Assembly (NCBI GenBank): GCA_026415035.1
Contig: JAOAHX010000004.1
Span: 1-64,000, forward strand
Direction: 5' to 3'
Source of the DNA: Thermodesulfobacteriota bacterium
GTDB taxonomy: Bacteria; Desulfobacterota; BSN033; UBA1163
Length of the DNA: 64,000 nucleotides
Part shown: positions 1-64,000 of the stretch, in pieces
How positions within the stretch are numbered: position 1 is the first letter of the stretch
Layout of the letters: each line of letters starts with the position of its first letter
Notes under the pieces: model-generated
Database searches by the model: none
Seen by the model: the letters and a program-made list of their open reading frames with translations, nothing else
What the model was told of the DNA's origin: nothing
Position numbers and translations under genes: made by a program

Positions 1-34
1 GTCTTTACAAGGGGTTCGAAGGATTTTAAGTCCA

Positions 35-58
35 TGCCACTAATCTATTTTAGTGGCA
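35..58. repeat. Inverted repeat, 9-bp arms
   Basis: Perfect arms TGCCACTAA (35-43) and TTAGTGGCA (50-58) are separated by 6 nt. The site lies in the AT-rich stretch before the first gene, and a further TTTTGCCAC-like half-site occurs near 126-134. It could be a terminator hairpin for a gene left of the window (the T-rich tract is weak) or an operator. The sequence alone does not decide. Confidence 0.5.
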
Positions 59-196
59 AATCTTTTACAATTCCCCTATTTTTTAAAGAATGATACAAAG
101 GACAAAGGTTAATTGTCAAGGATTTTTTGCCACAACTCTCTGATTTCATTGGGAAATTTTGTATATTAGGGCTATTTTTGATTAAACGGAAACAGA

Positions 197-1201
197 TTAA
201 TGGTTGATGTCGTTAAGATCTGGGCGCTGGAAGGCCTCGGCCAATCTTTTCTGGTTCATCACCTCTTTGGCTTTTTTATAGCCCATATCGACCATCTTTC
301 TCATCCGGTCTGGGTCGAATTCGAGGGAGGATTCTAAGAGCTCTTTTTCTGGCCGGATCGTTACGATTTCTACAATCCTTCTGCCTTCGAAGGGGTTTTC
401 GAGCCCTGTGAAAAGTCTTCGGATCTGTTTGTCGGACAAACCGAGTGCCTCTTTGGCATTCCTTCTGATTCGATCGAGATATCGGATGGCCTCGCTGTAG
501 AGGTTGGCGACTTTTAGGTCGTTATCAACCACTTCGTCGGTCAGAAGCTCAAGGGTCCTTTTTAGAATATCCATTGAACTTTTGAATTCTTTCCGGGAAG
601 GTGCCCGGTGTCTCGCATCGGGGGATAGGATGACCGAGAGGATATGCGTGGCCCCTTCCTCGATCGCCTTGCGGAACGGCGCGATCTCCTTGACCCCGCC
701 GTCCACGTATTGATACCTCCCGATCTTGACCGGAGGCATCATCACCGGAACGCAGGCCGAGGCGAGGATCTTCTTGAGGAGGACGGGCTTGGGGTCCTGA
801 TGTGGGTTTCCGTATTCGACCTCTCCTGTCTGCATGTTGACGACGGTGACGAACATCTCGGTCGGTGAGTGGAGGAGCTTCTCGTAGCGGGTTCGGTCGC
901 CGAAGAAATTCTGGATGAGCCTTTCGAGGGGTCGGGTATCGTTCAGGGCATCGGAGAAGAGGAAGGCCAGGAGATCGGGCCGGTCGGTGAGGATGTCCTG
1001 TTGCTCCACGTTCTCATAGAAATGGACGAGGTTGGCGATGTCACCCATTGCCACCAAGGGCGCGATCAGGGCGCCCGTGCTCGTCCCGACGACGAGATCG
1101 AACCTCAGGCCGAGCTCTATCATCAGGTATTTTACCGCGCCTGCGGCAAAGGCGCCTTTCGCTCCTCCGCCGCTCAGGACCAGGGCGAGCTTATCTGGCA
1201 T
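197..1201 (-). CDS. Patatin-like phospholipase
   Basis: A 334-residue patatin-family (RssA/YchK-type) acyl hydrolase. The oxyanion-hole glycine loop SGGGAKG is at residues 10-16, the nucleophile Ser41 lies in GTSTG, and the dyad Asp167 lies in VDGG. The predicted role is hydrolysis of phospholipid or other acyl esters. There is no signal peptide, so it is probably cytoplasmic or membrane-associated. The ATG overlaps the end of the upstream lipoprotein gene by 11 nt, so the two are probably co-transcribed. The C-terminal third (from about residue 210) is a charged helical extension whose role is not clear. The catalytic motifs are complete; the physiological substrate is unknown. Confidence 0.88.
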   Translation of the reverse strand: MPDKLALVLSGGGAKGAFAAGAVKYLMIELGLRFDLVVGTSTGALIAPLVAMGDIANLVHFYENVEQQDILTDRPDLLAFLFSDALNDTRPLERLIQNFFGDRTRYEKLLHSPTEMFVTVVNMQTGEVEYGNPHQDPKPVLLKKILASACVPVMMPPVKIGRYQYVDGGVKEIAPFRKAIEEGATHILSVILSPDARHRAPSRKEFKSSMDILKRTLELLTDEVVDNDLKVANLYSEAIRYLDRIRRNAKEALGLSDKQIRRLFTGLENPFEGRRIVEIVTIRPEKELLESSLEFDPDRMRKMVDMGYKKAKEVMNQKRLAEAFQRPDLNDINH

Positions 1202-1643
1202 CCCTTCCCCCTTTGACCTGGTCGAGGGCCCTCTTCATTCCTCCGAGGATGGCCGAGACGATCTGGCGCTGGATCTCTGGGGAGTTGAAATGGACTCTTT
1301 CGTAATGGTGTTCTGGTTTCTGAAGCTCGAACATCACATCGGTCTCGATGAGGTAGGCAAGGTCTCTGAGAAGACCGGTACCTTTCAGGATTTCCGTCAA
1401 TTCGTTCATGGTCGAACCCTGTTCGAGGGCTGGAAGGAGGGCGCTGAGAAGTTGCTGTCTGGGAGGATGGTCTCGGAGCTGTCCCCTGACGGTGGTCGTC
1501 GTGAGGGCGGTGACCTTCTCGTAAAATCCCAACAGAGGTTGGGGGCTCAGGTCAGGGGAGTGCTCACAGGCTCCCCAATGGAGAAGGAGGCTAAAAAGGA
1601 GCAGACCCTTTATAAGAGATGGGGTCGCCTTTCCTGGGTTCAT
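1191..1643 (-). CDS. Small putative lipoprotein
   Basis: A 150-residue protein with a short basic N-terminus, a hydrophobic segment (about residues 12-23) and a lipobox-like HWGAC, so it is probably exported and lipidated at Cys26. The mature part is helical and charged, with no family I recognise. It overlaps the patatin gene by 11 nt, which suggests the two act together at the envelope. An acidic residue does not follow the Cys directly at +1 (Glu is +1, His +2), so sorting is uncertain. Confidence 0.6.
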   Translation of the reverse strand: MNPGKATPSLIKGLLLFSLLLHWGACEHSPDLSPQPLLGFYEKVTALTTTTVRGQLRDHPPRQQLLSALLPALEQGSTMNELTEILKGTGLLRDLAYLIETDVMFELQKPEHHYERVHFNSPEIQRQIVSAILGGMKRALDQVKGGRDAR

Positions 1644-1770
1644 TTCAATCTCTAACGATTCGACCTTCCCCGGAGATGGAAGTCACCCTATCAAAACGGG
1701 AAAGGATTGTCAATGGATGGTTTTAGGAGGGCAAGGGGTTTTTATCGGAGGCGGGGAAATGAGGAGATAA

Positions 1771-1814
1771 ATTAAAAAAGGGCTGGGCGGGCTCTTAACC
1801 TTACCCCCCAGCCC
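1771..1814 (-). terminator. Rho-independent terminator after mvhA
   Basis: Read on the minus strand, GGGCTGGG (1814-1807) and CCCAGCCC (1787-1780) form an 8-bp stem with a long loop, followed directly by TTTTTTAATT. It begins about 10 nt after the TAA of the recoded hydrogenase large subunit, which supports TAA at 1822, not the UGA at 1918, as the true end of the gene. Confidence 0.8.
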
Positions 1815-1821
1815 TTCTCCT

Positions 1822-3264
1822 TTACTTCCGGAAGGTTTCGATCACGTTTCCTTTTGAATCGACGATGGTGAGCTCGATTGCAAGACCGCCGTCCAGGCGG
1901 TGAATGGCGCAGCTGAGTCAGGGGTCGTAGGCACGTATGGCCATTTCTACCCTGTTGAGAATCCCCTGATCGTATTTCCCATCCTTGATGAAGGTTTTGG
2001 CGGTCTGGTTGACCGAAAGATTCATCGGAGCGTTGTTATGGGTCGTCCCGACGATCAGGTTCACCTTGGTCACGAAGCCATTTTCATCGCACGTATAATC
2101 ATGGATCAGGGTGCCTCGCGGGGCCTCCACACATCCCACTCCCCTGCCCGCCTTGGGCGTGACCGGTGTCCTGACATTGGGATTGGTGATCTCGGGGTCG
2201 TTCAGGAGTTCCACCATGGTCTCGGCCACCTGAAGGAGCTCGATCAGCCGGGCGTAGTGGTAGAGGAGGGTGTAATGGGCGGGCCGGCCGAAGGCTGCCC
2301 GGAACTCCTCCAGTTCGGCCTGGGCGAGCGGGGTGGCCATCTTGTCGGCCACGTTGATCCGCGCCAGGGTGTTGGACCGATAGACGCCGACAGGATTGTC
2401 CAGGGAGAGGTTGAATTTGCCCCACTTCTTGGCATAGGGAAACTTCTGATAGGTCCAGGGCATGACCGCCTCGCCGATGTGGTCGAGGTACTGGTCGTAG
2501 GTGAAGTCGTCATAGGAGCCATCCGGTTTCATCAGACGGATCTTGCCGTCGTAAAACTCCAGCGCTCCGTCGTCCCTTACGGTGCCGATGTATCCCACCT
2601 TGATGACGCCGAGGGTCTTGATGGCGTCCATATACTTCGGAAAGACGTTCTCCTTGGCGAACTTCATCGTAAACTTCGAGAACTCCAAGAGCTCCTGGGC
2701 GGGGCCGAGGAGCTTCTTTCGCTCCGCTTCGGTCATGGGCTTGCTCACCCCGCCTGGCACCGAGAAGGTGGGATGGATGGCCCTTCCGGCAAAGCCTTCC
2801 AGCATCTGGGCGCCGAGGTGTCGCATATGGACGACCTGTTTGGCCAGATCGGGTGCGGCCTTGACGATCCCGACCACGTTCCTGACCGAGGGATCGGCAT
2901 CTGGACCGAGGACGAAGTCCGGGGCGGCCAGGAAGTAGAAGTGGAGGATCTTGTCGCTGACATAGGCGATGCTCTGCATCAGGCGGCGAAGTTTGATGGC
3001 CGTGGGCGGCGGGGTGACGCCGAAACAGCCATCGGTCGCCTTGCTCGATGCGAGGTGGTGGGCCCAGGGGCAGATGCCGCAGATATGGCAGACGATCCGG
3101 GGCATCTCCTCGACGGGCCTGCCTTCGCAGAACTTTTCAAAACCTCTAAGGTTCTGACCATGGACTTTGGTATCGACCACGTTTCCTGTATCGTCCAGGG
3201 TGATCGTAACCCGCGTGTGACCTTCGATCCGTGTGATCGGCTGGAGATTGATGACTTTGCCCAT
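1822..3264 (-). CDS. mvhA: [NiFeSe] hydrogenase large subunit MvhA/VhuA type, selenocysteine-containing
   Basis: Catalytic large subunit of a group 3 (Mvh/Vhu-type) hydrogenase, which splits H2 at the Ni-Fe centre. The N-terminal ligand motif CGIC is at residues 62-65. A conventional reading ends at residue 448 with RAYDP, immediately before the second ligand motif. Reading the UGA (1918-1920) as Sec449 continues as DP-U-LSCAIH and 25 more residues to a TAA at 1822, for 480 aa in total. This restores the family motif DPCxxCxxH with Sec449 at the first Cys, Cys452 as bridging ligand, and the His455 processing site. A hairpin at 1885-1901 fits a bacterial SECIS. The ATG at 3264 follows AGGAGG with 8 nt spacing. 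It is the last gene of the qmoC-hdrA-mvhDGA operon. The protease encoded at 10448-10984 is the likely partner that removes the 25-residue tail. Confidence 0.93.
1885..1901 (-). promoter_or_regulatory. Candidate bacterial SECIS hairpin in mvhA
   Basis: On the minus strand ACCGCC, loop TGGAC and GGCGGT form a perfect 6-bp stem starting 17 nt after the UGA. The loop begins 23 nt downstream, and G is the second loop base. Distance and loop G match the usual bacterial SECIS layout, which SelB binds to insert Sec. Confidence 0.7.
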
Positions 3265-3277
3265 AGATTCTACCTCC

Positions 3278-4222
3278 TCATTTGGCAGGACGCGGGGGGA
3301 GGACCTTCAGGACCCCGTGCGCCCCGATATAGCGATTCAAGGTGGCCCGTCTATCCACCACGGAGTTCGGATCCATGCCGACCGATGCGAGCGCCCCCAT
3401 CATATCCATCAGGGGGTTGGTATCCTTCCGGATGGGTCCGAAGCAGCCCCGGCAGGGGGTTCTGGCCTGGATGCAGCGGGGAACTCCGCTTTTGCCGGCA
3501 CAACCCGCAAGGGTGACCGGTCCCTGGCAGAGGAAGCCCATCTCGTTGATGCATCGCATCTTGTCGAGCCCCTCTTCGGGGTTGAAATCGAGATTCTGGA
3601 GAAAGCGTTTCACCGCCCCACCGCCGGATTTCTTCTCTCGGATCGTCGGACAGGTGTCGCAGACGCTCCGTTCCGGTAGGCTCCAGGACGTTGCGCCGCC
3701 GAGGAGGGCCAGAACCGCATCGGCGATCCAGTCGGGGTGGGGAGGGCAGCCTGGGATGTAGACATCCACCGGGACGAATTCGTCCAAGGCCTTACACGAC
3801 GGGATGAGCTCAGGGACGTTGGGATCTTTGGGAGGGGGAGAAGGCTCTGTGGAGGGGCAATCGCGATAGACCTTCTCCAAGAGCTCCTCTTTCTTCCACA
3901 TATTGGCCTGTGCCGGGATCCCACCGTGGCAGGCACAGGTGCCCAGGGCGACGAGAAACTTCGACTTCTTTCGAATCTCCTTCAATTCGTGGACCATCTC
4001 GTCGGTCCGGATGCCTCCCGAAATGATGGCCACGGGCGCCTCCGGGACCTCCATATCCTGTTTCTCCCCTAACTGGCCGAAGAGTTTGTTGTCGACCAGC
4101 GGAGGGATGTGGACAAAGTTGATGTGAGGCAGGAGGTCCACCAGGGGGTCTCCGATGTTGAGGATGGAGATTTCGCAACCTGAACATGCATTCAACCAGT
4201 CTTCAAAGACATTGACGGCCAT
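3278..4222 (-). CDS. mvhG: [NiFe] hydrogenase small subunit MvhG
   Basis: Electron-transfer small subunit, 314 aa. It starts directly with the proximal cluster motif: Cys13 and Cys16 in ACSGC. Further conserved cysteines lie in LGTCACHGG, PGCPPHP and a C-terminal cluster-rich stretch. There is no Tat signal peptide, so the enzyme is cytoplasmic, as expected for Mvh-type enzymes. The open frame extends to 4288, but the ATG at 4222 has AAGGAGG upstream and fits family length, so it is preferred. mvhA starts 13 nt downstream. It should relay electrons from the NiFe site of MvhA to the [2Fe-2S] protein MvhD and then to HdrA. Confidence 0.95.
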   Translation of the reverse strand: MAVNVFEDWLNACSGCEISILNIGDPLVDLLPHINFVHIPPLVDNKLFGQLGEKQDMEVPEAPVAIISGGIRTDEMVHELKEIRKKSKFLVALGTCACHGGIPAQANMWKKEELLEKVYRDCPSTEPSPPPKDPNVPELIPSCKALDEFVPVDVYIPGCPPHPDWIADAVLALLGGATSWSLPERSVCDTCPTIREKKSGGGAVKRFLQNLDFNPEEGLDKMRCINEMGFLCQGPVTLAGCAGKSGVPRCIQARTPCRGCFGPIRKDTNPLMDMMGALASVGMDPNSVVDRRATLNRYIGAHGVLKVLPPRPAK

Positions 4223-4241
4223 ATTAACCTCCTTTTGAGTC

Positions 4242-4291
4242 GGTATGCCGTGGCCCCATCCGATGCTTTCATCATCCATCCCCGGCATACC
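4242..4291. repeat. Intercistronic inverted repeat between mvhD and mvhG
   Basis: GGTATGCCG (4242-4250) and CGGCATACC (4283-4291) are perfect 9-bp arms with a 32-nt loop, placed in the 116-nt gap between mvhD and mvhG. In the transcript it would form a hairpin just before the mvhG ribosome-binding site. Possible roles are mRNA processing or setting the subunit ratio. No T-run follows, so it is not an obvious terminator. Confidence 0.5.
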
Positions 4292-4338
4292 CCCAGTTTA
4301 CCTGATCTATCGTTTCAAGAGGGCGCTGGAAATCCTTC

Positions 4339-4788
4339 TCAGGGATGGGCGTGGATTTCGGGCACCTCTTGGGAAATCGTTTTATAGGGGTTCGGTCCCA
4401 GCTTCTTGATCTGTTCGGTGAACTCGGTCACGATCTGGGCGAATCGGGGACCCTCGGCCGAGGAGACCCACTCCACCCGGAACCGTTCCTGTTCGATCCC
4501 GATGTCGTCGAGGACCAGGCGAATGGCCTCTGCTCTCTTTCCGGCGATCACATTACCATCCTGGTAATGGCAGTCGCCGATGTGTCAGCCACCCACCAGG
4601 ACGCCATCTGCCCCTTTGGTCAGGGCATCGATGACCAACCGTGGGTGGATCATCCCGGAACACATGACCCGGATGATCCTCAGGCTGGGGGGATATTGCA
4701 ACCTCGAGACGCCTGCAAGATCGGCGCCGGCGTAGGCGCACCAGTTACAGCAGAATCCGATGATCAGGGGTTCAAAGGTATCCTTCAT
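4339..4788 (-). CDS. mvhD: MvhD/VhuD [2Fe-2S] subunit, selenocysteine-containing
   Basis: Delta subunit that carries electrons from hydrogenase to HdrA. The N-terminal half has the family cysteines FCCNWC (13-17) and Cys43 in RVMCSG. The reading frame meets UGA at 4585-4587 (codon 68) directly after DGVLVGG. Downstream in the same frame the protein continues [11 protein letters not shown] to a TGA at 4339, giving 149 aa and the family's usual length. Cys-containing MvhD has GC-H-x-GDCHY here, so the UGA replaces the conserved Cys, as in the selenoprotein VhuD of Methanocaldococcus. A strong hairpin follows the UGA. The ATG overlaps the hdrA stop (ATGA), implying translational coupling. Confidence 0.92.
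4542..4579 (-). promoter_or_regulatory. Candidate bacterial SECIS hairpin in mvhD
   Basis: On the minus strand an outer stem CGGCGA/TCGCCG encloses an internal loop (CTGC/TGA) and a perfect 7-bp inner stem CATTACC/GGTAATG with loop AGGAT. The apical loop starts 23 nt after the UGA, with G second. It is the strongest of the three candidate SECIS structures in the operon. Confidence 0.8.
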
Positions 4789-7700
4789 ACGGCGACCTCC
4801 AATGCAGCATTGAGTTGGGCTGCGATCTGTTTCAGTTTGAAACCGCGCACCACGATCCCCTCTTTCGGGCAGGTGGCCATGCAGACGCCACATCCTTTAC
4901 AGAGGACTTCGTTGACCTCCACGAACTTCTTGATGGAATCTCCCCTCACATACTCCACCAGGTTGATGGCCTCGTATGGGCAGGGGCTCACGCAGTAGGC
5001 GCAACCGTCGCAGTTCTCGTCGATGACCCTCGAGATCGTCCCTTCCAGTTCGATCGAGTCTTTGGCCAGAACCGTAGCGGCCCTCGAGGATGCGGCCTGA
5101 GCCTGGGAGATGCTTTCTTCGACCGCCTTGGGGAAGTGGGCCATGCCGGCCAGGAAGACACCGTCGGTGGCAAAGTCGATCGGACGGAGCTTCATATGGG
5201 CCTCGAGGAAGAACCCATCCTTGTTGAGAGGAACCTTGAAGAGTTGACCCAGTTCCTTGTTGTCCTCGTTCGGAACCACTCCCGCGGAGAGGACCACCAG
5301 GTCGGCGTTCATGGTGAGGGGGATCCCCAGGGTCTGATCGAAGACGTTCACCTTCAGGCCGTTACCGCTTCGCACCACCTCAGGCTTCCGATCCTTCTCG
5401 AACCGGATGAAGGCAACGCCCTTCTGCCTCGCCTGGGTGTAGTACTGTTCTTTGAAACCGTAGGTCCTCACATCCCGATACAGGACGTAGACGTTGGTCT
5501 CGGGTGAGAGCTCCTTGATCTTCAGGGCATTTTTGACCGCCTCGTTACAGCAGAGCCTCGAACAGTAGGGTCTTTCCTCGTCGCGAGAGCCCACGCACTG
5601 GATCATCACGACGTTCTTGACCTCCCGGCCAAGGCCGCCCTGGGCCAGTTTCTGCTCGAGCTCCAATTGGGTCAGGACCCTCTGGTCCGAGCCATAGAGA
5701 TACTCTTTGGGCTGGTACTCCTTCGAGCCGGTGGCGATGACGACGATCCCATGCTCCAGCTCTTTGGAGGTCCCATTGGAGGAGACGGTGGTCTTGAAAT
5801 TCCCCACGAACCCGTCCACCTTTTCGATCTTCGCCTGGGTGAAGAGCTGAATGTTTTTGTGCTCCTTCACCTTCTTGATCAAGGATTGGAGTTCGTTCTG
5901 GGTTCGGGTCCCGTCGATGAGATAATGGATCTTCTTGAGGTTTCCTCCCAGTTCCTTCTCCTTCTCCAGGAGATAGACCTGGAAGCCCTGTTCCGCCAGA
6001 TCGAGGGCGGAAGTCATCCCGGACAGACCGCCACCGATGACCATGGCGGCCTTGTTGACCGGGACCTTCATCATTTCGAGAGGCTCCAGGAGCCTCGCCT
6101 TGGCTACCGCCATCCGGACGAGGTCCTTGGCCTTTTGGGTGGCCTTTTCGCGCTCATTCATGTGCACCCAGGAGCATTGGTCGCGGATGTTGGCCATCTC
6201 GAAGAGATAGGGATTGAGCCCTGCCTTTCGGACCGTGCTCCTGAAGAGGGGTTCGTGCGTCCTCGGCGTGCAGGCCGAGACCACCACCCGGTTCAGGTCG
6301 TACTCTTTGATCTTCTCCCGGATCTTATCCTGGGTGTCGTTGGAGCAGGTATAGAGGTTGTCCTCCACATAGACGACGTTGGGAAGGGTCTTCGCATACT
6401 CCCTGACCTCGGGGACGTTGAGAAAGCCTCCGATATTCGATCCGCAGTTGCAGACGAAGACCCCGATGCGGGGTTCCTGGCCGAGGACATCCTTTTCGGG
6501 CGGGAACTCCTCTTTCTTGATCAGGGTGCCCCTGGCCTCCTTCAAAAGGGAGAGGACCCTTGAGGCTGCGCCGGAGGCCTCCATCACCGTTTCGGGGATG
6601 TCCTTGGGCTGGGTGAAGGCACCGGCCAGATAGATTCCTTCCCGTTTCGACTCGAGGGGCCGGAAGGGCGAGGTCTTGCAGAACTTGAACTCGTTCAGCT
6701 CGATGCCGAAGGTCTGGGCCAGGCGCTCCACGTCCTTGGGAGGCTGGGTGCCGATGGAAAGGACCACCATGTCGTACTCGCGGGAGGCTTTGACATCGCC
6801 ATCCGTGAGATATTTAATGATCAGGTTCCGGGTCCCGGGCACCTCCTCGATGGAGGCCGGTCTGGACCGGATATAGTTGACTCCTAACTGTTTGGCCCTC
6901 TCATAATATTCATCGAACCCTTTGCTGAAGGCCCGCATATCCATGAAGAAGATGTCGCATTGGAGATCGGGCCCAAGGTGCTCCTTGGCGATGATCGCCT
7001 CTTTGGTGGCGAACATGCAGCAGAACGAGGAGCAGTAATCGTTCTCATGATCCCTCGAACCGACGCACTGGACGAAGGCGATCCGTTTCGGTTCCTTGTG
7101 ATCCGAGGGCCGGACCACATGGCCCCCAAACGGTCCGGAGGCCGAGAGGATCCGCTCGAACTCGAGCGCTCCGATCACGTTGGGATACCGCCCGTAGCCG
7201 TATTCGGGTTTGCCCGTGGCATCGTAGAGCTGATATCCGGGCGAGAGGATGATGGAGCCGACGTTGAGCTCCACCCGCTCTTCCTTCTGGGTGTAGACCA
7301 CGGCCTGGGCCTCGCAGCGCTTCATGCACTCTTCGCATTCGATACAGCCCTCGATCTGTCCCGCGAGGCACCTGGAGGCCTCTTTGACGGCCTGTTCGGG
7401 GGTGAATCCCAGGGCCACCTCCTTGAAATTCTTCACCCGTTCCGCCACGGGCAGTTCGTTCATGTGGACGCGGCTTGCGGCCGGGAAGCGTTGTTTCAGT
7501 TCCACGACCTTCTGGTCGCCCATCTTCTCGGGCTTCTTCACCTCTTTTTCGACCTTGATGGGCTGGCCCTTGAGGTAGCGGTCGATGGCCGCGGCGGCCT
7601 TCTTTCCCGCAGCGATCGCATCGATGACGTAGGCCGCTCCGGTGACCACATCGCCACCCGCAAAGACGCCTTCCACGTTGGTCGCCCCTGTTTCGGGATC

Positions 7701-9260
7701 GACCAGGATGGTCCCGTTCTTGGCGGTGTTGACGTTCAGCTCCTTTAAAAACCCGACATCGGTCACCTGACCGAGGGCGGCGATGACCGTATCGACGGGG
7801 ACCCTGAACTCCGACCCTTTGATCGGGATGGGACGCCTTCGGCCGCTGGCATCGGGCTCCCCGAGCTCCATCTTGATGCACTCCATCTCGGCCAGTTTTC
7901 CGTTTTTGGCAAAGAACTTCTGTGGAAGGGTGAGGAAATCGAGCTTGACCCCTTCGGCCAGCATCGCCTCGATCTCCTCTTTGGCCGCAGGCATCTCAGC
8001 CCGGGTCCGTCGATAGACGACCCGAACCTCCTCGGCTCCCAATCGCAAGGCGGTCCGGGCACAGTCGATGGCCGTATTGCCTCCTCCGACCACGGCCACC
8101 TTCTTTCCCAACTCGACCTTCTTTCCGAGGTTGACGGCCTGGAGGAATTTGATCCCGTCGGTGACCCCGGGCAGATCGGCCCCTTCGCCCTCCAGTTTCA
8201 TCCCACCCGGAGCGCCCATCCCGAGGAAGATGGCCTGATAATCCTTCTTCAGGGCGCTGATGGGGATATCCTTGCCGACCGCAACGCCGGTCTTGATCTC
8301 CACGCCCAATCTCTTGATGTAGTTGATCTCCTGGGCGAGGACCTTTTTGGGCAGACGGTATTCGGGAATGGCATAGCGCAACATCCCGCCCGGCTCGGGC
8401 AGGGCCTCGAAGATCGTGACCTCGTGACCCTTCAGGGCCAGGTCATTGGCCGCCGCAAGCCCGGCCGGCCCCGCCCCGATCACCGCCACCTTCTTCCCTG
8501 TTTTCGTGATCTGAGGAACGGGAAGCTCGTCGGGATTGACCTGGTCGGCCACGAACATCTTGAGCTCCCGGATGGCGATGGGCTCATCGAGCTCTCCCCG
8601 GTTGCAGTTGGCCTCACAGGGCGCGTAACAGACCTTTCCGCAGACGGAGGGGAGGGGGTTGACGGCCCGGTTGAGCTCGTAGGCCTCCTTGAACTTCCCC
8701 TGGGCGATCAATTTAATATATCCCAGGGCATTAGTATTGATCGGACAGGCATACATGCAGGCCGCCTTGCAGGGCCGTTCCTCGCGCTTGTCGATCGTCG
8801 CCTTGTTGGGGATGGATTGGGGAAAGAGGATATAGACGGCCTTTCGGTCCGAGAGCCCGACCTCGAACTCGTTCTTCATGAAGACCGGGCAGCCCGCAAA
8901 GCAGAGGCCGCAACCGGTACATTTGGTGATGTCGATATAGCGGGGCTTCTTTCGGATGGTGACCTGGAAGTTTCCTGGTTCTCCTTTGACACTCTCGATC
9001 TCACTTAACGTGATCAACTCGATATCTTTATGCCGGCCGACCTCGACCAGTCTGGGCGCGATCGTTCACATCGCGCAGTCATTCGTGGGAAAGGTCTTGT
9101 CGAGCTGGGCCATCACCCCGCCGATCGAAGGTTTGCTGTCGGCCAGATAGACCTTGATGCCCGCTGCGGCCAGATCGAGCGCAGCGGCCATCCCGCCAAT
9201 CCCGCCGCCGACGATTAGGGCGGCACCTACTTTCTTACCGTTCGTCTTAGGCTGTTGCAT
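4785..9260 (-). CDS. hdrA: HdrA-NfnB-HdrA fusion flavoprotein, selenocysteine-containing
   Basis: A 1491-aa flavin/iron-sulfur protein read through a UGA at 9066-9068 (Sec65). The N-terminal 64 residues hold the FAD-binding VGGGIGG and end in NDCAM. After the UGA the frame goes on as [12 protein letters not shown], matching HdrA (NDCSM-C-ILAPK) with Sec for Cys. Then come a ferredoxin-like motif CTGCGLC (about 113-125), an inserted GltD/NfnB-like module with two nucleotide folds (GAGPAG about 255, GGGNTA about 393), the HdrA core with GCIECEEC (about 635) and QCVGSRD (about 735), and a second HdrA-like half with GGGLSG (about 1070). Two C-terminal [4Fe-4S] sites sit at about 1410-1475. It is the likely bifurcation centre between hydrogenase, NAD(P)H/ferredoxin and QmoC. 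The ATG at 9260 follows AGGAGG and overlaps qmoC by 14 nt. Confidence 0.92.
9033..9050 (-). promoter_or_regulatory. Candidate bacterial SECIS hairpin in hdrA
   Basis: On the minus strand CTGGTC, loop GAGGTC and GGCCGG form a 6-bp stem with two G-U pairs, starting 16 nt after the UGA. The loop begins 22 nt downstream and resembles the AGGUC-containing loop of the E. coli fdhF SECIS. The stem is weaker than in mvhD. Confidence 0.6.
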
Positions 9261-10410
9261 ATTTGGAAACCTCCTTCTGGGACCATTGGGGTTGTATCGT
9301 CCCCTTTTTGGGTTGTAAGGCGATGGCCAGTGGCCGATAGATCATATGGGTCCATTTGCCGAAAGGCATTTCGATGACGAGCATGGGCACGGCGATCAAC
9401 AGGTGAATGGCATAAAAGTAACAGGTGGCCAGTTCGAGTCCGGAGATCCTGCAGATATGGAGGATGATCCCGCTCAGGGCCGTCCCGAAGAGGAGGAGCA
9501 GAAAGGTCCAATCCTGAAGCTCGGACGATTTATAGACCTCTTTCTCCTTCTTCATCCGGTCGATGAGGATGCTGCCGGTGCCATAGAGGAGGAAGAAGGT
9601 GGCCAGATACCCGATCCATCTCTGGGGATGGAAGATGGGGTGGATCTCCTCGGTCTGGAACCACCTCAGGGCAAAGACCTTGACGAAGAGCATCATCAGG
9701 CAGCCCAGGCCGATGAAGAGGTGTTCCACCCACCGGCTCTTCCCCGTCGGACACTCGGCCATCTTTTTATAGGTGAAGAAGTGGACGAAGAAGGTCGCGA
9801 CGCGGGAGAGAAAGGAAGGGGCTTCTCCTCGGACCTGTTCGGCCCCTGATGAGACCATCCCGTACATCCGTAAGGCATTGGTCAAAAGGATCAGGAACGG
9901 AAGGAGAATCACCACCCATGTAAAATAGGTGATCATCGGAAACATATGGCCCACCCCCAGCCCCGTAGAGGCCAGTTCCGAGAGGCTCATCTTCGCCCCA
10001 TAGATGTGGTAGAGGACGATGAGCAGAAAGACGATGGCCGCGACGATGGCGAGAGAACCGATGTACCACCCTTTGGAGCGGTTGATCAGGGAGGCGATGC
10101 CGGTCCAGTCGTAGGCCGAGACCAGATACCGTCGCAGGGTCATCATCGATTCCTGGGGTTTGGTCTCCCGGGGGCAGGTCGTGGAGCAGTCGCCACAGTC
10201 GTGGCAGACCCAGGGATCGATGCTCTGAAGGAGGGCCTGCTTGACGCCCGTGATGACCATACGCATCGGCCTTCTCGGGAAGGTAGCCTGGTCCTGCGAG
10301 AGTTCACAGGCCAGGGTGCAGCTGCCACAGTTGAAACATCCCTCCGCATCGAATTTCCCGTATTTGCGGACTTCGGACATCAGTTTCAAATCTGCTTCGT
10401 AGTAATTCAT
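9247..10410 (-). CDS. qmoC: QmoC-like membrane iron-sulfur/cytochrome b subunit
   Basis: A 387-aa fusion of an HdrC-like ferredoxin part and an HdrE/NarI-like membrane part. Two CxxCxxCxxxC motifs (CFNCGSC... about residue 26 and CHDCGDC... about residue 68) bind [4Fe-4S] clusters. About six hydrophobic segments follow from residue 105, with histidines able to bind heme b. In sulfate reducers QmoC passes electrons between menaquinone and soluble Hdr-like subunits. Here it is the first gene of the hydrogenase operon, so it probably anchors HdrA-MvhADG to the inner face of the membrane. The frame opens at 10419 (GTG), but ATG at 10410 is correctly spaced from AGGAG. Confidence 0.85.
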
Positions 10411-10447
10411 TCCCGCCACTCCTTTCTGAAGTTCTTGACCTCCGGGT

Positions 10448-10984
10448 TCATCCTCGACACGCCTTCAATACCTCCTGCGCAGCCAGGGGCAGGCTTTCTT
10501 GTAAGGGATCGGAGAGCCCTGGCTTCACCTCTTCGGGAAGGTGCGCGATCTGTCCGGCGATGATGAGGACCTCTATGTCGCAAAATTCCTTGAGCTCTTT
10601 GAGAAGATTGGAGGTTGGCATTTCGTGGAGGGTGAAGTCATCGATTTTATTCAGTGGCATCTCATCGATGTCGATCGGGAAGACCGTCCCGGGTTCCCTC
10701 CCGAGGTCGACGGCGTCTACGACGATGATCTTTTTGGGCCGATGGGACGAGAGGAGGATATCGAAGAGGATCCCTCGAACGCTGGTTCCTACATTGAGGA
10801 GGGAGACATTTTCCGGGACCCTTTCATGTTTCTGGAGATACTCGATCACGCAGGGGCCGAACCCGTCGTCTCCAAAGAGGATATTGCCACATCCCAAAAC
10901 GAGGATGTCTCGATACTGGGTCTCGCTTTCGTTCCGATATTCGACCTTCAGGATGCTTTCGTGGAAGTTGGGGGCTGACTTCAT
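10448..10984 (-). CDS. Hydrogenase maturation endopeptidase
   Basis: HycI/FrhD-type protease, 178 aa from the ATG at 10984. It has the family signatures GCGNILFGDDGFG near the N-terminus, an internal VDAVD metal-binding Asp and the HEMPTSNLL histidine region. These proteases bind the nickel in the immature large subunit and clip its C-terminal tail. It lies directly upstream of the qmoC-hdrA-mvhDGA operon (about 37 nt gap), so MvhA with its 25-residue tail after His455 is the obvious substrate. An in-frame upstream start at 11047 would add 21 residues of unconserved character. Confidence 0.88.
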   Translation of the reverse strand: MKSAPNFHESILKVEYRNESETQYRDILVLGCGNILFGDDGFGPCVIEYLQKHERVPENVSLLNVGTSVRGILFDILLSSHRPKKIIVVDAVDLGREPGTVFPIDIDEMPLNKIDDFTLHEMPTSNLLKELKEFCDIEVLIIAGQIAHLPEEVKPGLSDPLQESLPLAAQEVLKACRG

Positions 10985-11082
10985 GCCAGCTGGTTTTCCT
11001 CGTCCTTCAATCGGCGACGAAGTCCGTATGGATCTGCCAAAAGGCAATGGGGTGAGTTCCCCTTTTCAAAGGGCATTCATCC

Positions 11083-11271
11083 TTAACTCAAAAGGACCTC
11101 TCTCGCAACCCTCCGGGTATAGAGATAAAGTTTTCCGCCCTCTTCGAGGGTTTCTACCTCAAATCCTTCGCTCTTGTATTTTTTGGCCTTTTCGAGAGCG
11201 GTCTCCTTGTCCGGATATTCCATCCCATCCCAGACATACTTTTTATCTTTTTTCAAAACCTGAACTGGCAT
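11083..11271 (-). CDS. Small hypothetical protein
   Basis: A 62-aa charged protein (many Lys and Glu) with alternating beta-like segments. The ATG at 11271 follows a G-rich stretch that could serve as ribosome-binding site. It precedes the protease gene by about 100 nt on the same strand. I do not recognise a family. Its composition resembles its neighbours and the frame is clean, so it is probably a real gene at the head of the hydrogenase operon, but the function is unknown. Confidence 0.55.
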   Translation of the reverse strand: MPVQVLKKDKKYVWDGMEYPDKETALEKAKKYKSEGFEVETLEEGGKLYLYTRRVAREVLLS

Positions 11272-11535
11272 GACCGGCCCCCCCTACTATTATGAGGTAA
11301 AATCAATCAGGTGATATCGAGCTTTAATCTTTCAATGGTTCTATCAAAGCAGGTTCATTCTAAGAATTCACTTTCGAGGCAATGAGCAGAAGATGATGGC
11401 CAAGTTCACGAGATTTGTGAATAAATCCACGTGAAATGTAACACAAGCAAATTTTTTGTCAAGTCAAAAATGAGTACGTTGAAATCCATTGAGATATTAA
11501 CGTGTTACCGATTTTTGGGGATTTCCCGAAGGGGC

Positions 11536-11610
11536 AAATTTTCTGACAAAGGATGTCCCGATTTTTATTTTGGGATCGTTTTGGTTATAATGTTGCACCA
11601 AATTTTCTGA
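11536..11610. repeat. 11-bp direct repeat flanking the hypB promoter
   Basis: AAATTTTCTGA occurs at 11536-11546 and again at 11600-11610, 64 nt apart (start to start), on either side of the TATAAT box. It could be a pair of regulator half-sites controlling hypBA. No known regulator is assigned. Confidence 0.4.
11564..11591 (+). promoter_or_regulatory. Possible sigma-70 promoter for hypBA
   Basis: A perfect TATAAT (11586-11591) lies 34 nt before the hypB ATG. The best -35 at 16 nt spacing is TTTATT (11564-11569), which is weak, so an activator may be needed. Confidence 0.4.
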
Positions 11611-11625
11611 AGAAAGGAAGAGAGG

Positions 11626-12297
11626 ATGAAAGTCGTTAGACCGAGAGGTCCGGAAATTTTCGACATCGAGCTGGAGAAGGATCTGCTGGACAAAAATAGG
11701 CGCCTTGCAAGAGAGAACAGGAAAAGATTCGATCGGTACAAAATCACCGCCATCGACGTCATGGGCTCCATCGGTTCGGGAAAGACCTCCTTGATCAAAG
11801 CCCTTTTGAAGAAGCTGAAGATGGGCGAGGCGGTCGGCGTGATCGCCGGAGACCTCACGACCACGATCGATGCCGAGAGAATCCAGGAGGAAGGCGCACG
11901 GGTCATCCAGATCAACACCGGAAAGGAGTGCCACCTCGACGCCCATCTGGTTGGCCATGCCCTCGAGAAGATGGATCTCGACGGGATCCGGATCCTCTTC
12001 ATCGAAAATGTGGGCAATCTCATCTGTCCTGGAGAATTTCCCCTGGGCACCCATAAGCGCATCGTCGTGACCTCGGTCACCGAAGGGCCCTACATGATCA
12101 TCAAACATCCCTATATCTTCAAACAGGCCGATGTCATCGTCCTCAATAAGATCGACCTCGCCAAGGCGATGAACGTGAGCCCCGCTCAGTTGAAGGCCGA
12201 TGCGGAAAGGGTCAATCCCCGGGCGGCCTTCGTCAAGGTCAATGCCCTCAGAGGGACGGGGATCGCCGAAGTGATCCGTCACCTGAATCTCTCTTGA
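11626..12297 (+). CDS. hypB: Hydrogenase nickel incorporation GTPase HypB
   Basis: 223-aa SIMIBI-class GTPase that drives nickel insertion into the hydrogenase large subunit together with HypA. The P-loop GSIGSGKTS is at residues 47-55. The metal-binding Cys/His segment GKECHLDAH and the NKID base-specificity motif are present. It lacks both the CxxCGC N-terminus and the His-rich nickel-storage tract found in some HypB proteins. It is followed by hypA at a 40-nt spacing on the same strand. Confidence 0.95.
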   Translation: MKVVRPRGPEIFDIELEKDLLDKNRRLARENRKRFDRYKITAIDVMGSIGSGKTSLIKALLKKLKMGEAVGVIAGDLTTTIDAERIQEEGARVIQINTGKECHLDAHLVGHALEKMDLDGIRILFIENVGNLICPGEFPLGTHKRIVVTSVTEGPYMIIKHPYIFKQADVIVLNKIDLAKAMNVSPAQLKADAERVNPRAAFVKVNALRGTGIAEVIRHLNLS

Positions 12298-12337
12298 AGC
12301 TCGAGGACATCGCCCCGATGGGATTCGAAACGGACCG

Positions 12338-12709
12338 ATGCACGAATTTTCGGTCGCCTCCGACATCGTCGATCAAGTTCTCGAGGCAGCCCGAAAGAGA
12401 GGGGGAAAGCGGGTCCTCTCCGTCCGCCTCGACATCGGAGAGCTGACCCTCCTCAACGCGGAACAACTCCTCTTCTGGGTGAAGGAGCTCTTCAAAGGTT
12501 CGATCGCCGAGAATGCTGAGATTGCGGTCAAGATCATCAAGGCCAGGATCTCCTGCGCGGAGTGCGGCTACCGAGGAGGCACCCGAGAGGATCAATGCGA
12601 TGCGATCGGCCACCAAATCCTTCCCCTATGCCCTCGGTGTGGTTCCCTCCAAGTCGAGATCGAAAGGGGAAGGGAGTGTCTCCTCAGAGGGATTCGGGCC
12701 GAGAGGTAA
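12338..12709 (+). CDS. hypA: Hydrogenase nickel metallochaperone HypA
   Basis: A 123-aa metallochaperone. The nickel ligands are Met1, His2 and Glu3 at the N-terminus (MHEFS), and the zinc site is formed by Cys73, Cys76, Cys98 and Cys101. The segment between the zinc cysteines, with several polar residues and an extra Cys87, is longer than in the E. coli protein. It is co-oriented with hypB and convergent with hypE, which ends 19 nt away. Confidence 0.93.
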   Translation: MHEFSVASDIVDQVLEAARKRGGKRVLSVRLDIGELTLLNAEQLLFWVKELFKGSIAENAEIAVKIIKARISCAECGYRGGTREDQCDAIGHQILPLCPRCGSLQVEIERGRECLLRGIRAER

Positions 12710-12728
12710 AGGCAGAGGTCTCGTTCCC

Positions 12729-13739
12729 TCAGCAGATCCTCGGATACTGGGTGCCAGTGAGCATATCGAGGATGCGGTGGCCTCCGATGAGGGTATGGAG
12801 GACGACCTTCCCGGGGTGGTCCGCCACGACCCTCCCGATGATCCGGCTCTCCCTGCCCAGAGGATGGGCTCTCATCGCCTCAAGGAGGCGCTCCGCATCT
12901 GATCTCGGGCAGAGGGCAATCAGTTTCCCCTCGTTCGCGAGATAGAGCGGATCGAGCCCCAGCAGTTCGCAGATCCCTTTTACGGATTCCCTCACAGGGA
13001 TCTCTCTCTCCTCGAGGACGATCCCGACATTAGACTTTGAGGCGATCTCGTTCAGCGTCGTCGCCAGCCCGCCCCGGGTGGGGTCGCGCATACATCGGAT
13101 CGACGGGCAGGCCCCGAGCATCATTTGGACCAGGTCGTTCAAGGGAGCACAATCGCTCTTCAGATCACCCTCGAAGCGAAATCCCTCCCTCTGGGAGAGG
13201 ATGGCAAGTTCGTGGTCTCCGAGGAAGCCGCTGAGCAGGATCGCATCTCCGGGTCTGGCCTTCATCCCCGAGAGTTCGAGGCCGGGTTTAACCCATCCAA
13301 TTCCTGCCGTATTGATGAAAAGCTTATCTGCCGCGCCATGCTCGACCACCTTGGTGTCGCCGGTAACGATCTCGACCTTCGCCTCTTCCGCGGTCTGGCG
13401 GATGGAAGAGAGGATCCTTTTCAGGTCGGAGAGAGGAAAACCCTCCTCGATGATGAAGGAGAGGCTGAGAAAGGCGGGGATGGCCCCGAGCATGGAGAGG
13501 TCGTTGACCGTGCCACAGACCGCAAGCCTTCCGATGTCTCCTCCCGGGAAAAAGAGGGGGTTGACCACATAGGAGTCGGTCGTAAAGGCGATCGGTCCGC
13601 TTCGGGGGTCGATCCTTGCGCTGTCATCGAGGAGACGGAGCATGGGATTGGAGAACTCCGGCAGGAAGAGCTGTTCGATGAGATCGTGCGCAAGCTTTCC
13701 GCCACTTCCGTGGGCAAGGAGGATCTTCTCATCGGACAT
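12729..13739 (-). CDS. hypE: Hydrogenase maturation protein HypE
   Basis: 336-aa AIRS/PurM-fold ATP-dependent dehydratase that converts the S-carbamoyl group on its C-terminal Cys to thiocyanate, the source of the Fe-bound CN. The N-terminal glycine-rich HGSGGK, the metal-binding DDSA and the terminal PRIC with Cys336 are all present. The fold is shared with SelD and ThiL, but the PRIC tail makes HypE certain. It is the last gene of hypF-hypC-hypD-hypE and lies 9 nt after hypD. Confidence 0.97.
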   Translation of the reverse strand: MSDEKILLAHGSGGKLAHDLIEQLFLPEFSNPMLRLLDDSARIDPRSGPIAFTTDSYVVNPLFFPGGDIGRLAVCGTVNDLSMLGAIPAFLSLSFIIEEGFPLSDLKRILSSIRQTAEEAKVEIVTGDTKVVEHGAADKLFINTAGIGWVKPGLELSGMKARPGDAILLSGFLGDHELAILSQREGFRFEGDLKSDCAPLNDLVQMMLGACPSIRCMRDPTRGGLATTLNEIASKSNVGIVLEEREIPVRESVKGICELLGLDPLYLANEGKLIALCPRSDAERLLEAMRAHPLGRESRIIGRVVADHPGKVVLHTLIGGHRILDMLTGTQYPRIC

Positions 13740-13748
13740 AGGGCTTCC

Positions 13749-14840
13749 TCATTGGCTCCTTTCCGGAGGAAAGCGATAGTAGGTATGGCAGGTGCCTTCG
13801 AAGGAAACCATACATGGGCCAACAGGCTCCTCAGGATGGCAGACCGTCCCAAAGAGACGGCACTCCAGAGGAGAACGGACCCCCTGAATCACCTCTCCAC
13901 AGAGGCACTCGGGATGCTCGATCGAGGGTTCCACTTCAATGTCGAAGCTTCGGGCATCCAGATCGGCATAGGCCTCTTTGAACCGATACCCGCTCTCCGG
14001 TATCGGTCCGAGACCCCGCCAGAGGGCGCCGTCCACCTCGAAGACCTCGGCGATCGCCTCCCTCGCCCGGGCGTTTCCGTCCTCCTCGACGACCCTCCGG
14101 TATTGGATCTCGACCTCCGGCCTCTCCTCCTCGATCTGGCGGAGGAGCATATAGATCCCCTGGAGGATGTCGAGGGGTTCGAAGCCCGCGATGACGCAGG
14201 CCTTGCCGAACTCCTTTACAATGAACCGATAGGGGTTGACCCCAAGGATGGTGGAGACATGGCCGGGAAGGAGGAACCCGTCGACCTTCACCCGGTTCGA
14301 TTTTAGGAGGGCCGAAAGGGCAGGGGGAATCCGCTTCTGGCTGTTGAGGATAAAGAGGTTTCGGATCCCCTCCTCCTTGGCCTTCCGGATCGCCACCGAG
14401 ATCGTAGGGGTCGTGGTCTCGAATCCGATGGCGAAAAAGACCACCCTTCGCGTCGGGTTCTCCCGGGCGATCCGGATGAGGTCGAGGGACGAGTAGATCA
14501 TCCGGATGTCCCTTCCCTCGGCCTTCTCCTTCTGGAGGCTCGACCGCGAGCCCGGGACCTTCATCATGTCGCCGAAGGTGAGGAGGATCGTCCCGTTCTG
14601 CCGGGCCAGGGCGAGGCCGAGATCGATATCCTGATTGGGGGTGACGCAGACCGGGCAGCCCGGACCCGAAAGGAGCCTCACCTGCTCCGGCAAAAGGTTC
14701 CTCAGCCCCGAACGGAAGATGGAAACGGTATGGGTCCCGCAGACCTCCATGAGTTGTACAGGCCGTTTGGAGGTCTTCTCGATCCTCTTCAGGATTCCCC
14801 TGGCCAGGTCCCCATCCCGAAATTCATCGATGAACTTCAT
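13749..14840 (-). CDS. hypD: Hydrogenase maturation protein HypD
   Basis: A 363-aa iron-sulfur scaffold on which, with HypC, the Fe(CN)2CO unit is assembled. The conserved motifs MEVCGTHT, GPGCPVC and AIGFETTTPT are present, as are the C-terminal cysteines (ECLCGEVIQG and a later CRLFG) that ligate the [4Fe-4S] cluster. Its ATG overlaps the hypC stop (ATGA), so the HypC and HypD partners are translationally coupled. Confidence 0.97.
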   Translation of the reverse strand: MKFIDEFRDGDLARGILKRIEKTSKRPVQLMEVCGTHTVSIFRSGLRNLLPEQVRLLSGPGCPVCVTPNQDIDLGLALARQNGTILLTFGDMMKVPGSRSSLQKEKAEGRDIRMIYSSLDLIRIARENPTRRVVFFAIGFETTTPTISVAIRKAKEEGIRNLFILNSQKRIPPALSALLKSNRVKVDGFLLPGHVSTILGVNPYRFIVKEFGKACVIAGFEPLDILQGIYMLLRQIEEERPEVEIQYRRVVEEDGNARAREAIAEVFEVDGALWRGLGPIPESGYRFKEAYADLDARSFDIEVEPSIEHPECLCGEVIQGVRSPLECRLFGTVCHPEEPVGPCMVSFEGTCHTYYRFPPERSQ

Positions 14841-15055
14841 GCCGACTCTGCAAGCTCGTTCAGAATCCTTAAGGTCTCCTGCGCCTCGGCCTCGTCCACT
14901 TTATGGATGGCAAATCCGGAGTGGATGAGGACATAATCTCCGACCGAGACATCGGGGCAGAGCTCGATGGAGATCTCCCGGGTCACGCCTCCCACGTCAA
15001 CCTTGGCCACATCCTTTTCGATTTCGACGATCTGTCCGGGGATGCCTAAACACAT
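14837..15055 (-). CDS. hypC: Hydrogenase maturation chaperone HypC
   Basis: A 72-aa HypC/HupF-family chaperone starting MCLGIPG. Cys2, exposed after Met removal, binds the iron of the Fe(CN)2CO precursor and the hydrogenase large subunit. The rest is the usual small beta-barrel with a C-terminal helix. It overlaps the hypF end by 10 nt and hypD by 4 nt. Confidence 0.96.
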   Translation of the reverse strand: MCLGIPGQIVEIEKDVAKVDVGGVTREISIELCPDVSVGDYVLIHSGFAIHKVDEAEAQETLRILNELAESA

Positions 15056-17325
15056 GAGAACAACCTCGCCTGGGCGATGACCGCCTGGCCGAGCGAGAGG
15101 CCTCCGTCGTTGGCCGGGACCTGATGGTGGAGGAAGGTCTCGAATCCTTCCTTTTTTAGGGCTTCTGTGGTCAGGCTGAGGAGGAAGATGTTCTGGAAGA
15201 CCCCTCCGCTCAGGACGACCCGATGAAGCCCCTCCTGGGCTCGAAGGGCCTTGCAGGTTTCGACGATCATCCGGCCCACCGTTCGATGGAATTTGCCCGA
15301 GATTTTAGATGGGGAAATCCCCTCTGTCAAATCGGCCACCACCCCCCGGATCACGGGAGAGGGATCGATCACAAAGGGCCGCTCCTCTCCCAAAAGATGG
15401 AAGGGGTAATCCTCCTCGACCTCTTGGTCCGCCATCGACTCCAGTTCGATGGCCGCCTGGCCTTCGTAGTTGACCTCGTCCCTCACCGAAAGGAGCGAGG
15501 CGATGGCATCGAAGAACCTTCCCATGCTCGAGGTCAGGGGGGTATTGACCTTTTTGTGGATGGCCTCTTGCAGAATGGCCCACTTCCCAAGGTCGACCCT
15601 GTCCATCAGATCGATCTTCAAGGAGGCCCACTCCTGGCCGAAGGCCTCCGAAAGGTAGACCATGGCCATCCTCCAGGGCTGTCGGATCGCCTTCGACCCT
15701 CCGGGCAAGGGGACCTTCTTCAGATGGGCCAGCCTTTTGAATTCCTTCGGACTGACCTTCAGGAATTCGCCTCCCCAGATCGTGCCGTCAGTTCCGAATC
15801 CGGTCCCGTCGAAGGCCACGCCGATCACCTCTCCCTCGATCCCATTTTCGGCCATGCAGCTGACGATGTGGGCGTGGTGGTGTTGGACTCCCACTTTGGG
15901 AAGGTCCGGGATGGCAAGGGCGTATTTCGTGGAGAGGTAGTCGGGATGGAGGTCGTAGGCCACGGCCTTCGGCTCGATGTTGAAGAGCCGTTTGAAATGC
16001 TCGATCCCCTCTTCGAAGGAGGAGAGGGTTTCGAGGTTTTCGAGGTCTCCGATGTGGTGGCTTAAGAAGGCGTAGGGCCCACGGGTGAGGCAGAAGGTGT
16101 TCTTCAGCTCTCCGCCGCAGGCCAGGATCATCTCGAGAGAGAAAGGGAGCTTGATGGGAAAGGGGACATATCCCCTCGATCGTCTAAGGAAGTAGGGCCT
16201 CTTGCCGAAGACCCTCAGGACCGAATCGTCACACCGGATATGGATCTCCCTGTCGTGAAGAAGGAAAAAGTCCGCGATCTCCCTGAGCCGGTTTATCGCC
16301 TCCTCGTTTTTGTAGGCGATCGGCTCTTCGCTCTTGTTTCCGCTCGTCATGACAAGGGTCCTAAGGTTCCCGCGGAGGAGGAGATGGTGAAGGGGGGAAT
16401 AAGGGAGCATCACCCCCAGGGTGTTCTGATAGGGGGCCACAGAGGGAGCAATCGGAATGTTCCTTTTTCTCTTTAAAATCACGATAGGCCTTTCCGTCCC
16501 CTTAAGGAGCCTCTCCTCCTCGGGGTCGACCTCGCAATACCTTTTGACCTCTTCGAGATCCCGGCACATGAGGGCGAAGGGTTTGTCTTCTCGAAACTTT
16601 CTGGATCGGAGGGTGGAGACCGCCTCTTCGTTGGTCGCATCGCAGGCCAGGTGGAAACCTCCGATCCCTTTGACGGCAAGGATGGCCCCTTTCTCGAGAA
16701 GGTCGAGGGCTGTCTCTATCGGATCGCCCGGGAGTTGGTGACCCTGTCGATCCCTCAGTTCGATGCGAGGGCCACAGGAAGGGCAGGCATTGGGCTGGGC
16801 ATGGAAACGCCTGTCGGAAGGATCCTCATACTCTTTCTGACAAGAAGGGCACATGACAAATGCCGTCATGGTCGTCTTGTGCCTGTCATAAGGGATGTCC
16901 TGGATGATGGTGAACCTTGGGCCGCAGAGGGTGCAGTTGATGAAGGGGTATCGAAACCTGACGTTTTCGGGCGAAAAGAGCTCCGCCAAACAGGCCTCGC
17001 AGGTGGCAAGATCCGGGGAGATGAGGGTGAATTTTTCCGGGGCCTCCTCGCTCTGCCGGATCTCAAAATCGGAGTAGCCTACGGGCGGTAGGTAGTTGAC
17101 CTCAAAGGTCTCGATCCGGGCAAGAGCGGGGGCCAGGGCTGGGATGTCCCGAATGAACCGCTCGAGATTTCCATCCCCGCTTTCGGCCTCGATGAAGACC
17201 CCTTGCTCGTTATTGAGGACCCATCCACGGATCTCGCGACGTTTCGCCAGGTTGTAGATGAAGGGCCTGAACCCAATCCCCTGGACGATCCCGGTGATTC
17301 GGATGGTCGCTCGCCTAAGCCTCAT
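15046..17325 (-). CDS. hypF: Carbamoyltransferase HypF
   Basis: 759 aa, full length. Domains in order are an acylphosphatase-like domain (1-90, with GIGFRPF), two C4 zinc fingers (about 110-185, CEAC...CTLC and CPSC...CPSCG), a YrdC-like nucleotide-binding domain (about 200-385) and a Kae1-like domain with the metal motif HHHAH (about 475). It converts carbamoyl phosphate and ATP to carbamoyl-AMP and passes the carbamoyl to HypE Cys336. It is the first gene of the minus-strand hypFCDE operon, divergent from the coiled-coil gene at 17450. Confidence 0.97.
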   Translation of the reverse strand: MRLRRATIRITGIVQGIGFRPFIYNLAKRREIRGWVLNNEQGVFIEAESGDGNLERFIRDIPALAPALARIETFEVNYLPPVGYSDFEIRQSEEAPEKFTLISPDLATCEACLAELFSPENVRFRYPFINCTLCGPRFTIIQDIPYDRHKTTMTAFVMCPSCQKEYEDPSDRRFHAQPNACPSCGPRIELRDRQGHQLPGDPIETALDLLEKGAILAVKGIGGFHLACDATNEEAVSTLRSRKFREDKPFALMCRDLEEVKRYCEVDPEEERLLKGTERPIVILKRKRNIPIAPSVAPYQNTLGVMLPYSPLHHLLLRGNLRTLVMTSGNKSEEPIAYKNEEAINRLREIADFFLLHDREIHIRCDDSVLRVFGKRPYFLRRSRGYVPFPIKLPFSLEMILACGGELKNTFCLTRGPYAFLSHHIGDLENLETLSSFEEGIEHFKRLFNIEPKAVAYDLHPDYLSTKYALAIPDLPKVGVQHHHAHIVSCMAENGIEGEVIGVAFDGTGFGTDGTIWGGEFLKVSPKEFKRLAHLKKVPLPGGSKAIRQPWRMAMVYLSEAFGQEWASLKIDLMDRVDLGKWAILQEAIHKKVNTPLTSSMGRFFDAIASLLSVRDEVNYEGQAAIELESMADQEVEEDYPFHLLGEERPFVIDPSPVIRGVVADLTEGISPSKISGKFHRTVGRMIVETCKALRAQEGLHRVVLSGGVFQNIFLLSLTTEALKKEGFETFLHHQVPANDGGLSLGQAVIAQARLFSCV

Positions 17326-17449
17326 ACACCTATACTAACCTTTTTTAGAGGGTTTTTCTAATGGGGGACCTGGTGGCAAAAAAAGATTGATCTTCCCCAC
17401 CCTTCTATGATATGGACAGAGAAGGGCGCAGCAAGAAAGGAGAGAGCCT

Positions 17450-18148
17450 ATGGAGAAGGAGCGAATGGAACTCTTCGAACAGAAGTTATTCAGTATTGCC
17501 AGGCGGGACGACGTGGAGAGGATGAGGCAGGAGTTCCTCGCCCTTATCCGAAGGTTAAAGGAGGAGCAGAAAGAGTCGGCCCTCAGGTGGCTGGAGGGGG
17601 TTCAGTCGGAGCTTGAGGGATTGAAAAGGGAGGCCAAGGTCGACCTCGGCCCGATCATGGACGGGATGAACGAACTTGGTTCGAAGATCGAGGCCCTCCT
17701 TTTCCAAATGTTCCAATCCCTGGAGCCCAAGATCAAAGAGGTGGTGGCAAGTGCCATCCGGGCAGGCTTGGAAGAGGTATCCCTCGGTCATCGGGAATTG
17801 AAGGAGGAGATCCGCTCTGGCCTCTTGAAACAGGAAGGACAGCTGACCTCCTCTTTCCGTTCCATCCAAGAGGAGGAGAGGGCGACCCTCCATCGATTCG
17901 GCACCGAGCTGAAGACCGAGATCCTCCAACGGACGGAGGGGTTCGATCAGTTGAAGGGCCTCCTTCAAAATGTGTCCGGCGAGATTGAAAGCCTGAACGA
18001 AAGGGTGAGGGATGGATTTCTGGAGGTTCGGGAGGAACTGGGCGCGATGATCAAGTTCTCTTACGCCGACCTCGATAAAAGGATCACCGCCCTGGAGGCC
18101 CGGGTCAAGGCCCTCGAAAAGAAGGTATTGCCTTCAGGGAATCTATGA
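17450..18148 (+). CDS. Coiled-coil protein of unknown function
   Basis: A 232-aa, highly charged protein that is almost entirely helical, with heptad patterns in several segments (for example around 20-60 and 185-228). It has no signal peptide, membrane segment or catalytic motif. A good AAGGAG precedes the ATG. The pattern resembles tail-fibre-like or tether helices, but no family is recognised. Its 3' end overlaps the convergent nucleotidyltransferase gene by 6 nt, and it is divergent from hypF. Confidence 0.7.
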   Translation: MEKERMELFEQKLFSIARRDDVERMRQEFLALIRRLKEEQKESALRWLEGVQSELEGLKREAKVDLGPIMDGMNELGSKIEALLFQMFQSLEPKIKEVVASAIRAGLEEVSLGHRELKEEIRSGLLKQEGQLTSSFRSIQEEERATLHRFGTELKTEILQRTEGFDQLKGLLQNVSGEIESLNERVRDGFLEVREELGAMIKFSYADLDKRITALEARVKALEKKVLPSGNL

Positions 18149-18640
18149 ACGATTCGATTTTCTTAACATTTGTTTGGCTTTCAAAAGGTATTCAATATCC
18201 TGTTGATCTTTGACGTTCGGCTTTCTAACTTTTTTTAGACGGACCAGATCATCAATTGAAGGGATTCGAAAACTGACTTTTGCTCTTTTATCCTCCTTGA
18301 GAACCGAATTGCCATAACACCCTTCAAATTCAATCGTCTCATTCTCAGTGTTCTTAACGCTCTTCTGGAAAAAGAGATCATACTTTTTAGTTCCCGAGTA
18401 TCCTGTGACGATGGGGCTCTTGGTGTCAGGAGAATGGGAAAGGTCAAAATCGAGTTTTTCCGAAAGAAGGGATAATACCTTTTTCTTATCTTCCGGGTGG
18501 AACCAAAGATCATGGTCTGCTGTCAGGACCGGCCCTCCATAAAGAATTACCGCTCTCCGACCAATGATGAGGTATCGAACCCTCAGGCGATTCAATTCAC
18601 GAAGGAGTTTGAAAAAATCAACCTCTTTTTCGAGTTTCAT
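18143..18640 (-). CDS. Nucleotidyltransferase-fold protein (MNT/AbiEii-like)
   Basis: A 165-aa protein with the minimal nucleotidyltransferase pattern: a strand with YLIIGRRAVILYGG followed by TADHDLWF (acidic pair) and a later YDLFF that supplies a third acidic residue. The usual GG/GS at the fold start is GR here, so activity may be altered. Composition is markedly AT-rich compared with flanking ftsY and hyp genes. It overlaps the upstream small ORF by 23 nt, so the pair is translationally linked. Such pairs often belong to toxin-antitoxin-like modules; this is inference. Confidence 0.7.
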   Translation of the reverse strand: MKLEKEVDFFKLLRELNRLRVRYLIIGRRAVILYGGPVLTADHDLWFHPEDKKKVLSLLSEKLDFDLSHSPDTKSPIVTGYSGTKKYDLFFQKSVKNTENETIEFEGCYGNSVLKEDKRAKVSFRIPSIDDLVRLKKVRKPNVKDQQDIEYLLKAKQMLRKSNRS

Positions 18641-18821
18641 GCTTTTTCAGGCCAAACTTTCTAATAAACTCCTGAATCTCTTTCCATTCCCTATCGACGC
18701 ATTCCAGTCTCTGGGCAGGAGAGAATCTGAGAAACCAGCGAAGATCTTCCTCAAGCTGGCGCTGTCGCCATAAAGGGATATCTTTAAGGGTTTTTGGGTA
18801 TTTGATTTTTAAAGGTGCCAT
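18618..18821 (-). CDS. Small protein paired with the nucleotidyltransferase
   Basis: 67 aa from the ATG at 18821, rich in Arg, Lys, Trp and Phe, helical, with no known catalytic motif (core LWRQRQLEEDLRWFLR). The open frame extends to 18932, but the extra N-terminus has the look of untranslated AT-rich sequence. It is the first gene of a two-gene AT-rich unit. Its small size and basic character would suit an antitoxin or substrate-presenting partner; the function is unproven. Confidence 0.55.
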   Translation of the reverse strand: MAPLKIKYPKTLKDIPLWRQRQLEEDLRWFLRFSPAQRLECVDREWKEIQEFIRKFGLKKHETRKRG

Positions 18822-18918
18822 CCTATTGGACCCCAAAACCATATTATCATTTTTATTGGAACTTGTGAATATTTTGTTGGTTTGATAAAAATGAGGAAGA
18901 GCCGCTTCTTGACTGGTC

Positions 18919-19836
18919 TTAAAATAAGGCATTGACGAAGTCGGTAGCGTTAAAGGCTTTGAGGTCGTCGATGGCTTCGCCCACCCCGATATAACGGATG
19001 GGAATTTTCATCGCTTCGGTGATGCCCACGATGATCCCTCCTTTGGCCGTCCCATCCAGTTTGGTCAGGGCAATGCCGGTCACCCCGACGGCCTCGTGGA
19101 AAAGCCTGGCCTGGGAGATGGCATTCTGACCGGTGGTCGCATCGAGGACGAGGAGGATCTCGTGGGGCGCTCCCGGACACTGTCTGCCGACGATCCGCTT
19201 GATCTTTTTCAACTCCTCCATCAGGTTGACCTTGGTGTGTAGCCTGCCCGCGGTATCGATGAAGACGAGGTCGACGTCCCTGGCCAGCGCAGCCTGGATG
19301 GCGTCGAAGGCCACGGCGGAGGGGTCCGAACCCTTGGACTGCTTGATGAAATCCGCTCCGACCCGCCTGGCCCAGATCTCGAGCTGCTCCACGGCCGCAG
19401 CCCGGAAGGTGTCGGCCGCTCCGATGAGGATCTTCCTCTTCTGAGCGGCGTACTGGTGGGCGAGCTTGCCGATCGTGGTCGTCTTGCCCGTCCCGTTGAC
19501 CCCCACGACCATGAAGACGAAGGGCCGGGTCTGATTGAAGTCGATGAGAAGAGGCCGTTCTGCCGTCCGGAGGATTCGCAGGATCTCCTCCCGGATGTAG
19601 GCCTTGACCTTTTCCGGATCCTGAAGGTCGCCCCTTTTGAGCCCTTGGCGGACGCCCTCGATCAGATCGGTCGTGGTTTTGACCCCGATGTCGGCCTCAT
19701 AGAGCAAGGCCTCCAGTTCATCGAGGAGGTCTTGGTCGATCGTCTTCTTCCCGAGGAAGAGGCGGTCGATCTTCTCCACGAATCCCTGATGGGTCTTGGA
19801 AAGCCCTTTTTTTAACTTTTCGAAAAAACCGAACAT
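18919..19836 (-). CDS. ftsY: Signal recognition particle receptor FtsY
   Basis: 305-aa SRP-family GTPase that docks ribosome-SRP complexes at the inner membrane. The NG domain shows the P-loop [10 protein letters not shown] (112-121), DTFRAAA (142-148), DTAGR (194-198) and a C-terminal TKLDG. The acidic A domain of E. coli FtsY is absent, leaving the short form starting [12 protein letters not shown], an amphipathic membrane-targeting helix. It is 104 nt downstream of dnaK, beyond the dnaK terminator. Confidence 0.96.
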
Positions 19837-19893
19837 CGCGGTCTCCGGACGGCCTTAACGGTAACACCCGCGGGCCGTAAAATCAAATGGGCA

Positions 19894-19924
19894 ATAAAAA
19901 AGGCGAGGAGAACCTCGCCTTTTC
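19894..19924 (-). terminator. Rho-independent terminator after dnaK
   Basis: AGGCGAGG (19901-19908) and CCTCGCCT (19913-19920) form an 8-bp stem with a 4-nt loop. On the minus strand it is followed by TTTTTATTG, placed 20 nt after the dnaK stop. It ends the hrcA-grpE-dnaK unit. Confidence 0.9.
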
Positions 19925-19940
19925 TGAAATCCGGGGACTT

Positions 19941-21854
19941 CTACTTCTTCACTTCTTCGAAGTCAGCGTCCACGACATCTTCTTGCGCTTTGGCCCGGGG
20001 ACCTTCTTGGCCGCCTCCTCCAGGACCGGCTCCTGCTGCCGTCTTCTGGGAGGCTTTGGCGTACATGGCCTCGGCCAGCTTATGGGAAGTGCGGGTCAGC
20101 TCGTCCTGGGCGGACTTGATCGTCCCAAGGTCGTTGGAATCCATCGCCTTTTTGGCCTTGGCGATGGCGTCCTCGATACTCTGTTTCTCAGAGGCATCGA
20201 TCTTGTCCGCATACTCCCTGAGGGACTTCTCCGTCGTGTAGATGAGCGTATCGAGGTGGTTCCGAGCCTCGGCAAGCTCCCGCCTCTTCTTGTCCTCCGC
20301 GGCATGGGCCTCGGCATCCTTGATCATCCTTTTGATCTCATCCTCGGTGAGGCCACTGGAGGCGGTGATCCGGATCGACTGCTCCTTGCCCGTCCCCAGG
20401 TCCTTGGCCGAGACGTGGACGATGCCGTTGGCATCGATGTCGAAGGTGACCTCGATCTGGGGAACCCCGCGAGGCGCCGGAGGGATCCCGACCAGCTCGA
20501 ACTGGCCTAAGGTCTTGTTGTCGGCCGCCATCTCCCGTTCGCCTTGGAGCACATGGATCGTCACCGCCGGCTGGTTGTCCGTGGCGGTGGAGAAGATCTG
20601 GCTCTTTTTGGTCGGGATGGTCGTGTTCCGCTCGATCAGCTTGGTGAAGACCCCGCCGAGCGTCTCGATGCCGAGGGAGAGTGGCGTGACATCGAGGAGG
20701 AGGACGTCCTTGACCTCGCCCTTGAGGACACCCGCCTGGATGGCGGCTCCGATGGCCACCGCCTCGTCCGGATTGACGCTCTTGTTCGGCTCCCGTCCGA
20801 AGATCTCCCTGACCTTCTCCTGGACCTTGGGCATCCGGGTCATGCCGCCCACCAGGATGACCTCATCGATATCCCTCGGAGAGAGGCCAGCGTCGGCCAG
20901 GGCCTGGCGGCAGGGACCCTCCACGCTGTTGATAAGGTCTTCGGTCAATTTCTCCAGCTTGGCCCGGGTCAGCTTCATGTTGAGGTGTTTAGGACCCGAG
21001 GCATCGGCCGTGATGAAGGGGAGGTTGATATCGGTCTCCATCATCGTGGAGAGCTCGATCTTGGCCTTCTCGGCCGCCTCCTTCAGCCGCTGGAGGGCCA
21101 TCCGGTCTTTCCGGAGATCGATCCCCTGATCCTTTTTGAATTCATCGGCCAGGTAGTCGATGATCCGTTGGTCGAAATCATCCCCACCGAGGTGGGTATT
21201 GCCGTTGGTTGATTTGACCTCGAAGACTCCATCCCCCAGCTCGAGGATCGAGATGTCGAACGTCCCGCCTCCGAGGTCGAAGACCGCGATCTTCTCGTCC
21301 TTCTTTTTGTCGAGGCCGTAAGCGAGGGAGGCCGCGGTCGGCTCGTTGATGATCCGGATGACGTTGAGCCCAGCGATCCGGCCCGCGTCCTTCGTCGCCT
21401 GGCGCTGGCTGTCGTTGAAGTAGGCCGGGACGGTGATGACCGCATCGGTCACCTTTTCGCCGAGATAGGCCTCGGCCGTCTCCTTCATCTTCTGAAGGAT
21501 GAAGGCCGATATTTCAGGAGGACTATAGTCCCTGTCCCGGATCCTCACCCAGGCATCGCCGTTTTTGTTTTCGATGATCTTATAGGGAAGGATCTTGATG
21601 TCCTTCTGGACCTCGGGGTCGCTGAACTTCCTTCCCATCAGTCGTTTGATGGAGAAGATCGTATTTTCGGAGTTGGTGATGGCCTGTCGTTTGGCGATCT
21701 GGCCCACCACCCGTTCCCCTTTGTCTGTGAAAGCGACGACGGAAGGCGTCGTCCGGCTTCCTTCGGGATTGGCGATCACCACCGGATCTCCTCCCTCCAT
21801 CACCGCCACCACCGAGTTCGTCGTTCCTAAATCGATTCCTATCGTCTTTGCCAT
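19941..21854 (-). CDS. dnaK: Hsp70 chaperone DnaK
   Basis: 637 aa, full length. The ATPase domain begins with [10 protein letters not shown] and contains [17 protein letters not shown] and the phosphate-2 loop DLGGGTFD. The substrate-binding domain has the [11 protein letters not shown] linker region, and the tail is GGGGQEG...[12 protein letters not shown], typical of bacterial DnaK. It folds and disaggregates proteins with GrpE as nucleotide exchanger. No dnaJ follows within the window; ftsY comes next. Confidence 0.98.
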
Positions 21855-21901
21855 GGCCGTTCTCCCTTCTTATAAAAATTGATGTTTTTCGATTGGAGAG
21901 A

Positions 21902-22501
21902 TCATTGCTCCTTCGCGAGGGGTTTGGACACGGAAACGGTGGCCGGTCTCAGCAACCTCTCGTTCAGGAGATACCCTTTTTGAAATTCCTCGACCACCCG
22001 GTTGGGTTCGTGCTGATCCGTCTCCACCATGAGCATGGCCTCGTGCCGCTCCGGATCGAAGGGTTGTCCCACGGAGTCGAAGGCCGTGAGACCAAAGCGG
22101 TTCAAGGTTCGGTGGATCTCTTTCAGCGTCAGCCGAACCCCCTCGATCAGAACCCCTGCGTCGGCCACCTTTTCAGCATGGTTGACCGCCCTTTCGAGAT
22201 TGTCGATGAAGGGCAGGATCGCACGGATCAGATCCTCGTTGGCAAATTTGGTCCACTCCTCTCTCTCCTTGACCGTTCTCTTTTTATAATTTTCGAAATC
22301 GGCCGCAACCCTCAACAGCCGATCCAGGTTCTCCTTGGCCTCCCTCTCCTTCTCCTCGAGACGCCTCTTCAGCTCCTCGATGTCGAGGTCCTTCCCGTCG
22401 CCCTGGTCTGGCGATGCACTAAGTGCCGACGGGCTTTCGGCAACACCGCTTCCCTCCTTACCCTCCGTTACGGGTTTATCCTCTTTTTCCGATCTGCTCA
22501 T
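21902..22501 (-). CDS. grpE: Nucleotide exchange factor GrpE
   Basis: 199 aa with a disordered acidic N-terminus (1-40), a long helical dimer stalk (about 42-105, with ADFENYKKR) and a C-terminal beta wing (GQPFDPERHEAM and KGYLLNERLLRPATVSVSK). It releases ADP from DnaK. It lies between hrcA (15 nt) and dnaK (47 nt) on the same strand. Confidence 0.97.
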   Translation of the reverse strand: MSRSEKEDKPVTEGKEGSGVAESPSALSASPDQGDGKDLDIEELKRRLEEKEREAKENLDRLLRVAADFENYKKRTVKEREEWTKFANEDLIRAILPFIDNLERAVNHAEKVADAGVLIEGVRLTLKEIHRTLNRFGLTAFDSVGQPFDPERHEAMLMVETDQHEPNRVVEEFQKGYLLNERLLRPATVSVSKPLAKEQ

Positions 22502-22516
22502 CGTAGGGACTCCAGA

Positions 22517-23554
22517 TCATTGGTTATAGGTATCGAGGATCTCGTTCAAGAGTTTGGCCGAATAATCGACCAAGGGAACGATCCTCGCATAATTCATCCT
22601 CCGGGGGCCGATGACGCCGAGGGCTCCCCAAACCCTGCCCTCACACCCATAGGCCGATGTCACCAGGCTGCAGGCCCCCATCTCCTGCACCTGGCTCTCC
22701 GAGCCGATGGCGATCCTGACCCCTTTGGGGGCCAAACACTTGTCGAGGAGTTTGACCATGGTGGCCTTCTCCTCGAAGGCCCGAAAGAGGTCGGTCATGT
22801 CCGATCTTTTCGAAAATTCGGGTTCGGACAGGATATTGGTCCTTCCGTCGATGAAGACGTCGACCTCCTCGAAGGAAGCAAAGGCCTTTCCGCCCAATTT
22901 AATCGCCTCCTGAAAGAGACGGTCGAAGGCGGCCTTCTCCCTCCGCATCCGATCGAAGAGCTTCTCCCTTACCTGTTGAAGCGTCAGACCTGCCAGGTGT
23001 TCGTTGAGCCCATCCGAGAGCCGGTCGAGCTCGGCCTGGGAGAGATCCTCGTCCATTTCGATGATCCGGTTCTGGACGATCCCTGTGGTGCTGACAAAGA
23101 TCACCAGGGTCAGATTCCTCCTCAATTTGACAAATTCGATATGTTGGAGGATGAGCTCGCTCAGCCTGGGGGCCCAGACGACGCCCAAACAGTTCGAAAA
23201 GGAGGAGAGGACCCGGCTGACCTCGCTGAAAAGGTCTTTCCACTCCGATCTGGAGTGAACATACCGCGATCGGATCTCTCGCTTTTCCTCGCTGCTGAGG
23301 TCGTGGAGGTCGAGGATCGAGTCGACGTAGAGCCGGAGCCCTTTCTCCGTCGGAACCCTTCCCGCCGAGGGATGGGGCTGGAAGAGAAGCCCGTACTCCT
23401 CGAGGTCGGCCATGATGTTACGGATCGTCGCCGAGCTGAGGCCGAGTTTTGACTTCTTCGAGATGGCGATCGAACCCACCGGTTCACCCGAATGGATGTA
23501 ATCCTCGATGACCGCCCTCAAGACCTCTTTCATTCGGTCGGTTAAATAAAACAT
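22517..23554 (-). CDS. hrcA: Heat-inducible transcription repressor HrcA
   Basis: 345 aa from the ATG at 23554, with a GGGAGG ribosome-binding site 9 nt away; a longer frame to 23611 is less likely. The N-terminal winged helix (MKEVLRAVIEDYIHSGEPVGS, then a GLSSATIRNIMADLEE recognition region) is followed by the GAF-like dimer domain. HrcA usually binds CIRCE operators in front of hrcA and groE. I found no CIRCE consensus (TTAGCACTC-N9-GAGTGCTAA) upstream here. Confidence 0.96.
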   Translation of the reverse strand: MFYLTDRMKEVLRAVIEDYIHSGEPVGSIAISKKSKLGLSSATIRNIMADLEEYGLLFQPHPSAGRVPTEKGLRLYVDSILDLHDLSSEEKREIRSRYVHSRSEWKDLFSEVSRVLSSFSNCLGVVWAPRLSELILQHIEFVKLRRNLTLVIFVSTTGIVQNRIIEMDEDLSQAELDRLSDGLNEHLAGLTLQQVREKLFDRMRREKAAFDRLFQEAIKLGGKAFASFEEVDVFIDGRTNILSEPEFSKRSDMTDLFRAFEEKATMVKLLDKCLAPKGVRIAIGSESQVQEMGACSLVTSAYGCEGRVWGALGVIGPRRMNYARIVPLVDYSAKLLNEILDTYNQ

Positions 23555-23650
23555 CCGCCTGCCCCTCCCTGCGAACGACCTAAAGATAATTACGGGGGTG
23601 GGGTTTGTCAAGCCTTCAACCGAAGGGGGGCATCAAAAAAAGATTAAAGA

Positions 23651-23670
23651 TATCAAATAGTTGTTTGATA
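23651..23670. promoter_or_regulatory. Dyad symmetry upstream of hrcA
   Basis: TATCAAA (23651-23657), 6 nt, TTTGATA (23664-23670): perfect 7-bp arms in the gap between thiL and hrcA, about 100 nt before the hrcA ATG. It may be an operator or a hairpin. Its sequence is unlike CIRCE. Confidence 0.45.
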
Positions 23671-23717
23671 ACCGGGTAAAGGCGCCAAAATGGCGAAGGC
23701 CCCACCTCCTCCGGGGA

Positions 23718-24712
23718 CTATTTGAAATGGTCAAAGCCAGGGCGAGGCAGAGAAACCTCTTTGCCAGATGGGTCGATGAGCTCAAGCCCCGCCTGTTTTG
23801 GAAGGATCTCCCCAATGCGGGTGATCGGCAGGTTTAACGTCTTTGAAAGGCGGGCAAGAGCAGGCCTCCATCTTCGCGGGGACGTGAAGAGGAGCTCGTA
23901 ATCCTCTCCCCCGTTTAGGCCGAGGTGGCATGGATCTTCGGAATACCGGCGAGCCCACTTCCGGAGGAGAGGGGAGAGAGGAAGGCGATCGGTCCAGATC
24001 CGTGCCCCCACGTTGCTCTCTTCCAGGATATGTCCGGCGTCGCTTACCAGACCATCGCTCACGTCGATCATGGCCGAGGCGATTTTCATCTTTGCCAAGG
24101 CCCTGCCCAGTTCGACCCTCGGGGTCGGGCAGAGATGCCGCTCAAGCAACCCTTTGGGTTTCCGGATGCGGTTTTGGTCCTGGAGAATCTTTAGGCCCAA
24201 GGCAGAATCCCCTAAGGTTCCGGAAACATAGAGGTCTTCCCCAATCTTTGCGCCGCTCCTGAAGAGGAGGTGGTCTTTCTTGCCTTCGCCGATGAGGCAG
24301 ATATTAATGACGATTCGATCCGAGAGAGAGGTGTCTCCGCCCACCAGTTCCACCTGGAAACGCTTGATCATCTCTTTAAACCCTCGGTAGAGTGAAGAAA
24401 CAAAGGCGACCGGGAGATCCTTCGGAAGGCCAAGGGTGACGAGAAAGTATTTCGGAGTCCCTCCCATGGAGGCGATATCGCTGAGATTGACCGCAAGGGA
24501 TTTTTTCCCCAATCGGTAAGGGTCGATCCAGACCCTCTTGAAATGGATCTCCTCGATCAGGATGTCTGTCGTCAAAAGGAGGGCCTTTTTACCCTGATCG
24601 ATCACCGCGACATCATCGCCGATGCCCAGAACCACCTCGGGATGGACCGATCTTCCCCATCTGCGAATCTTTTCAATGAGTCCGAACTCCCCGATGTCTT
24701 TCAGGGTTTTCA

Positions 24713-24713
<1 letters not shown>
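23718..24713 (-). CDS. thiL: Thiamine-monophosphate kinase ThiL
   Basis: 331 aa from the ATG at 24713, overlapping the lon stop as TGATG; a TTG one codon upstream is possible. ThiL phosphorylates thiamine phosphate to the active diphosphate with ATP. The AIRS-fold motifs are present: GEFGLIEKI at the start, GIGDDVAV, TTDILIEEIHFKR, NLSDIASMGG, GGDTSLS and the C-terminal NGGEDYELLF. No other thiamine genes are nearby; co-transcription with lon is likely. Confidence 0.94.
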
Positions 24714-27083
<2,370 letters not shown>

Positions 27084-27100
<17 letters not shown>

Positions 27101-27572
27101 GGCGCTTCAAGATGGTTTCGATGATCGCAGAGGTTGACCACCCTTCCGTGAGAGGAAGGACGATGACCTTGCCGCCCGAGGCCTCCACGACCTCCCGGCC
27201 GACGATGGTTTCTTTCGTATAATCGCCGCCTTTCACCAGGATATCCGGCCTCAGCAGATCGATGAGGGTGAAGGGGGTGGGCTCGTCGAACAGGGTGATG
27301 AAATCGACGCACCAGAGCCCGGAAAGGATCTCGGCCCTCACCTCCTCCGGAAGGATGGGACGGAGAGGGCCCTTGATCCTCTGAACGGACCGATCGGTAT
27401 TTAAACCGACGACCAGGACGTCGCCGAGCGCGCGGGCTTGCTCCAGATACCGAATGTGACCTGCATGGAGGAGGTCGAAACAACCATTGGTGAAGACAAC
27501 CCGTTTCCCCTTAGCTTTAAGATCTTGAAGGATCCCTTTAAGCTCTTCTTTTCCTTTGATCTTTTCCTTCAT
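27084..27572 (-). CDS. rfaE2: D-glycero-beta-D-manno-heptose 1-phosphate adenylyltransferase
   Basis: 162 aa from the ATG at 27572. It is a stand-alone HldE C-terminal-type nucleotidyltransferase that makes ADP-heptose for lipopolysaccharide core. The nucleotidyl motifs [11 protein letters not shown] (HxGH-like) and GLNTDRSV are visible, with the C-terminal GWSTSAII signature. The kinase half of HldE is not fused here. Its presence implies an LPS-bearing outer membrane. Confidence 0.92.
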
Positions 27573-27763
27573 CACCTTCCCTAATCCATTCGTACCAGAT
27601 TTGCTCTTGAGAGTCAACAGCGACCGGATCCCCTGCCCTTTGGCGATCCAAGAGGATCCCTCATCCAGGTGATCCTCCTCAGGGGCCTAATTTGCAAAAA
27701 GATTGGTTTTGGGTCATGATGAATTACCTAAGAGGTTGAAGGTTCTACGGATAGGAGGGCGCC

Positions 27764-28198
27764 ATGGAATGGGGATTTAGGCCCTTACGGTTTTCTCTGG
27801 GTTTATTTCTCCTCCTATTTTGGCTTTCGGGCTGTGTGGTGGGTCGATACTACGAAGGCTCTCAGATCTCCTCCGAGAAGGTCCGGGAGATCCGGCCAGG
27901 TATAACCACCAAGGAGGAGATCATCCGTTGGTTTGGGCCACCCCAGAATTACATCAGCCCAACCCTCTTCAATCAAATCCTGAGAGAGTTGGACGTGACC
28001 AGAGAACCCTTGACCCACTACCCCTTTGCCAACGTCCTCTCCTACCAATATAATCGGGGGAATATCCGGGCGATGATCCTCGTCCTGTTCAATTTTGTTG
28101 AAGCGAAGGTCAAAACAGACCACCTCGTCATCTTCCTCGACGAAAACGATCGGGTCCAATACTACGGGTTTCATAGGGGGACCGATGAGCTGCGTTAA
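27764..28198 (+). CDS. BamE/SmpA-like lipoprotein, copy 1
   Basis: 144 aa with a signal peptide ending in the lipobox WLSGC (Cys24) and an SmpA/OmlA-type mature fold signature: RPGITTKEEIIRWFGPP. The family attaches to the outer membrane through lipid and often assists envelope assembly. It overlaps the next gene by 14 nt, and that gene encodes a relative with the same motif. Confidence 0.75.
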   Translation: MEWGFRPLRFSLGLFLLLFWLSGCVVGRYYEGSQISSEKVREIRPGITTKEEIIRWFGPPQNYISPTLFNQILRELDVTREPLTHYPFANVLSYQYNRGNIRAMILVLFNFVEAKVKTDHLVIFLDENDRVQYYGFHRGTDELR

Positions 28199-28574
28199 GG
28201 TCGGCCTTATTCTTCTTCTTCTCCTGATGACCTGGGGGTGCAGCATCGGACGGGTCTACATCGGTTCTGAGTTCCGGTCGGATCCCGGCGAGACGATCAA
28301 GCCTGGCCTTACCACCAAGAGCCAGATTCTCCAAATCTTCGGCCCTCCGGACCGCATCCAAAGGCAGTACGACGGCGACATCTTCGTCTATACCTTCCTC
28401 CGGAAAAATTCAACGAAATTTACCCTCGAGGAGCCGTACTTTACCAATATCACCCTCTTCCACTACTCCAAGGTGCAGCAAAAGAGCGACTCCTTGGTCA
28501 TCCTCTTCGATAAAGAGGGGACCGTGAAGAATTACGGCTTTCGAAAAGGCACCTCCGAACTCTCCCCTTTTTAG
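28185..28574 (+). CDS. BamE/SmpA-like lipoprotein, copy 2
   Basis: 129 aa from the ATG at 28185 (AGGGGG ribosome-binding site). The signal peptide ends in MTWGC (lipid Cys19), followed by KPGLTTKSQILQIFGPP. It shares the order of motifs and the C-terminal LVI.D..G...YGF.KGT pattern with copy 1, so the pair looks like a tandem duplication. The frame continues upstream to 28095, but that part overlaps copy 1 and lacks a signal sequence. Confidence 0.78.
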   Translation: MSCVKVGLILLLLLMTWGCSIGRVYIGSEFRSDPGETIKPGLTTKSQILQIFGPPDRIQRQYDGDIFVYTFLRKNSTKFTLEEPYFTNITLFHYSKVQQKSDSLVILFDKEGTVKNYGFRKGTSELSPF

Positions 28575-28652
28575 GTCCCCCTATTTTAATCCGCGAAATT
28601 TATAAAAAAATCATTCCTGCCCTCCAGCGGAAAATCCCCTAAAAATTTTTTC

Positions 28653-28681
28653 TTGACAAGGGGGTTCGAATGTGGTAATGG
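28653..28681 (+). promoter_or_regulatory. Promoter for the GntR regulator and catabolic cluster
   Basis: A perfect -35 TTGACA (28653-28658), 17 nt, then a poor -10 TAATGG (28676-28681). An AT-rich near-palindrome (about 28688-28712) follows before the start codon and could be the regulator's own operator. Confidence 0.5.
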
Positions 28682-28727
28682 TATCTCAAAAAAATATTTA
28701 AAATATATTTCTCATATTTTTTGTCGA

Positions 28728-29405
28728 ATGAGAGCAAAGGTCTCCCGGAAATTGAAAAACCAGTCGAAAAGCAAAAAGGCCATGGTCTATGAGGAGCTGA
28801 AAAACAGGATTATCCATAACCTCCTCAAGCCAGGGGAACCCTTGAACGAGGGCGTCCTTTCTGAAGAGTTTAAGATCAGCAAAACCCCAATCCGGGAGGC
28901 ATTGCAGCAACTCGAAAGGGAAGGATTTATCGAAAATATTCCAGTGAAGGGCGCCTTTGTTTCCCAGTTATCCATCCAAGACCTCCGGGAGCTGTTCGAC
29001 CTCCGGGAAATCTTAGAATGTGAGGTGATCAAACGGGCCGCCCTAAAAGTCGATCCTGAAGCGGTCGAGGCTTTGAAGGAAAAGTTCGTCTCTTCGGAGA
29101 ATCATGGGAAAGGCTCTTCAACGGGCGGATTTAAATCGGGTGACGAGATTCACTCCTTTATCTTCGAGACGTACGGAAATCAGCGGCTGTTGGGAATCTA
29201 CAAGAGGATTCAAGACCATATCGTCAGGAGTCGGATCCATTTCTTCAATCATTCGAGTCCCTCCCATCCCGATCGATCCGAGGAGTCCTACCGGGAGCAT
29301 TTGGAGATCCTGGAGTCCTTGAAGGCGAAAGATCCCCTGGCGGCCGAACAGGCCATGAGGAATCACCTTCGAAACTCGATGGAGTATTTGAAAAAGGTCA
29401 TCTGA
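28728..29405 (+). CDS. GntR/FadR-family (FCD) transcriptional regulator
   Basis: 225 aa from the ATG at 28728; the frame is open from 28653 but that stretch holds the promoter. The N-terminal winged helix (VYEELKNRIIHNLLKPGEPL, then KISKTPIREALQQLEREG) is followed by an all-helical FCD ligand domain with metal/ligand histidines (EIHSFIFE, ...EHLEIL, ...AMRNHL). Such regulators usually repress carboxylate or sugar-acid catabolic genes and are released by a pathway acid. It heads the cluster extending to about 37.3 kb. The ribosome-binding site is poor and the start is not certain. Confidence 0.88.
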   Translation: MRAKVSRKLKNQSKSKKAMVYEELKNRIIHNLLKPGEPLNEGVLSEEFKISKTPIREALQQLEREGFIENIPVKGAFVSQLSIQDLRELFDLREILECEVIKRAALKVDPEAVEALKEKFVSSENHGKGSSTGGFKSGDEIHSFIFETYGNQRLLGIYKRIQDHIVRSRIHFFNHSSPSHPDRSEESYREHLEILESLKAKDPLAAEQAMRNHLRNSMEYLKKVI

Positions 29406-29435
29406 GCCCCTGAAGAAGGGGAAGGAGTTGGTGGA

Positions 29436-30107
29436 ATGATTCATGTCATCAAGGAAATCCAAAGGCCCCCAAAGGAATTGATCGAATCCTTTAGGAGGAT
29501 AGGAACCGCGACGGTCCACGAAGCCTCCGGGAGGAAGGGGGCCGTGGATCATCGGATTAAACCCATTGCCTCGGGGTTACGCCTCTGCGGCCCTGCCTTT
29601 ACTGTTCAGTGTCACCCCGGAGACAATTTGATGCTTCATAAAGCCCTTGAACGGGCCCAACCCGGGGACATTTTGGTGACCGCCACCGGCGGGAGCTATG
29701 AGTATGGCTACTGGGGAGGACTGATGGCCACCTCTGCAGTGGCCAAACAGTTGGGCGGTTTGGCCCTCGATGGTTGCATCAGGGATTCGGCAGAAATCAT
29801 CCGGATGGGTTTCCCCATCTTCTGCAGGGGGTTCTGCATTCGGGGAACGACCAAGACGGTCCTGGGATTGATCAACCATCCCATCCTCTTCGGGGGCGTC
29901 CTGGTCCAACCGGGGGACTTGATCCTCGGAGATGAGGATGGTCTTGTCGTCGTGGAGCGCACGGAGTGCGAGGCCGTCTTGGAAAAGTCGATTAAGAGGC
30001 TGGAGGCTGAAAGATTGAAGTCGGAAAGGCTCAAAGCAGGAATTTCGAGCGTGGAGCTCAACCAATTGCAGAAGGTTTTTGAGTTCTTGGGATTACAGGA
30101 AGGCTGA
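29436..30107 (+). CDS. RraA/HMG-CHA aldolase family protein
   Basis: 223 aa of the RraA-like fold that includes 4-hydroxy-4-methyl-2-oxoglutarate and 4-carboxy-4-hydroxy-2-oxoadipate aldolases. Family features are TATVHEASGRKG near the start, GDILVTATGG, GLALDGCIRDSAEI (the Arg-Asp pair of the active site) and GFPIFCRG, then LILGDEDGLVVVE. Class II aldolases of this type cleave a 4-hydroxy-2-oxo acid to give pyruvate or oxaloacetate. Because a dehydrogenase and AOR follow at once, an aldolase role is more likely than RNase E inhibition. Confidence 0.82.
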   Translation: MIHVIKEIQRPPKELIESFRRIGTATVHEASGRKGAVDHRIKPIASGLRLCGPAFTVQCHPGDNLMLHKALERAQPGDILVTATGGSYEYGYWGGLMATSAVAKQLGGLALDGCIRDSAEIIRMGFPIFCRGFCIRGTTKTVLGLINHPILFGGVLVQPGDLILGDEDGLVVVERTECEAVLEKSIKRLEAERLKSERLKAGISSVELNQLQKVFEFLGLQEG

Positions 30108-30111
30108 CGGG

Positions 30112-31158
30112 ATGAAGGTAAAGCCCCACCGGTTGAAGGAGATTGCCATCGAGATTTTAAAGGGATTGGGCGCGACCGATGAGGAGGCCCTTGTGGTGGC
30201 CGAGTGTCTGGTTCTTGCTGATATGAGGGGGATCGACACTCATGGGGTTCATTTCCTCAAGCTCCTTGCCGACCGGGTAGAGGCAAACATGATTCAGATC
30301 CCGACACAACTGAGGGTCCTCAAGGAAGACGGATCTCTTTCTCTCCTTGATGGAGGCAATGGGCTCGGCCAGGTTGCGGCCCATCGGGCGATGCAGATGA
30401 CCATCAAGAAGGCGAAAGAATTTGGAGTGGGGGTGACCCTCATCCGCAAGACCAATCACATCGGAATCCTCGCTTACTATACCCTGATGGCGGCAAAAGA
30501 GGGGATGGTGGGGATCGTGATGAGCAACTCAGCTCCCTCGATGTCCCCATGGGGAGGGGCCGAACCCTTTCTGGGAACCAATCCCCTTTCCATCGCAGTC
30601 CCGGGGGGGGCGGATGGCCCTGTGGTCCTCGACATGTCCTCCAGCGTCGTGGCAAGAGGGAAGATCAGGCGTGCCGAACGAATGAGAGAGGAGATTCCTC
30701 TTGGATGGGCCCTCGACGAGAACGGCTTGCCTACGACCGATCCAACGGCCGCCCTTAGGGGGACCCTTCTCCCCATCGGTGGGCCGAAGGGCTACGGTCT
30801 CGCCCTGATGGTCGATGTGCTGGCCGGAATGCTCTCGGGATCGAGCTACGGTCCAATGGTCAAGACCTTTCATCAGCCCGTGGGTCCGACAGGCATCGGG
30901 GTCTTGACGATGGCCATTGACATCGACCGGTTGATGCCCCTCGATCAGTTTGGACAACTCATGAAATCCTACGTCACGTCGATCAAACAGTCGAGGAAGG
31001 CCAAAGGCGTCTCCGAGATCTATCTCCCAGGAGAGATCGAAAGGGAGAGGGAGAGAAGCTCTCTCATAGAGGGAATCCCCTTGAGCAATTCCCTCGTGGA
31101 CCAATTGAATGGGCTTCTGGAGAAAGTCAGGAGTCCTTTGAGATTGAAGGAGGAATAG
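30112..31158 (+). CDS. Ldh2-family malate/lactate-type dehydrogenase
   Basis: 348 aa, from the ATG at 30112 with AGGAAGG upstream. This NAD(P)-dependent family (YlbC, ComC, 2,3-diketogulonate reductase, ureidoglycolate dehydrogenase) oxidises 2-hydroxy acids or reduces 2-oxo acids. Visible motifs are ADMRGIDTHGVH, the KTNHIG segment, MSNSAPSMSPWGG and GGPKGYGLALMVD. It starts 4 nt after the aldolase and ends 6 nt before AOR, so the three are one transcript. The substrate is not determined by sequence. Confidence 0.87.
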   Translation: MKVKPHRLKEIAIEILKGLGATDEEALVVAECLVLADMRGIDTHGVHFLKLLADRVEANMIQIPTQLRVLKEDGSLSLLDGGNGLGQVAAHRAMQMTIKKAKEFGVGVTLIRKTNHIGILAYYTLMAAKEGMVGIVMSNSAPSMSPWGGAEPFLGTNPLSIAVPGGADGPVVLDMSSSVVARGKIRRAERMREEIPLGWALDENGLPTTDPTAALRGTLLPIGGPKGYGLALMVDVLAGMLSGSSYGPMVKTFHQPVGPTGIGVLTMAIDIDRLMPLDQFGQLMKSYVTSIKQSRKAKGVSEIYLPGEIERERERSSLIEGIPLSNSLVDQLNGLLEKVRSPLRLKEE

Positions 31159-31164
31159 GGAGAA

Positions 31165-32895
31165 ATGAGATGGATCGTCCGGATCAACACCCGCACGGGA
31201 GAGGTTCTCAGGAGCGAAGCGTCCGAAGAAGAGATGAGGTGGGGAGGACGTTATCTCGTCTCCAAATTCCTATTGAGGGAAGTCCCACCCACCTCCGATC
31301 CCCTCGGCCGATTCAATAAGTTGATCATCGCTCCGGGCCTTCTGGGGGATACGACGATCACCACGACCGGAAAGTTCTCCGTGGGAGGGAAGAGCCCGCT
31401 TACCAACGGGGCCAAAGAGAGCGATGTGGGAGGAGAGGCCGGAAAGAAGCTCGCAAGGCTCGGCATCAAGGCCCTGGTGATCGAGAATCTTCCCGAACGG
31501 GAGGGAATAAAGGTCCTTCATATATCAGGGAACAAGGTCAATCTCCTGGAGGCTCCCGAATTAAAAGGGAAGATGGTCTCAGAGACGATTCAAATGCTGA
31601 GGAGACGATTTGGCTCCCAGGTCGGGATCCTTTGTATTGGCCCTGCAGGCGAGATGAAGATGGCAGGGGCAGGGGTGGCGGTCTCTGATGCCAATGACAT
31701 CCAGGTCCGGTATGCGGCTCGCGGCGGGCTCGGAGCGGTCATGGGTGCCAAAGGGATTAAAGCCATCGTGGTGGATGATACCGAAGCCTCCCCGCCTCCG
31801 GTTTACGATGAAAATCTCCTCCGAGAAGCCGGGAGGGCGTTCACCCAGGCGATCCTCGAGGATCCAAAGACGGAAAACCGACATCAATATGGAACTCCCG
31901 CGATCCTGATGGTGGCCAATGAACTCGGCCTTCTCCCGACGAGAAATTTCAGCGCGGGCCAATTTGAGCGGGCAGAAGAGATCTCGGGTGAGCGAATTGC
32001 GGACGTGATCGCCACCCGAGGAGGAGAGGGGCGAACCGGCACCCCCTGCCTCCGGGGCTGTGTCATCTCCTGTTCCAATGTCTTCCCAGACCCTTCGGGT
32101 AAGAAGACCGTAGCCTCTATTCAATATGAGAACATCACCCTCCTCGGCCCCAATTGCGGAATCGGGGATCTCGACGACATCGCCGAGCTGAACCATCTCT
32201 GCAACGAGGTGGGCGTCGATACGATCGAGACCGGCGCGGCCATCGGCGTGGCCATGGAAGCGGGTGTGATCCCCTTCGGCGATGCCCAGGGTGCAAAGGA
32301 TCTCATCCGCCAGATCGGCCAGGGGACCCCTCTGGGAAGGATCCTCGGAAACGGCGTTGTCGTCACAGGTCGCGTTTTCGGGGTGAGGCGGGTTCCCGCG
32401 ATCAAGGGACAGGCCATCCCTGGCTACGACCCCCGGGCTCTTAAAGGGAACGGGGTGACCTATGTCACCTCGCCCATGGGGGCGGATCACACCGCCGGCA
32501 ATGCCTTCGAGACTGCAAAGACCATAAATCCCATTGGGAAAGAGAACCAGATCGAAAACTCCCGCAGGCTCCAGATCCGTGCGGCCATCCTCGACACCAT
32601 GGGGCTCTGTCTCTTCACCCGGCCCCCCTTCGTCAAGAACCCAGAACTCTTCGCCCAGTTCCTGAGGGGTCGCTACGGCTGGAAGGTGACGTACGAGGAC
32701 GTTCAGCGGATGGGGATAGAGGTTCTGGAGACCGAACGGGAATTCAACCGGAGGGCGGGGGTCTCGGAAGAATTTTTCGACATTCCCGAGTTCATGCGGG
32801 AAGAACCCCTTCCTCCGAGAAATGTAGTCTTCGACCTCTCCCTCGAAGAAATGGAGCAGATCTGGGAGGTGAAGATACCGAAGGACGTCTTTTGA
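31165..32895 (+). CDS. Aldehyde:ferredoxin oxidoreductase (tungsten/molybdopterin)
   Basis: 576 aa, AOR family, oxidising an aldehyde to the acid with ferredoxin as acceptor. The N-terminal pterin domain shows GKFSVGGKSPLTNG. The probable [4Fe-4S] ligands are Cys295, Cys299, Cys303 (PCLRGCVISC) and Cys482 (DTMGLC). The Cx3Cx3C spacing differs from the Cx2Cx3C of Pyrococcus AOR, marking a separate subfamily. No signal peptide is present. Its place between dehydrogenase, aldolase and cupin genes suggests oxidation of a sugar-derived aldehyde such as a hydroxyaldehyde. Reduced ferredoxin could feed the HdrA system; this link is inference. Confidence 0.9.
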   Translation: MRWIVRINTRTGEVLRSEASEEEMRWGGRYLVSKFLLREVPPTSDPLGRFNKLIIAPGLLGDTTITTTGKFSVGGKSPLTNGAKESDVGGEAGKKLARLGIKALVIENLPEREGIKVLHISGNKVNLLEAPELKGKMVSETIQMLRRRFGSQVGILCIGPAGEMKMAGAGVAVSDANDIQVRYAARGGLGAVMGAKGIKAIVVDDTEASPPPVYDENLLREAGRAFTQAILEDPKTENRHQYGTPAILMVANELGLLPTRNFSAGQFERAEEISGERIADVIATRGGEGRTGTPCLRGCVISCSNVFPDPSGKKTVASIQYENITLLGPNCGIGDLDDIAELNHLCNEVGVDTIETGAAIGVAMEAGVIPFGDAQGAKDLIRQIGQGTPLGRILGNGVVVTGRVFGVRRVPAIKGQAIPGYDPRALKGNGVTYVTSPMGADHTAGNAFETAKTINPIGKENQIENSRRLQIRAAILDTMGLCLFTRPPFVKNPELFAQFLRGRYGWKVTYEDVQRMGIEVLETEREFNRRAGVSEEFFDIPEFMREEPLPPRNVVFDLSLEEMEQIWEVKIPKDVF

Positions 32896-32922
32896 GAAAA
32901 AGAGAGGAGATCGGAGGAAAGG

Positions 32923-33282
32923 ATGTCAGAGCTCAAGGTGATTCATATTAAAGATGTGAAAGGGGAGAGGAGAGACCCTCCTCGGATGTCGTGGATCCTA
33001 GTTTCAGAAAAGACGGTTGGATCCCAAAATCTGGCCATGGGCGTCAATGAGACCTATCCCGGAGGGATGGTCCCCGAGCACAAGCACGACAGCGAAGAGG
33101 AGGTGATGTTCTTCGTGGCCGGGAGAGGGATGTTTGTGACCGAGGGCAGGGAGATTCCTCTTGAGCCCGGGGTGTGTATCTACAACCCCCCGGGCAAACT
33201 TCATAAGATTATAAACACCGGGGATGAGGTCTTAAGATTTATCTGGATCTACTCGCCCCAGTTGCCGAGCCATCGGAAATGA
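32923..33282 (+). CDS. Cupin-domain protein
   Basis: 119 aa, one conserved beta-barrel cupin. Metal-binding motif 1 is EHKHDSEEEVMFFVAGRG and motif 2 is PPGKLHKIINTG, so a two-His/Glu plus His site is expected. It could be an isomerase, lyase or sugar-acid binding protein of the pathway; cupins are too varied to assign. It lies 27 nt after AOR. Confidence 0.82.
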   Translation: MSELKVIHIKDVKGERRDPPRMSWILVSEKTVGSQNLAMGVNETYPGGMVPEHKHDSEEEVMFFVAGRGMFVTEGREIPLEPGVCIYNPPGKLHKIINTGDEVLRFIWIYSPQLPSHRK

Positions 33283-33338
33283 AACCCGACTCGATGAAAA
33301 GGATTTACATTTGATCCTCAGGAGAAGGAGGTAAAGGC

Positions 33339-34304
33339 ATGGGAAACTGGAAGCTGCCGCCGGAAGGTGGGCACATGGACAAACCGCATAAGATTTATTT
33401 TCAGACGATGACGAAGAAGGATGTGGAAGAAAGACTTCAGAAGAACGACCTCATCATCATTCCCCTCGGATCGACCGAGAACCATGGGGCGGCGGGTCCC
33501 TATGGAGAGGACATCTTTGTGGTGACCCGGATCGCCGAGGAGGTGGCCAAGGCAACGGGCTGCACCGTGGCCCATCCCGTGGTCTATGGGTCGCATCCCT
33601 ACCATCATCTCGGCCAGCCAGGGACGATCGTCATCCCGGACGATGTCTTCTCGGCCTATCTCAGGGCCATTATGGCCGGGTTCTGGAACACCGGGTTCCG
33701 GAAGCAGATCTTCATCAGCCTCCATGGCCAGGAGTATATCGTCCCCTCTGCCATCAACGAATTCGGAAAGAAGTATCAGGTCCCGGCCATGATCATCTTC
33801 GTCGATATTCCGAGGGTGATGGGCCAGACGTTGATGGATAAGGCTCATGGTGGGCCCTATGATTATCCCTTCCAGCATGCCTGTGAGGCAGAGACTTCGC
33901 TTTCAATGGCGCTTTTCCCCGAGATGGTCCAGCTCGAAAATGCCGAAGACAATACGCCATGGGGCTTTCTCCCGCCGGGACATCTCGATCGGGGGGGCGA
34001 CATCTACGGCAACCCCATCCCCGGCCACTGCGCGGTCGGTTGCGGCGGCATCGAATGCGTGATCTATCCCGAGGGTGTGATCGGAAAGCCTTCGCTGGCC
34101 GATCCCAAAAAGGCTTACAAAAGCGTAGAAGTAACCCTGGACTACTTGAAGAGGCTCCATGACGACATCATGGAGCGTTTCCCTCCGGGGAAGTTGCCCG
34201 AGACAAAGTATCTGACCCAGCGACCCGAGGAGGAGATCGAAGCCCTGCTGAAGGGCCCCCTGAAGGGCGGACGACATCTCTACACCATCGCCTTTCCACC
34301 GTAA
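33339..34304 (+). CDS. Creatininase-family hydrolase (IolN-like candidate)
   Basis: 321 aa of the creatininase/amidohydrolase fold. Metal ligands are visible as Glu47 and His49 in GSTENHG, Asp58 in YGEDIF, His129 in SLHGQEY and Glu183 in HACEAETS. Members act on cyclic amides or carbonyl rings: creatininase, formamide hydrolases, and IolN of the Thermotoga inositol route, which opens a diketo-cyclitol ring. The beginning (WKLPPEGG) and SHPYHHLGQPGT resemble IolN-type proteins as I recall them, and dehydrogenases of the IolG/IolM kinds are close by. Substrate is inferred only. Confidence 0.78.
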   Translation: MGNWKLPPEGGHMDKPHKIYFQTMTKKDVEERLQKNDLIIIPLGSTENHGAAGPYGEDIFVVTRIAEEVAKATGCTVAHPVVYGSHPYHHLGQPGTIVIPDDVFSAYLRAIMAGFWNTGFRKQIFISLHGQEYIVPSAINEFGKKYQVPAMIIFVDIPRVMGQTLMDKAHGGPYDYPFQHACEAETSLSMALFPEMVQLENAEDNTPWGFLPPGHLDRGGDIYGNPIPGHCAVGCGGIECVIYPEGVIGKPSLADPKKAYKSVEVTLDYLKRLHDDIMERFPPGKLPETKYLTQRPEEEIEALLKGPLKGGRHLYTIAFPP

Positions 34305-34380
34305 ACGGAGCCAGAGAGACGGGGACGAGGTTTTCAGAAAGACATTTCTTTAAATGGCCCATCAGGGCGAGGGGTCGAAA

Positions 34381-34881
34381 ATGGAGAAAGTGTTCGATCG
34401 ATTGTGCAAGGGCCTGGAGTATATCATGGCCTTACTCCTTGCGCTCATGGTGATCTTGGTCTTCGGAAACGTCGTCCTCCGCTATGGTTTCCGCTCTGGC
34501 ATCGTCATCTCGGAAGAGCTCTCCCGCTGGCTTTTCGTCTGGATGACCTTTTTGGGCGCGGTGGTGGGTCTCAATTACGGGGCCCATCTTGGCACAGAGG
34601 TGCTCGTCAAGCGCCTCAAAGGGACCGTGAGGAAGGTCGTCCTCTCGGTCGCCTACCTCTCCATGCTCTTTGTCTGCGGGTTGGTCTTTTCAGGCGCATG
34701 GGTCCAAAGCAAAATCAATCTCACGACGACCAGCGCTGCGATGGAGGCCCCCGTGGCCATATTCTACGCCTCGGGGGTCGTCTTTGCGATCTTGGCAGGC
34801 CTGATCCTGGTTCGAGACCTAGTTCGTCTCTGGATGGGCAAGGAAGCACCCCAGACGCTGCAGACCTCTCAGGAACCATAA
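34381..34881 (+). CDS. dctQ: TRAP transporter small permease DctQ
   Basis: 166 aa with four hydrophobic helices and the family pattern FGNVVLRYGFRSGIVISEELSRWLFVWMTFLG. The start at 34381 (ATG, GAGGGG upstream) is preferred over 34354. It pairs with DctM 19 nt downstream as the small membrane subunit of a sodium-driven organic-acid importer. Confidence 0.9.
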   Translation: MEKVFDRLCKGLEYIMALLLALMVILVFGNVVLRYGFRSGIVISEELSRWLFVWMTFLGAVVGLNYGAHLGTEVLVKRLKGTVRKVVLSVAYLSMLFVCGLVFSGAWVQSKINLTTTSAAMEAPVAIFYASGVVFAILAGLILVRDLVRLWMGKEAPQTLQTSQEP

Positions 34882-34900
34882 GGATTTTGGAGAGAGGTGT

Positions 34901-36181
34901 ATGATCATCGCGATCTTTTTAGGTTCGTTGCTCCTCGCCATGGCGGTCGGCGTTCCCATCGCCTTCTCCCTTCTGATCAGCGGCGCGGCCCTGATGTGGC
35001 ATCTCAACATGTTCGACCCGCAGATCGTGGGCCAGAATGTCATCGAGGGGGCAAACAGCTTCCCTCTCCTCGCCGTCCCCTTCTTCATGTTGGCCGGAGA
35101 GTTGATGAACGCCGGCGGGCTGTCCCGCCGAATCGTCCAATTTGCCATGGTCCTGGTGGGCCACATCCGGGGGGGCCTGGGATATGTGACGATCGTAGCC
35201 GCCTGTAGCATGGCCGCCCTGTCCGGATCGGCGGTTGCGGATGCGGCGGCCCTGTCGGCCCTGCTCCTGCCGATGATGACCACTGCGGGCTATGACCGGG
35301 CAAGGTCTGCGGGATTGATCGCCTCGGCAGGGATCATCGCCCCGATCATCCCGCCCAGCATTGGCTTTGTCATCTTCGGGGTGGCGGCCAACGTCTCGAT
35401 CATGAAGCTCTTTCTGGCCGGTATCTTCCCGGGAATCCTGCTCGGGGTCGCCCTTTGGGTTACCTGGTGGTGGTTGATCCGAAAGGAGAAGATCCCCGTG
35501 ACCCCTCGGGCAACAGCCCCAGAGATTCTCAGTGCCACCAAAGGGGCGGGATGGGCCATGGGGCTTCCGGTCATCGTAGTGGGAGGGCTCAAGTTCGGCG
35601 TCTTTACGCCGACCGAGGCCGCGGTCGTGGCAGCGGTCTATGCCCTGGTCATCTCTCTGGTCGTTTACCGGGAGATCAAGATCAAAGACCTGGTTCCCAT
35701 CTTTATCGCTGCCGCCAAGACAAGTTCGGTCGTGATGTTTCTCGTAGCCGCCGCCATGGTTTCGGCCTGGATCATCACGGTCGTCGATCTGCCCAGCCAG
35801 GTCGTGGGGCTTCTGGAGCCCTTTCTCGACAACCCGAAACTATTGATGTTCGCCCTGATGGTTTTAGTGATGATCGTGGGCACGGCCCTGGATATGACGC
35901 CCACCATCCTGATGTTGACTCCGGTGTTGATGCCCCTGGTGAAGGCGGCCGGGATCGATCCGGTCTACTTCGGCGTGCTGTTCATGATCAACAATGCGAT
36001 CGGTCTGGTCACCCCACCGGTCGGAACCGTTCTCAACACGGTCGCGGGCGTGGGCAAGGTCCATATGGACGAGGTGACCAAGGGGGTCTTACCCTTCATG
36101 ATGGCCCAATTTGCCATTATGTTTCTGATGGTGCTCTTTCCCCAGCTCGTCACATGGCCGGCCAAATTGCTCATCGGCTAA
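34901..36181 (+). CDS. dctM: TRAP transporter large permease DctM
   Basis: 426 aa with about 12 hydrophobic helices, the 2-fold repeat of the DctM (ion-transporter superfamily) fold and motifs such as PFFMLAGELMNAGG and IIAPIIPPSIGFVIFG. It conducts solute import driven by Na+ (or H+), receiving substrate from DctP. Confidence 0.96.
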   Translation: MIIAIFLGSLLLAMAVGVPIAFSLLISGAALMWHLNMFDPQIVGQNVIEGANSFPLLAVPFFMLAGELMNAGGLSRRIVQFAMVLVGHIRGGLGYVTIVAACSMAALSGSAVADAAALSALLLPMMTTAGYDRARSAGLIASAGIIAPIIPPSIGFVIFGVAANVSIMKLFLAGIFPGILLGVALWVTWWWLIRKEKIPVTPRATAPEILSATKGAGWAMGLPVIVVGGLKFGVFTPTEAAVVAAVYALVISLVVYREIKIKDLVPIFIAAAKTSSVVMFLVAAAMVSAWIITVVDLPSQVVGLLEPFLDNPKLLMFALMVLVMIVGTALDMTPTILMLTPVLMPLVKAAGIDPVYFGVLFMINNAIGLVTPPVGTVLNTVAGVGKVHMDEVTKGVLPFMMAQFAIMFLMVLFPQLVTWPAKLLIG

Positions 36182-36201
36182 AATACCGGCTGGGGGGAAT
36201 C

Positions 36202-36231
36202 CCGGAGGCGATCTGTACGCCACGCCTCCGG
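36202..36231 (+). repeat. Intercistronic hairpin between dctM and dctP
   Basis: CCGGAGGCG (36202-36210) and CGCCTCCGG (36223-36231) form a 9-bp GC-rich stem with a 12-nt loop. No T-run follows. It may stabilise the dctP message or attenuate, allowing more binding protein than permease. Confidence 0.55.
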
Positions 36232-36279
36232 AGCTTCGAAGGTGCGTACTAACAACAAATTTCTTAAGGGAGGTGTGCC

Positions 36280-37296
36280 ATGAGGAAGGGAGTTTGGTGT
36301 CTTAGTATCGTGGTGGCGATGGTCACGGTCTTGGGTCTTTTCGGGATGGCCTCAGCGCAGGATGTCAAGGAAAGGACGCTCAAGTTTGCCACCCAGAACC
36401 CCAAGGGACATCCCATCGTGGCGGGGATGGAGAAGTTCGCCGAAATCGTGAACGCGAAGACGGGCGGAAAGATCAAGGTCAACCTTTTCCCGGGAGGGGT
36501 GTTGGGAAGCGATCAGCACAATGTCTCAGCCCTTCAGGGTGGGACCATAGAGATGGTCTCGATGAATGCGGGCATTTTAGCTGCGCAGGTGAAGGAATTT
36601 GCCATCTTCGATTTCCCCTTCATGTTTGGCGGCGGTGCAGAGGCCGATGCCGTGGTGGATGGTCCCTTCGGCCAGATGATGATGGACAAATTGACCGACA
36701 AAGGCATTATTGGGTTGGCCTACTTTGAGCTGGGGTTCCGCCATATCACCAACAGCAAGCGGCCGATCCACCGCCTCGAGGACATTGCCGGGCTGAAGAT
36801 CCGGGTCATCCCCAATCCCATCAACGTCGATTGGGTCAGCGCTTTGGGCGCCAGCCCGACTCCGCTTCCCTTCCCGGAACTCTATGCGGCCCTCGAGCAG
36901 AAGGCGGTCGATGGACAGGAGAACCCTTTCACCGTCATCCTGGCCAACAAATTTTACGAGGTCCAGAAATATCTGGCGATCACGAATCACCAGTACAACC
37001 CCCAGGCCGTCATGATCAGCAAGAAGTTCTGGGATACACTCACGGCCGACGAGAAGAAGATCCTCCGAGATGCTGCGAGGGAGGCCGCCATCTTTCAGCG
37101 GAAATTTAACCGTGAGCAGATGGGGGCGGCCCTCGATGCCCTGAAGAAGCACGGGATGCAGGTGACGGAATTCGGCCCCGCGGAGATGGCCAAATTCCGC
37201 GAAAAGATGAAGCCGGTGGTGGAGAAGCACGGGGCCATTGTGGGGCCGGAGGTGGTGAGCGCCCTTCAGGCTGAGCTGGCGAAAGTTCGGCGATAA
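36280..37296 (+). CDS. dctP: TRAP transporter substrate-binding protein DctP
   Basis: 338 aa with a signal peptide cleaved near ASA-QD (residue 27). The mature part is the DctP (TAXI-unrelated) fold, with Arg175 in GLKIRVIPNP, the residue that salt-bridges a substrate carboxylate in most of this family. A carboxylated solute (sugar acid, hydroxy acid) is therefore favoured over a neutral polyol. AAGGGAGGTG precedes the ATG. It ends the first transcript, before a terminator. Confidence 0.94.
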   Translation: MRKGVWCLSIVVAMVTVLGLFGMASAQDVKERTLKFATQNPKGHPIVAGMEKFAEIVNAKTGGKIKVNLFPGGVLGSDQHNVSALQGGTIEMVSMNAGILAAQVKEFAIFDFPFMFGGGAEADAVVDGPFGQMMMDKLTDKGIIGLAYFELGFRHITNSKRPIHRLEDIAGLKIRVIPNPINVDWVSALGASPTPLPFPELYAALEQKAVDGQENPFTVILANKFYEVQKYLAITNHQYNPQAVMISKKFWDTLTADEKKILRDAAREAAIFQRKFNREQMGAALDALKKHGMQVTEFGPAEMAKFREKMKPVVEKHGAIVGPEVVSALQAELAKVRR

Positions 37297-37312
37297 AAAA
37301 GGTGATGAATCC

Positions 37313-37344
37313 GGGCCTGGGCGGTTACGTCCAGGCCCTTTTTT
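37313..37344 (+). terminator. Rho-independent terminator after dctP
   Basis: GGGCCTGG (37313-37320), a 10-nt loop, CCAGGCCC (37331-37338) and TTTTTT (37339-37344). It splits the cluster into two transcripts, or allows partial read-through into the dehydrogenase genes 18 nt on. Confidence 0.9.
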
Positions 37345-37361
37345 AGGGAAGAGGAAGGCCG

Positions 37362-38408
37362 ATGGAAAAGGTGCGACTGGGTTTGATCGGGATGGGGATG
37401 ATCGGGAAGGTCCACGCCGAGACGATGAGCCGGATGAAGGAGGTGGAGTTCGTGGCCGCCTCCGACATAGACCTCAAACATCGAAACACGGCGGAGGGGT
37501 TGGGGGTCCGATTCTATCCCTCTTACGAAGAGATGATCTCCAAAGAACGATTGGAGGGTGTGGTGGTAGCCGTGCCCAACGAACTTCACCTTTCGGTGGG
37601 CGCGGCCTGTGCCCAAAAGGGGCTTCACATCCTCATGGAGAAGCCCATTGCGGCCGACCTCGAATCGGCCGACCGACTGATCCAGGTGGCCAGGGAGAAT
37701 AAGGTGCACCTGATGGTGGGCCACCATCGAAGGCATAACCCCCTCGTCGAGGAGCTTCGGAACATCGTCAGGGGAGGAAAGATCGGAAAGCTGGTGGGGG
37801 TGACGGTCCTCTGGTCCCTATACAAGCCAAGGGATTATTTCCAAGGCCCCTTTGCCTGGAGGGCGAAACCCGGTGGGGGACCGATCCGGATCAACCTGAT
37901 CCATGAGATCGACAATATCCGCTATATCTGTGGCGAAGTTAAGCGACTCTACGCAGAGGTGAGCAACGAGGCCCGTAAATTTCCCGTCGAGGATACGGTG
38001 AGCATCAACCTCAGGCTGGACAATGGCGCGGTGGCCAACATCTTCTTTACCGACACCGCTCCGGGAAATATCGGATACGAGGCCAACACAGGAGAGAATC
38101 CCTTCTTCTATCACAGCCCGGAAAACTGCTATCTCTATTATGGGACAGAGGCGGTGATCGTTTTCCCGAGGATGAAGAAACTCTTCTACCGGGACCCGGA
38201 AAGGACGGGTTGGCAGTATCCGCTTTCGGAAGAGGGGATGAAAATCGACCGGGAGGATCCTTATACCCGACAGATCCGGAACTTTTGCGGGGTCATCCGG
38301 GGCACGGAGATGCCCAAGATCGATGGAGAGGATGCCCGAAAGACCCTCGAGGTGACCCTGGCGATTCAAAAGTCAGGGGAGACGGGCCAGCCGATCCTTT
38401 TTGACTGA
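37362..38408 (+). CDS. Gfo/Idh/MocA-family oxidoreductase, copy 1
   Basis: 348 aa, NAD(P)-dependent. The Rossmann motif GMGMIG is at 10-15, and EKPIA includes catalytic-type Lys94. The C-terminal substrate domain has INLIHEIDNIRYICGE with His181. The Asp four residues before the His, used as catalytic partner in myo-inositol dehydrogenase, is Ile177 here, with Asn178 next. It therefore belongs to the INLIH subfamily and its chemistry is unproven. The next gene is a colinear paralogue. Confidence 0.88.
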   Translation: MEKVRLGLIGMGMIGKVHAETMSRMKEVEFVAASDIDLKHRNTAEGLGVRFYPSYEEMISKERLEGVVVAVPNELHLSVGAACAQKGLHILMEKPIAADLESADRLIQVARENKVHLMVGHHRRHNPLVEELRNIVRGGKIGKLVGVTVLWSLYKPRDYFQGPFAWRAKPGGGPIRINLIHEIDNIRYICGEVKRLYAEVSNEARKFPVEDTVSINLRLDNGAVANIFFTDTAPGNIGYEANTGENPFFYHSPENCYLYYGTEAVIVFPRMKKLFYRDPERTGWQYPLSEEGMKIDREDPYTRQIRNFCGVIRGTEMPKIDGEDARKTLEVTLAIQKSGETGQPILFD

Positions 38409-38431
38409 AAGGCCTTTCGACCAGGGGGAAC

Positions 38432-39475
38432 ATGGAAAGGGTGCGGCTCGGGTTGATCGGTTTGGGGCTCATGGGGGCTCCCCATGCCAGGACCTTGTCC
38501 AGGATTCCGGAGTGTCAACTTGTGGCCGCCTCGGACATCGACGAAAAACAGAAGGCGGTGACCGAGGAGATCGGGATCCGATTCTACCTCCATTATGAAG
38601 AGATGATCGAGAAGGAGGACCTCCAGGGGGTCGTCCTGGCCCTCCCCAACCCCCTCCATGCGCCCGTGGGGATCGTTTGTGCCCAAAAGGGGCTTCACCT
38701 CTTTGTGGAGAAGCCCATCGCTCAGAGCCTCTCCGAGGCCGATCGACTCATCGAAGCGGCCAAGCAGAACGGGGTTCGTATCCTCGTCGGACATCAGCGG
38801 AGATTTAGCAGCCTTGTCGAGAAGGCCCGGGAGATCGTCGCCGGAGGCGAGCTCGGAGGGTTGGTAGGGGTGACGGTGACTTGGGCCTTATTGAAGCCGG
38901 CATCTTATTTCGAGGGCCCCCTCTCTTGGAGAAAGGAGAAGGGCGGGGGACCGATTCTCATCAACCTGATCCACGAGATCGACAACCTCAGGTATATCTG
39001 CGGCGAGATCGATCAGGTCTTCGCCCTCGTGAGCAACGGGGTGAGAAATTTCCCCGTCGAAGACACCGCTGCCATCGCCCTCCGTTTCAGGAATGGGGCC
39101 CTCGGAACCATCTTCCTCTCGGATTGCACGCCTTCCCTCACCTCCTGGGAGGGGACGACCGGAGAAAACCCGCTCCTTTATCACGACTTCGGAAACTGCT
39201 ACGAGTTTTTCGGGACAGAGGGCTCCTTGCTCTTTCCCCAGATGAAGAGGCGCTACTACTCTGACCCTTCGAAAGTCGGTTGGAATTATCCCATCACGGA
39301 GCAGGGGTATAAAGTGGTCCGGGAGGACCCTTACGTCAAAGAATTCAGACATTTTTGCAGGGTCGTCCAGGGCCTGGAAGAGCCCCGGATCTCGGGAGAG
39401 GACGGAAGGAGGACGCTGGAGGTGACCCTGGCCATCCAGAGATCGGGGGAGACCGGCCAGCCCGTACAGCTTTAG
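38432..39475 (+). CDS. Gfo/Idh/MocA-family oxidoreductase, copy 2
   Basis: 347 aa, paralogue of the preceding gene with the same residue numbering: GLGLMG 10-15, Lys94 in EKPIA, His181 in INLIHEIDNLRYICGE, again with Ile at the usual Asp position. The two probably arose by tandem duplication and may form a heteromer or act on successive intermediates. The gene begins 23 nt after copy 1. Confidence 0.88.
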   Translation: MERVRLGLIGLGLMGAPHARTLSRIPECQLVAASDIDEKQKAVTEEIGIRFYLHYEEMIEKEDLQGVVLALPNPLHAPVGIVCAQKGLHLFVEKPIAQSLSEADRLIEAAKQNGVRILVGHQRRFSSLVEKAREIVAGGELGGLVGVTVTWALLKPASYFEGPLSWRKEKGGGPILINLIHEIDNLRYICGEIDQVFALVSNGVRNFPVEDTAAIALRFRNGALGTIFLSDCTPSLTSWEGTTGENPLLYHDFGNCYEFFGTEGSLLFPQMKRRYYSDPSKVGWNYPITEQGYKVVREDPYVKEFRHFCRVVQGLEEPRISGEDGRRTLEVTLAIQRSGETGQPVQL

Positions 39476-39528
39476 CCCTTCGGGAAGGAGACGGAAGAGA
39501 GTCGGAGGAGATGGAAGGAGGACCTTGG

Positions 39529-40560
39529 ATGAAAGCCCTTGTGAAGACCGCTCCGGAGGCGGGGGCCTTCGAGGTGAAGGAGGTTCCCATGCCGAAGCCG
39601 GGGCTAGGAGAGATCCTGGTCGAGGTGAAGGCGGCAAGCCTCTGCTACACGGACGTAGCCATTTTGGAAAACAAGTATAAAGGGCGAAAGCCCGTGCCCA
39701 TCCCCATCGTCCTGGGCCACGAGGGAGCCGGCGTGGTGGCAGCCCTTGGCGAGGGCGTGGAGAACGTCTCCGTGGGGGACAGGGTGGGGATGGAGGCCGT
39801 CTATGGGTGTGGGATCTGCGTCAATTGCCTCAACGGAAACACCAACATGTGTCCCAACTGGAGGCATGTGGGGATCACCTATGACGGAGTCTTTGCCGAA
39901 TATGTGGTGGTCCCGGCCCGCGCTGCCCATAAACTTCCCGATCATGTCTCCTTCATCGACGCAGCCTGCCTGGAACCCATCAGCCTGACGGTCCGGACGA
40001 TGGAACAGGTGAAGCCGATGGTCGGGGATACGGTGGTGATCTTCGGTCCCGGAGCCATCGGCCTCTTCCATCTCCAGGCCTTTAAGGCCGCAGGGGCCAG
40101 CCAGGTGATCATGATCGGGATCGATCAGGATGCGAACCGGTTCGAGAAGGCAAAGGAACTTGGCGCCGATCATATCCTCAACGTTCAAAGGGAAGATGTG
40201 GTCCAGCGGGTTCGCGAGCTGACCGAAGGCCTTGGAGCGGATATCGTCGTCGAAACGGCCAGCTCTCCTGCCGTGATTCCCCTGACGATCGAGGTGGCGG
40301 CTGCAAAGGGGAGGGTTTCCTTTTTCGGTCTCTATCCCGAAGCCACCCTAAGCCCCCTCACGATCGCCCGCAGCGGCCTGAGGATTTTCGGAGATGCGGG
40401 GTCGTTGCCCCGCTACTTCGTCAGAGCGGTCCGTTGGCTGAAGGACCGAAAGGTCCAGGCCGCCCCCCTCGCTACGAGGGTCTTTCGCCTTGAAGAGGCG
40501 AAGGAGGCCTTGGAGGCTTCTCGGAGGGGTGAGGTGGCAAAGGTGATCTTCGAGATTTAG
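39529..40560 (+). CDS. Zinc-dependent alcohol dehydrogenase, copy 1
   Basis: 343 aa from the ATG at 39529 (AAGGAGG, 8 nt); the frame is open much farther upstream but overlaps copy 2 of the preceding family. Medium-chain dehydrogenase/reductase. Catalytic zinc ligands are Cys39, His64 and Glu65. Structural zinc cysteines are Cys94, 97, 100 and 108. The dinucleotide fold has FGPGAIG. It is of the sorbitol/threonine dehydrogenase-like group, so it probably oxidises a secondary hydroxyl of a polyol or sugar acid. Confidence 0.88.
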   Translation: MKALVKTAPEAGAFEVKEVPMPKPGLGEILVEVKAASLCYTDVAILENKYKGRKPVPIPIVLGHEGAGVVAALGEGVENVSVGDRVGMEAVYGCGICVNCLNGNTNMCPNWRHVGITYDGVFAEYVVVPARAAHKLPDHVSFIDAACLEPISLTVRTMEQVKPMVGDTVVIFGPGAIGLFHLQAFKAAGASQVIMIGIDQDANRFEKAKELGADHILNVQREDVVQRVRELTEGLGADIVVETASSPAVIPLTIEVAAAKGRVSFFGLYPEATLSPLTIARSGLRIFGDAGSLPRYFVRAVRWLKDRKVQAAPLATRVFRLEEAKEALEASRRGEVAKVIFEI

Positions 40561-40589
40561 GGGAGGAGGGTCTCGCGAGGGAGCTTCCG

Positions 40590-41582
40590 ATGTTTGAGCT
40601 CTTTCTCGAAAAGCCCCAGGACTTAGAGATGAGGAAGGCCGCTTCGGCCCCTCCCCCAGGGGACCATGAGGTGAAGGTCAGGGTCCTCTACGGGGGGATC
40701 TGCGGATCCGACCTGAGGGTTTTCAGAGGCGCCATCCCCTATGCAAAATATCCCTGCCGTCCTGGCCACGAGATCTTGGGGACCGTGATCGAGGCGGGTA
40801 TGATGTCTCCCCATCCTGTCGGGAGCCGGGTTGTTTCGTATCCAAACACCTATTGCGGAAGTTGCGAATTCTGCCTAAAGGGCAAGACCAATCTCTGCAA
40901 AGAAAAACGCTCCTTCGGGGTGACCTGTGACGGTCTCTTCGCCCAGGAGATCACGATCGATTCCGAATTCGTCGTGCCCGTCCCCCCCGACCTGCCTGAT
41001 GAACGGGCGATCCTGGTGGAACCCTTTGCTGTCAATGTCCACGCCTTAAATCGAACCCCGATTCATAAGGAGATGTCGGTCGCCGTGATCGGTTGTGGCA
41101 CCGAGGGGCTGCTCGCGATCGCCCTGCTCAACCATCTGGGCGTGGAGATCACGGCGATGGACATCGTCCCGGAAAAGATGGAAAGGGCCAAGGGCTTCGG
41201 AGAGAGGATCCAGACCCTACACCCTGAGAGGGTTAAAGACGAGATGTTCGATCTCGTCGTGGAGGCCGCCGGCGTGAAGGCCTCGATCGAACAGGCCTTC
41301 GAGATCGTAAAACCGGGGGGCGTCGTCATCTCCCTCGGGATCATCGGAGAGGAGGTTCGATACCCTGCCCTACGGATCACCCGGGGCGAGATCACCATTT
41401 GCGGCACGATCATCTACACGAAAAGGGATTTTGAGGAAGCCATTGCACTTCTTCGAAATCCTGGGTTCGATATCGGCCCCGTTCTTTCGAAGATCGTGCC
41501 TCTGGGTCGATACCGGGAGGCCTTTTCCGATGCCTTAAGCGGAAAATTCGTCAAAATCGTTCTTGACTTCAGGGACGTGTGA
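40590..41582 (+). CDS. Zinc-dependent alcohol dehydrogenase, copy 2
   Basis: 330 aa, of the L-idonate/sorbitol dehydrogenase group. Catalytic ligands are Cys38, His60 and Glu61; structural cysteines are Cys89, 92, 95 and 103. The nucleotide motif is GCGTEG. It is more diverged from copy 1 than the two Gfo/Idh/MocA copies are from each other, so the two are not a recent duplication. It is the last gene of the catabolic cluster. Confidence 0.88.
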   Translation: MFELFLEKPQDLEMRKAASAPPPGDHEVKVRVLYGGICGSDLRVFRGAIPYAKYPCRPGHEILGTVIEAGMMSPHPVGSRVVSYPNTYCGSCEFCLKGKTNLCKEKRSFGVTCDGLFAQEITIDSEFVVPVPPDLPDERAILVEPFAVNVHALNRTPIHKEMSVAVIGCGTEGLLAIALLNHLGVEITAMDIVPEKMERAKGFGERIQTLHPERVKDEMFDLVVEAAGVKASIEQAFEIVKPGGVVISLGIIGEEVRYPALRITRGEITICGTIIYTKRDFEEAIALLRNPGFDIGPVLSKIVPLGRYREAFSDALSGKFVKIVLDFRDV

Positions 41583-41675
41583 CCTATTTTTCGAGCCCTC
41601 GCCTCGTCGTCTCCTTCTTTCTTCACCGCTCCAGATTCTTGACAATCCCTCGAAATTACCTTAGCCTTTTTGAGG

Positions 41676-42281
41676 ATGAAGCCCAGGTTGATCCTTGCCT
41701 CTGCCTCTCCAAGGCGGTTCGAACTCCTGAGGCAACTGGGCCTCGATTTCGAGGCGGTCCCCAGCGAGGTCGAAGAGGAATCCCTTCCCGGCGAATCCCC
41801 CCGCGATCACGTGACCCGGCTGGCCGGGGCGAAGGCCCTCGAGGTGGCCAAGCGCTTCCCGGAGGCCTGGGTGATCGGGGCGGATACCATCGTCTTCATC
41901 GACGGTCTCATCCTGGGAAAACCTAAGGGCAGGGAAGAGGCCATAAGGATGCTCAGGCTTCTCAGCGGGAGGGAGCATCGGGTCCTTTCGGGCCTATCGG
42001 TCCATCACCTTCTGAAAGGGAGGTCTGCGACCGAGGTTGTGGAATCCTCCGTCAGGATCAAAAGGCTCAGGCCCGAAGAGATGGAGTGGTATGTGGACAC
42101 CGGCGAGCCCTTCGACAAGGCCGGGGGCTATGGCGTTCAGGGGATCGGGGCGTTTATGATCGAGGCGGTAATGGGTTCCTATACGAACGTGGTCGGCCTA
42201 CCCCTGTGCGAGTTGATGGAGATGTTGCTGGGGCTTGGGGCCCTGACCATTTCGGAACAAGGATTCCGGATTTTGGATTGA
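41676..42281 (+). CDS. maf: Maf-family nucleoside triphosphate pyrophosphatase
   Basis: 201 aa from the ATG at 41676. The Maf motif LASASPRRFELLRQLG is at the start and GADTIVFIDGLILGKP in the middle, then DKAGGYGVQGIGAFMIEAVMGSYTNVVGLPL. It hydrolyses non-canonical or modified NTPs and affects septum formation in some bacteria. It sits upstream of yggS-type and the lysine genes. Confidence 0.93.
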   Translation: MKPRLILASASPRRFELLRQLGLDFEAVPSEVEEESLPGESPRDHVTRLAGAKALEVAKRFPEAWVIGADTIVFIDGLILGKPKGREEAIRMLRLLSGREHRVLSGLSVHHLLKGRSATEVVESSVRIKRLRPEEMEWYVDTGEPFDKAGGYGVQGIGAFMIEAVMGSYTNVVGLPLCELMEMLLGLGALTISEQGFRILD

Positions 42282-42354
42282 CGATCCGACCCCGTCACGA
42301 GGTTCGACGACCGAAGAGGAATCCCGACGAGGTGACGTCAATCCCAGAGAGACG

Positions 42355-43035
42355 ATGTCCACAATAAGGGAAAACTATTTACGGGTCCTGGAGAGGATCG
42401 AGAAGGCGGCCCGGAAGGCGGGAAGGGATCCCGGCGAGGTCAAGTTGGTTGCCGTTTCTAAGACGGTAGAGGTGGCCCGGATCCGGGAGGCGATCGAGGC
42501 CGGGGTGACCATCCTGGGCGAGAATTATGTCCAGGAGGCCCAGAAGAAGATCGAGGAGATCGGCAAAGCCGTCTCCTGGCATTTCATCGGCCACCTCCAG
42601 TCGAACAAGGCAAAATATGCCGTTCGACTTTTCGACCTGATCCACTCGGTCGATAGCCCGTCTCTGGCCGAGGAACTGAACCGGAGGGCAGAAAAGGAGG
42701 GTCGGAGGGTCGAGGTGATGATCGAGGTCAACCTCTCCGGAGAGGCAACCAAATTTGGGACCGAGGAAACGAAGGCCATCGAGCTTGCAGGCAGGATCCT
42801 CTCTCTGAACCATCTCGCCTTGGTAGGTCTGATGACCATGCCCCCCTATTTTGAGGATCCCGAACGGAGCCGGCCTTATTTCATCCAGCTCAGAGGGCTC
42901 GGGGAGAGGATGGCCCGCGAGGGAATCTTCCTTAAAGAGCTCTCCATGGGCATGTCGAACGACTTCGAGATCGCCATCGAGGAGGGGGCGACCTATGTGA
43001 GGGTGGGCACCGCCATCTTCGGTCCCCGAAAATAA
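42355..43035 (+). CDS. YggS-family PLP homeostasis protein
   Basis: 226 aa, a fold III PLP-binding barrel domain alone. The cofactor Lys lies in KLVAVSKTVE (about residue 36) and the phosphate-binding part in SMGMSNDFEIAIEEGATYVRVGTAIFG. It buffers PLP and amino acid levels. Its neighbours hemL and lysA are PLP enzymes, which fits. Confidence 0.94.
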   Translation: MSTIRENYLRVLERIEKAARKAGRDPGEVKLVAVSKTVEVARIREAIEAGVTILGENYVQEAQKKIEEIGKAVSWHFIGHLQSNKAKYAVRLFDLIHSVDSPSLAEELNRRAEKEGRRVEVMIEVNLSGEATKFGTEETKAIELAGRILSLNHLALVGLMTMPPYFEDPERSRPYFIQLRGLGERMAREGIFLKELSMGMSNDFEIAIEEGATYVRVGTAIFGPRK

Positions 43036-43062
43036 CATGGAGCTATTTCAGAGGAGTTACCG

Positions 43063-44094
43063 TTGAAAAAAAGGACCCTATTCCTTCTCTCGATCATGCT
43101 TTTTATAGGCGCGGGTTGCGGGCGGAAGGCGCCTCCTGTCCCGTGGTCTTCGATCGTCCCCAAAAGGATCGTCGATCTGGAAGCGAGGTCGAGGGAGGAG
43201 CGACTTCTTCTCGAATGGACCCTTCCCAAAGAGAACACCGACCGGTCCCCCCTGACCGATCTTGCCGGTTTTCGGGTCCTACGCTCCGAAGGGGACCTGT
43301 TCGGAGACCAATGCAGGGGGTGTGGAGAGAGATTTAACGTGGTGCACGAAGCCAAACTCGACCCGAAAGGAGAGGATAAAGGGAAGAGGATATCCCTCCT
43401 CTTCGAGGGCCTTGAGCCAAGAAAGGTCTATGTCTATCAGGTGGTGAGCTTTAACCGCAGGGGACATCCGAGCGCCCCATCGAATCCGGTGACGGTCTTC
43501 TGGGATCACCCCCCCCATCGTACCAGCGTGGTGAGAGGAGAACGGGGGGATAAGAGGGTCGATCTAAGCTGGGAGCCTGTCTTGGGGGCCACCGGTTACA
43601 ATGTCTACCGGAAGGCCGAAGGCGAGGAATTTCCTCTCCAGCCCATCAACCGGGAGGTATTGACCACGACCCAGTTTACGGATCTCACCGTCGAGAACGA
43701 CAGGCAGTATATCTACTCGGTCAGGGCGGTAAAGAGGGTCGTCAAGACCGATGTCGAGGGGAAAAGCTCCCTGAGCCTCCCCATCACCCCTACCGACCTC
43801 GTCCCTCCCTCCGCCCCTGTCGGCCTGGTCGCCATTCCCCTCAAGGACGGCATGGAACTGAACTGGAGGAGGAACAGGGAGCCAGACCTCCTGGGGTATT
43901 ACGTCTATCGGAGGAGGATCGGCGAGGAGGCGATGAGGAGGATCCATCCCGACCCCCTCCCCAAAGAGACCTATCTTGATAAGGACGTTCAGATCGGGCA
44001 AGAATACGAATATGCGGTGACGGCCGTGGATCGCTCGCCCCGCCGAAACGAAAGCCCCCTCTCCGAAGAGGTGAGGGTGAAGTACCTTTATTGA
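43063..44094 (+). CDS. Fibronectin type III lipoprotein
   Basis: 343 aa, starting at a TTG (43063). The signal peptide ends in IGAGC (Cys19), so it is lipidated. The mature part has Fn3-like repeats (for example ATGYNVYRKAEG and LLGYYVYRRR followed by Y-Y-V pattern). It lies just upstream of lysA, a common position for this lipoprotein in related genomes as I recall. An envelope role is likely; no enzyme motif is seen. Confidence 0.8.
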   Translation: MKKRTLFLLSIMLFIGAGCGRKAPPVPWSSIVPKRIVDLEARSREERLLLEWTLPKENTDRSPLTDLAGFRVLRSEGDLFGDQCRGCGERFNVVHEAKLDPKGEDKGKRISLLFEGLEPRKVYVYQVVSFNRRGHPSAPSNPVTVFWDHPPHRTSVVRGERGDKRVDLSWEPVLGATGYNVYRKAEGEEFPLQPINREVLTTTQFTDLTVENDRQYIYSVRAVKRVVKTDVEGKSSLSLPITPTDLVPPSAPVGLVAIPLKDGMELNWRRNREPDLLGYYVYRRRIGEEAMRRIHPDPLPKETYLDKDVQIGQEYEYAVTAVDRSPRRNESPLSEEVRVKYLY

Positions 44095-44177
44095 TGTGGG
44101 AAGGTATAATGCGTGGTTCGGAGCAAATGGTCATAGAATTTTAAGGCGACGGACTCCGAACCGATCAGGAGCGCCAG

Positions 44178-45437
44178 ATGCACTACTTCGAATACAAAAA
44201 CGGAGAACTTTATTGCGAGAGGGTTCCCGTGAGCCGGATCGCCCAGGAGGTCGGAACCCCCTTCTACCTTTACAGTTATCGGACCCTGGTCAGGCATTAT
44301 AAGGTCTTCAACGAGGCCTTCGAAGGGATCCCTCATCTCGTCTGCTACTCGATGAAGGCCAACTCCAACCTCTCTCTCATCCGGCTCTTCGTCAACCTCG
44401 GAAGCGGCGTCGATGTGGTCTCCGGAGGCGAACTCTACCGGGCCCTCAAGGCAGGAGCCGATCCGAAGAAGGTCGTCTTTTCAGGGGTGGGAAAGAGAGA
44501 GGACGAGATCGAGGAGGGTCTCGAGGCCGGCATCCTCATGTTCAATGTCGAATCGATGATGGAGCTCGAGAAGATCGACGAGGTGGCCGGCCGGATGAAC
44601 ACAAAGGCATCGGTGGCCATCCGGGTCAACCCCGACATCGATCCCAAAACCCATCCCTACATCACCACGGGCTTGAAGCAGAACAAGTTCGGCATCGACA
44701 TCCAGCGGGCCGCCCTGGCCTACCGCCGGGCCTCGGAACTGCCCAACCTGAAGGTCATCGGGATCGACTGCCATCTCGGGTCTCAACTGCTCGAGGTGGC
44801 CCCCTTCGTGGAGGCCCTCCGGAAGCTGAAGGACTTGGTCGATCAGTTGAGGAGAGAGGGGATGGAGATCCGCTACCTCGACCTGGGCGGCGGCCTTGGC
44901 ATCACCTACAATGACGAGGAGCCTCCCCATCCCTATGAATATGCCTCCAACATCCTCGACGAGATCCGCCATTTCGACTGTACCCTCATCCTCGAACCCG
45001 GCCGGGTGATCGTCGGCAATGCCGGCATCCTCGTCTCGAAGGTCCTCTACTTCAAGGAGAACGAGGAGAAGCGCTTTCTCATCGTCGATGCGGCCATGAA
45101 CGATCTGGTCCGGCCCAGTTATTATGGCTCCTTCCACCAGATCCTTCCCGTGAGGCAGGAGGCGCGGGAGGAAATCGCGGCCGATGTGGTGGGCCCGGTC
45201 TGCGAGTCTGCCGACTTTTTGGCCAAGGGGCGGAGGCTTCCTCATTTGAACCCCGGAGAGTTGATCGCGGTGATGAGCGCAGGGGCCTACGGGTTCGCCA
45301 TGTCGTCGAATTACAATTCGAGGCCTCGCGTGGCCGAGGTCCTCGTCCGGGACGACGAGATCCACGTGATTCGGAAGCGGGAGACCTACGAGGACCTGGT
45401 CAGGGGAGAAGAGATCCCGGAGTTTTTGAGAGGATGA
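44178..45437 (+). CDS. lysA: Diaminopimelate decarboxylase LysA
   Basis: 419 aa, fold III PLP enzyme making L-lysine from meso-DAP. The PLP Lys60 is in CYSMKANSN, the phosphate site is GGGLG in DLGGGLGITY, EPGR binds cofactor, and the substrate/catalytic Cys is in GPVCESADF. It overlaps dapF by 4 nt. Together with dapF and dapB it covers the late DAP/lysine pathway. Confidence 0.97.
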   Translation: MHYFEYKNGELYCERVPVSRIAQEVGTPFYLYSYRTLVRHYKVFNEAFEGIPHLVCYSMKANSNLSLIRLFVNLGSGVDVVSGGELYRALKAGADPKKVVFSGVGKREDEIEEGLEAGILMFNVESMMELEKIDEVAGRMNTKASVAIRVNPDIDPKTHPYITTGLKQNKFGIDIQRAALAYRRASELPNLKVIGIDCHLGSQLLEVAPFVEALRKLKDLVDQLRREGMEIRYLDLGGGLGITYNDEEPPHPYEYASNILDEIRHFDCTLILEPGRVIVGNAGILVSKVLYFKENEEKRFLIVDAAMNDLVRPSYYGSFHQILPVRQEAREEIAADVVGPVCESADFLAKGRRLPHLNPGELIAVMSAGAYGFAMSSNYNSRPRVAEVLVRDDEIHVIRKRETYEDLVRGEEIPEFLRG

Positions 45438-46270
45438 ATCGGAGGTTCCGGGTGAAGATTCCCTTCATGAAGATGAGCGGAAGCGGAAACGACTTCATCC
45501 TGATCGACCACCGGAAGCCCCTCATCGAGTCCCCTCAAATGGCCGAGTTCGCCCGGAAGGTCTGTCAGAGAAGGGTCTCCGTGGGCGCCGATGGGCTCAT
45601 CTTTGTCGAGCCATCGGAGCGGGCTGACTTCAAATGGCGTTTTTTCAACTCGGACGGAAGCGAAGCCGAGATGTGCGGAAATGGGGGCCGGTGTGTCGCC
45701 CGATTCGCCGTCCTCAAGGGGATCACGGGGCCGACGTTAACCTTCGAAACCCTCGCCGGAATCCTCACCGCGAGGGTCGATGGAAAGAGGGTGAAGCTGG
45801 AGATGACCCGACCCCACAGCCTCAAACTGGACGAACCGCTCCGGGTGGATGGACAGAGCCTGACGCTCTCGAGCCTCAATACCGGTGTTCCCCATGCGGT
45901 GATGTTCGTAGAGGACATCGAGACGATCGATGTCCTCCGACTGGGGAGGGCGATCCGAAACCATCCCCGATACGCCCCTTCAGGAACCAATGTGAATTTT
46001 GTCCGTTTGGAGGGGGAAGGGTTGTTGATCCGCACCTACGAGAGAGGGGTCGAAGATGAGACCCTCGCCTGCGGCACCGGCACCGTGGCCTCGGCCTTGG
46101 TCGCCGCCTTTAAAGGCCTGGTCAGCTCCCCGGTCCGGGTCAGGACCCGGGGCGGGGAGATCCTGACCGTCCATTTCGAAAAGGAAGGCGAAGAGGTGAA
46201 GCGGGTCTTTTTTGAAGGGGACGTCCACGTCATCTTTGAGGGAGAGATGTGGGAGGAGGCTTATCAATGA
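45434..46270 (+). CDS. dapF: Diaminopimelate epimerase DapF
   Basis: 278 aa that interconvert LL- and meso-DAP with two cysteines: Cys81 in EMCGNGGRC and Cys213 in LACGTGT. The MSGSGNDFILID start of the fold is at residues 14-25. The ATG at 45434 overlaps the lysA end; an internal Met at 12 would lose only a few residues. It overlaps dapB by 4 nt. Confidence 0.97.
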   Translation: MNRRFRVKIPFMKMSGSGNDFILIDHRKPLIESPQMAEFARKVCQRRVSVGADGLIFVEPSERADFKWRFFNSDGSEAEMCGNGGRCVARFAVLKGITGPTLTFETLAGILTARVDGKRVKLEMTRPHSLKLDEPLRVDGQSLTLSSLNTGVPHAVMFVEDIETIDVLRLGRAIRNHPRYAPSGTNVNFVRLEGEGLLIRTYERGVEDETLACGTGTVASALVAAFKGLVSSPVRVRTRGGEILTVHFEKEGEEVKRVFFEGDVHVIFEGEMWEEAYQ

Positions 46271-47076
46271 GCGAATCGATCAAAGCCATCGTAGTTGGAG
46301 CGGCAGGCAAGATGGGCAGCCGGATCCTTCACGTCCTGAGGGAGACATCCGGCATCGAACTCTCCCAGGCCATAGAAAGGCCCGATCACCCTTCCATGGG
46401 AGCCGATATCGGTGAGGTGGTGGGTTTAGGGAGGATCGGGATCCCCTTGGAAGGAAAGATCAAGAAGGGGATAGGGGACGTCATCATCAACTTCAGCAGT
46501 CCTACGGCGTCCCTTGAGAGCTTAGAGTTTGCCAAGGAGAACGGGCTTGCCATCGTCATCGGGACTACCGGGTTCAACCCCGAGCAGATGGGAAGGATCA
46601 GGGAGATGGCCGGAAGCGTTCGCTGCGTGCTTGCCCCCAATATGAGCGTGGGGATGAACCTGATGTTCCGCATCGTTCAGGACGTGGCCAGGGTCTTGGG
46701 CCAGGAGTACGATATCGAGATCCTCGAGGCCCACCACCGTCTGAAGAAGGACTCCCCGAGCGGGACGGCCTTGAAATTGGGGGAGGTGATCGCCGGTGCC
46801 GTCGGACGCAACCTCGAACAGGTGGCCGTCTATGGACGAAAGGGGATGACCGGCGAACGAACCCGGACGGAGATCGGGATGCAGGTGATCCGGGCGGGGG
46901 ACATCGTGGGTGAGCACACGGTTCTCTTCGGAGGGATCGGTGAGCGCCTGGAGATCACCCACCGCGCCCACAGCCGGGACAACTTTGCCCGGGGCGCGGT
47001 CAAGGCCGCCCTCTGGGTCGTGAAGCAACCCAATGGCCTCTATGACATGCAAGATGTCTTAGGATTGAAGAGATAA
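46267..47076 (+). CDS. dapB: 4-hydroxy-tetrahydrodipicolinate reductase DapB
   Basis: 269 aa from the ATG at 46267, translationally coupled to dapF (ATGA). It has the nucleotide-binding GAAGKMG motif at 11-17, the GTTGF loop and the catalytic region [18 protein letters not shown]. It reduces the DapA product with NAD(P)H. dapA itself is not in the window. Confidence 0.97.
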
Positions 47077-47092
47077 TCGATTGGAGAACGAA

Positions 47093-47866
47093 ATGAAGAT
47101 CGTCAGGTACCAGGATAAGGAGGCAACGGGATGGGCGGTCCTCGAAGAGGGGATGATTCGCCCGATGGAGGGCGACCCTTTCGGGCCGCTCCGCCTTTCG
47201 TCCAAAGTCATGAAGCTCGAAGACGTTAAGCTCCTCGCCCCCTGCCTCCCCTCGAAGATTGTCGCTTTAGGGCTGAATTACCGGGATCATGCCGAGGAGG
47301 TGAAGCTCCCCATACCGGAAAAGCCCCTCCTCTTCCTGAAACCCTCGACCGCGGTGATCGGTCCAGGAGAGGGCATCGTCCATCCGAAGATGTCGAGGCG
47401 GGTCGATTACGAGGCTGAGCTTGCGGTCGTGATCGGCAAGAGGGCAAAGGCCGTCCCCGAAGAGAAGGCCAAGGAGTATATCCTCGGTTACACCTGTTTC
47501 AACGATGTGACTGCAAGGGATCTCCAGCCCAAAGATGGTCAGTGGACCCTCTCCAAGAGCTTCGATACCTTCGCCCCCATAGGCCCCTGGATCGTAACCG
47601 ATGTTGATCCGAGCGAATTGGAGATTTCGGCCTACCTCAACGGCCAGAGGCGGCAGCATTCCAATACGAAGAACCTCATCTTCAATCCCTTTCAGCTGGT
47701 GAGCTTCATCTCCCAGGTGATGACCCTTCTGCCAGGAGATGTCATCGCCACGGGCACGCCCTCCGGGATCGGGCCGATGGCGGTGGGCGACAGGGTGGAG
47801 GTGGTGATCGAGGGGATCGGCACGCTTGCCAACACGGTGGTCTCAGAAGGAGGAACGGGAGTCTAA
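47093..47866 (+). CDS. Fumarylacetoacetate hydrolase-family protein
   Basis: 257 aa from the ATG at 47093 (GGAG upstream); the TTG at 47081 is less likely. The FAH C-terminal fold shows [21 protein letters not shown] (metal Glu residues), [12 protein letters not shown] and [14 protein letters not shown]. The family includes 2-oxopent-4-enoate hydratases, acylpyruvases and oxaloacetate decarboxylases. No aromatic pathway gene is adjacent, so the acylpyruvase/oxaloacetate keto-enol tautomerase type is most likely. Confidence 0.88.
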
Positions 47867-47868
47867 AT

Positions 47869-49152
47869 ATGAACCGAAAAAAGTCGCTCACCTATTATAG
47901 AAGGTCCCTGGAGTGCATTCCTGGCGGGGTGAACAGTCCGGTTCGGGCGTTTAAGGCGATCGGCATCCCGCCCGTCTTTATCGACCGGGGCCGGGGGTCG
48001 AGGCTCTGGGATGTGGACGGAAACGAGTACATCGACTACGTGGGATCGTGGGGCCCCATGATCCTCGGCCATGCCCATCCGAGGATCGTCAATGTGCTGA
48101 AGAAGACCGCCCCTAAGGGGACGAGCTTCGGTGCCCCCACCTCTCTCGAGGTCGAGTTGGCGATGAAGGTGAAGAAGGCCTTCCCCTCCATCGAGATGGT
48201 GAGGATGGTCAGCTCGGGCACCGAAGCGGTGATGAGCGCCATTCGAGTGGCCAGGGGCTTCACGGGCCGGGAGAAGATCCTCAAATTCGAGGGGTGCTAC
48301 CATGGCCATGGAGATAGCCTGCTGGTCAAGGCGGGCTCAGGTGCAACGACCTTGGGCATTCCCGATAGCCTCGGCGTTCCGGAGGATCTTGCCAAGCACA
48401 CGCTGACCGCTCCCTATAACGACCTGGAAAGGGTGAGGGCCCTGGTCGCTCAATACCCGAACGAAATCGCCTGCATCATCGTAGAGCCCATCGCCGGAAA
48501 TATGGGGGTCGTTCTTCCGGAGAAGGGTTTCTTAGAAGGCCTGCGGGCGATCTGTGACGAGAAAGGGATCGTCCTCATCTTCGACGAGGTCATCTCGGGC
48601 TTTCGGGCCGCCTACGGCGGTGCCCAGGAGGTCTACCGGGTCCGGGCCGATCTCACCTGCTTAGGAAAGATTCTCGGCGGTGGGCTTCCTGTGGGCGCTT
48701 ATGGAGGTCGAAGGGAGATAATGGAGAAGGTGGCCCCCCTCGGAGGGGTCTATCAGGCAGGGACCCTCTCCGGAAATCCCCTCGCCATGGCCGCTGGGAT
48801 CGAAACACTGGAGATCTTGAAGGCCAAGAAGGTCTATCAAGACCTCGAAACGAAGACCTCCTATTTGGCCGAAGGGATCACGGAATGTGCCGAAGATCGA
48901 AACCTTCCGGTGACCGTCAACCGGGCCACGGGCATGCTCACCCTCTTTTTCACATCGGGCCCAGTAAGGGATTACGCCTCGGCCAAGGCGAGCGATACAA
49001 GGCGGTTTGCCAGGTTTTTCATCGAGATGCTCAACCAGGGGATCTACCTTCCGCCCTCCCAGTTCGAGGCGTGGTTCATCTCGATGGCCCACACCCAGAA
49101 GGATCTGGATCGGACGATCGAGGCCTGCGATCACGCCTTCAAAAAGATCTGA
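47869..49152 (+). CDS. hemL: Glutamate-1-semialdehyde 2,1-aminomutase HemL
   Basis: 427 aa, PLP-dependent aminomutase making 5-aminolevulinate for tetrapyrroles (C5 pathway). PLP Lys267 lies in [33 protein letters not shown] and [10 protein letters not shown] are the usual signatures. It starts 2 nt after the FAH gene stop, so the two are in the same transcript. The product would serve corrinoid and heme needs, such as for the B12 radical SAM protein and QmoC. Confidence 0.96.
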
Positions 49153-49604
49153 ACCCCCCGTCGCGATGAGGTTCCCCTTTTTCCCTTCTCGTTGGCTCAA
49201 GGTATTTCTCCCTCTGTCCGTATTGTGGAAAGTACCCTCGAACCTCCTCCCGATCGAGTCCTGGCCGCTTCACTTCAAAAGATACTGAAGGTCGGCCATC
49301 TCCTTCAAAGATCGATCGGGATCGTTTTAAGGTTCAAGGCGATTTTAATTTGCCCAAAAAGAGGCGAAGCGTCAAACCGAAACGGCCTCTCTTCGTGCCC
49401 TTGCGGAGAATGGGAGAAAAGGTTTAGATTAATAAAACAACGTTCATGTTGTGCCATGGCGAGGGGCATCGCGACGAAACAATCTCAAGGGATTGCCCCG
49501 CTGCACTCGCAATGACTGAAGAAGAATGCCTCCAATGACGGCTACAATAATTGTTTCGTTTGCATTGGTTTGTCCGAAAAGATGATCCCTGGAGGGATGT
49601 TCCG
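49153..49604. other. Intergenic region with degenerate repeat
   Basis: About 450 nt with no convincing gene: an open frame across 49192-49515 reads through the REP-like element and lacks family resemblance. Composition becomes AT-rich near 49420-49560. The only structure seen is the repeat at about 49450-49517. Confidence 0.6.
49450..49517. repeat. Degenerate REP-like palindromic element
   Basis: GCGAG (49459) and CTCGC (49506-49510), with an inner CAATC (49480) and GATTG (49491), give an imperfect dyad ending CTCGCAATGAC. It resembles the dispersed element with ends GTCATTGCGAGG / CTCGCAATGAC seen in many deltaproteobacterial genomes as I recall. The left half is eroded. Probably a relic of a small dispersed repeat. 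Confidence 0.5.
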
Positions 49605-50240
49605 TTGATTCGGATCTTCATCGCGAGGCATGGGGAGACGACCTGGAATGCGGAGGGGAAGATCCAGGGCTGGAGCGATCCAGACCTAAGCCCCCTCGGC
49701 TACTGCCAAAGCCTCGCCCTTTTGGAACACCTCAAGGACCGTCCGCTCAAGGCGATCTACAGCAGCCCGCTGCGGAGATCCTATCTCACGGCCCAGCCCA
49801 TCGCCGATCACCTCGGCCTTCCTGTATTGAGACAGCCCGAGCTGAAGGAGATCGGGTTCGGGATCTTGGAGGAGAAGAACCTCTTTCAGTTCGATGAGAC
49901 CCTGAAACAGGAGTGGAATCGATTTAAGCAGGACCGTTTCTCCTATCGGATTCCGGGAGCGGAAAACTATTCCGACGTGGCCAATCGATTGAGGCCTTTT
50001 GTGGAGAGGGTATTGCGCCAGCACCAGGAAGAGGAGATCCTCATCGTCGGCCACCGGGTCGTCAACCGCCTCCTCATCGGGATGTTCTTGGAGATTCCCC
50101 TTGAAGAGACGGTCAAGATCGAACAGACGAACGACTGCCTCTATCTGGTCGAGCGGAATGGCGAAAAAAGGGTTTTTCACTACCTCGACGGAGAAGTGAG
50201 AGAAGGCTTTCTTCCCGTAAGACACGACGTCAGCCTGTAA
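49605..50240 (+). CDS. Histidine phosphatase (phosphoglycerate mutase-like)
   Basis: 211 aa from a TTG at 49605, chosen because GGAGGG lies 8 nt upstream; the frame also contains a TTG at 49551. The catalytic His is in RHGETTWN, with a second core His in VGHRVVNR. The core has the SSPLRRSYLTAQ segment and a Glu in LKEIGFG. Substrate could be alpha-ribazole phosphate, phosphoglycerate or another phosphoester. The next gene is a HAD phosphatase. Confidence 0.88.
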   Translation: MIRIFIARHGETTWNAEGKIQGWSDPDLSPLGYCQSLALLEHLKDRPLKAIYSSPLRRSYLTAQPIADHLGLPVLRQPELKEIGFGILEEKNLFQFDETLKQEWNRFKQDRFSYRIPGAENYSDVANRLRPFVERVLRQHQEEEILIVGHRVVNRLLIGMFLEIPLEETVKIEQTNDCLYLVERNGEKRVFHYLDGEVREGFLPVRHDVSL

Positions 50241-50249
50241 CGGGGAACG

Positions 50250-50894
50250 ATGGGCGAAGAGGGAAAAGCAAAAGTTCGGTGCGTGATCTACGACTGCGAC
50301 GGCGTCCTCTTCGACTCCTTCGAGGCCAACAGCCGGCTCTATAACGATCTGTGCGCGAGGGTGGGAAGGGAGCCCCTTGGGGAGGATGAGAGAGCATATG
50401 TCCATTCCCACACGGTCTATGAATCGATCCGCTTCCTCTTCGGTAAGGGCGACGACCTGGAGAGAAAGGCGCTGGAGGCGCTCAAAGAGGTCGACCTGAG
50501 GGATTACATCGCCTACCTGAAGATGGAGCCCCATCTGTTGGAGACCTTGAACCGGTTGAAGAAGGACGGGGTCCTTCGGGCCATCAACACCAACCGGACG
50601 ACCTCCATGAAGCATATCATGGATCGCTTCGGCCTCTGGCCGGTCTTCGATATGGTTGTCACCGCCCTCGATGTGAAGCATCCCAAACCCCATCCTGAAT
50701 CGATCGAAAAGATCCTGCGGCAGCTCCATCTGACCAGGGACGAAGTGGTCTTCGTCGGGGATACCGAGGTGGACCAGCAGACGGCTCGCGCCTCGGGGAT
50801 CCCCTTCATCGCTTACAAGAATGGGGCGCTCGAGGCTGACTTCCATATCGACGACCACCTCGATCTCTTCCGCTACCCGGGGCTTCGATCATGA
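50250..50894 (+). CDS. HAD-superfamily phosphatase
   Basis: 214 aa of the phosphoglycolate phosphatase type. Motif I is DCDGVLFDS (nucleophile Asp), motif II is the T in NTNRTT, motif III is the K in VKHPKPHPES and motif IV is GDTEVD. A four-helix cap lies between motifs I and II. The gene starts 9 nt after the histidine phosphatase. Confidence 0.9.
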   Translation: MGEEGKAKVRCVIYDCDGVLFDSFEANSRLYNDLCARVGREPLGEDERAYVHSHTVYESIRFLFGKGDDLERKALEALKEVDLRDYIAYLKMEPHLLETLNRLKKDGVLRAINTNRTTSMKHIMDRFGLWPVFDMVVTALDVKHPKPHPESIEKILRQLHLTRDEVVFVGDTEVDQQTARASGIPFIAYKNGALEADFHIDDHLDLFRYPGLRS

Positions 50895-50919
50895 TGGAGA
50901 CGAAAAAGGAGAAAGACCT

Positions 50920-51561
50920 ATGGAACCGTGGCAGAGATGGTTTCAGGAGAAACAGGTGGAGAGGACGATCGGGGCCTTGAAGAAGAACAACTTCGAGGCC
51001 CTCTATGTTCCGGATTCAAAAGCGGCCCACGAGGAGGTGATGAGGCGGATCCCGGACGGAGCGGTTGTGGCCGTAGGGGGCTCGGTCACCTTGACCCAGA
51101 TCGGTTTGATCGACGCCCTCGCCCAACGAAAGGTCCGCTTCCTCTGGCCCATGCGCCAGGGGAAGACCCAAGAGGAGGTCCTCGATCTCATCCGGGTCTC
51201 CTTCTCGGCCGATGTCTTCCTCTCCAGCGCCAATGCGGTGACCGAGGATGGAAAGTTGTTCAACATCGATGCCTCGGGGAACCGTGTGGCCGCCATGCTC
51301 ATCGGGCCAAAAAGGGCAATCATCGTCTGCGGCGTGAACAAGATCGTAAAGGATCTCGAGGCGGCTGAGAGGAAGCTAAAAGAGTGGACCGCCCCTCAGA
51401 ATGCGAAGAGGCTGGGAAGAAAGACGCCGTGCGCCGAGACCGGCGTGTGTTCCGATTGCAACTCCCCGGATCGGATCTGCAACATCTACGTCACCCTCGC
51501 CAAGCGGCCGAGCCGGATCGAGATGGCCGTCCTGCTCGTAGGAGAGCCGCTGGGGATATAG
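50920..51561 (+). CDS. LUD-domain (LutC/YkgG-like) protein
   Basis: 213 aa from the ATG at 50920; the frame is open to 50821 but overlaps the HAD gene there. The LUD core has GGSVTLTQIGLIDAL, FLSSANAVTEDGKLFNIDASGNRVAAM and GPKRAI. The C-terminal PCAETGVCSDCNSPDRICN is the usual family Cys-rich tail. Relatives take part in lactate utilisation, and stand-alone forms are common in anaerobes. The role here is not known. Confidence 0.87.
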   Translation: MEPWQRWFQEKQVERTIGALKKNNFEALYVPDSKAAHEEVMRRIPDGAVVAVGGSVTLTQIGLIDALAQRKVRFLWPMRQGKTQEEVLDLIRVSFSADVFLSSANAVTEDGKLFNIDASGNRVAAMLIGPKRAIIVCGVNKIVKDLEAAERKLKEWTAPQNAKRLGRKTPCAETGVCSDCNSPDRICNIYVTLAKRPSRIEMAVLLVGEPLGI

Positions 51562-51567
51562 GGTTTT

Positions 51568-51593
51568 GGTGGATCCACTTCGTTTGATCCACC
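51568..51593. terminator. Hairpin between convergent genes
   Basis: GGTGGATC (51568-51575) and GATCCACC (51586-51593) form an 8-bp stem with a 10-nt loop, 6 nt after the LUD gene stop and ahead of the convergent acyl-CoA synthetase end. A weak T-run (TTTT) comes about 15 nt later. Probably a shared terminator. Confidence 0.5.
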
Positions 51594-51608
51594 CTCCGGG
51601 AGGATTTT

Positions 51609-53678
51609 CTATTTGTTTAGGAGGATGCGGGCATCCACCGCGACCGCCCCTCTTTCGAGGGCCATCACGGGATTGATGTCGATCCCCTCAATCTCCGGAA
51701 GATCGGTCACCAGCTGAGAGAGCCTGAGAAGCATCTCGATGAGAGCCTCCATGTCCGATGGTTTCTCCCCCCGAACCCCTTTGAGGAGGGCCGAGCCCCT
51801 CAGCTCGGCGATCATCTCCGCCGCCTCGGAACGGTTGATGGGAGCCACCCTCAGGGAAAACTCCTTAAGGACTTCTACGTAAATGCCTCCCAAGCCGAGG
51901 AGGATGACCGGACCGAAAGAAGGATCCTTTTTCGCCCCGAGGATCACCTCTTTCCCACCAGGGACCATCCTCTGGAGAAGGACGCCCCTGATCTTCCCTG
52001 GAGCGAGGTTCATCATCCGATCGAAGGCCTCTTCTGCCCTCTTCAGAGAATCGATGTGGAGGATCACGCCACCCACATCCGATTTGTGGGAGATCTCCGG
52101 CGAGAGGACCTTCATGGCCAGAGGAAAGGGTATGGCTTCAAGGGCCTTCTCCAGGTCTAACCTGTTCGGGACGACCTGGTAGGGAGGGACAGCAATCCCG
52201 TAGGCCTGAAGCACCTCTAAGGCCTCCGAAAGCAGGGGGTCTCGTTTCTCCTCGATCGCTTTTCGAAGGACCTCGGCCGCCCGGTTCCGATCAACGGGAT
52301 AACGGGGTGGGGCTTCCTTCAAGGCGGTCAGCCGTCGATAATAGTCCCGGGAGATGGCGAGGGCGGTCAGGGCATCTTCGGGTTCCGTGAAGATGGGATA
52401 GCCGAGGGCCCTCTTGATATAGGCAAGCTCCTCCTCGTCGGTATTGTATTGGAGGGCGACCGGTTTCTGATACTTGAAGGCGAGGTCCTTGACCGCCTGA
52501 ACAAATCTCCTGGAAGGCTCCTTCTCCTCGGCCGTCGCGCCGTGCTGGAAGAGGACGGCATGGACCACCTGGAACCGGAGGGCCTGGTCGAGGATCGTCG
52601 TATAGAGATCGAAATTGAAAAGGTCTCCCAGGTCGAGGGGATTGGTGGGCTGGATCACCTTGGCCCTGAAGAGGCTGTGGAACTGCTCCTGGAGTTTGGG
52701 GTCCGGGGGAAGAAGGCGAAATCCATGTCGCTCTGCGGCATCTGCGGCCACGACCCCGATCCCGCCGGAACGGGAGATGATCACCAGGTTCTTTCCTTTA
52801 CAGGGCGGGATGGAGAGGATCTTCACGGCGTTGACAAAGGACCGGAAGTCCTTTGTGCGGATGATGTCGGCCTGCTTCAGGGCGGCCTCGACGACCCGAT
52901 CGTCGTTGGCCAGGGCGGCGGTATGGAGCCTGGCGATCTGGTGGCTTCCTTCTCCGGTGTTGGCCTTATGGAGGATGATGGGTTTGGAGGTGGAACGGGC
53001 GATCTCCATGAGCTCCCTTCCCCGCTCCAGGCTTTCGAGGTAGAGGCCGATGATTTCGGTTTCGGGGTCGTTGACGAGATACTTCAGGTAGTCGATCTCG
53101 TTGAGATCGAGCTTATTGCCCATGCTCACCATCTTGGAGAGGCCGACGTTGGCGCTGATCAGGTGGTTGGCGTAAGAGAGCAGAACCCCGCCGCTTTGGG
53201 CCAGGATGGAGAGTTTCCCCTTCGTGAGGGGACCTCTCTTGACCTTCACAAAGGGGACGACGAATCCGTTGTCGATGTTGAAGACCCCGATGCCATTTGG
53301 GCCCACGATCCGGATCCCCCATTTCCTTGCGATCTGGAGGACTCTCCTTTCGAGTTCGGCGCCCTCTTCGGAATATTCCCGAAACCCGCCTGTTTCGATG
53401 ATGACCCAGAAGATCTTCTTCCGGCCACAGGCCTCCACCAGATCCGGGACGGTGTGGGCAGGGGTGAGGATGACGGCCACGTCGATTCCATCCGGGAGCT
53501 GGTCCAGGGAGGTGAGGATCCTCCGGCCGAAGAGGACCCCTTCCCTTCGGCCCACCAGATGGATCTCACCGTTGAAGCGGAATTCGAAGAGGTTTTCGAC
53601 GATATGCCTTGCGAGGTTGTCCTCCCTCTCCGAGACGCCGACCACGACCACCGATTTCGGGTAGAAGAGTTTATCCAT
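51609..53678 (-). CDS. NDP-forming acyl-CoA synthetase
   Basis: 689 aa, ADP-forming acetyl-CoA synthetase family (fused alpha and beta). It has an N-terminal CoA-binding domain (PKSVVVVGVSERE), succinyl-CoA ligase-like subdomains with phospho-His in ARLHTAALANDD (about residue 252), and a C-terminal ATP-grasp domain (from about 470, GIRGVLLQRMV... and the acidic GIDINPVMA). It makes ATP or GTP from acyl-CoA, or activates acids. In fermenters it gives ATP from acyl-CoA. It is convergent with LUD and divergent from the radical SAM gene. Confidence 0.92.
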   Translation of the reverse strand: MDKLFYPKSVVVVGVSEREDNLARHIVENLFEFRFNGEIHLVGRREGVLFGRRILTSLDQLPDGIDVAVILTPAHTVPDLVEACGRKKIFWVIIETGGFREYSEEGAELERRVLQIARKWGIRIVGPNGIGVFNIDNGFVVPFVKVKRGPLTKGKLSILAQSGGVLLSYANHLISANVGLSKMVSMGNKLDLNEIDYLKYLVNDPETEIIGLYLESLERGRELMEIARSTSKPIILHKANTGEGSHQIARLHTAALANDDRVVEAALKQADIIRTKDFRSFVNAVKILSIPPCKGKNLVIISRSGGIGVVAADAAERHGFRLLPPDPKLQEQFHSLFRAKVIQPTNPLDLGDLFNFDLYTTILDQALRFQVVHAVLFQHGATAEEKEPSRRFVQAVKDLAFKYQKPVALQYNTDEEELAYIKRALGYPIFTEPEDALTALAISRDYYRRLTALKEAPPRYPVDRNRAAEVLRKAIEEKRDPLLSEALEVLQAYGIAVPPYQVVPNRLDLEKALEAIPFPLAMKVLSPEISHKSDVGGVILHIDSLKRAEEAFDRMMNLAPGKIRGVLLQRMVPGGKEVILGAKKDPSFGPVILLGLGGIYVEVLKEFSLRVAPINRSEAAEMIAELRGSALLKGVRGEKPSDMEALIEMLLRLSQLVTDLPEIEGIDINPVMALERGAVAVDARILLNK

Positions 53679-53784
53679 CGTCCTGCCTCCTCCTCAAAGC
53701 TCCAGCCCAGGTGGAGTTTGGATGTTTATAACCCCTTTCGCCTGACGAATTCAAACGACCTAAGTTAAAATAGAACCGTGCACG

Positions 53785-55608
53785 ATGAAGATCCTCCTGC
53801 TTCAACTTCCCCTTCAGGGCCACGATTTCTTCTTCAGTGGTGAGAATATCCCCCTGGCCACGGCCGGCCTCTGCCTCTTGGCCAGAGAGGCAGGCTTCGA
53901 AGCCGAGCTCCTGGCCGAGCCTTATATGAGCTATGGAAACGACCGTTCCATCCTCCACACCCTCTTCGATTTCAAACCCGACGTGGTGGCCATGAGCTGC
54001 TACCTCTGGAACATCGAGCGCTCCCTCTTCCTTGCTCGGGAGATCAAGAGGTCGCTTCCCTCCTGCATCGTCGTCCTGGGGGGGCCGGAGATCACGCCCG
54101 AGAATCCCTTTCTCAGGAGCTGTCCAGACTTCGACATCGGGGTCGTGGGAGAAGGGGAATGGGTCTGGAAGGCCCTCCTCGACTCCTCCTTTGAGGCCAA
54201 AACGATCCCGGGCTTAATCCTTCCAGGAGGCGACAAGAGAGGGCTATTCACCGGATATTCCCCTTCCCCCGTAGACTTAAATCGACTCTCCTCCCCTTTT
54301 CTCGGAGGGGTCCTCGATTCCCACCTGAAGAAGGTGCTCTGGGTGGAGTCGGTCCGGGGATGTGTCCATCGTTGCGCCTATTGCTACTATCATAAGCGTT
54401 TCTCCGGGGTGAGACCCTTTCCCCTCGATCGCCTTCGAGAAGAGATCGGAAGGGCCCGGGAGAGAGGGATGGAGGAGATCGTCTTTCTCGATCCCTGCTG
54501 GAACAGGCATCCCCGGAGAGGCGAGCTCCTCCAGCGCCTTTTAGTGATCAACCCGGATCGGCGTTTGAAACTTTATGCCGAATGCGAGGCAGAGGAGATC
54601 GACCCCCAAACCGCCAGGACCATGGCCAGGGCAGGGTTCGTCGAACTGGAGGTCGGGCTTCAGAGTATCCACCAGGGAACGCTCCGCCGGATTCACCGAA
54701 GGCTCGACCTTCATCGCTTCCTTGAAAGGGTCCGATCCCTTCAAGAGGCGGGGATCGAGCTAATGGTCGATCTCATCGCGGGATTGCCCGGAGAGACCCT
54801 CCAGGACATCCTGAATAGCCTCTATTGGGTCCTCGATCATGAGGCTTACGATTCCCTGATGCTCTATCCCTTGAGTCTCATCCCTTCCACCGAACTCTAT
54901 CGGCGTTCTCAATCCCTCGGTTTGAAGGCCATGGCCCAGCCTCCCTACCTGGTCACCCGGACTCCCCATCTCCAGGCCGAAGAGATCCATCAGGCCTTCC
55001 TCGAATACGAGAAGGAGATGGGAGAGGAGGTCGCTCCCCTCGAAATGCCTCCCGGTCTCGATGAGGGAGGAAAGGACCTTTCGTTTTTAAAAGGGCTATC
55101 CCATCTGGTCGATTGGACCTCCCTCGAAAAGATGGCTGCTTTTCCCTCCCTCGAAGATCGTCTTGCCTACAGCCTCACCATCCGGATGGGCCAAGAGGTG
55201 ATCGAGAGGCCGGAGCATTGGTCCCAGTTGCTGAGAAACTACCTCGAAAGAAACCCTTTCAGCCTCCTTTCGGTCGAGGTTCCGAAAGAGGCTTCTCCTG
55301 AACAACTCCTTCCCCTTTGGGAACTTGCCTCGAACCATTCCCATCCCATCGAACGGGACTATACGGTCCCCCACAGCCCCTATCGGAGCCTCTTGACCTT
55401 CTCGAGGTGGGAGGGAGTGATTTGGAAATGGCCGGATCCGAGGGAATGGAAACCGCTTGGGCTTTTCGATGGCCAGAAGGTTTTCTTCCAGCCCACCCTG
55501 GTCGTGAAGTCTTCGAGCCGGGAGACTCCTCGGTGGTTTCAGAGGTGGATCGCCGAGCGGTACCCCGATCCGCCGGCGGTCAAACCTTGGGACGTTCCCC
55601 GCGATTGA
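53785..55608 (+). CDS. B12-binding radical SAM protein
   Basis: 607 aa. The N-terminal cobalamin-binding Rossmann-like domain (1-160; GVVGEGEWVWKAL) is followed by the radical SAM core with Cys193, Cys197 and Cys200 in RGCVHRCAYC. The long C-terminal part (about 400-607) has no motif I know. Such enzymes methylate or rearrange unactivated carbons, for example in cofactor or natural product synthesis. No substrate partner lies next to it, so the product is unknown. Confidence 0.88.
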   Translation: MKILLLQLPLQGHDFFFSGENIPLATAGLCLLAREAGFEAELLAEPYMSYGNDRSILHTLFDFKPDVVAMSCYLWNIERSLFLAREIKRSLPSCIVVLGGPEITPENPFLRSCPDFDIGVVGEGEWVWKALLDSSFEAKTIPGLILPGGDKRGLFTGYSPSPVDLNRLSSPFLGGVLDSHLKKVLWVESVRGCVHRCAYCYYHKRFSGVRPFPLDRLREEIGRARERGMEEIVFLDPCWNRHPRRGELLQRLLVINPDRRLKLYAECEAEEIDPQTARTMARAGFVELEVGLQSIHQGTLRRIHRRLDLHRFLERVRSLQEAGIELMVDLIAGLPGETLQDILNSLYWVLDHEAYDSLMLYPLSLIPSTELYRRSQSLGLKAMAQPPYLVTRTPHLQAEEIHQAFLEYEKEMGEEVAPLEMPPGLDEGGKDLSFLKGLSHLVDWTSLEKMAAFPSLEDRLAYSLTIRMGQEVIERPEHWSQLLRNYLERNPFSLLSVEVPKEASPEQLLPLWELASNHSHPIERDYTVPHSPYRSLLTFSRWEGVIWKWPDPREWKPLGLFDGQKVFFQPTLVVKSSSRETPRWFQRWIAERYPDPPAVKPWDVPRD

Positions 55609-55617
55609 ATCGGGAGG

Positions 55618-56367
55618 TTATAGGCCTAGGTAGGTCTTCCGGAGGACTTCATCTTGAAGGAGCTGCTCGGCCGTGCCTTCGGCGATGATCCTTCCTGCGG
55701 AGAGGACATAGTTGCGGTTTGCCATTTTGAGGACAATGCTCACCTCCTGTTCGACGAGGAGGACGGTGAGCCCGGAACGGCTGATCTCGGAGATCTTCTG
55801 AAAGACCTCGGTCCTCAGAAGGGGGCCCAGGCCTGTGGATGGCTCATCGATACAGAGCAGTTTCGGCCTCGCCATGAGCGCCCTGCCGATGGCGAGCATC
55901 TGCTGCTCGCCGCCCGAAAGGGTCCCAGAGATCTGGAGGGATCGATTCTTGAGGATGGGAAAGAGTTGATAGACCTTGTTCAGGTTGGTCTGGATCTCCT
56001 GCCGGTCCTTGAGCAGGTAGGCTCCGGCCAGGAGGTTGTCGAGAACGGTCATCTCTCGGAAGGGCCTTCGCCTCTCCGGGCAGAGGATCAGGCCACGGCG
56101 GGCGATCTCGTGGGCGGGGATCGGGTCGATTCGTTCTCCCTCGAAGGTCACGGCGCCTTCGATCCTGATCTCGCCACTTGCCGACCTTCGCGTGACCTCC
56201 CTTTCCCATGCCACCAATCCCGTGATGGCCCTAAGCAGGGTCGATTTTCCAGCCCCGTTAGGGCCGACCAGGCTCACCAGCTCTCCCCTTTCGACGGCCA
56301 TGCTCAAACGGTTGAGGAGCAGGGCCTTGTCGTACCAGACGGAGAGATCGGCCACTTCGAGCAGCAC
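55618..56367 (-). CDS. livF: Branched-chain-type ABC transporter ATPase LivF
   Basis: 249 aa from GTG 56367; the frame is open farther upstream into livG. Walker A GPNGAGKST, signature LSGGEQQML, Walker B LLCIDEPS and the H-loop-type region (VLLVEQEV) are present. It is the last gene of the operon, starting about 2 nt after the livG stop, and ends 9 nt from the convergent radical SAM gene. Confidence 0.94.
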   Translation of the reverse strand: MLLEVADLSVWYDKALLLNRLSMAVERGELVSLVGPNGAGKSTLLRAITGLVAWEREVTRRSASGEIRIEGAVTFEGERIDPIPAHEIARRGLILCPERRRPFREMTVLDNLLAGAYLLKDRQEIQTNLNKVYQLFPILKNRSLQISGTLSGGEQQMLAIGRALMARPKLLCIDEPSTGLGPLLRTEVFQKISEISRSGLTVLLVEQEVSIVLKMANRNYVLSAGRIIAEGTAEQLLQDEVLRKTYLGL

Positions 56368-56369
56368 GC

Positions 56370-57137
56370 CTAAACTCCTTCCTTGCCGAGGTAGGCCTCG
56401 ATCACGCGGGAGTCTTTGATGACCTCCTCCGGCGGCCCATCGGCGATGAGGGTCCCGAAATTGAGGACGAGGACCCGGTCCACGATCTTCATCAGCCACT
56501 GGAGCTTATGCTCCACGATGATCATGGCTGGCCCCTCGCTGTGGAGCCGGCCGAAACGGCCGCCCTTGTGGAGCCGTTTGATCGACTTGGCCATCAGGTC
56601 GGTCTCGGCCGGGCTGAGGCCCCCGAAGGGCTCATCGAGGAGGAGCAGTTCGGGTTCGGTGGCGATGGCCCTTGCCACCTCGAGCCTCTTCAGATCGCCC
56701 TGGGAAAGGGTGGAGGCCTTCTCAAGGGCCATGTCGGAAATCCCCGCAAACTCGAGGGCGTCCATGGCCTTCGCCTCGAGCCTTTTTACCCACTCCCCCC
56801 GTTTCATGGCGCGGGGGGAGAGACAGGGGACCATCACGTTGGCGATGATCGGAAGGCGTCGGAAGGGCCTCATGTTCTGAAAGGTGGAGGCGATGCCGAG
56901 GTTGACGATCTCCCAGGTCTTTCGGCCCACGATCTCCTGGCCCATGAAGGTGATGGATCCCTCGTCCGGTTTCAGGATGCCGGTCATCAACCTGAGGAGG
57001 GTGGTCTTCCCCGCGCCATTGGGCCCGATCAGGCCGAGGATCTCCTCCCTTTCCATCGAAAAGGAGACCCGGTTGACCGCCCTCAGCCCGCCGAAGGTCT
57101 TCGTGAGATTTTTGACTTCGAGAAAGGGTCTGGGCAT
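56370..57137 (-). CDS. livG: Branched-chain-type ABC transporter ATPase LivG
   Basis: 255 aa. Walker A GPNGAGKTT, signature LSQGDLKRLEVARA and Walker B LLLLDEPFGGLSP are present. An additional segment (RFGRLHSEGPAM) lies before the usual IIVEHKLQWLM end, a small insert relative to E. coli LivG. It pairs with LivF to drive the LivHM permease. Confidence 0.94.
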   Translation of the reverse strand: MPRPFLEVKNLTKTFGGLRAVNRVSFSMEREEILGLIGPNGAGKTTLLRLMTGILKPDEGSITFMGQEIVGRKTWEIVNLGIASTFQNMRPFRRLPIIANVMVPCLSPRAMKRGEWVKRLEAKAMDALEFAGISDMALEKASTLSQGDLKRLEVARAIATEPELLLLDEPFGGLSPAETDLMAKSIKRLHKGGRFGRLHSEGPAMIIVEHKLQWLMKIVDRVLVLNFGTLIADGPPEEVIKDSRVIEAYLGKEGV

Positions 57138-57138
57138 C

Positions 57139-58863
57139 TCAGGCCTCTTCCTCCCTCAACTCCCTCCGGGAGACCTTTCCCACATCGGTCTTGGGAAGCT
57201 CGCCCCGAAATTCGATCACCTTCGGGACCTTGTAATGGGCGAGGTTCTCCTTGCAGAAGTTGATGATGTCCTCCTCCGAGACCTTTCCCCTTGCCTCGCT
57301 TTCGAGGACGACGTAGGCCTTGATGTACTGGCCCACTTTGGGATCGGGCACGCCCACCACGCCCGCGGCCTTGATCATGGGATGCTTGTAGAGGACCTCT
57401 TCTACATGCCTTGCGAAGACCGAATAACCCTTGTACTTGATGAGGTCCCGTTTCCGATCGAAGAAGTGGAAGTAGCCCTCTTCGTCCATGCTGACCAGAT
57501 CTCCTGTCCTGAGCCACCTCTCTCCGTCGATCTCGATGAAGGCCTCCCGGGTCCCTTCCTCCCTCTTCCAGTAACCCTTCATGATATTGGGGCCGTTGAG
57601 GATCAGCTCTCCCACCTCGCCCGGAGGCAAAAAACGGGTCCCCTCGTGTTCGATGATGGCGGCCCTGACTCCGGGAAGGGGCACGCCGAAGGATCCCTTT
57701 TTAGGCCGGTGGATCGGGCTTCCATGGCTGATGGCCGTGGTCTCGGTCATCCCGTATCCCTCGAAGATCTTCGTCCCGGTTCTCCGCTCCCAGGCATCGA
57801 TCGTCGATTCGTGGAGGGTATCGGCGCCGCAGGCGATCAGCTTGAGCCTCTTCCAATTGACCCGGTCCGTCTTTTCGTAATCCTTGAGGTATTCGAAGAG
57901 GGTGGGCACGCCGTAGAAGGCGGAGGCCTGGTATCGCTCCATGGCCGAAAGGATGTCCTCGATATCCGGTGTGGTGAAGAGGACCATGGTGAAGCCCTGG
58001 CAGAGGCTTCCCAGCATGACGACGACCTGGCCGTAGATATGGAAGAAGGGCAAAAAGGCCATGACCGTCTCGTTCCCTTCCTCGAAGAAGGGCCAGAAGG
58101 CCCTCACCTGTGCCTGCAGGGCCACCATGTTTCCGTGGGTGAGGATGGCGGCCTTGGGAAGGCCTGTCGTTCCTCCGGTGTAGGGCAGGGCCACGATGTC
58201 CTGCTCCGGATCGATCGTAATCTTTGGAGGTCGGGCCGGATACTTCTTGAGCAGTTCCTGAAAGTGAATCAGCCCCGCCTCCCTGATATATTTCGGCGTG
58301 GGCACATGGAGATCCCGGTAGACCTTGCCTAAGGCGCTCTTTCCTAAGAGCCTTTTGAGGGGTGGAAGGTACTCCGAAATATTGGTGAGGATCACATTCT
58401 TCAGGGAGAGGCCTGTCTTGTCCACATTGTCATAGAGGATGTCCTGACAGACCACGGTCGTGGCCTCGCTGTCGAGGAGCTGATGTTTGATTTCGTGGCT
58501 CGTATAGACCGGGCTGATCGGCGTGACCTTGGCACCGACCTTTAGGGAGGCGAAATAGGCGATCACATACTGGGGGCAGTTGAGGAGGTAGAGGGCGACC
58601 GTATCTCCCTTGTTCACGCCCAGCTCGGAGAGGGCGGTGGCAAAACGGTCGACCTGATCCCGCAGTTCTCCGTAGCTCACCTTTTTTCCATAAAAGATCA
58701 TGGCCGTTTTCTTCGCATACTTCTCCACGACCTGATCGAAGAGATCCGGAACGGAGAGACGGGGGATTTCGACAGTCTCAGGGACGCCCTGTGGATAGTG
58801 CTTCAACCAGGGTTTGGAGACGTAGATCTCTTTCGGGTCCATTCTCTTATCCTCGCGGTTCAT
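57139..58863 (-). CDS. AMP-forming acyl-CoA ligase
   Basis: 574 aa, ANL superfamily. The phosphate-binding loop is YTGGTTGLPKAA (about 208), the adenine motif is GYGMTETTA, the hinge region contains TGDLVSMDEEGY (about 460), and the catalytic Lys lies near the C-terminus (GELPKTDVGKVSRR). It activates a fatty, aromatic or related acid to its CoA ester. It is embedded in the liv operon between livM and livG, suggesting that it acts on the transported acid. Confidence 0.92.
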   Translation of the reverse strand: MNREDKRMDPKEIYVSKPWLKHYPQGVPETVEIPRLSVPDLFDQVVEKYAKKTAMIFYGKKVSYGELRDQVDRFATALSELGVNKGDTVALYLLNCPQYVIAYFASLKVGAKVTPISPVYTSHEIKHQLLDSEATTVVCQDILYDNVDKTGLSLKNVILTNISEYLPPLKRLLGKSALGKVYRDLHVPTPKYIREAGLIHFQELLKKYPARPPKITIDPEQDIVALPYTGGTTGLPKAAILTHGNMVALQAQVRAFWPFFEEGNETVMAFLPFFHIYGQVVVMLGSLCQGFTMVLFTTPDIEDILSAMERYQASAFYGVPTLFEYLKDYEKTDRVNWKRLKLIACGADTLHESTIDAWERRTGTKIFEGYGMTETTAISHGSPIHRPKKGSFGVPLPGVRAAIIEHEGTRFLPPGEVGELILNGPNIMKGYWKREEGTREAFIEIDGERWLRTGDLVSMDEEGYFHFFDRKRDLIKYKGYSVFARHVEEVLYKHPMIKAAGVVGVPDPKVGQYIKAYVVLESEARGKVSEEDIINFCKENLAHYKVPKVIEFRGELPKTDVGKVSRRELREEEA

Positions 58864-58954
58864 TCGTGGCCTTTCGGTAGGCCATCCATCCCACCTGATC
58901 TCCCTTCATTTAAAGGGATGGGAAAATCCCCTCTGCAACCGGAGACAAAAGGTT

Positions 58955-59995
58955 TTAATCGAGCGCTGCCGTGCAGATGCGGCAGGTTTGGCGAAAGGCC
59001 ACGTTTCGGATCTTGCATCGAGGACACTCCTTCTCGGTCTTCTCCCTCAGCCACCGGAAGAGCCCGTCAGGCATGTAGAGGAGGATGATCAGGACGATCA
59101 AGGCGAAGATCAGGATTCGGTACTCCTGCCAGAACCGGAGGATCTCCATCAGAGGGAAGAGGACGAAGACGCCGCCCACCGGTCCATAGATCGTCGCGAT
59201 GCCTCCGAAGATGGCCCAGATGACGACCTGAAAGGAGAGGGAGACCTCGAGCGTCGATGGCCCGGCCACCCTCATGAAGTGGGCGTAGAGGCCACCGGCG
59301 ATGCCCGCAAAGAAGCCGCTGATGGAGAAGGCCAGGAGCTTGTATCGGGTGGTATTGATGCCCGAGGCCCTGACCGCCAGCTCGTCCTCCCGGATGGCGT
59401 GGAAGAGGATGCCCGTTTTGGAATCGGTGATCTTCCACATGACCGTGCAGAGGCCGAGCATGACGACGACCACGATGTAGTAACTGACGATGCGGGAGCG
59501 GGCCAACCTCGCGATCCCTGAGATCCCGAGTTCCCCTCCCGTGAAGTCGGGGAAGGCAAAGACGATCCCCAAGAGGATGATGGGAAAGGCGAGGGTGGCC
59601 AGGGCCAAATAAGTCCCCCGCAGCCTCAAACAGGGGATGCCGATGATCAATCCGGCCAGGACCGCGGCCAGGGCACCGAGAGGGATCGTCCCCCAAGGAG
59701 GGATGGCCATATGTTTATTGAGCAGGGCCGCCCCATAGGCGCCCACCCCGAAGAAGAGGGCGTGTCCGAAATTCATCTGTCCGGTAAATCCGGAGAGAAG
59801 GTCCCAGCTTGCGGCCAGGAGGGCGAAGATGCTGGTGAGGGTGAGGATGCGGAGGAGGTAGGGGTCTTCCGTGAAGAGGGGCAGCAGGAGGAGGATGGCG
59901 AAGAAGCCCAGAACGGCAATGCGGAAGGGGAGGACGAAGACCTCTTTCCTCAAAATGGTAAGGAGTCTTCGTAGATAGAAGGCGATGAAGGTCAT
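58955..59995 (-). CDS. livM: Branched-chain-type ABC transporter permease LivM with zinc-ribbon tail
   Basis: 346 aa from the ATG at 59995, which follows the livH stop almost directly. About ten hydrophobic helices and the LivM signature GFTGQMNFGHALFFGVGAYGAALL are present. The last 26 residues carry CPRC-x10-CRIC, a C4 zinc-ribbon-like tail not typical of LivM (E. coli LivM lacks it). It would lie in the cytoplasm and could contact the ATPases or the adjacent acyl-CoA ligase. Confidence 0.92.
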   Translation of the reverse strand: MTFIAFYLRRLLTILRKEVFVLPFRIAVLGFFAILLLLPLFTEDPYLLRILTLTSIFALLAASWDLLSGFTGQMNFGHALFFGVGAYGAALLNKHMAIPPWGTIPLGALAAVLAGLIIGIPCLRLRGTYLALATLAFPIILLGIVFAFPDFTGGELGISGIARLARSRIVSYYIVVVVMLGLCTVMWKITDSKTGILFHAIREDELAVRASGINTTRYKLLAFSISGFFAGIAGGLYAHFMRVAGPSTLEVSLSFQVVIWAIFGGIATIYGPVGGVFVLFPLMEILRFWQEYRILIFALIVLIILLYMPDGLFRWLREKTEKECPRCKIRNVAFRQTCRICTAALD

Positions 59996-59996
59996 C

Positions 59997-60872
59997 CTAC
60001 CTCTCCTCCTCAAAAGCCACACCGAAGAGGCCCTCGGGCCTGAGAAGGAGGGCCAGGATCATGATGGAGAGGGCCACCGAGCCCTTTAAGAAGGCTCCCA
60101 TGGGAGCGAGAAAGACGACCAAAGCTTCGGCGAAGCCGAGGATATAGGCCCCCAGAAAGCTCCCCTTGAGGCTTCCCAGTCCTCCCAGGACGACCACGGC
60201 CATCATCATGATGAGGGGGTGCATCCACATGTGGGGTTCCAAGACCTTCAGAGGGACGATGATGGCCCCGGTCACGGCTGCCAGCCCTACGGAGAGTCCC
60301 ATGGTCAAGAGGGCGACCCGAGATTCATCGATCCCCATGAGGTTGGCCACCTCCCTGTCCTGAGCGGTGGAGCGGATGGCCAGGCCCAATTTCGTCTTCA
60401 TCAAGAGGGCCCAGAGGCCGGCCAGGATGAGGAGGGCCACCCCGAAGGTCAGCAGCTGTTGATAGAAGACCTTCACCCCGAGCAGGATGAAGTATCCCTT
60501 GATCAGGGAGGGGACGCTCAGGTAGGAGCTCCCGAAGAGGAGGGACATGGCCTCCTGGAAGATCATGGCCAGGGCGATGGTGGCGATCAGCACCGCTCCG
60601 TGATGCTCCCGGATGGGATGGATGAGAAGCTGGAAGGAGAGGAGGCCTAATCCCGTCACCAGAACGACCGCGGCCAGCATCGCCCATAGAGGGGCCATCC
60701 CCATCCGGGTGGTGATGAAATAGATGAAGTACGAAGCCACCATGTAGAAGGCGGTATGCGCGATATTGACGATGCGCGCCACGCCGAAGATCAGGGAGAA
60801 GCCGATGGCGAGAAGGGCCAGCATGCTTCCGCTGATCAGGCCGCTCACCAGGATGTCGATGAGAAGGGACAT
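59997..60872 (-). CDS. livH: Branched-chain-type ABC transporter permease LivH
   Basis: 291 aa with about eight hydrophobic helices, including LLAIGFSLIFGVARIVNIAHTAFYM and VVLGGLGSLKGSFLGAYILGFAEAL, the LivH family signatures. It forms the membrane channel with LivM. The 137-nt gap upstream, to the binding protein gene, shows no gene. Confidence 0.94.
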   Translation of the reverse strand: MSLLIDILVSGLISGSMLALLAIGFSLIFGVARIVNIAHTAFYMVASYFIYFITTRMGMAPLWAMLAAVVLVTGLGLLSFQLLIHPIREHHGAVLIATIALAMIFQEAMSLLFGSSYLSVPSLIKGYFILLGVKVFYQQLLTFGVALLILAGLWALLMKTKLGLAIRSTAQDREVANLMGIDESRVALLTMGLSVGLAAVTGAIIVPLKVLEPHMWMHPLIMMMAVVVLGGLGSLKGSFLGAYILGFAEALVVFLAPMGAFLKGSVALSIMILALLLRPEGLFGVAFEEER

Positions 60873-61009
60873 CTTCGTTAAAATTGGAGGCTCGGAATCC
60901 GAAAACCGGAGCCAACTTTCAGATCGGGTTGAGCTTATTCGAGAGTAGCGACCTTCGGCTCTCCGAGGCGATTTCCAATGGCGATATTCGGCCTTCGGAT
61001 CTGTACGGC

Positions 61010-62329
61010 CTATTTCTTATACTTTTCCACCACCCAGGGTGGGATCTTGTATGGGACCACCCCTTTGTAGGTGATCTCGGGCGCCTCTGCAGTCGGTTTC
61101 CAGCGATTGGGCCAGAAGGCCTTCAGCTCGCCGTCCTGCCACTGGACGCCGAGGGCGGTCAGGTAACCAGGTCCCCAGGTCAATTCGTGGAGGTGTCTCC
61201 CCTGGGCATCCTTCATGTATTTGATCGTTCCGGAAGGGGTCTTGTAGACCCGTTCCTCGAGGATGGAGACGATCTTGTCCGGGTCGAGGGAGCCCGCCTG
61301 TTCGATGGTCGGCGCAAGTCCATAGACGATGGCCGCATACGTATCGGCCGTATAGGTCGGCGTCTCGCCGAATCGTTTGACATAGGTGTCGACGAAGGGC
61401 TTGGTCAATTCGTTCACCTCGACCCCCCGGGCGTAGGTGTTCATCGTGGCCACATAGTTTCCCATCCCTCGGGTGGCCTGCCAGAAGCCGTCCTTCTGGG
61501 CCTCGACGTTGATTCCGACCTGGACAGCCGGGATCTTCAGCTCCCCTGCCTGTCTCGCAAAGGGAATCCCGACGGTGGCCGAGAAGATCGTGAAGATGAT
61601 GTGGGCCTCGGAGCGCTGAATGGCGGAGAGCTCCGCTGTCACGTCGGTGGCCACCTGGGAGGGTCTCCAGACGCCTGCGAGCTCCATCCCCATGCCCGGG
61701 ATGGCCGTCTCCGCCGCCTTGATCATGGGTTCGGTCCATTCGGCCTTTTCGGCGGCGATCGCCACCTTCACCTTTGGGATGTTGAGAGAACCTTTCAGGA
61801 TGGCCCCCACCGTCCCTAAATGGATGAAGCTCGTCCGGCCGAGGAAGGTAGAATTGAAGGGTGAGCCCCGGAACCAGTATTTGTACGTTTTATAATCCTT
61901 CGCCACCCTCAGACAGAGCTCGTCGTGGGCCGCGCCGACGCCGATGAAGATCTTCTTGTGCTCCATGGCGATGTCCTGCATGGCCAGAACCGCTTCCGTC
62001 CTGAAGCCTCCCACGATGAAATGGACCTTGTCCCTCGTGATGAGCCGTTCCATGGCCGTGGTGGCATCGGGGATGCTCAAGAATTCATTGGAGTCGGCCT
62101 GGACCAATTCCACCTTCATCTTTTTCGGGCCGACCTGGATCCCGCCTTTGGCATTGAGCTCCTCGGCGGCCATGGTCGCTCCGTTCCAGTGGCCGATGCC
62201 CTGGACGAATTTCATCGGGCCGATGACGCCGATCTTGATCACGTCCTGCCCCAAAGAGTCCGCGAAAGAAAATGATAAAGATAAGACGACGATCCCCATC
62301 ATCAGAAGTCCTCTTTTCCACCTCTCCAT
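61010..62329 (-). CDS. Branched-chain-type ABC substrate-binding protein
   Basis: 439 aa with a signal peptide (hydrophobic 8-20, cleavage near ADSLGQ). The mature fold is periplasmic binding protein family 6: IKIGVIGPMKFVQGIGHWNGATMAAEELNAKGG. Relatives bind amino acids, amides, aromatic or aliphatic acids, so the solute cannot be named. With the adjoining acyl-CoA ligase and hydroxyacyl-CoA dehydrogenase, an organic acid is likely. Confidence 0.92.
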   Translation of the reverse strand: MERWKRGLLMMGIVVLSLSFSFADSLGQDVIKIGVIGPMKFVQGIGHWNGATMAAEELNAKGGIQVGPKKMKVELVQADSNEFLSIPDATTAMERLITRDKVHFIVGGFRTEAVLAMQDIAMEHKKIFIGVGAAHDELCLRVAKDYKTYKYWFRGSPFNSTFLGRTSFIHLGTVGAILKGSLNIPKVKVAIAAEKAEWTEPMIKAAETAIPGMGMELAGVWRPSQVATDVTAELSAIQRSEAHIIFTIFSATVGIPFARQAGELKIPAVQVGINVEAQKDGFWQATRGMGNYVATMNTYARGVEVNELTKPFVDTYVKRFGETPTYTADTYAAIVYGLAPTIEQAGSLDPDKIVSILEERVYKTPSGTIKYMKDAQGRHLHELTWGPGYLTALGVQWQDGELKAFWPNRWKPTAEAPEITYKGVVPYKIPPWVVEKYKK

Positions 62330-62383
62330 CTTCAGACCCTCCTTTCTTTTTGGATCTCGGATCCCTCAGGTTGAAGGGCGTGG

Positions 62384-64000
62384 CTACCCTTCATAGAACG
62401 TCCTTCCGGCTTCGGCCATCTCTTTGAGCAAGGCCGAGGGCTTGAACCGAACCCCATGCTCCCTCTCCAGTTTCAGAAGATGTTCATACACATTGCGGAT
62501 CCCCCATGAATCGGCATAGCGGAGGATCCCACCCCGATAGGGCGGAAACCCCGTGCCATAGACCATGGCGAGGTCCATGTCCTGGGGCCTGTCGCAGATC
62601 CCCTCCTCGATCATGTAGGCGGCCTCGTTGATGGCCCTGGCAAGCATCCGCTCTATGATCTCTTTGTTCGAAACCTTCTTCGGTTGAATGCCCTTCTCCT
62701 TCCAATACCTTCGGATCACCTCGAGGACTTTTGGGTTGGGAACCGGCTTTTCTCCGCTGTAATCGTACCAGCCGGCCCCGGTCTTCCGGCCGAAACATCC
62801 GGTCTGATAGATCCGTTCGTAAATGGGCGAGACGGTCCAGCGCTCCCCGAGGTTTCGCTCGAAATTCTTGATCACGTGGTAGTTGATGTCGAGGCCGGTG
62901 AGGTCACCGAGGGTGGCGGGCCCCATGGGAAGGCCGAAGTCGAGGACGGCCTCCTCGATCTGGGCTGGATCGACGCCCTCGCCCACCAGGAAGGTCGATT
63001 CTCCCAGGAGGGCGCCCAATTGTCTCGAGACATAGAAGCCAGGGCCGTCGTTGACCACGATCGGGATCTTCCGGATCGCCCGCGCAAAGGCCACGCTCGT
63101 GGCCAGGGTTTGATCGGAGGTCTTCCTTCCGCAGATGATCTCGAGCAGTTGCATCCGCTCCGCGGGATTGAAGAAGTGAAGCCCGATCATTCGGCCCGGG
63201 TCTTCCAAGACCGAGGCCATTTCCGTGATGGGAAGGGCTGAAGTGTTGGTGCCGAAGATCACGCTGGGACGACAGATCCCTTCCAGTTTTTTCCACAATC
63301 CCTGTTTGATCTCCATATCCTCGAGAACCGCCTCGATGACGAGGTCCACGGGAGCCAGCTCCCCGAGGTCGGTGGTGGGGAGGAGCCGTTCTCCCATCAG
63401 CCGTTCCCGTTCCTCCTGGGACATCTTTCCCTTCTTGATGGGGTAGTCGAAGGTCTTCCGGATGGCGGCAAGCCCCTTCTGGATCGCCTCCTCGTCGATG
63501 TCCCAGAGGATGGTCCGAAAACCGTTGCTGAGAAGGAGGTTGCAGATGCCCGAGCCCATCGTGCCTCCGCCGAGCATGGCGACCGTTTGGATAGGCTGGG
63601 GTTCGATCCCTTTGATCCTCGGAAGCCTGCCTGCAGCCCTCGTATGGAGGAAGATCCCGATGAGGTTCTTTGCTACATCCGAGACCGCGCACTCGCAGAA
63701 GAGCTCAGCCTCGATCTTCAGGTCGGCCTCGAAGTCGTCCGAGAGGCCCCGTTCGACCGCCTCGATCGCCTTGAAGGGCGCGATGTAGCCCTTTCCCTTC
63801 TTCTCGGCCTCGGCCCGGGCATAGGAGAGGATCATCTTCTTGGAGACGAAATTGGGAAGTTTATCCTTTCGGAAGCGGGTGATCCGGTCTTTATGAGACC
63901 ACTGGCCGGAGATGAAGCGCCGGGCCGCCTCCAGGGCCTTGGGGAGGAGAGAGTTCAGGGGGACGACCTCGTCGATACACCCCTTTTTCAACCCCTCCTC
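62384..64000 (-). CDS. 3-hydroxyacyl-CoA dehydrogenase / enoyl-CoA hydratase, 5' end beyond window
   Basis: FadJ/FadB-like bifunctional beta-oxidation enzyme; 538 residues are visible and the frame runs off the window at 64000, so the N-terminus (most of the hydratase domain) is missing. The dehydrogenase NAD fold is AMLGGGTMGSGI, with catalytic His in GLHFFNPAERM, and a C-terminal pair of dehydrogenase domains. It oxidises hydroxyacyl-CoA with NAD. It is the first visible gene of the liv operon direction, 54 nt upstream of the binding protein. Confidence 0.92.
   Translation of the reverse strand, partial: EEGLKKGCIDEVVPLNSLLPKALEAARRFISGQWSHKDRITRFRKDKLPNFVSKKMILSYARAEAEKKGKGYIAPFKAIEAVERGLSDDFEADLKIEAELFCECAVSDVAKNLIGIFLHTRAAGRLPRIKGIEPQPIQTVAMLGGGTMGSGICNLLLSNGFRTILWDIDEEAIQKGLAAIRKTFDYPIKKGKMSQEERERLMGERLLPTTDLGELAPVDLVIEAVLEDMEIKQGLWKKLEGICRPSVIFGTNTSALPITEMASVLEDPGRMIGLHFFNPAERMQLLEIICGRKTSDQTLATSVAFARAIRKIPIVVNDGPGFYVSRQLGALLGESTFLVGEGVDPAQIEEAVLDFGLPMGPATLGDLTGLDINYHVIKNFERNLGERWTVSPIYERIYQTGCFGRKTGAGWYDYSGEKPVPNPKVLEVIRRYWKEKGIQPKKVSNKEIIERMLARAINEAAYMIEEGICDRPQDMDLAMVYGTGFPPYRGGILRYADSWGIRNVYEHLLKLEREHGVRFKPSALLKEMAEAGRTFYEG

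Follow-up and report, generated by a model that had tools for sequence, protein, structure and literature searches.

A selenocysteine-decoding Vhu/Mvh-type hydrogenase predicted from an HdrL-linked operon of a Desulfobacterota-like bacterium

The window analysed here is a stretch of 64,000 nucleotides of a contig assigned to a Thermodesulfobacteriota bacterium. Near its beginning, a gene on the minus strand (mvhA, 1822..3264) encodes an MvhA/VhuA-like large subunit of a NiFe(Se) hydrogenase. Under the standard code, the ORF spans 3264..1918 and encodes 448 amino acids ending in RAYDP. When the in-frame UGA (1918..1920, minus strand) is translated as Sec, the product continues as DPULSCAIH-RLDGGLAIELTIVDSKGNVIETFRK up to a TAA at 1824-1822, giving 480 residues in all. 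In the C-terminal motif DPUxxCxxH, Sec449 would be the first Ni ligand. The translation thus holds both Ni-ligand motifs, the N-terminal CxxC (VCHICGIC) and the C-terminal (C/U)xxC (DPULSCAIH). The 25 residues past His455 are a predicted propeptide (1822..1899 with the TAA, minus strand), which, judging from the biology of NiFe hydrogenases, would be removed by a maturation protease. The gene is followed on the same strand by a GC-rich, Rho-independent terminator-like hairpin with a U run (1772..1822; fold of -30.6 kcal/mol, z = -4.82). A terminator scan listed nothing 3′ of mvhA because it allows loops of up to 8 nt and the loop here has 10 nt. The preliminary description of this DNA had reported the UGA, the restored DP-Sec-xxCxxH motif, and the TAA with a downstream terminator, and translation and folding confirmed all of these together with their coordinates.

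The mvhA gene is the last of a minus-strand cluster in the order protease, QmoC-like, HdrL, MvhD (Sec), MvhG, and MvhA (Sec). The MvhG/VhuG-like small subunit is encoded at 3278..4288 (NCBIfam VhuG, 1.1e-52); in most relatives, the homology begins around residue 17-25, and the true start of the gene probably lies about 15-20 codons into the ORF. Next lies an MvhD/VhuD-like subunit of 149 amino acids (4339..4788; Pfam PF02662, 4.7e-53) with one TGA inside. This UGA (4585..4587) corresponds to Sec68 in the sequence VGG-U-HIGDCHY, and a UGA is found at the same codon in 19 loci, the window included. The preliminary description had overlooked this second UGA, which lies in the next-but-one gene upstream of mvhA. 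HdrL (4785..9017; NCBIfam and Pfam) is a flavoprotein resembling HdrA, into which a GltD-type NAD(P)H module has been inserted behind the N-terminal ferredoxin-like part, at residues of about 84-484. Most of the Sec relatives do not have this insert, matching at residues 1-77 and then at 560-1409. No in-frame UGA was found in hdrL. A QmoC-like membrane subunit with an Fe-S and a cytochrome b-like domain is encoded at 9247..10419 (NCBIfam qmoC, 1.4e-57, a match short of the curated cut-off), and two further genomes of the genus (G006 and G008) also have this gene adjoining the cluster. The cluster begins with a hydrogenase maturation protease gene of the HycI/FrhD family (10448..11047; TIGR00072, 1.9e-35, above the cut-off; PF01750, 3.6e-23).

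Hydrogenase maturation genes adjoin the operon (11626-17325). HypB is encoded on the plus strand (11626..12297; TIGR00073, 2.4e-76) and is followed by a HypA-like ORF at about 12.3-12.7 kb, recognised from its translation. On the minus strand, 12729..17325 encodes a HypE-like protein (AIR synthase family), HypD, and HypF, identified by Pfam, together with a HypC-like small ORF (about 14.84-15.06 kb), recognised from its translation MCLGIPGQ.

What kind of hydrogenase is this? In NCBIfam, MvhA matches VhuA at residues 1-427 (2e-141) and VhuU at residues 432-458 (1.2e-9). Thus, MvhA equals a fusion of VhuA and VhuU. The VhuA match reaches 471 of the 800 bits set as the curated equivalog cut-off, which places the protein in the same family as VhuA but not among the methanogen equivalogs. 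The nearest solved chains are the F420-non-reducing hydrogenase subunit A and MvhA (Vhu/Mvh). The large subunit is therefore closest to VhuA/MvhA, and its operon also encodes MvhG, MvhD, and an HdrA-type protein, as is characteristic of group 3c. The enzyme might instead be a periplasmic NiFeSe hydrogenase of the HysA type, oxygen-tolerant and H2-evolving, since it has Sec at the same ligand position and also matches the HysA model (3.5e-49). This is very improbable. The VhuA model fits far better, the HysA match stays at 167.9 of 780 bits, the best solved relatives are Vhu/Mvh chains, and the operon has MvhG, MvhD, and HdrL rather than HysB, with a VhuG-like small subunit. HysAB shares with MvhA a Sec at the equivalent Ni ligand and differs in its subgroup and partner subunits. 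Its location also differs, HysAB being periplasmic. Low oxygen sensitivity and a bias toward H2 production, which the preliminary description had attached to this enzyme, are traits of the periplasmic HysAB-type enzymes. Given the Vhu-type scores and the Mvh-Hdr operon, the direction of the reaction in the cell may differ from that of the HysAB-type enzymes. From its sequence, the enzyme is predicted to be a [NiFeSe] hydrogenase of the Vhu/Mvh type, located in the cytosol of a Desulfobacterota-like bacterium.

Is the UGA codon shared with other large subunits? Among 94 large subunits, the Sec449 codon is UGA in 22 (the window's own, L103, included) and a Cys codon (TGC or TGT) in 72. The homologues do not end at DP but run on through the motif with UGA or Cys. 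At 22 loci, among them that of the window and one in another species of its genus, the same codon is UGA in frame with xxCxxH; hence, it is not a product of chance or of a sequencing error. Where both subunits were readable, 16 loci had Sec in both, 51 had Cys in both, 2 had Sec in MvhD only, and 0 had Sec in MvhA only, these being counts of related loci rather than of independent events. In a quick maximum-likelihood tree made with the motif columns removed, the Sec mvhA genes cluster together, and only one Cys gene (L106) is nested among them. The Sec/Cys label changes twice on this tree, against a mean of 20 when the labels are shuffled.

A predicted bacterial SECIS hairpin, ACCGCC-UGGAC-GGCGGU, starts 16 nt past the mvhA UGA (1885..1901, minus strand) and sits in the DNA that encodes the last His and the predicted propeptide. 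The consensus of the Sec mvhA genes is ACCGCC-UGGAY-GGCGGU, and the loop offset, counted 0-based from the U of UGA, is 25 in 21 of the 22 genes. Synonymous sites are frozen within the hairpin: the Arg codon is CGC in 20 of 20 (usage 0.31), the Leu codon is CTG in 21 of 21, and the Gly codon is GGU in 15 of 19 (usage 0.14). On both flanks, the synonymous choice is freer. In two genes (L031 and L034), a C-G pair of the stem is replaced by U-A at the cost of a Gly-to-Asp change. The mean hairpin score is 8.77 for the Sec mvhA genes, in contrast to 4.88 for the Cys mvhA genes (n = 72), which by this score do not have such a hairpin. A single-sequence fold 3′ of the window's mvhA UGA is no more stable than shuffled sequences (z = 0.02), and codon-preserving shuffles gave p = 0.2 for the window's hairpin, while 11 of the 22 Sec genes reached p <= 0.05. 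With these two values, the case for an mvhA SECIS rests on comparison.

The second Sec codon offers such a comparison. A predicted SECIS hairpin of mvhD, AUUACC-AGGAU-GGUAAU (4552..4568, minus strand; fold z = -2.84), lies as far from its UGA as the mvhA hairpin does, and the loop is UGGAN in many relatives. In the mvhA and mvhD hairpins of 37 sequences taken together, 97.7% of the cells are paired, against 16-71% in slid controls. Pairing is kept in 47 cells with changes on both sides, most of which separate the mvhA family from the mvhD family, in sequences that are related and not independent. A covariance model of the hairpin was run against the genome and gave three clear matches: mvhA, mvhD, and another mvhD paralogue on contig C2. 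The next matches were weak (<=22 bits), and many of them covered only part of the model. These results give a clear rule for the predicted SECIS of the family, with the same offset and a near-identical loop in two subunits, and in mvhA within the predicted propeptide. One locus (L061, on a contig titled Desulfopertinax) has a Cys mvhA, while its mvhD has UGA and a hairpin of another sequence, GCCACU-AUGUU-AGUGGC (4806-4839).

These observations bear on whether the mvhA UGA is a true stop. A true stop would leave a truncated and inactive large subunit, as in a pseudogene or an assembly error. Standard annotation does end the ORF at RAYDP, and folding the downstream RNA as a single sequence shows nothing unusual. 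However, the same UGA is present at the 22 loci, the window's own among them, and the downstream frame, the CxxH motif, and the hairpin are conserved. Moreover, the gene is the sole large-subunit match in the whole genome, which retains the Hyp genes and the protease. A true stop is thus most unlikely. Standard annotation would cut both the large subunit and MvhD at UGA, and the only large-subunit match of the genome would therefore look dead.

Does the genome encode a Sec machinery? The assembly (3.06 Mb in 81 contigs, 97% complete) has a tRNASec gene at C4:72410-72499 with the anticodon TCA (79.4 bits, over the cut-off), a SelA match of 627.9 bits, and a SelB match of 365.9 bits. There are also two SelD genes (L018 and L019), each with one in-frame TGA placing Sec at GUAAK. 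By eye, these SelD genes appear to have a downstream hairpin of another type. The covariance model had missed these hairpins and is hence a model of the mvhA/mvhD subtype only. The genomic features expected for a bacterial selenoprotein are present: SelA, SelB, SelD, and tRNASec are all encoded; the in-frame UGA lies where homologues carry Sec (22) or Cys (72); and a predicted SECIS hairpin follows shortly 3′ of the UGA, at a fixed offset in the Sec genes. It is hardly conceivable that UGA encodes an ordinary amino acid such as Trp genome-wide, or is suppressed without Sec: in-frame UGA codons do occur in several genes, but UGA is also the ordinary stop of hdrL and mvhD within the same operon, the window has ordinary long ORFs under table 11, the homologues have Cys and not Trp at the site, and tRNASec, SelA, SelB, and SelD are dedicated to Sec. 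The Sec reading proposed in the preliminary description is thus strongly supported by the machinery and by the homologues with UGA or Cys. The mvhA UGA is almost certainly read as selenocysteine, completing the active site, and Sec decoding in a hydrogenase of the Mvh/Vhu type can be predicted from the sequence with high confidence.

The Sec-containing MvhA/MvhD family has already been described in related bacteria and in methanogens, for Deltaproteobacteria in 2006-2009. MvhA/VhuA/VhuU and MvhD/VhuD are standard selenoprotein entries in a 2026 review (PMC13188914). In Methanococcus, VhuA/VhuU and VhuD (NF041785 and NF041786) resemble the present proteins in the DPUxxCxxH Sec motif and the Vhu family match, but the Sec motif there is on the separate small subunit VhuU, while one polypeptide covers both parts here. 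A shared operon for Sec-containing FrhA, FrhD, and HdrA was reported from Syntrophobacter in 2006 (PMC1794560). The FrhA/MvhA systems of Syntrophobacter fumaroxidans and Desulfotalea psychrophila (PMC1794560), with FrhD/MvhD and HdrA, resemble the present one in their Sec-containing large and delta subunits and in the gene order hdrA-frhD-frhG-frhA. However, HdrA is Sec-containing there and the operon includes a gene for a Sec-containing GlpC, whereas here the HdrA part is contained in HdrL, whose gene is free of in-frame UGA codons and whose sequence includes an NAD(P)H module; upstream of it lies a QmoC-like gene. A 2009 paper on Desulfobacterium autotrophicum HRM2 (PMC2702500) describes MvhA2DG as a cytoplasmic Sec-containing Mvh hydrogenase and defines the HdrL type next to MvhD. 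There, the mvhA2DG genes cluster with those for Sec-HdrA1 and HysAB, and the organism is a sulfate reducer. Here, in contrast, a complete Mvh set is combined with HdrL and with a QmoC-like gene, and dsrA had no match in the genome. A limited paper search, covering titles, abstracts, and passages of PMC2702500 and PMC10553843, gave no description of the HdrL-QmoC-Mvh combination.

How might the complex work? The reading frame, the machinery, the conservation of the hairpin and the Sec sites, and the gene content can be read from the sequence, and from them the following scheme is proposed for the insertion of Sec, the cleavage, the assembly of the complex, and the direction in which electrons flow. 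SelB and tRNASec would decode the mvhA UGA (1920-1918) as Sec, directed by the hairpin just downstream, and Sec449 would become a Ni ligand of the active site. After Ni insertion, the protease of the cluster (10448-11047) would cut behind His455, and the tail whose coding DNA holds the hairpin would be discarded. Electrons may pass from MvhA to MvhG, then to MvhD, with its own Sec68 near an Fe-S site, and on to HdrL. In principle, HdrL could carry out electron bifurcation or confurcation among H2, NAD(P)H, ferredoxin, and, via the QmoC-like subunit, the quinone pool. I give roughly even chances to the path from MvhG through MvhD and HdrL to these acceptors. A more tentative possibility, which I consider somewhat unlikely as a whole, is a selenium-dependent complex in which two Sec-containing subunits with the same hairpin spacing, HdrL, and the QmoC-like subunit act as one assembly coupling H2 with NAD(P)H, ferredoxin, and quinone, in a host with no detected dsrA.

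The UGA sites of MvhD paralogues were judged by aligned positions, a plain listing of in-frame UGA codons being uninformative. Three paralogues (L137, L138, and L139) with one UGA inside the family match have Cys at the position aligned with Sec68; thus, their UGA lies elsewhere. A Cys large subunit from one of the two other genomes of the genus (L108 in G008, about 2845-2870) has its stop directly after CATH, without a propeptide, and the protease of the window, used as a query, had no match in the 15 kb locus around it (L144). L108 and L033, both Cys, are the sisters of L106 on the tree. The mvhA of L106 has Cys and the C-terminus CATM, also without a propeptide. Both subunits of L106 are Cys, yet its mvhD (codon TGC) keeps an intact hairpin (32.1 bits; 3009-3056, minus strand). 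Judged from its sequence, this hairpin appears to be a fossil SECIS, left behind when Cys replaced Sec.
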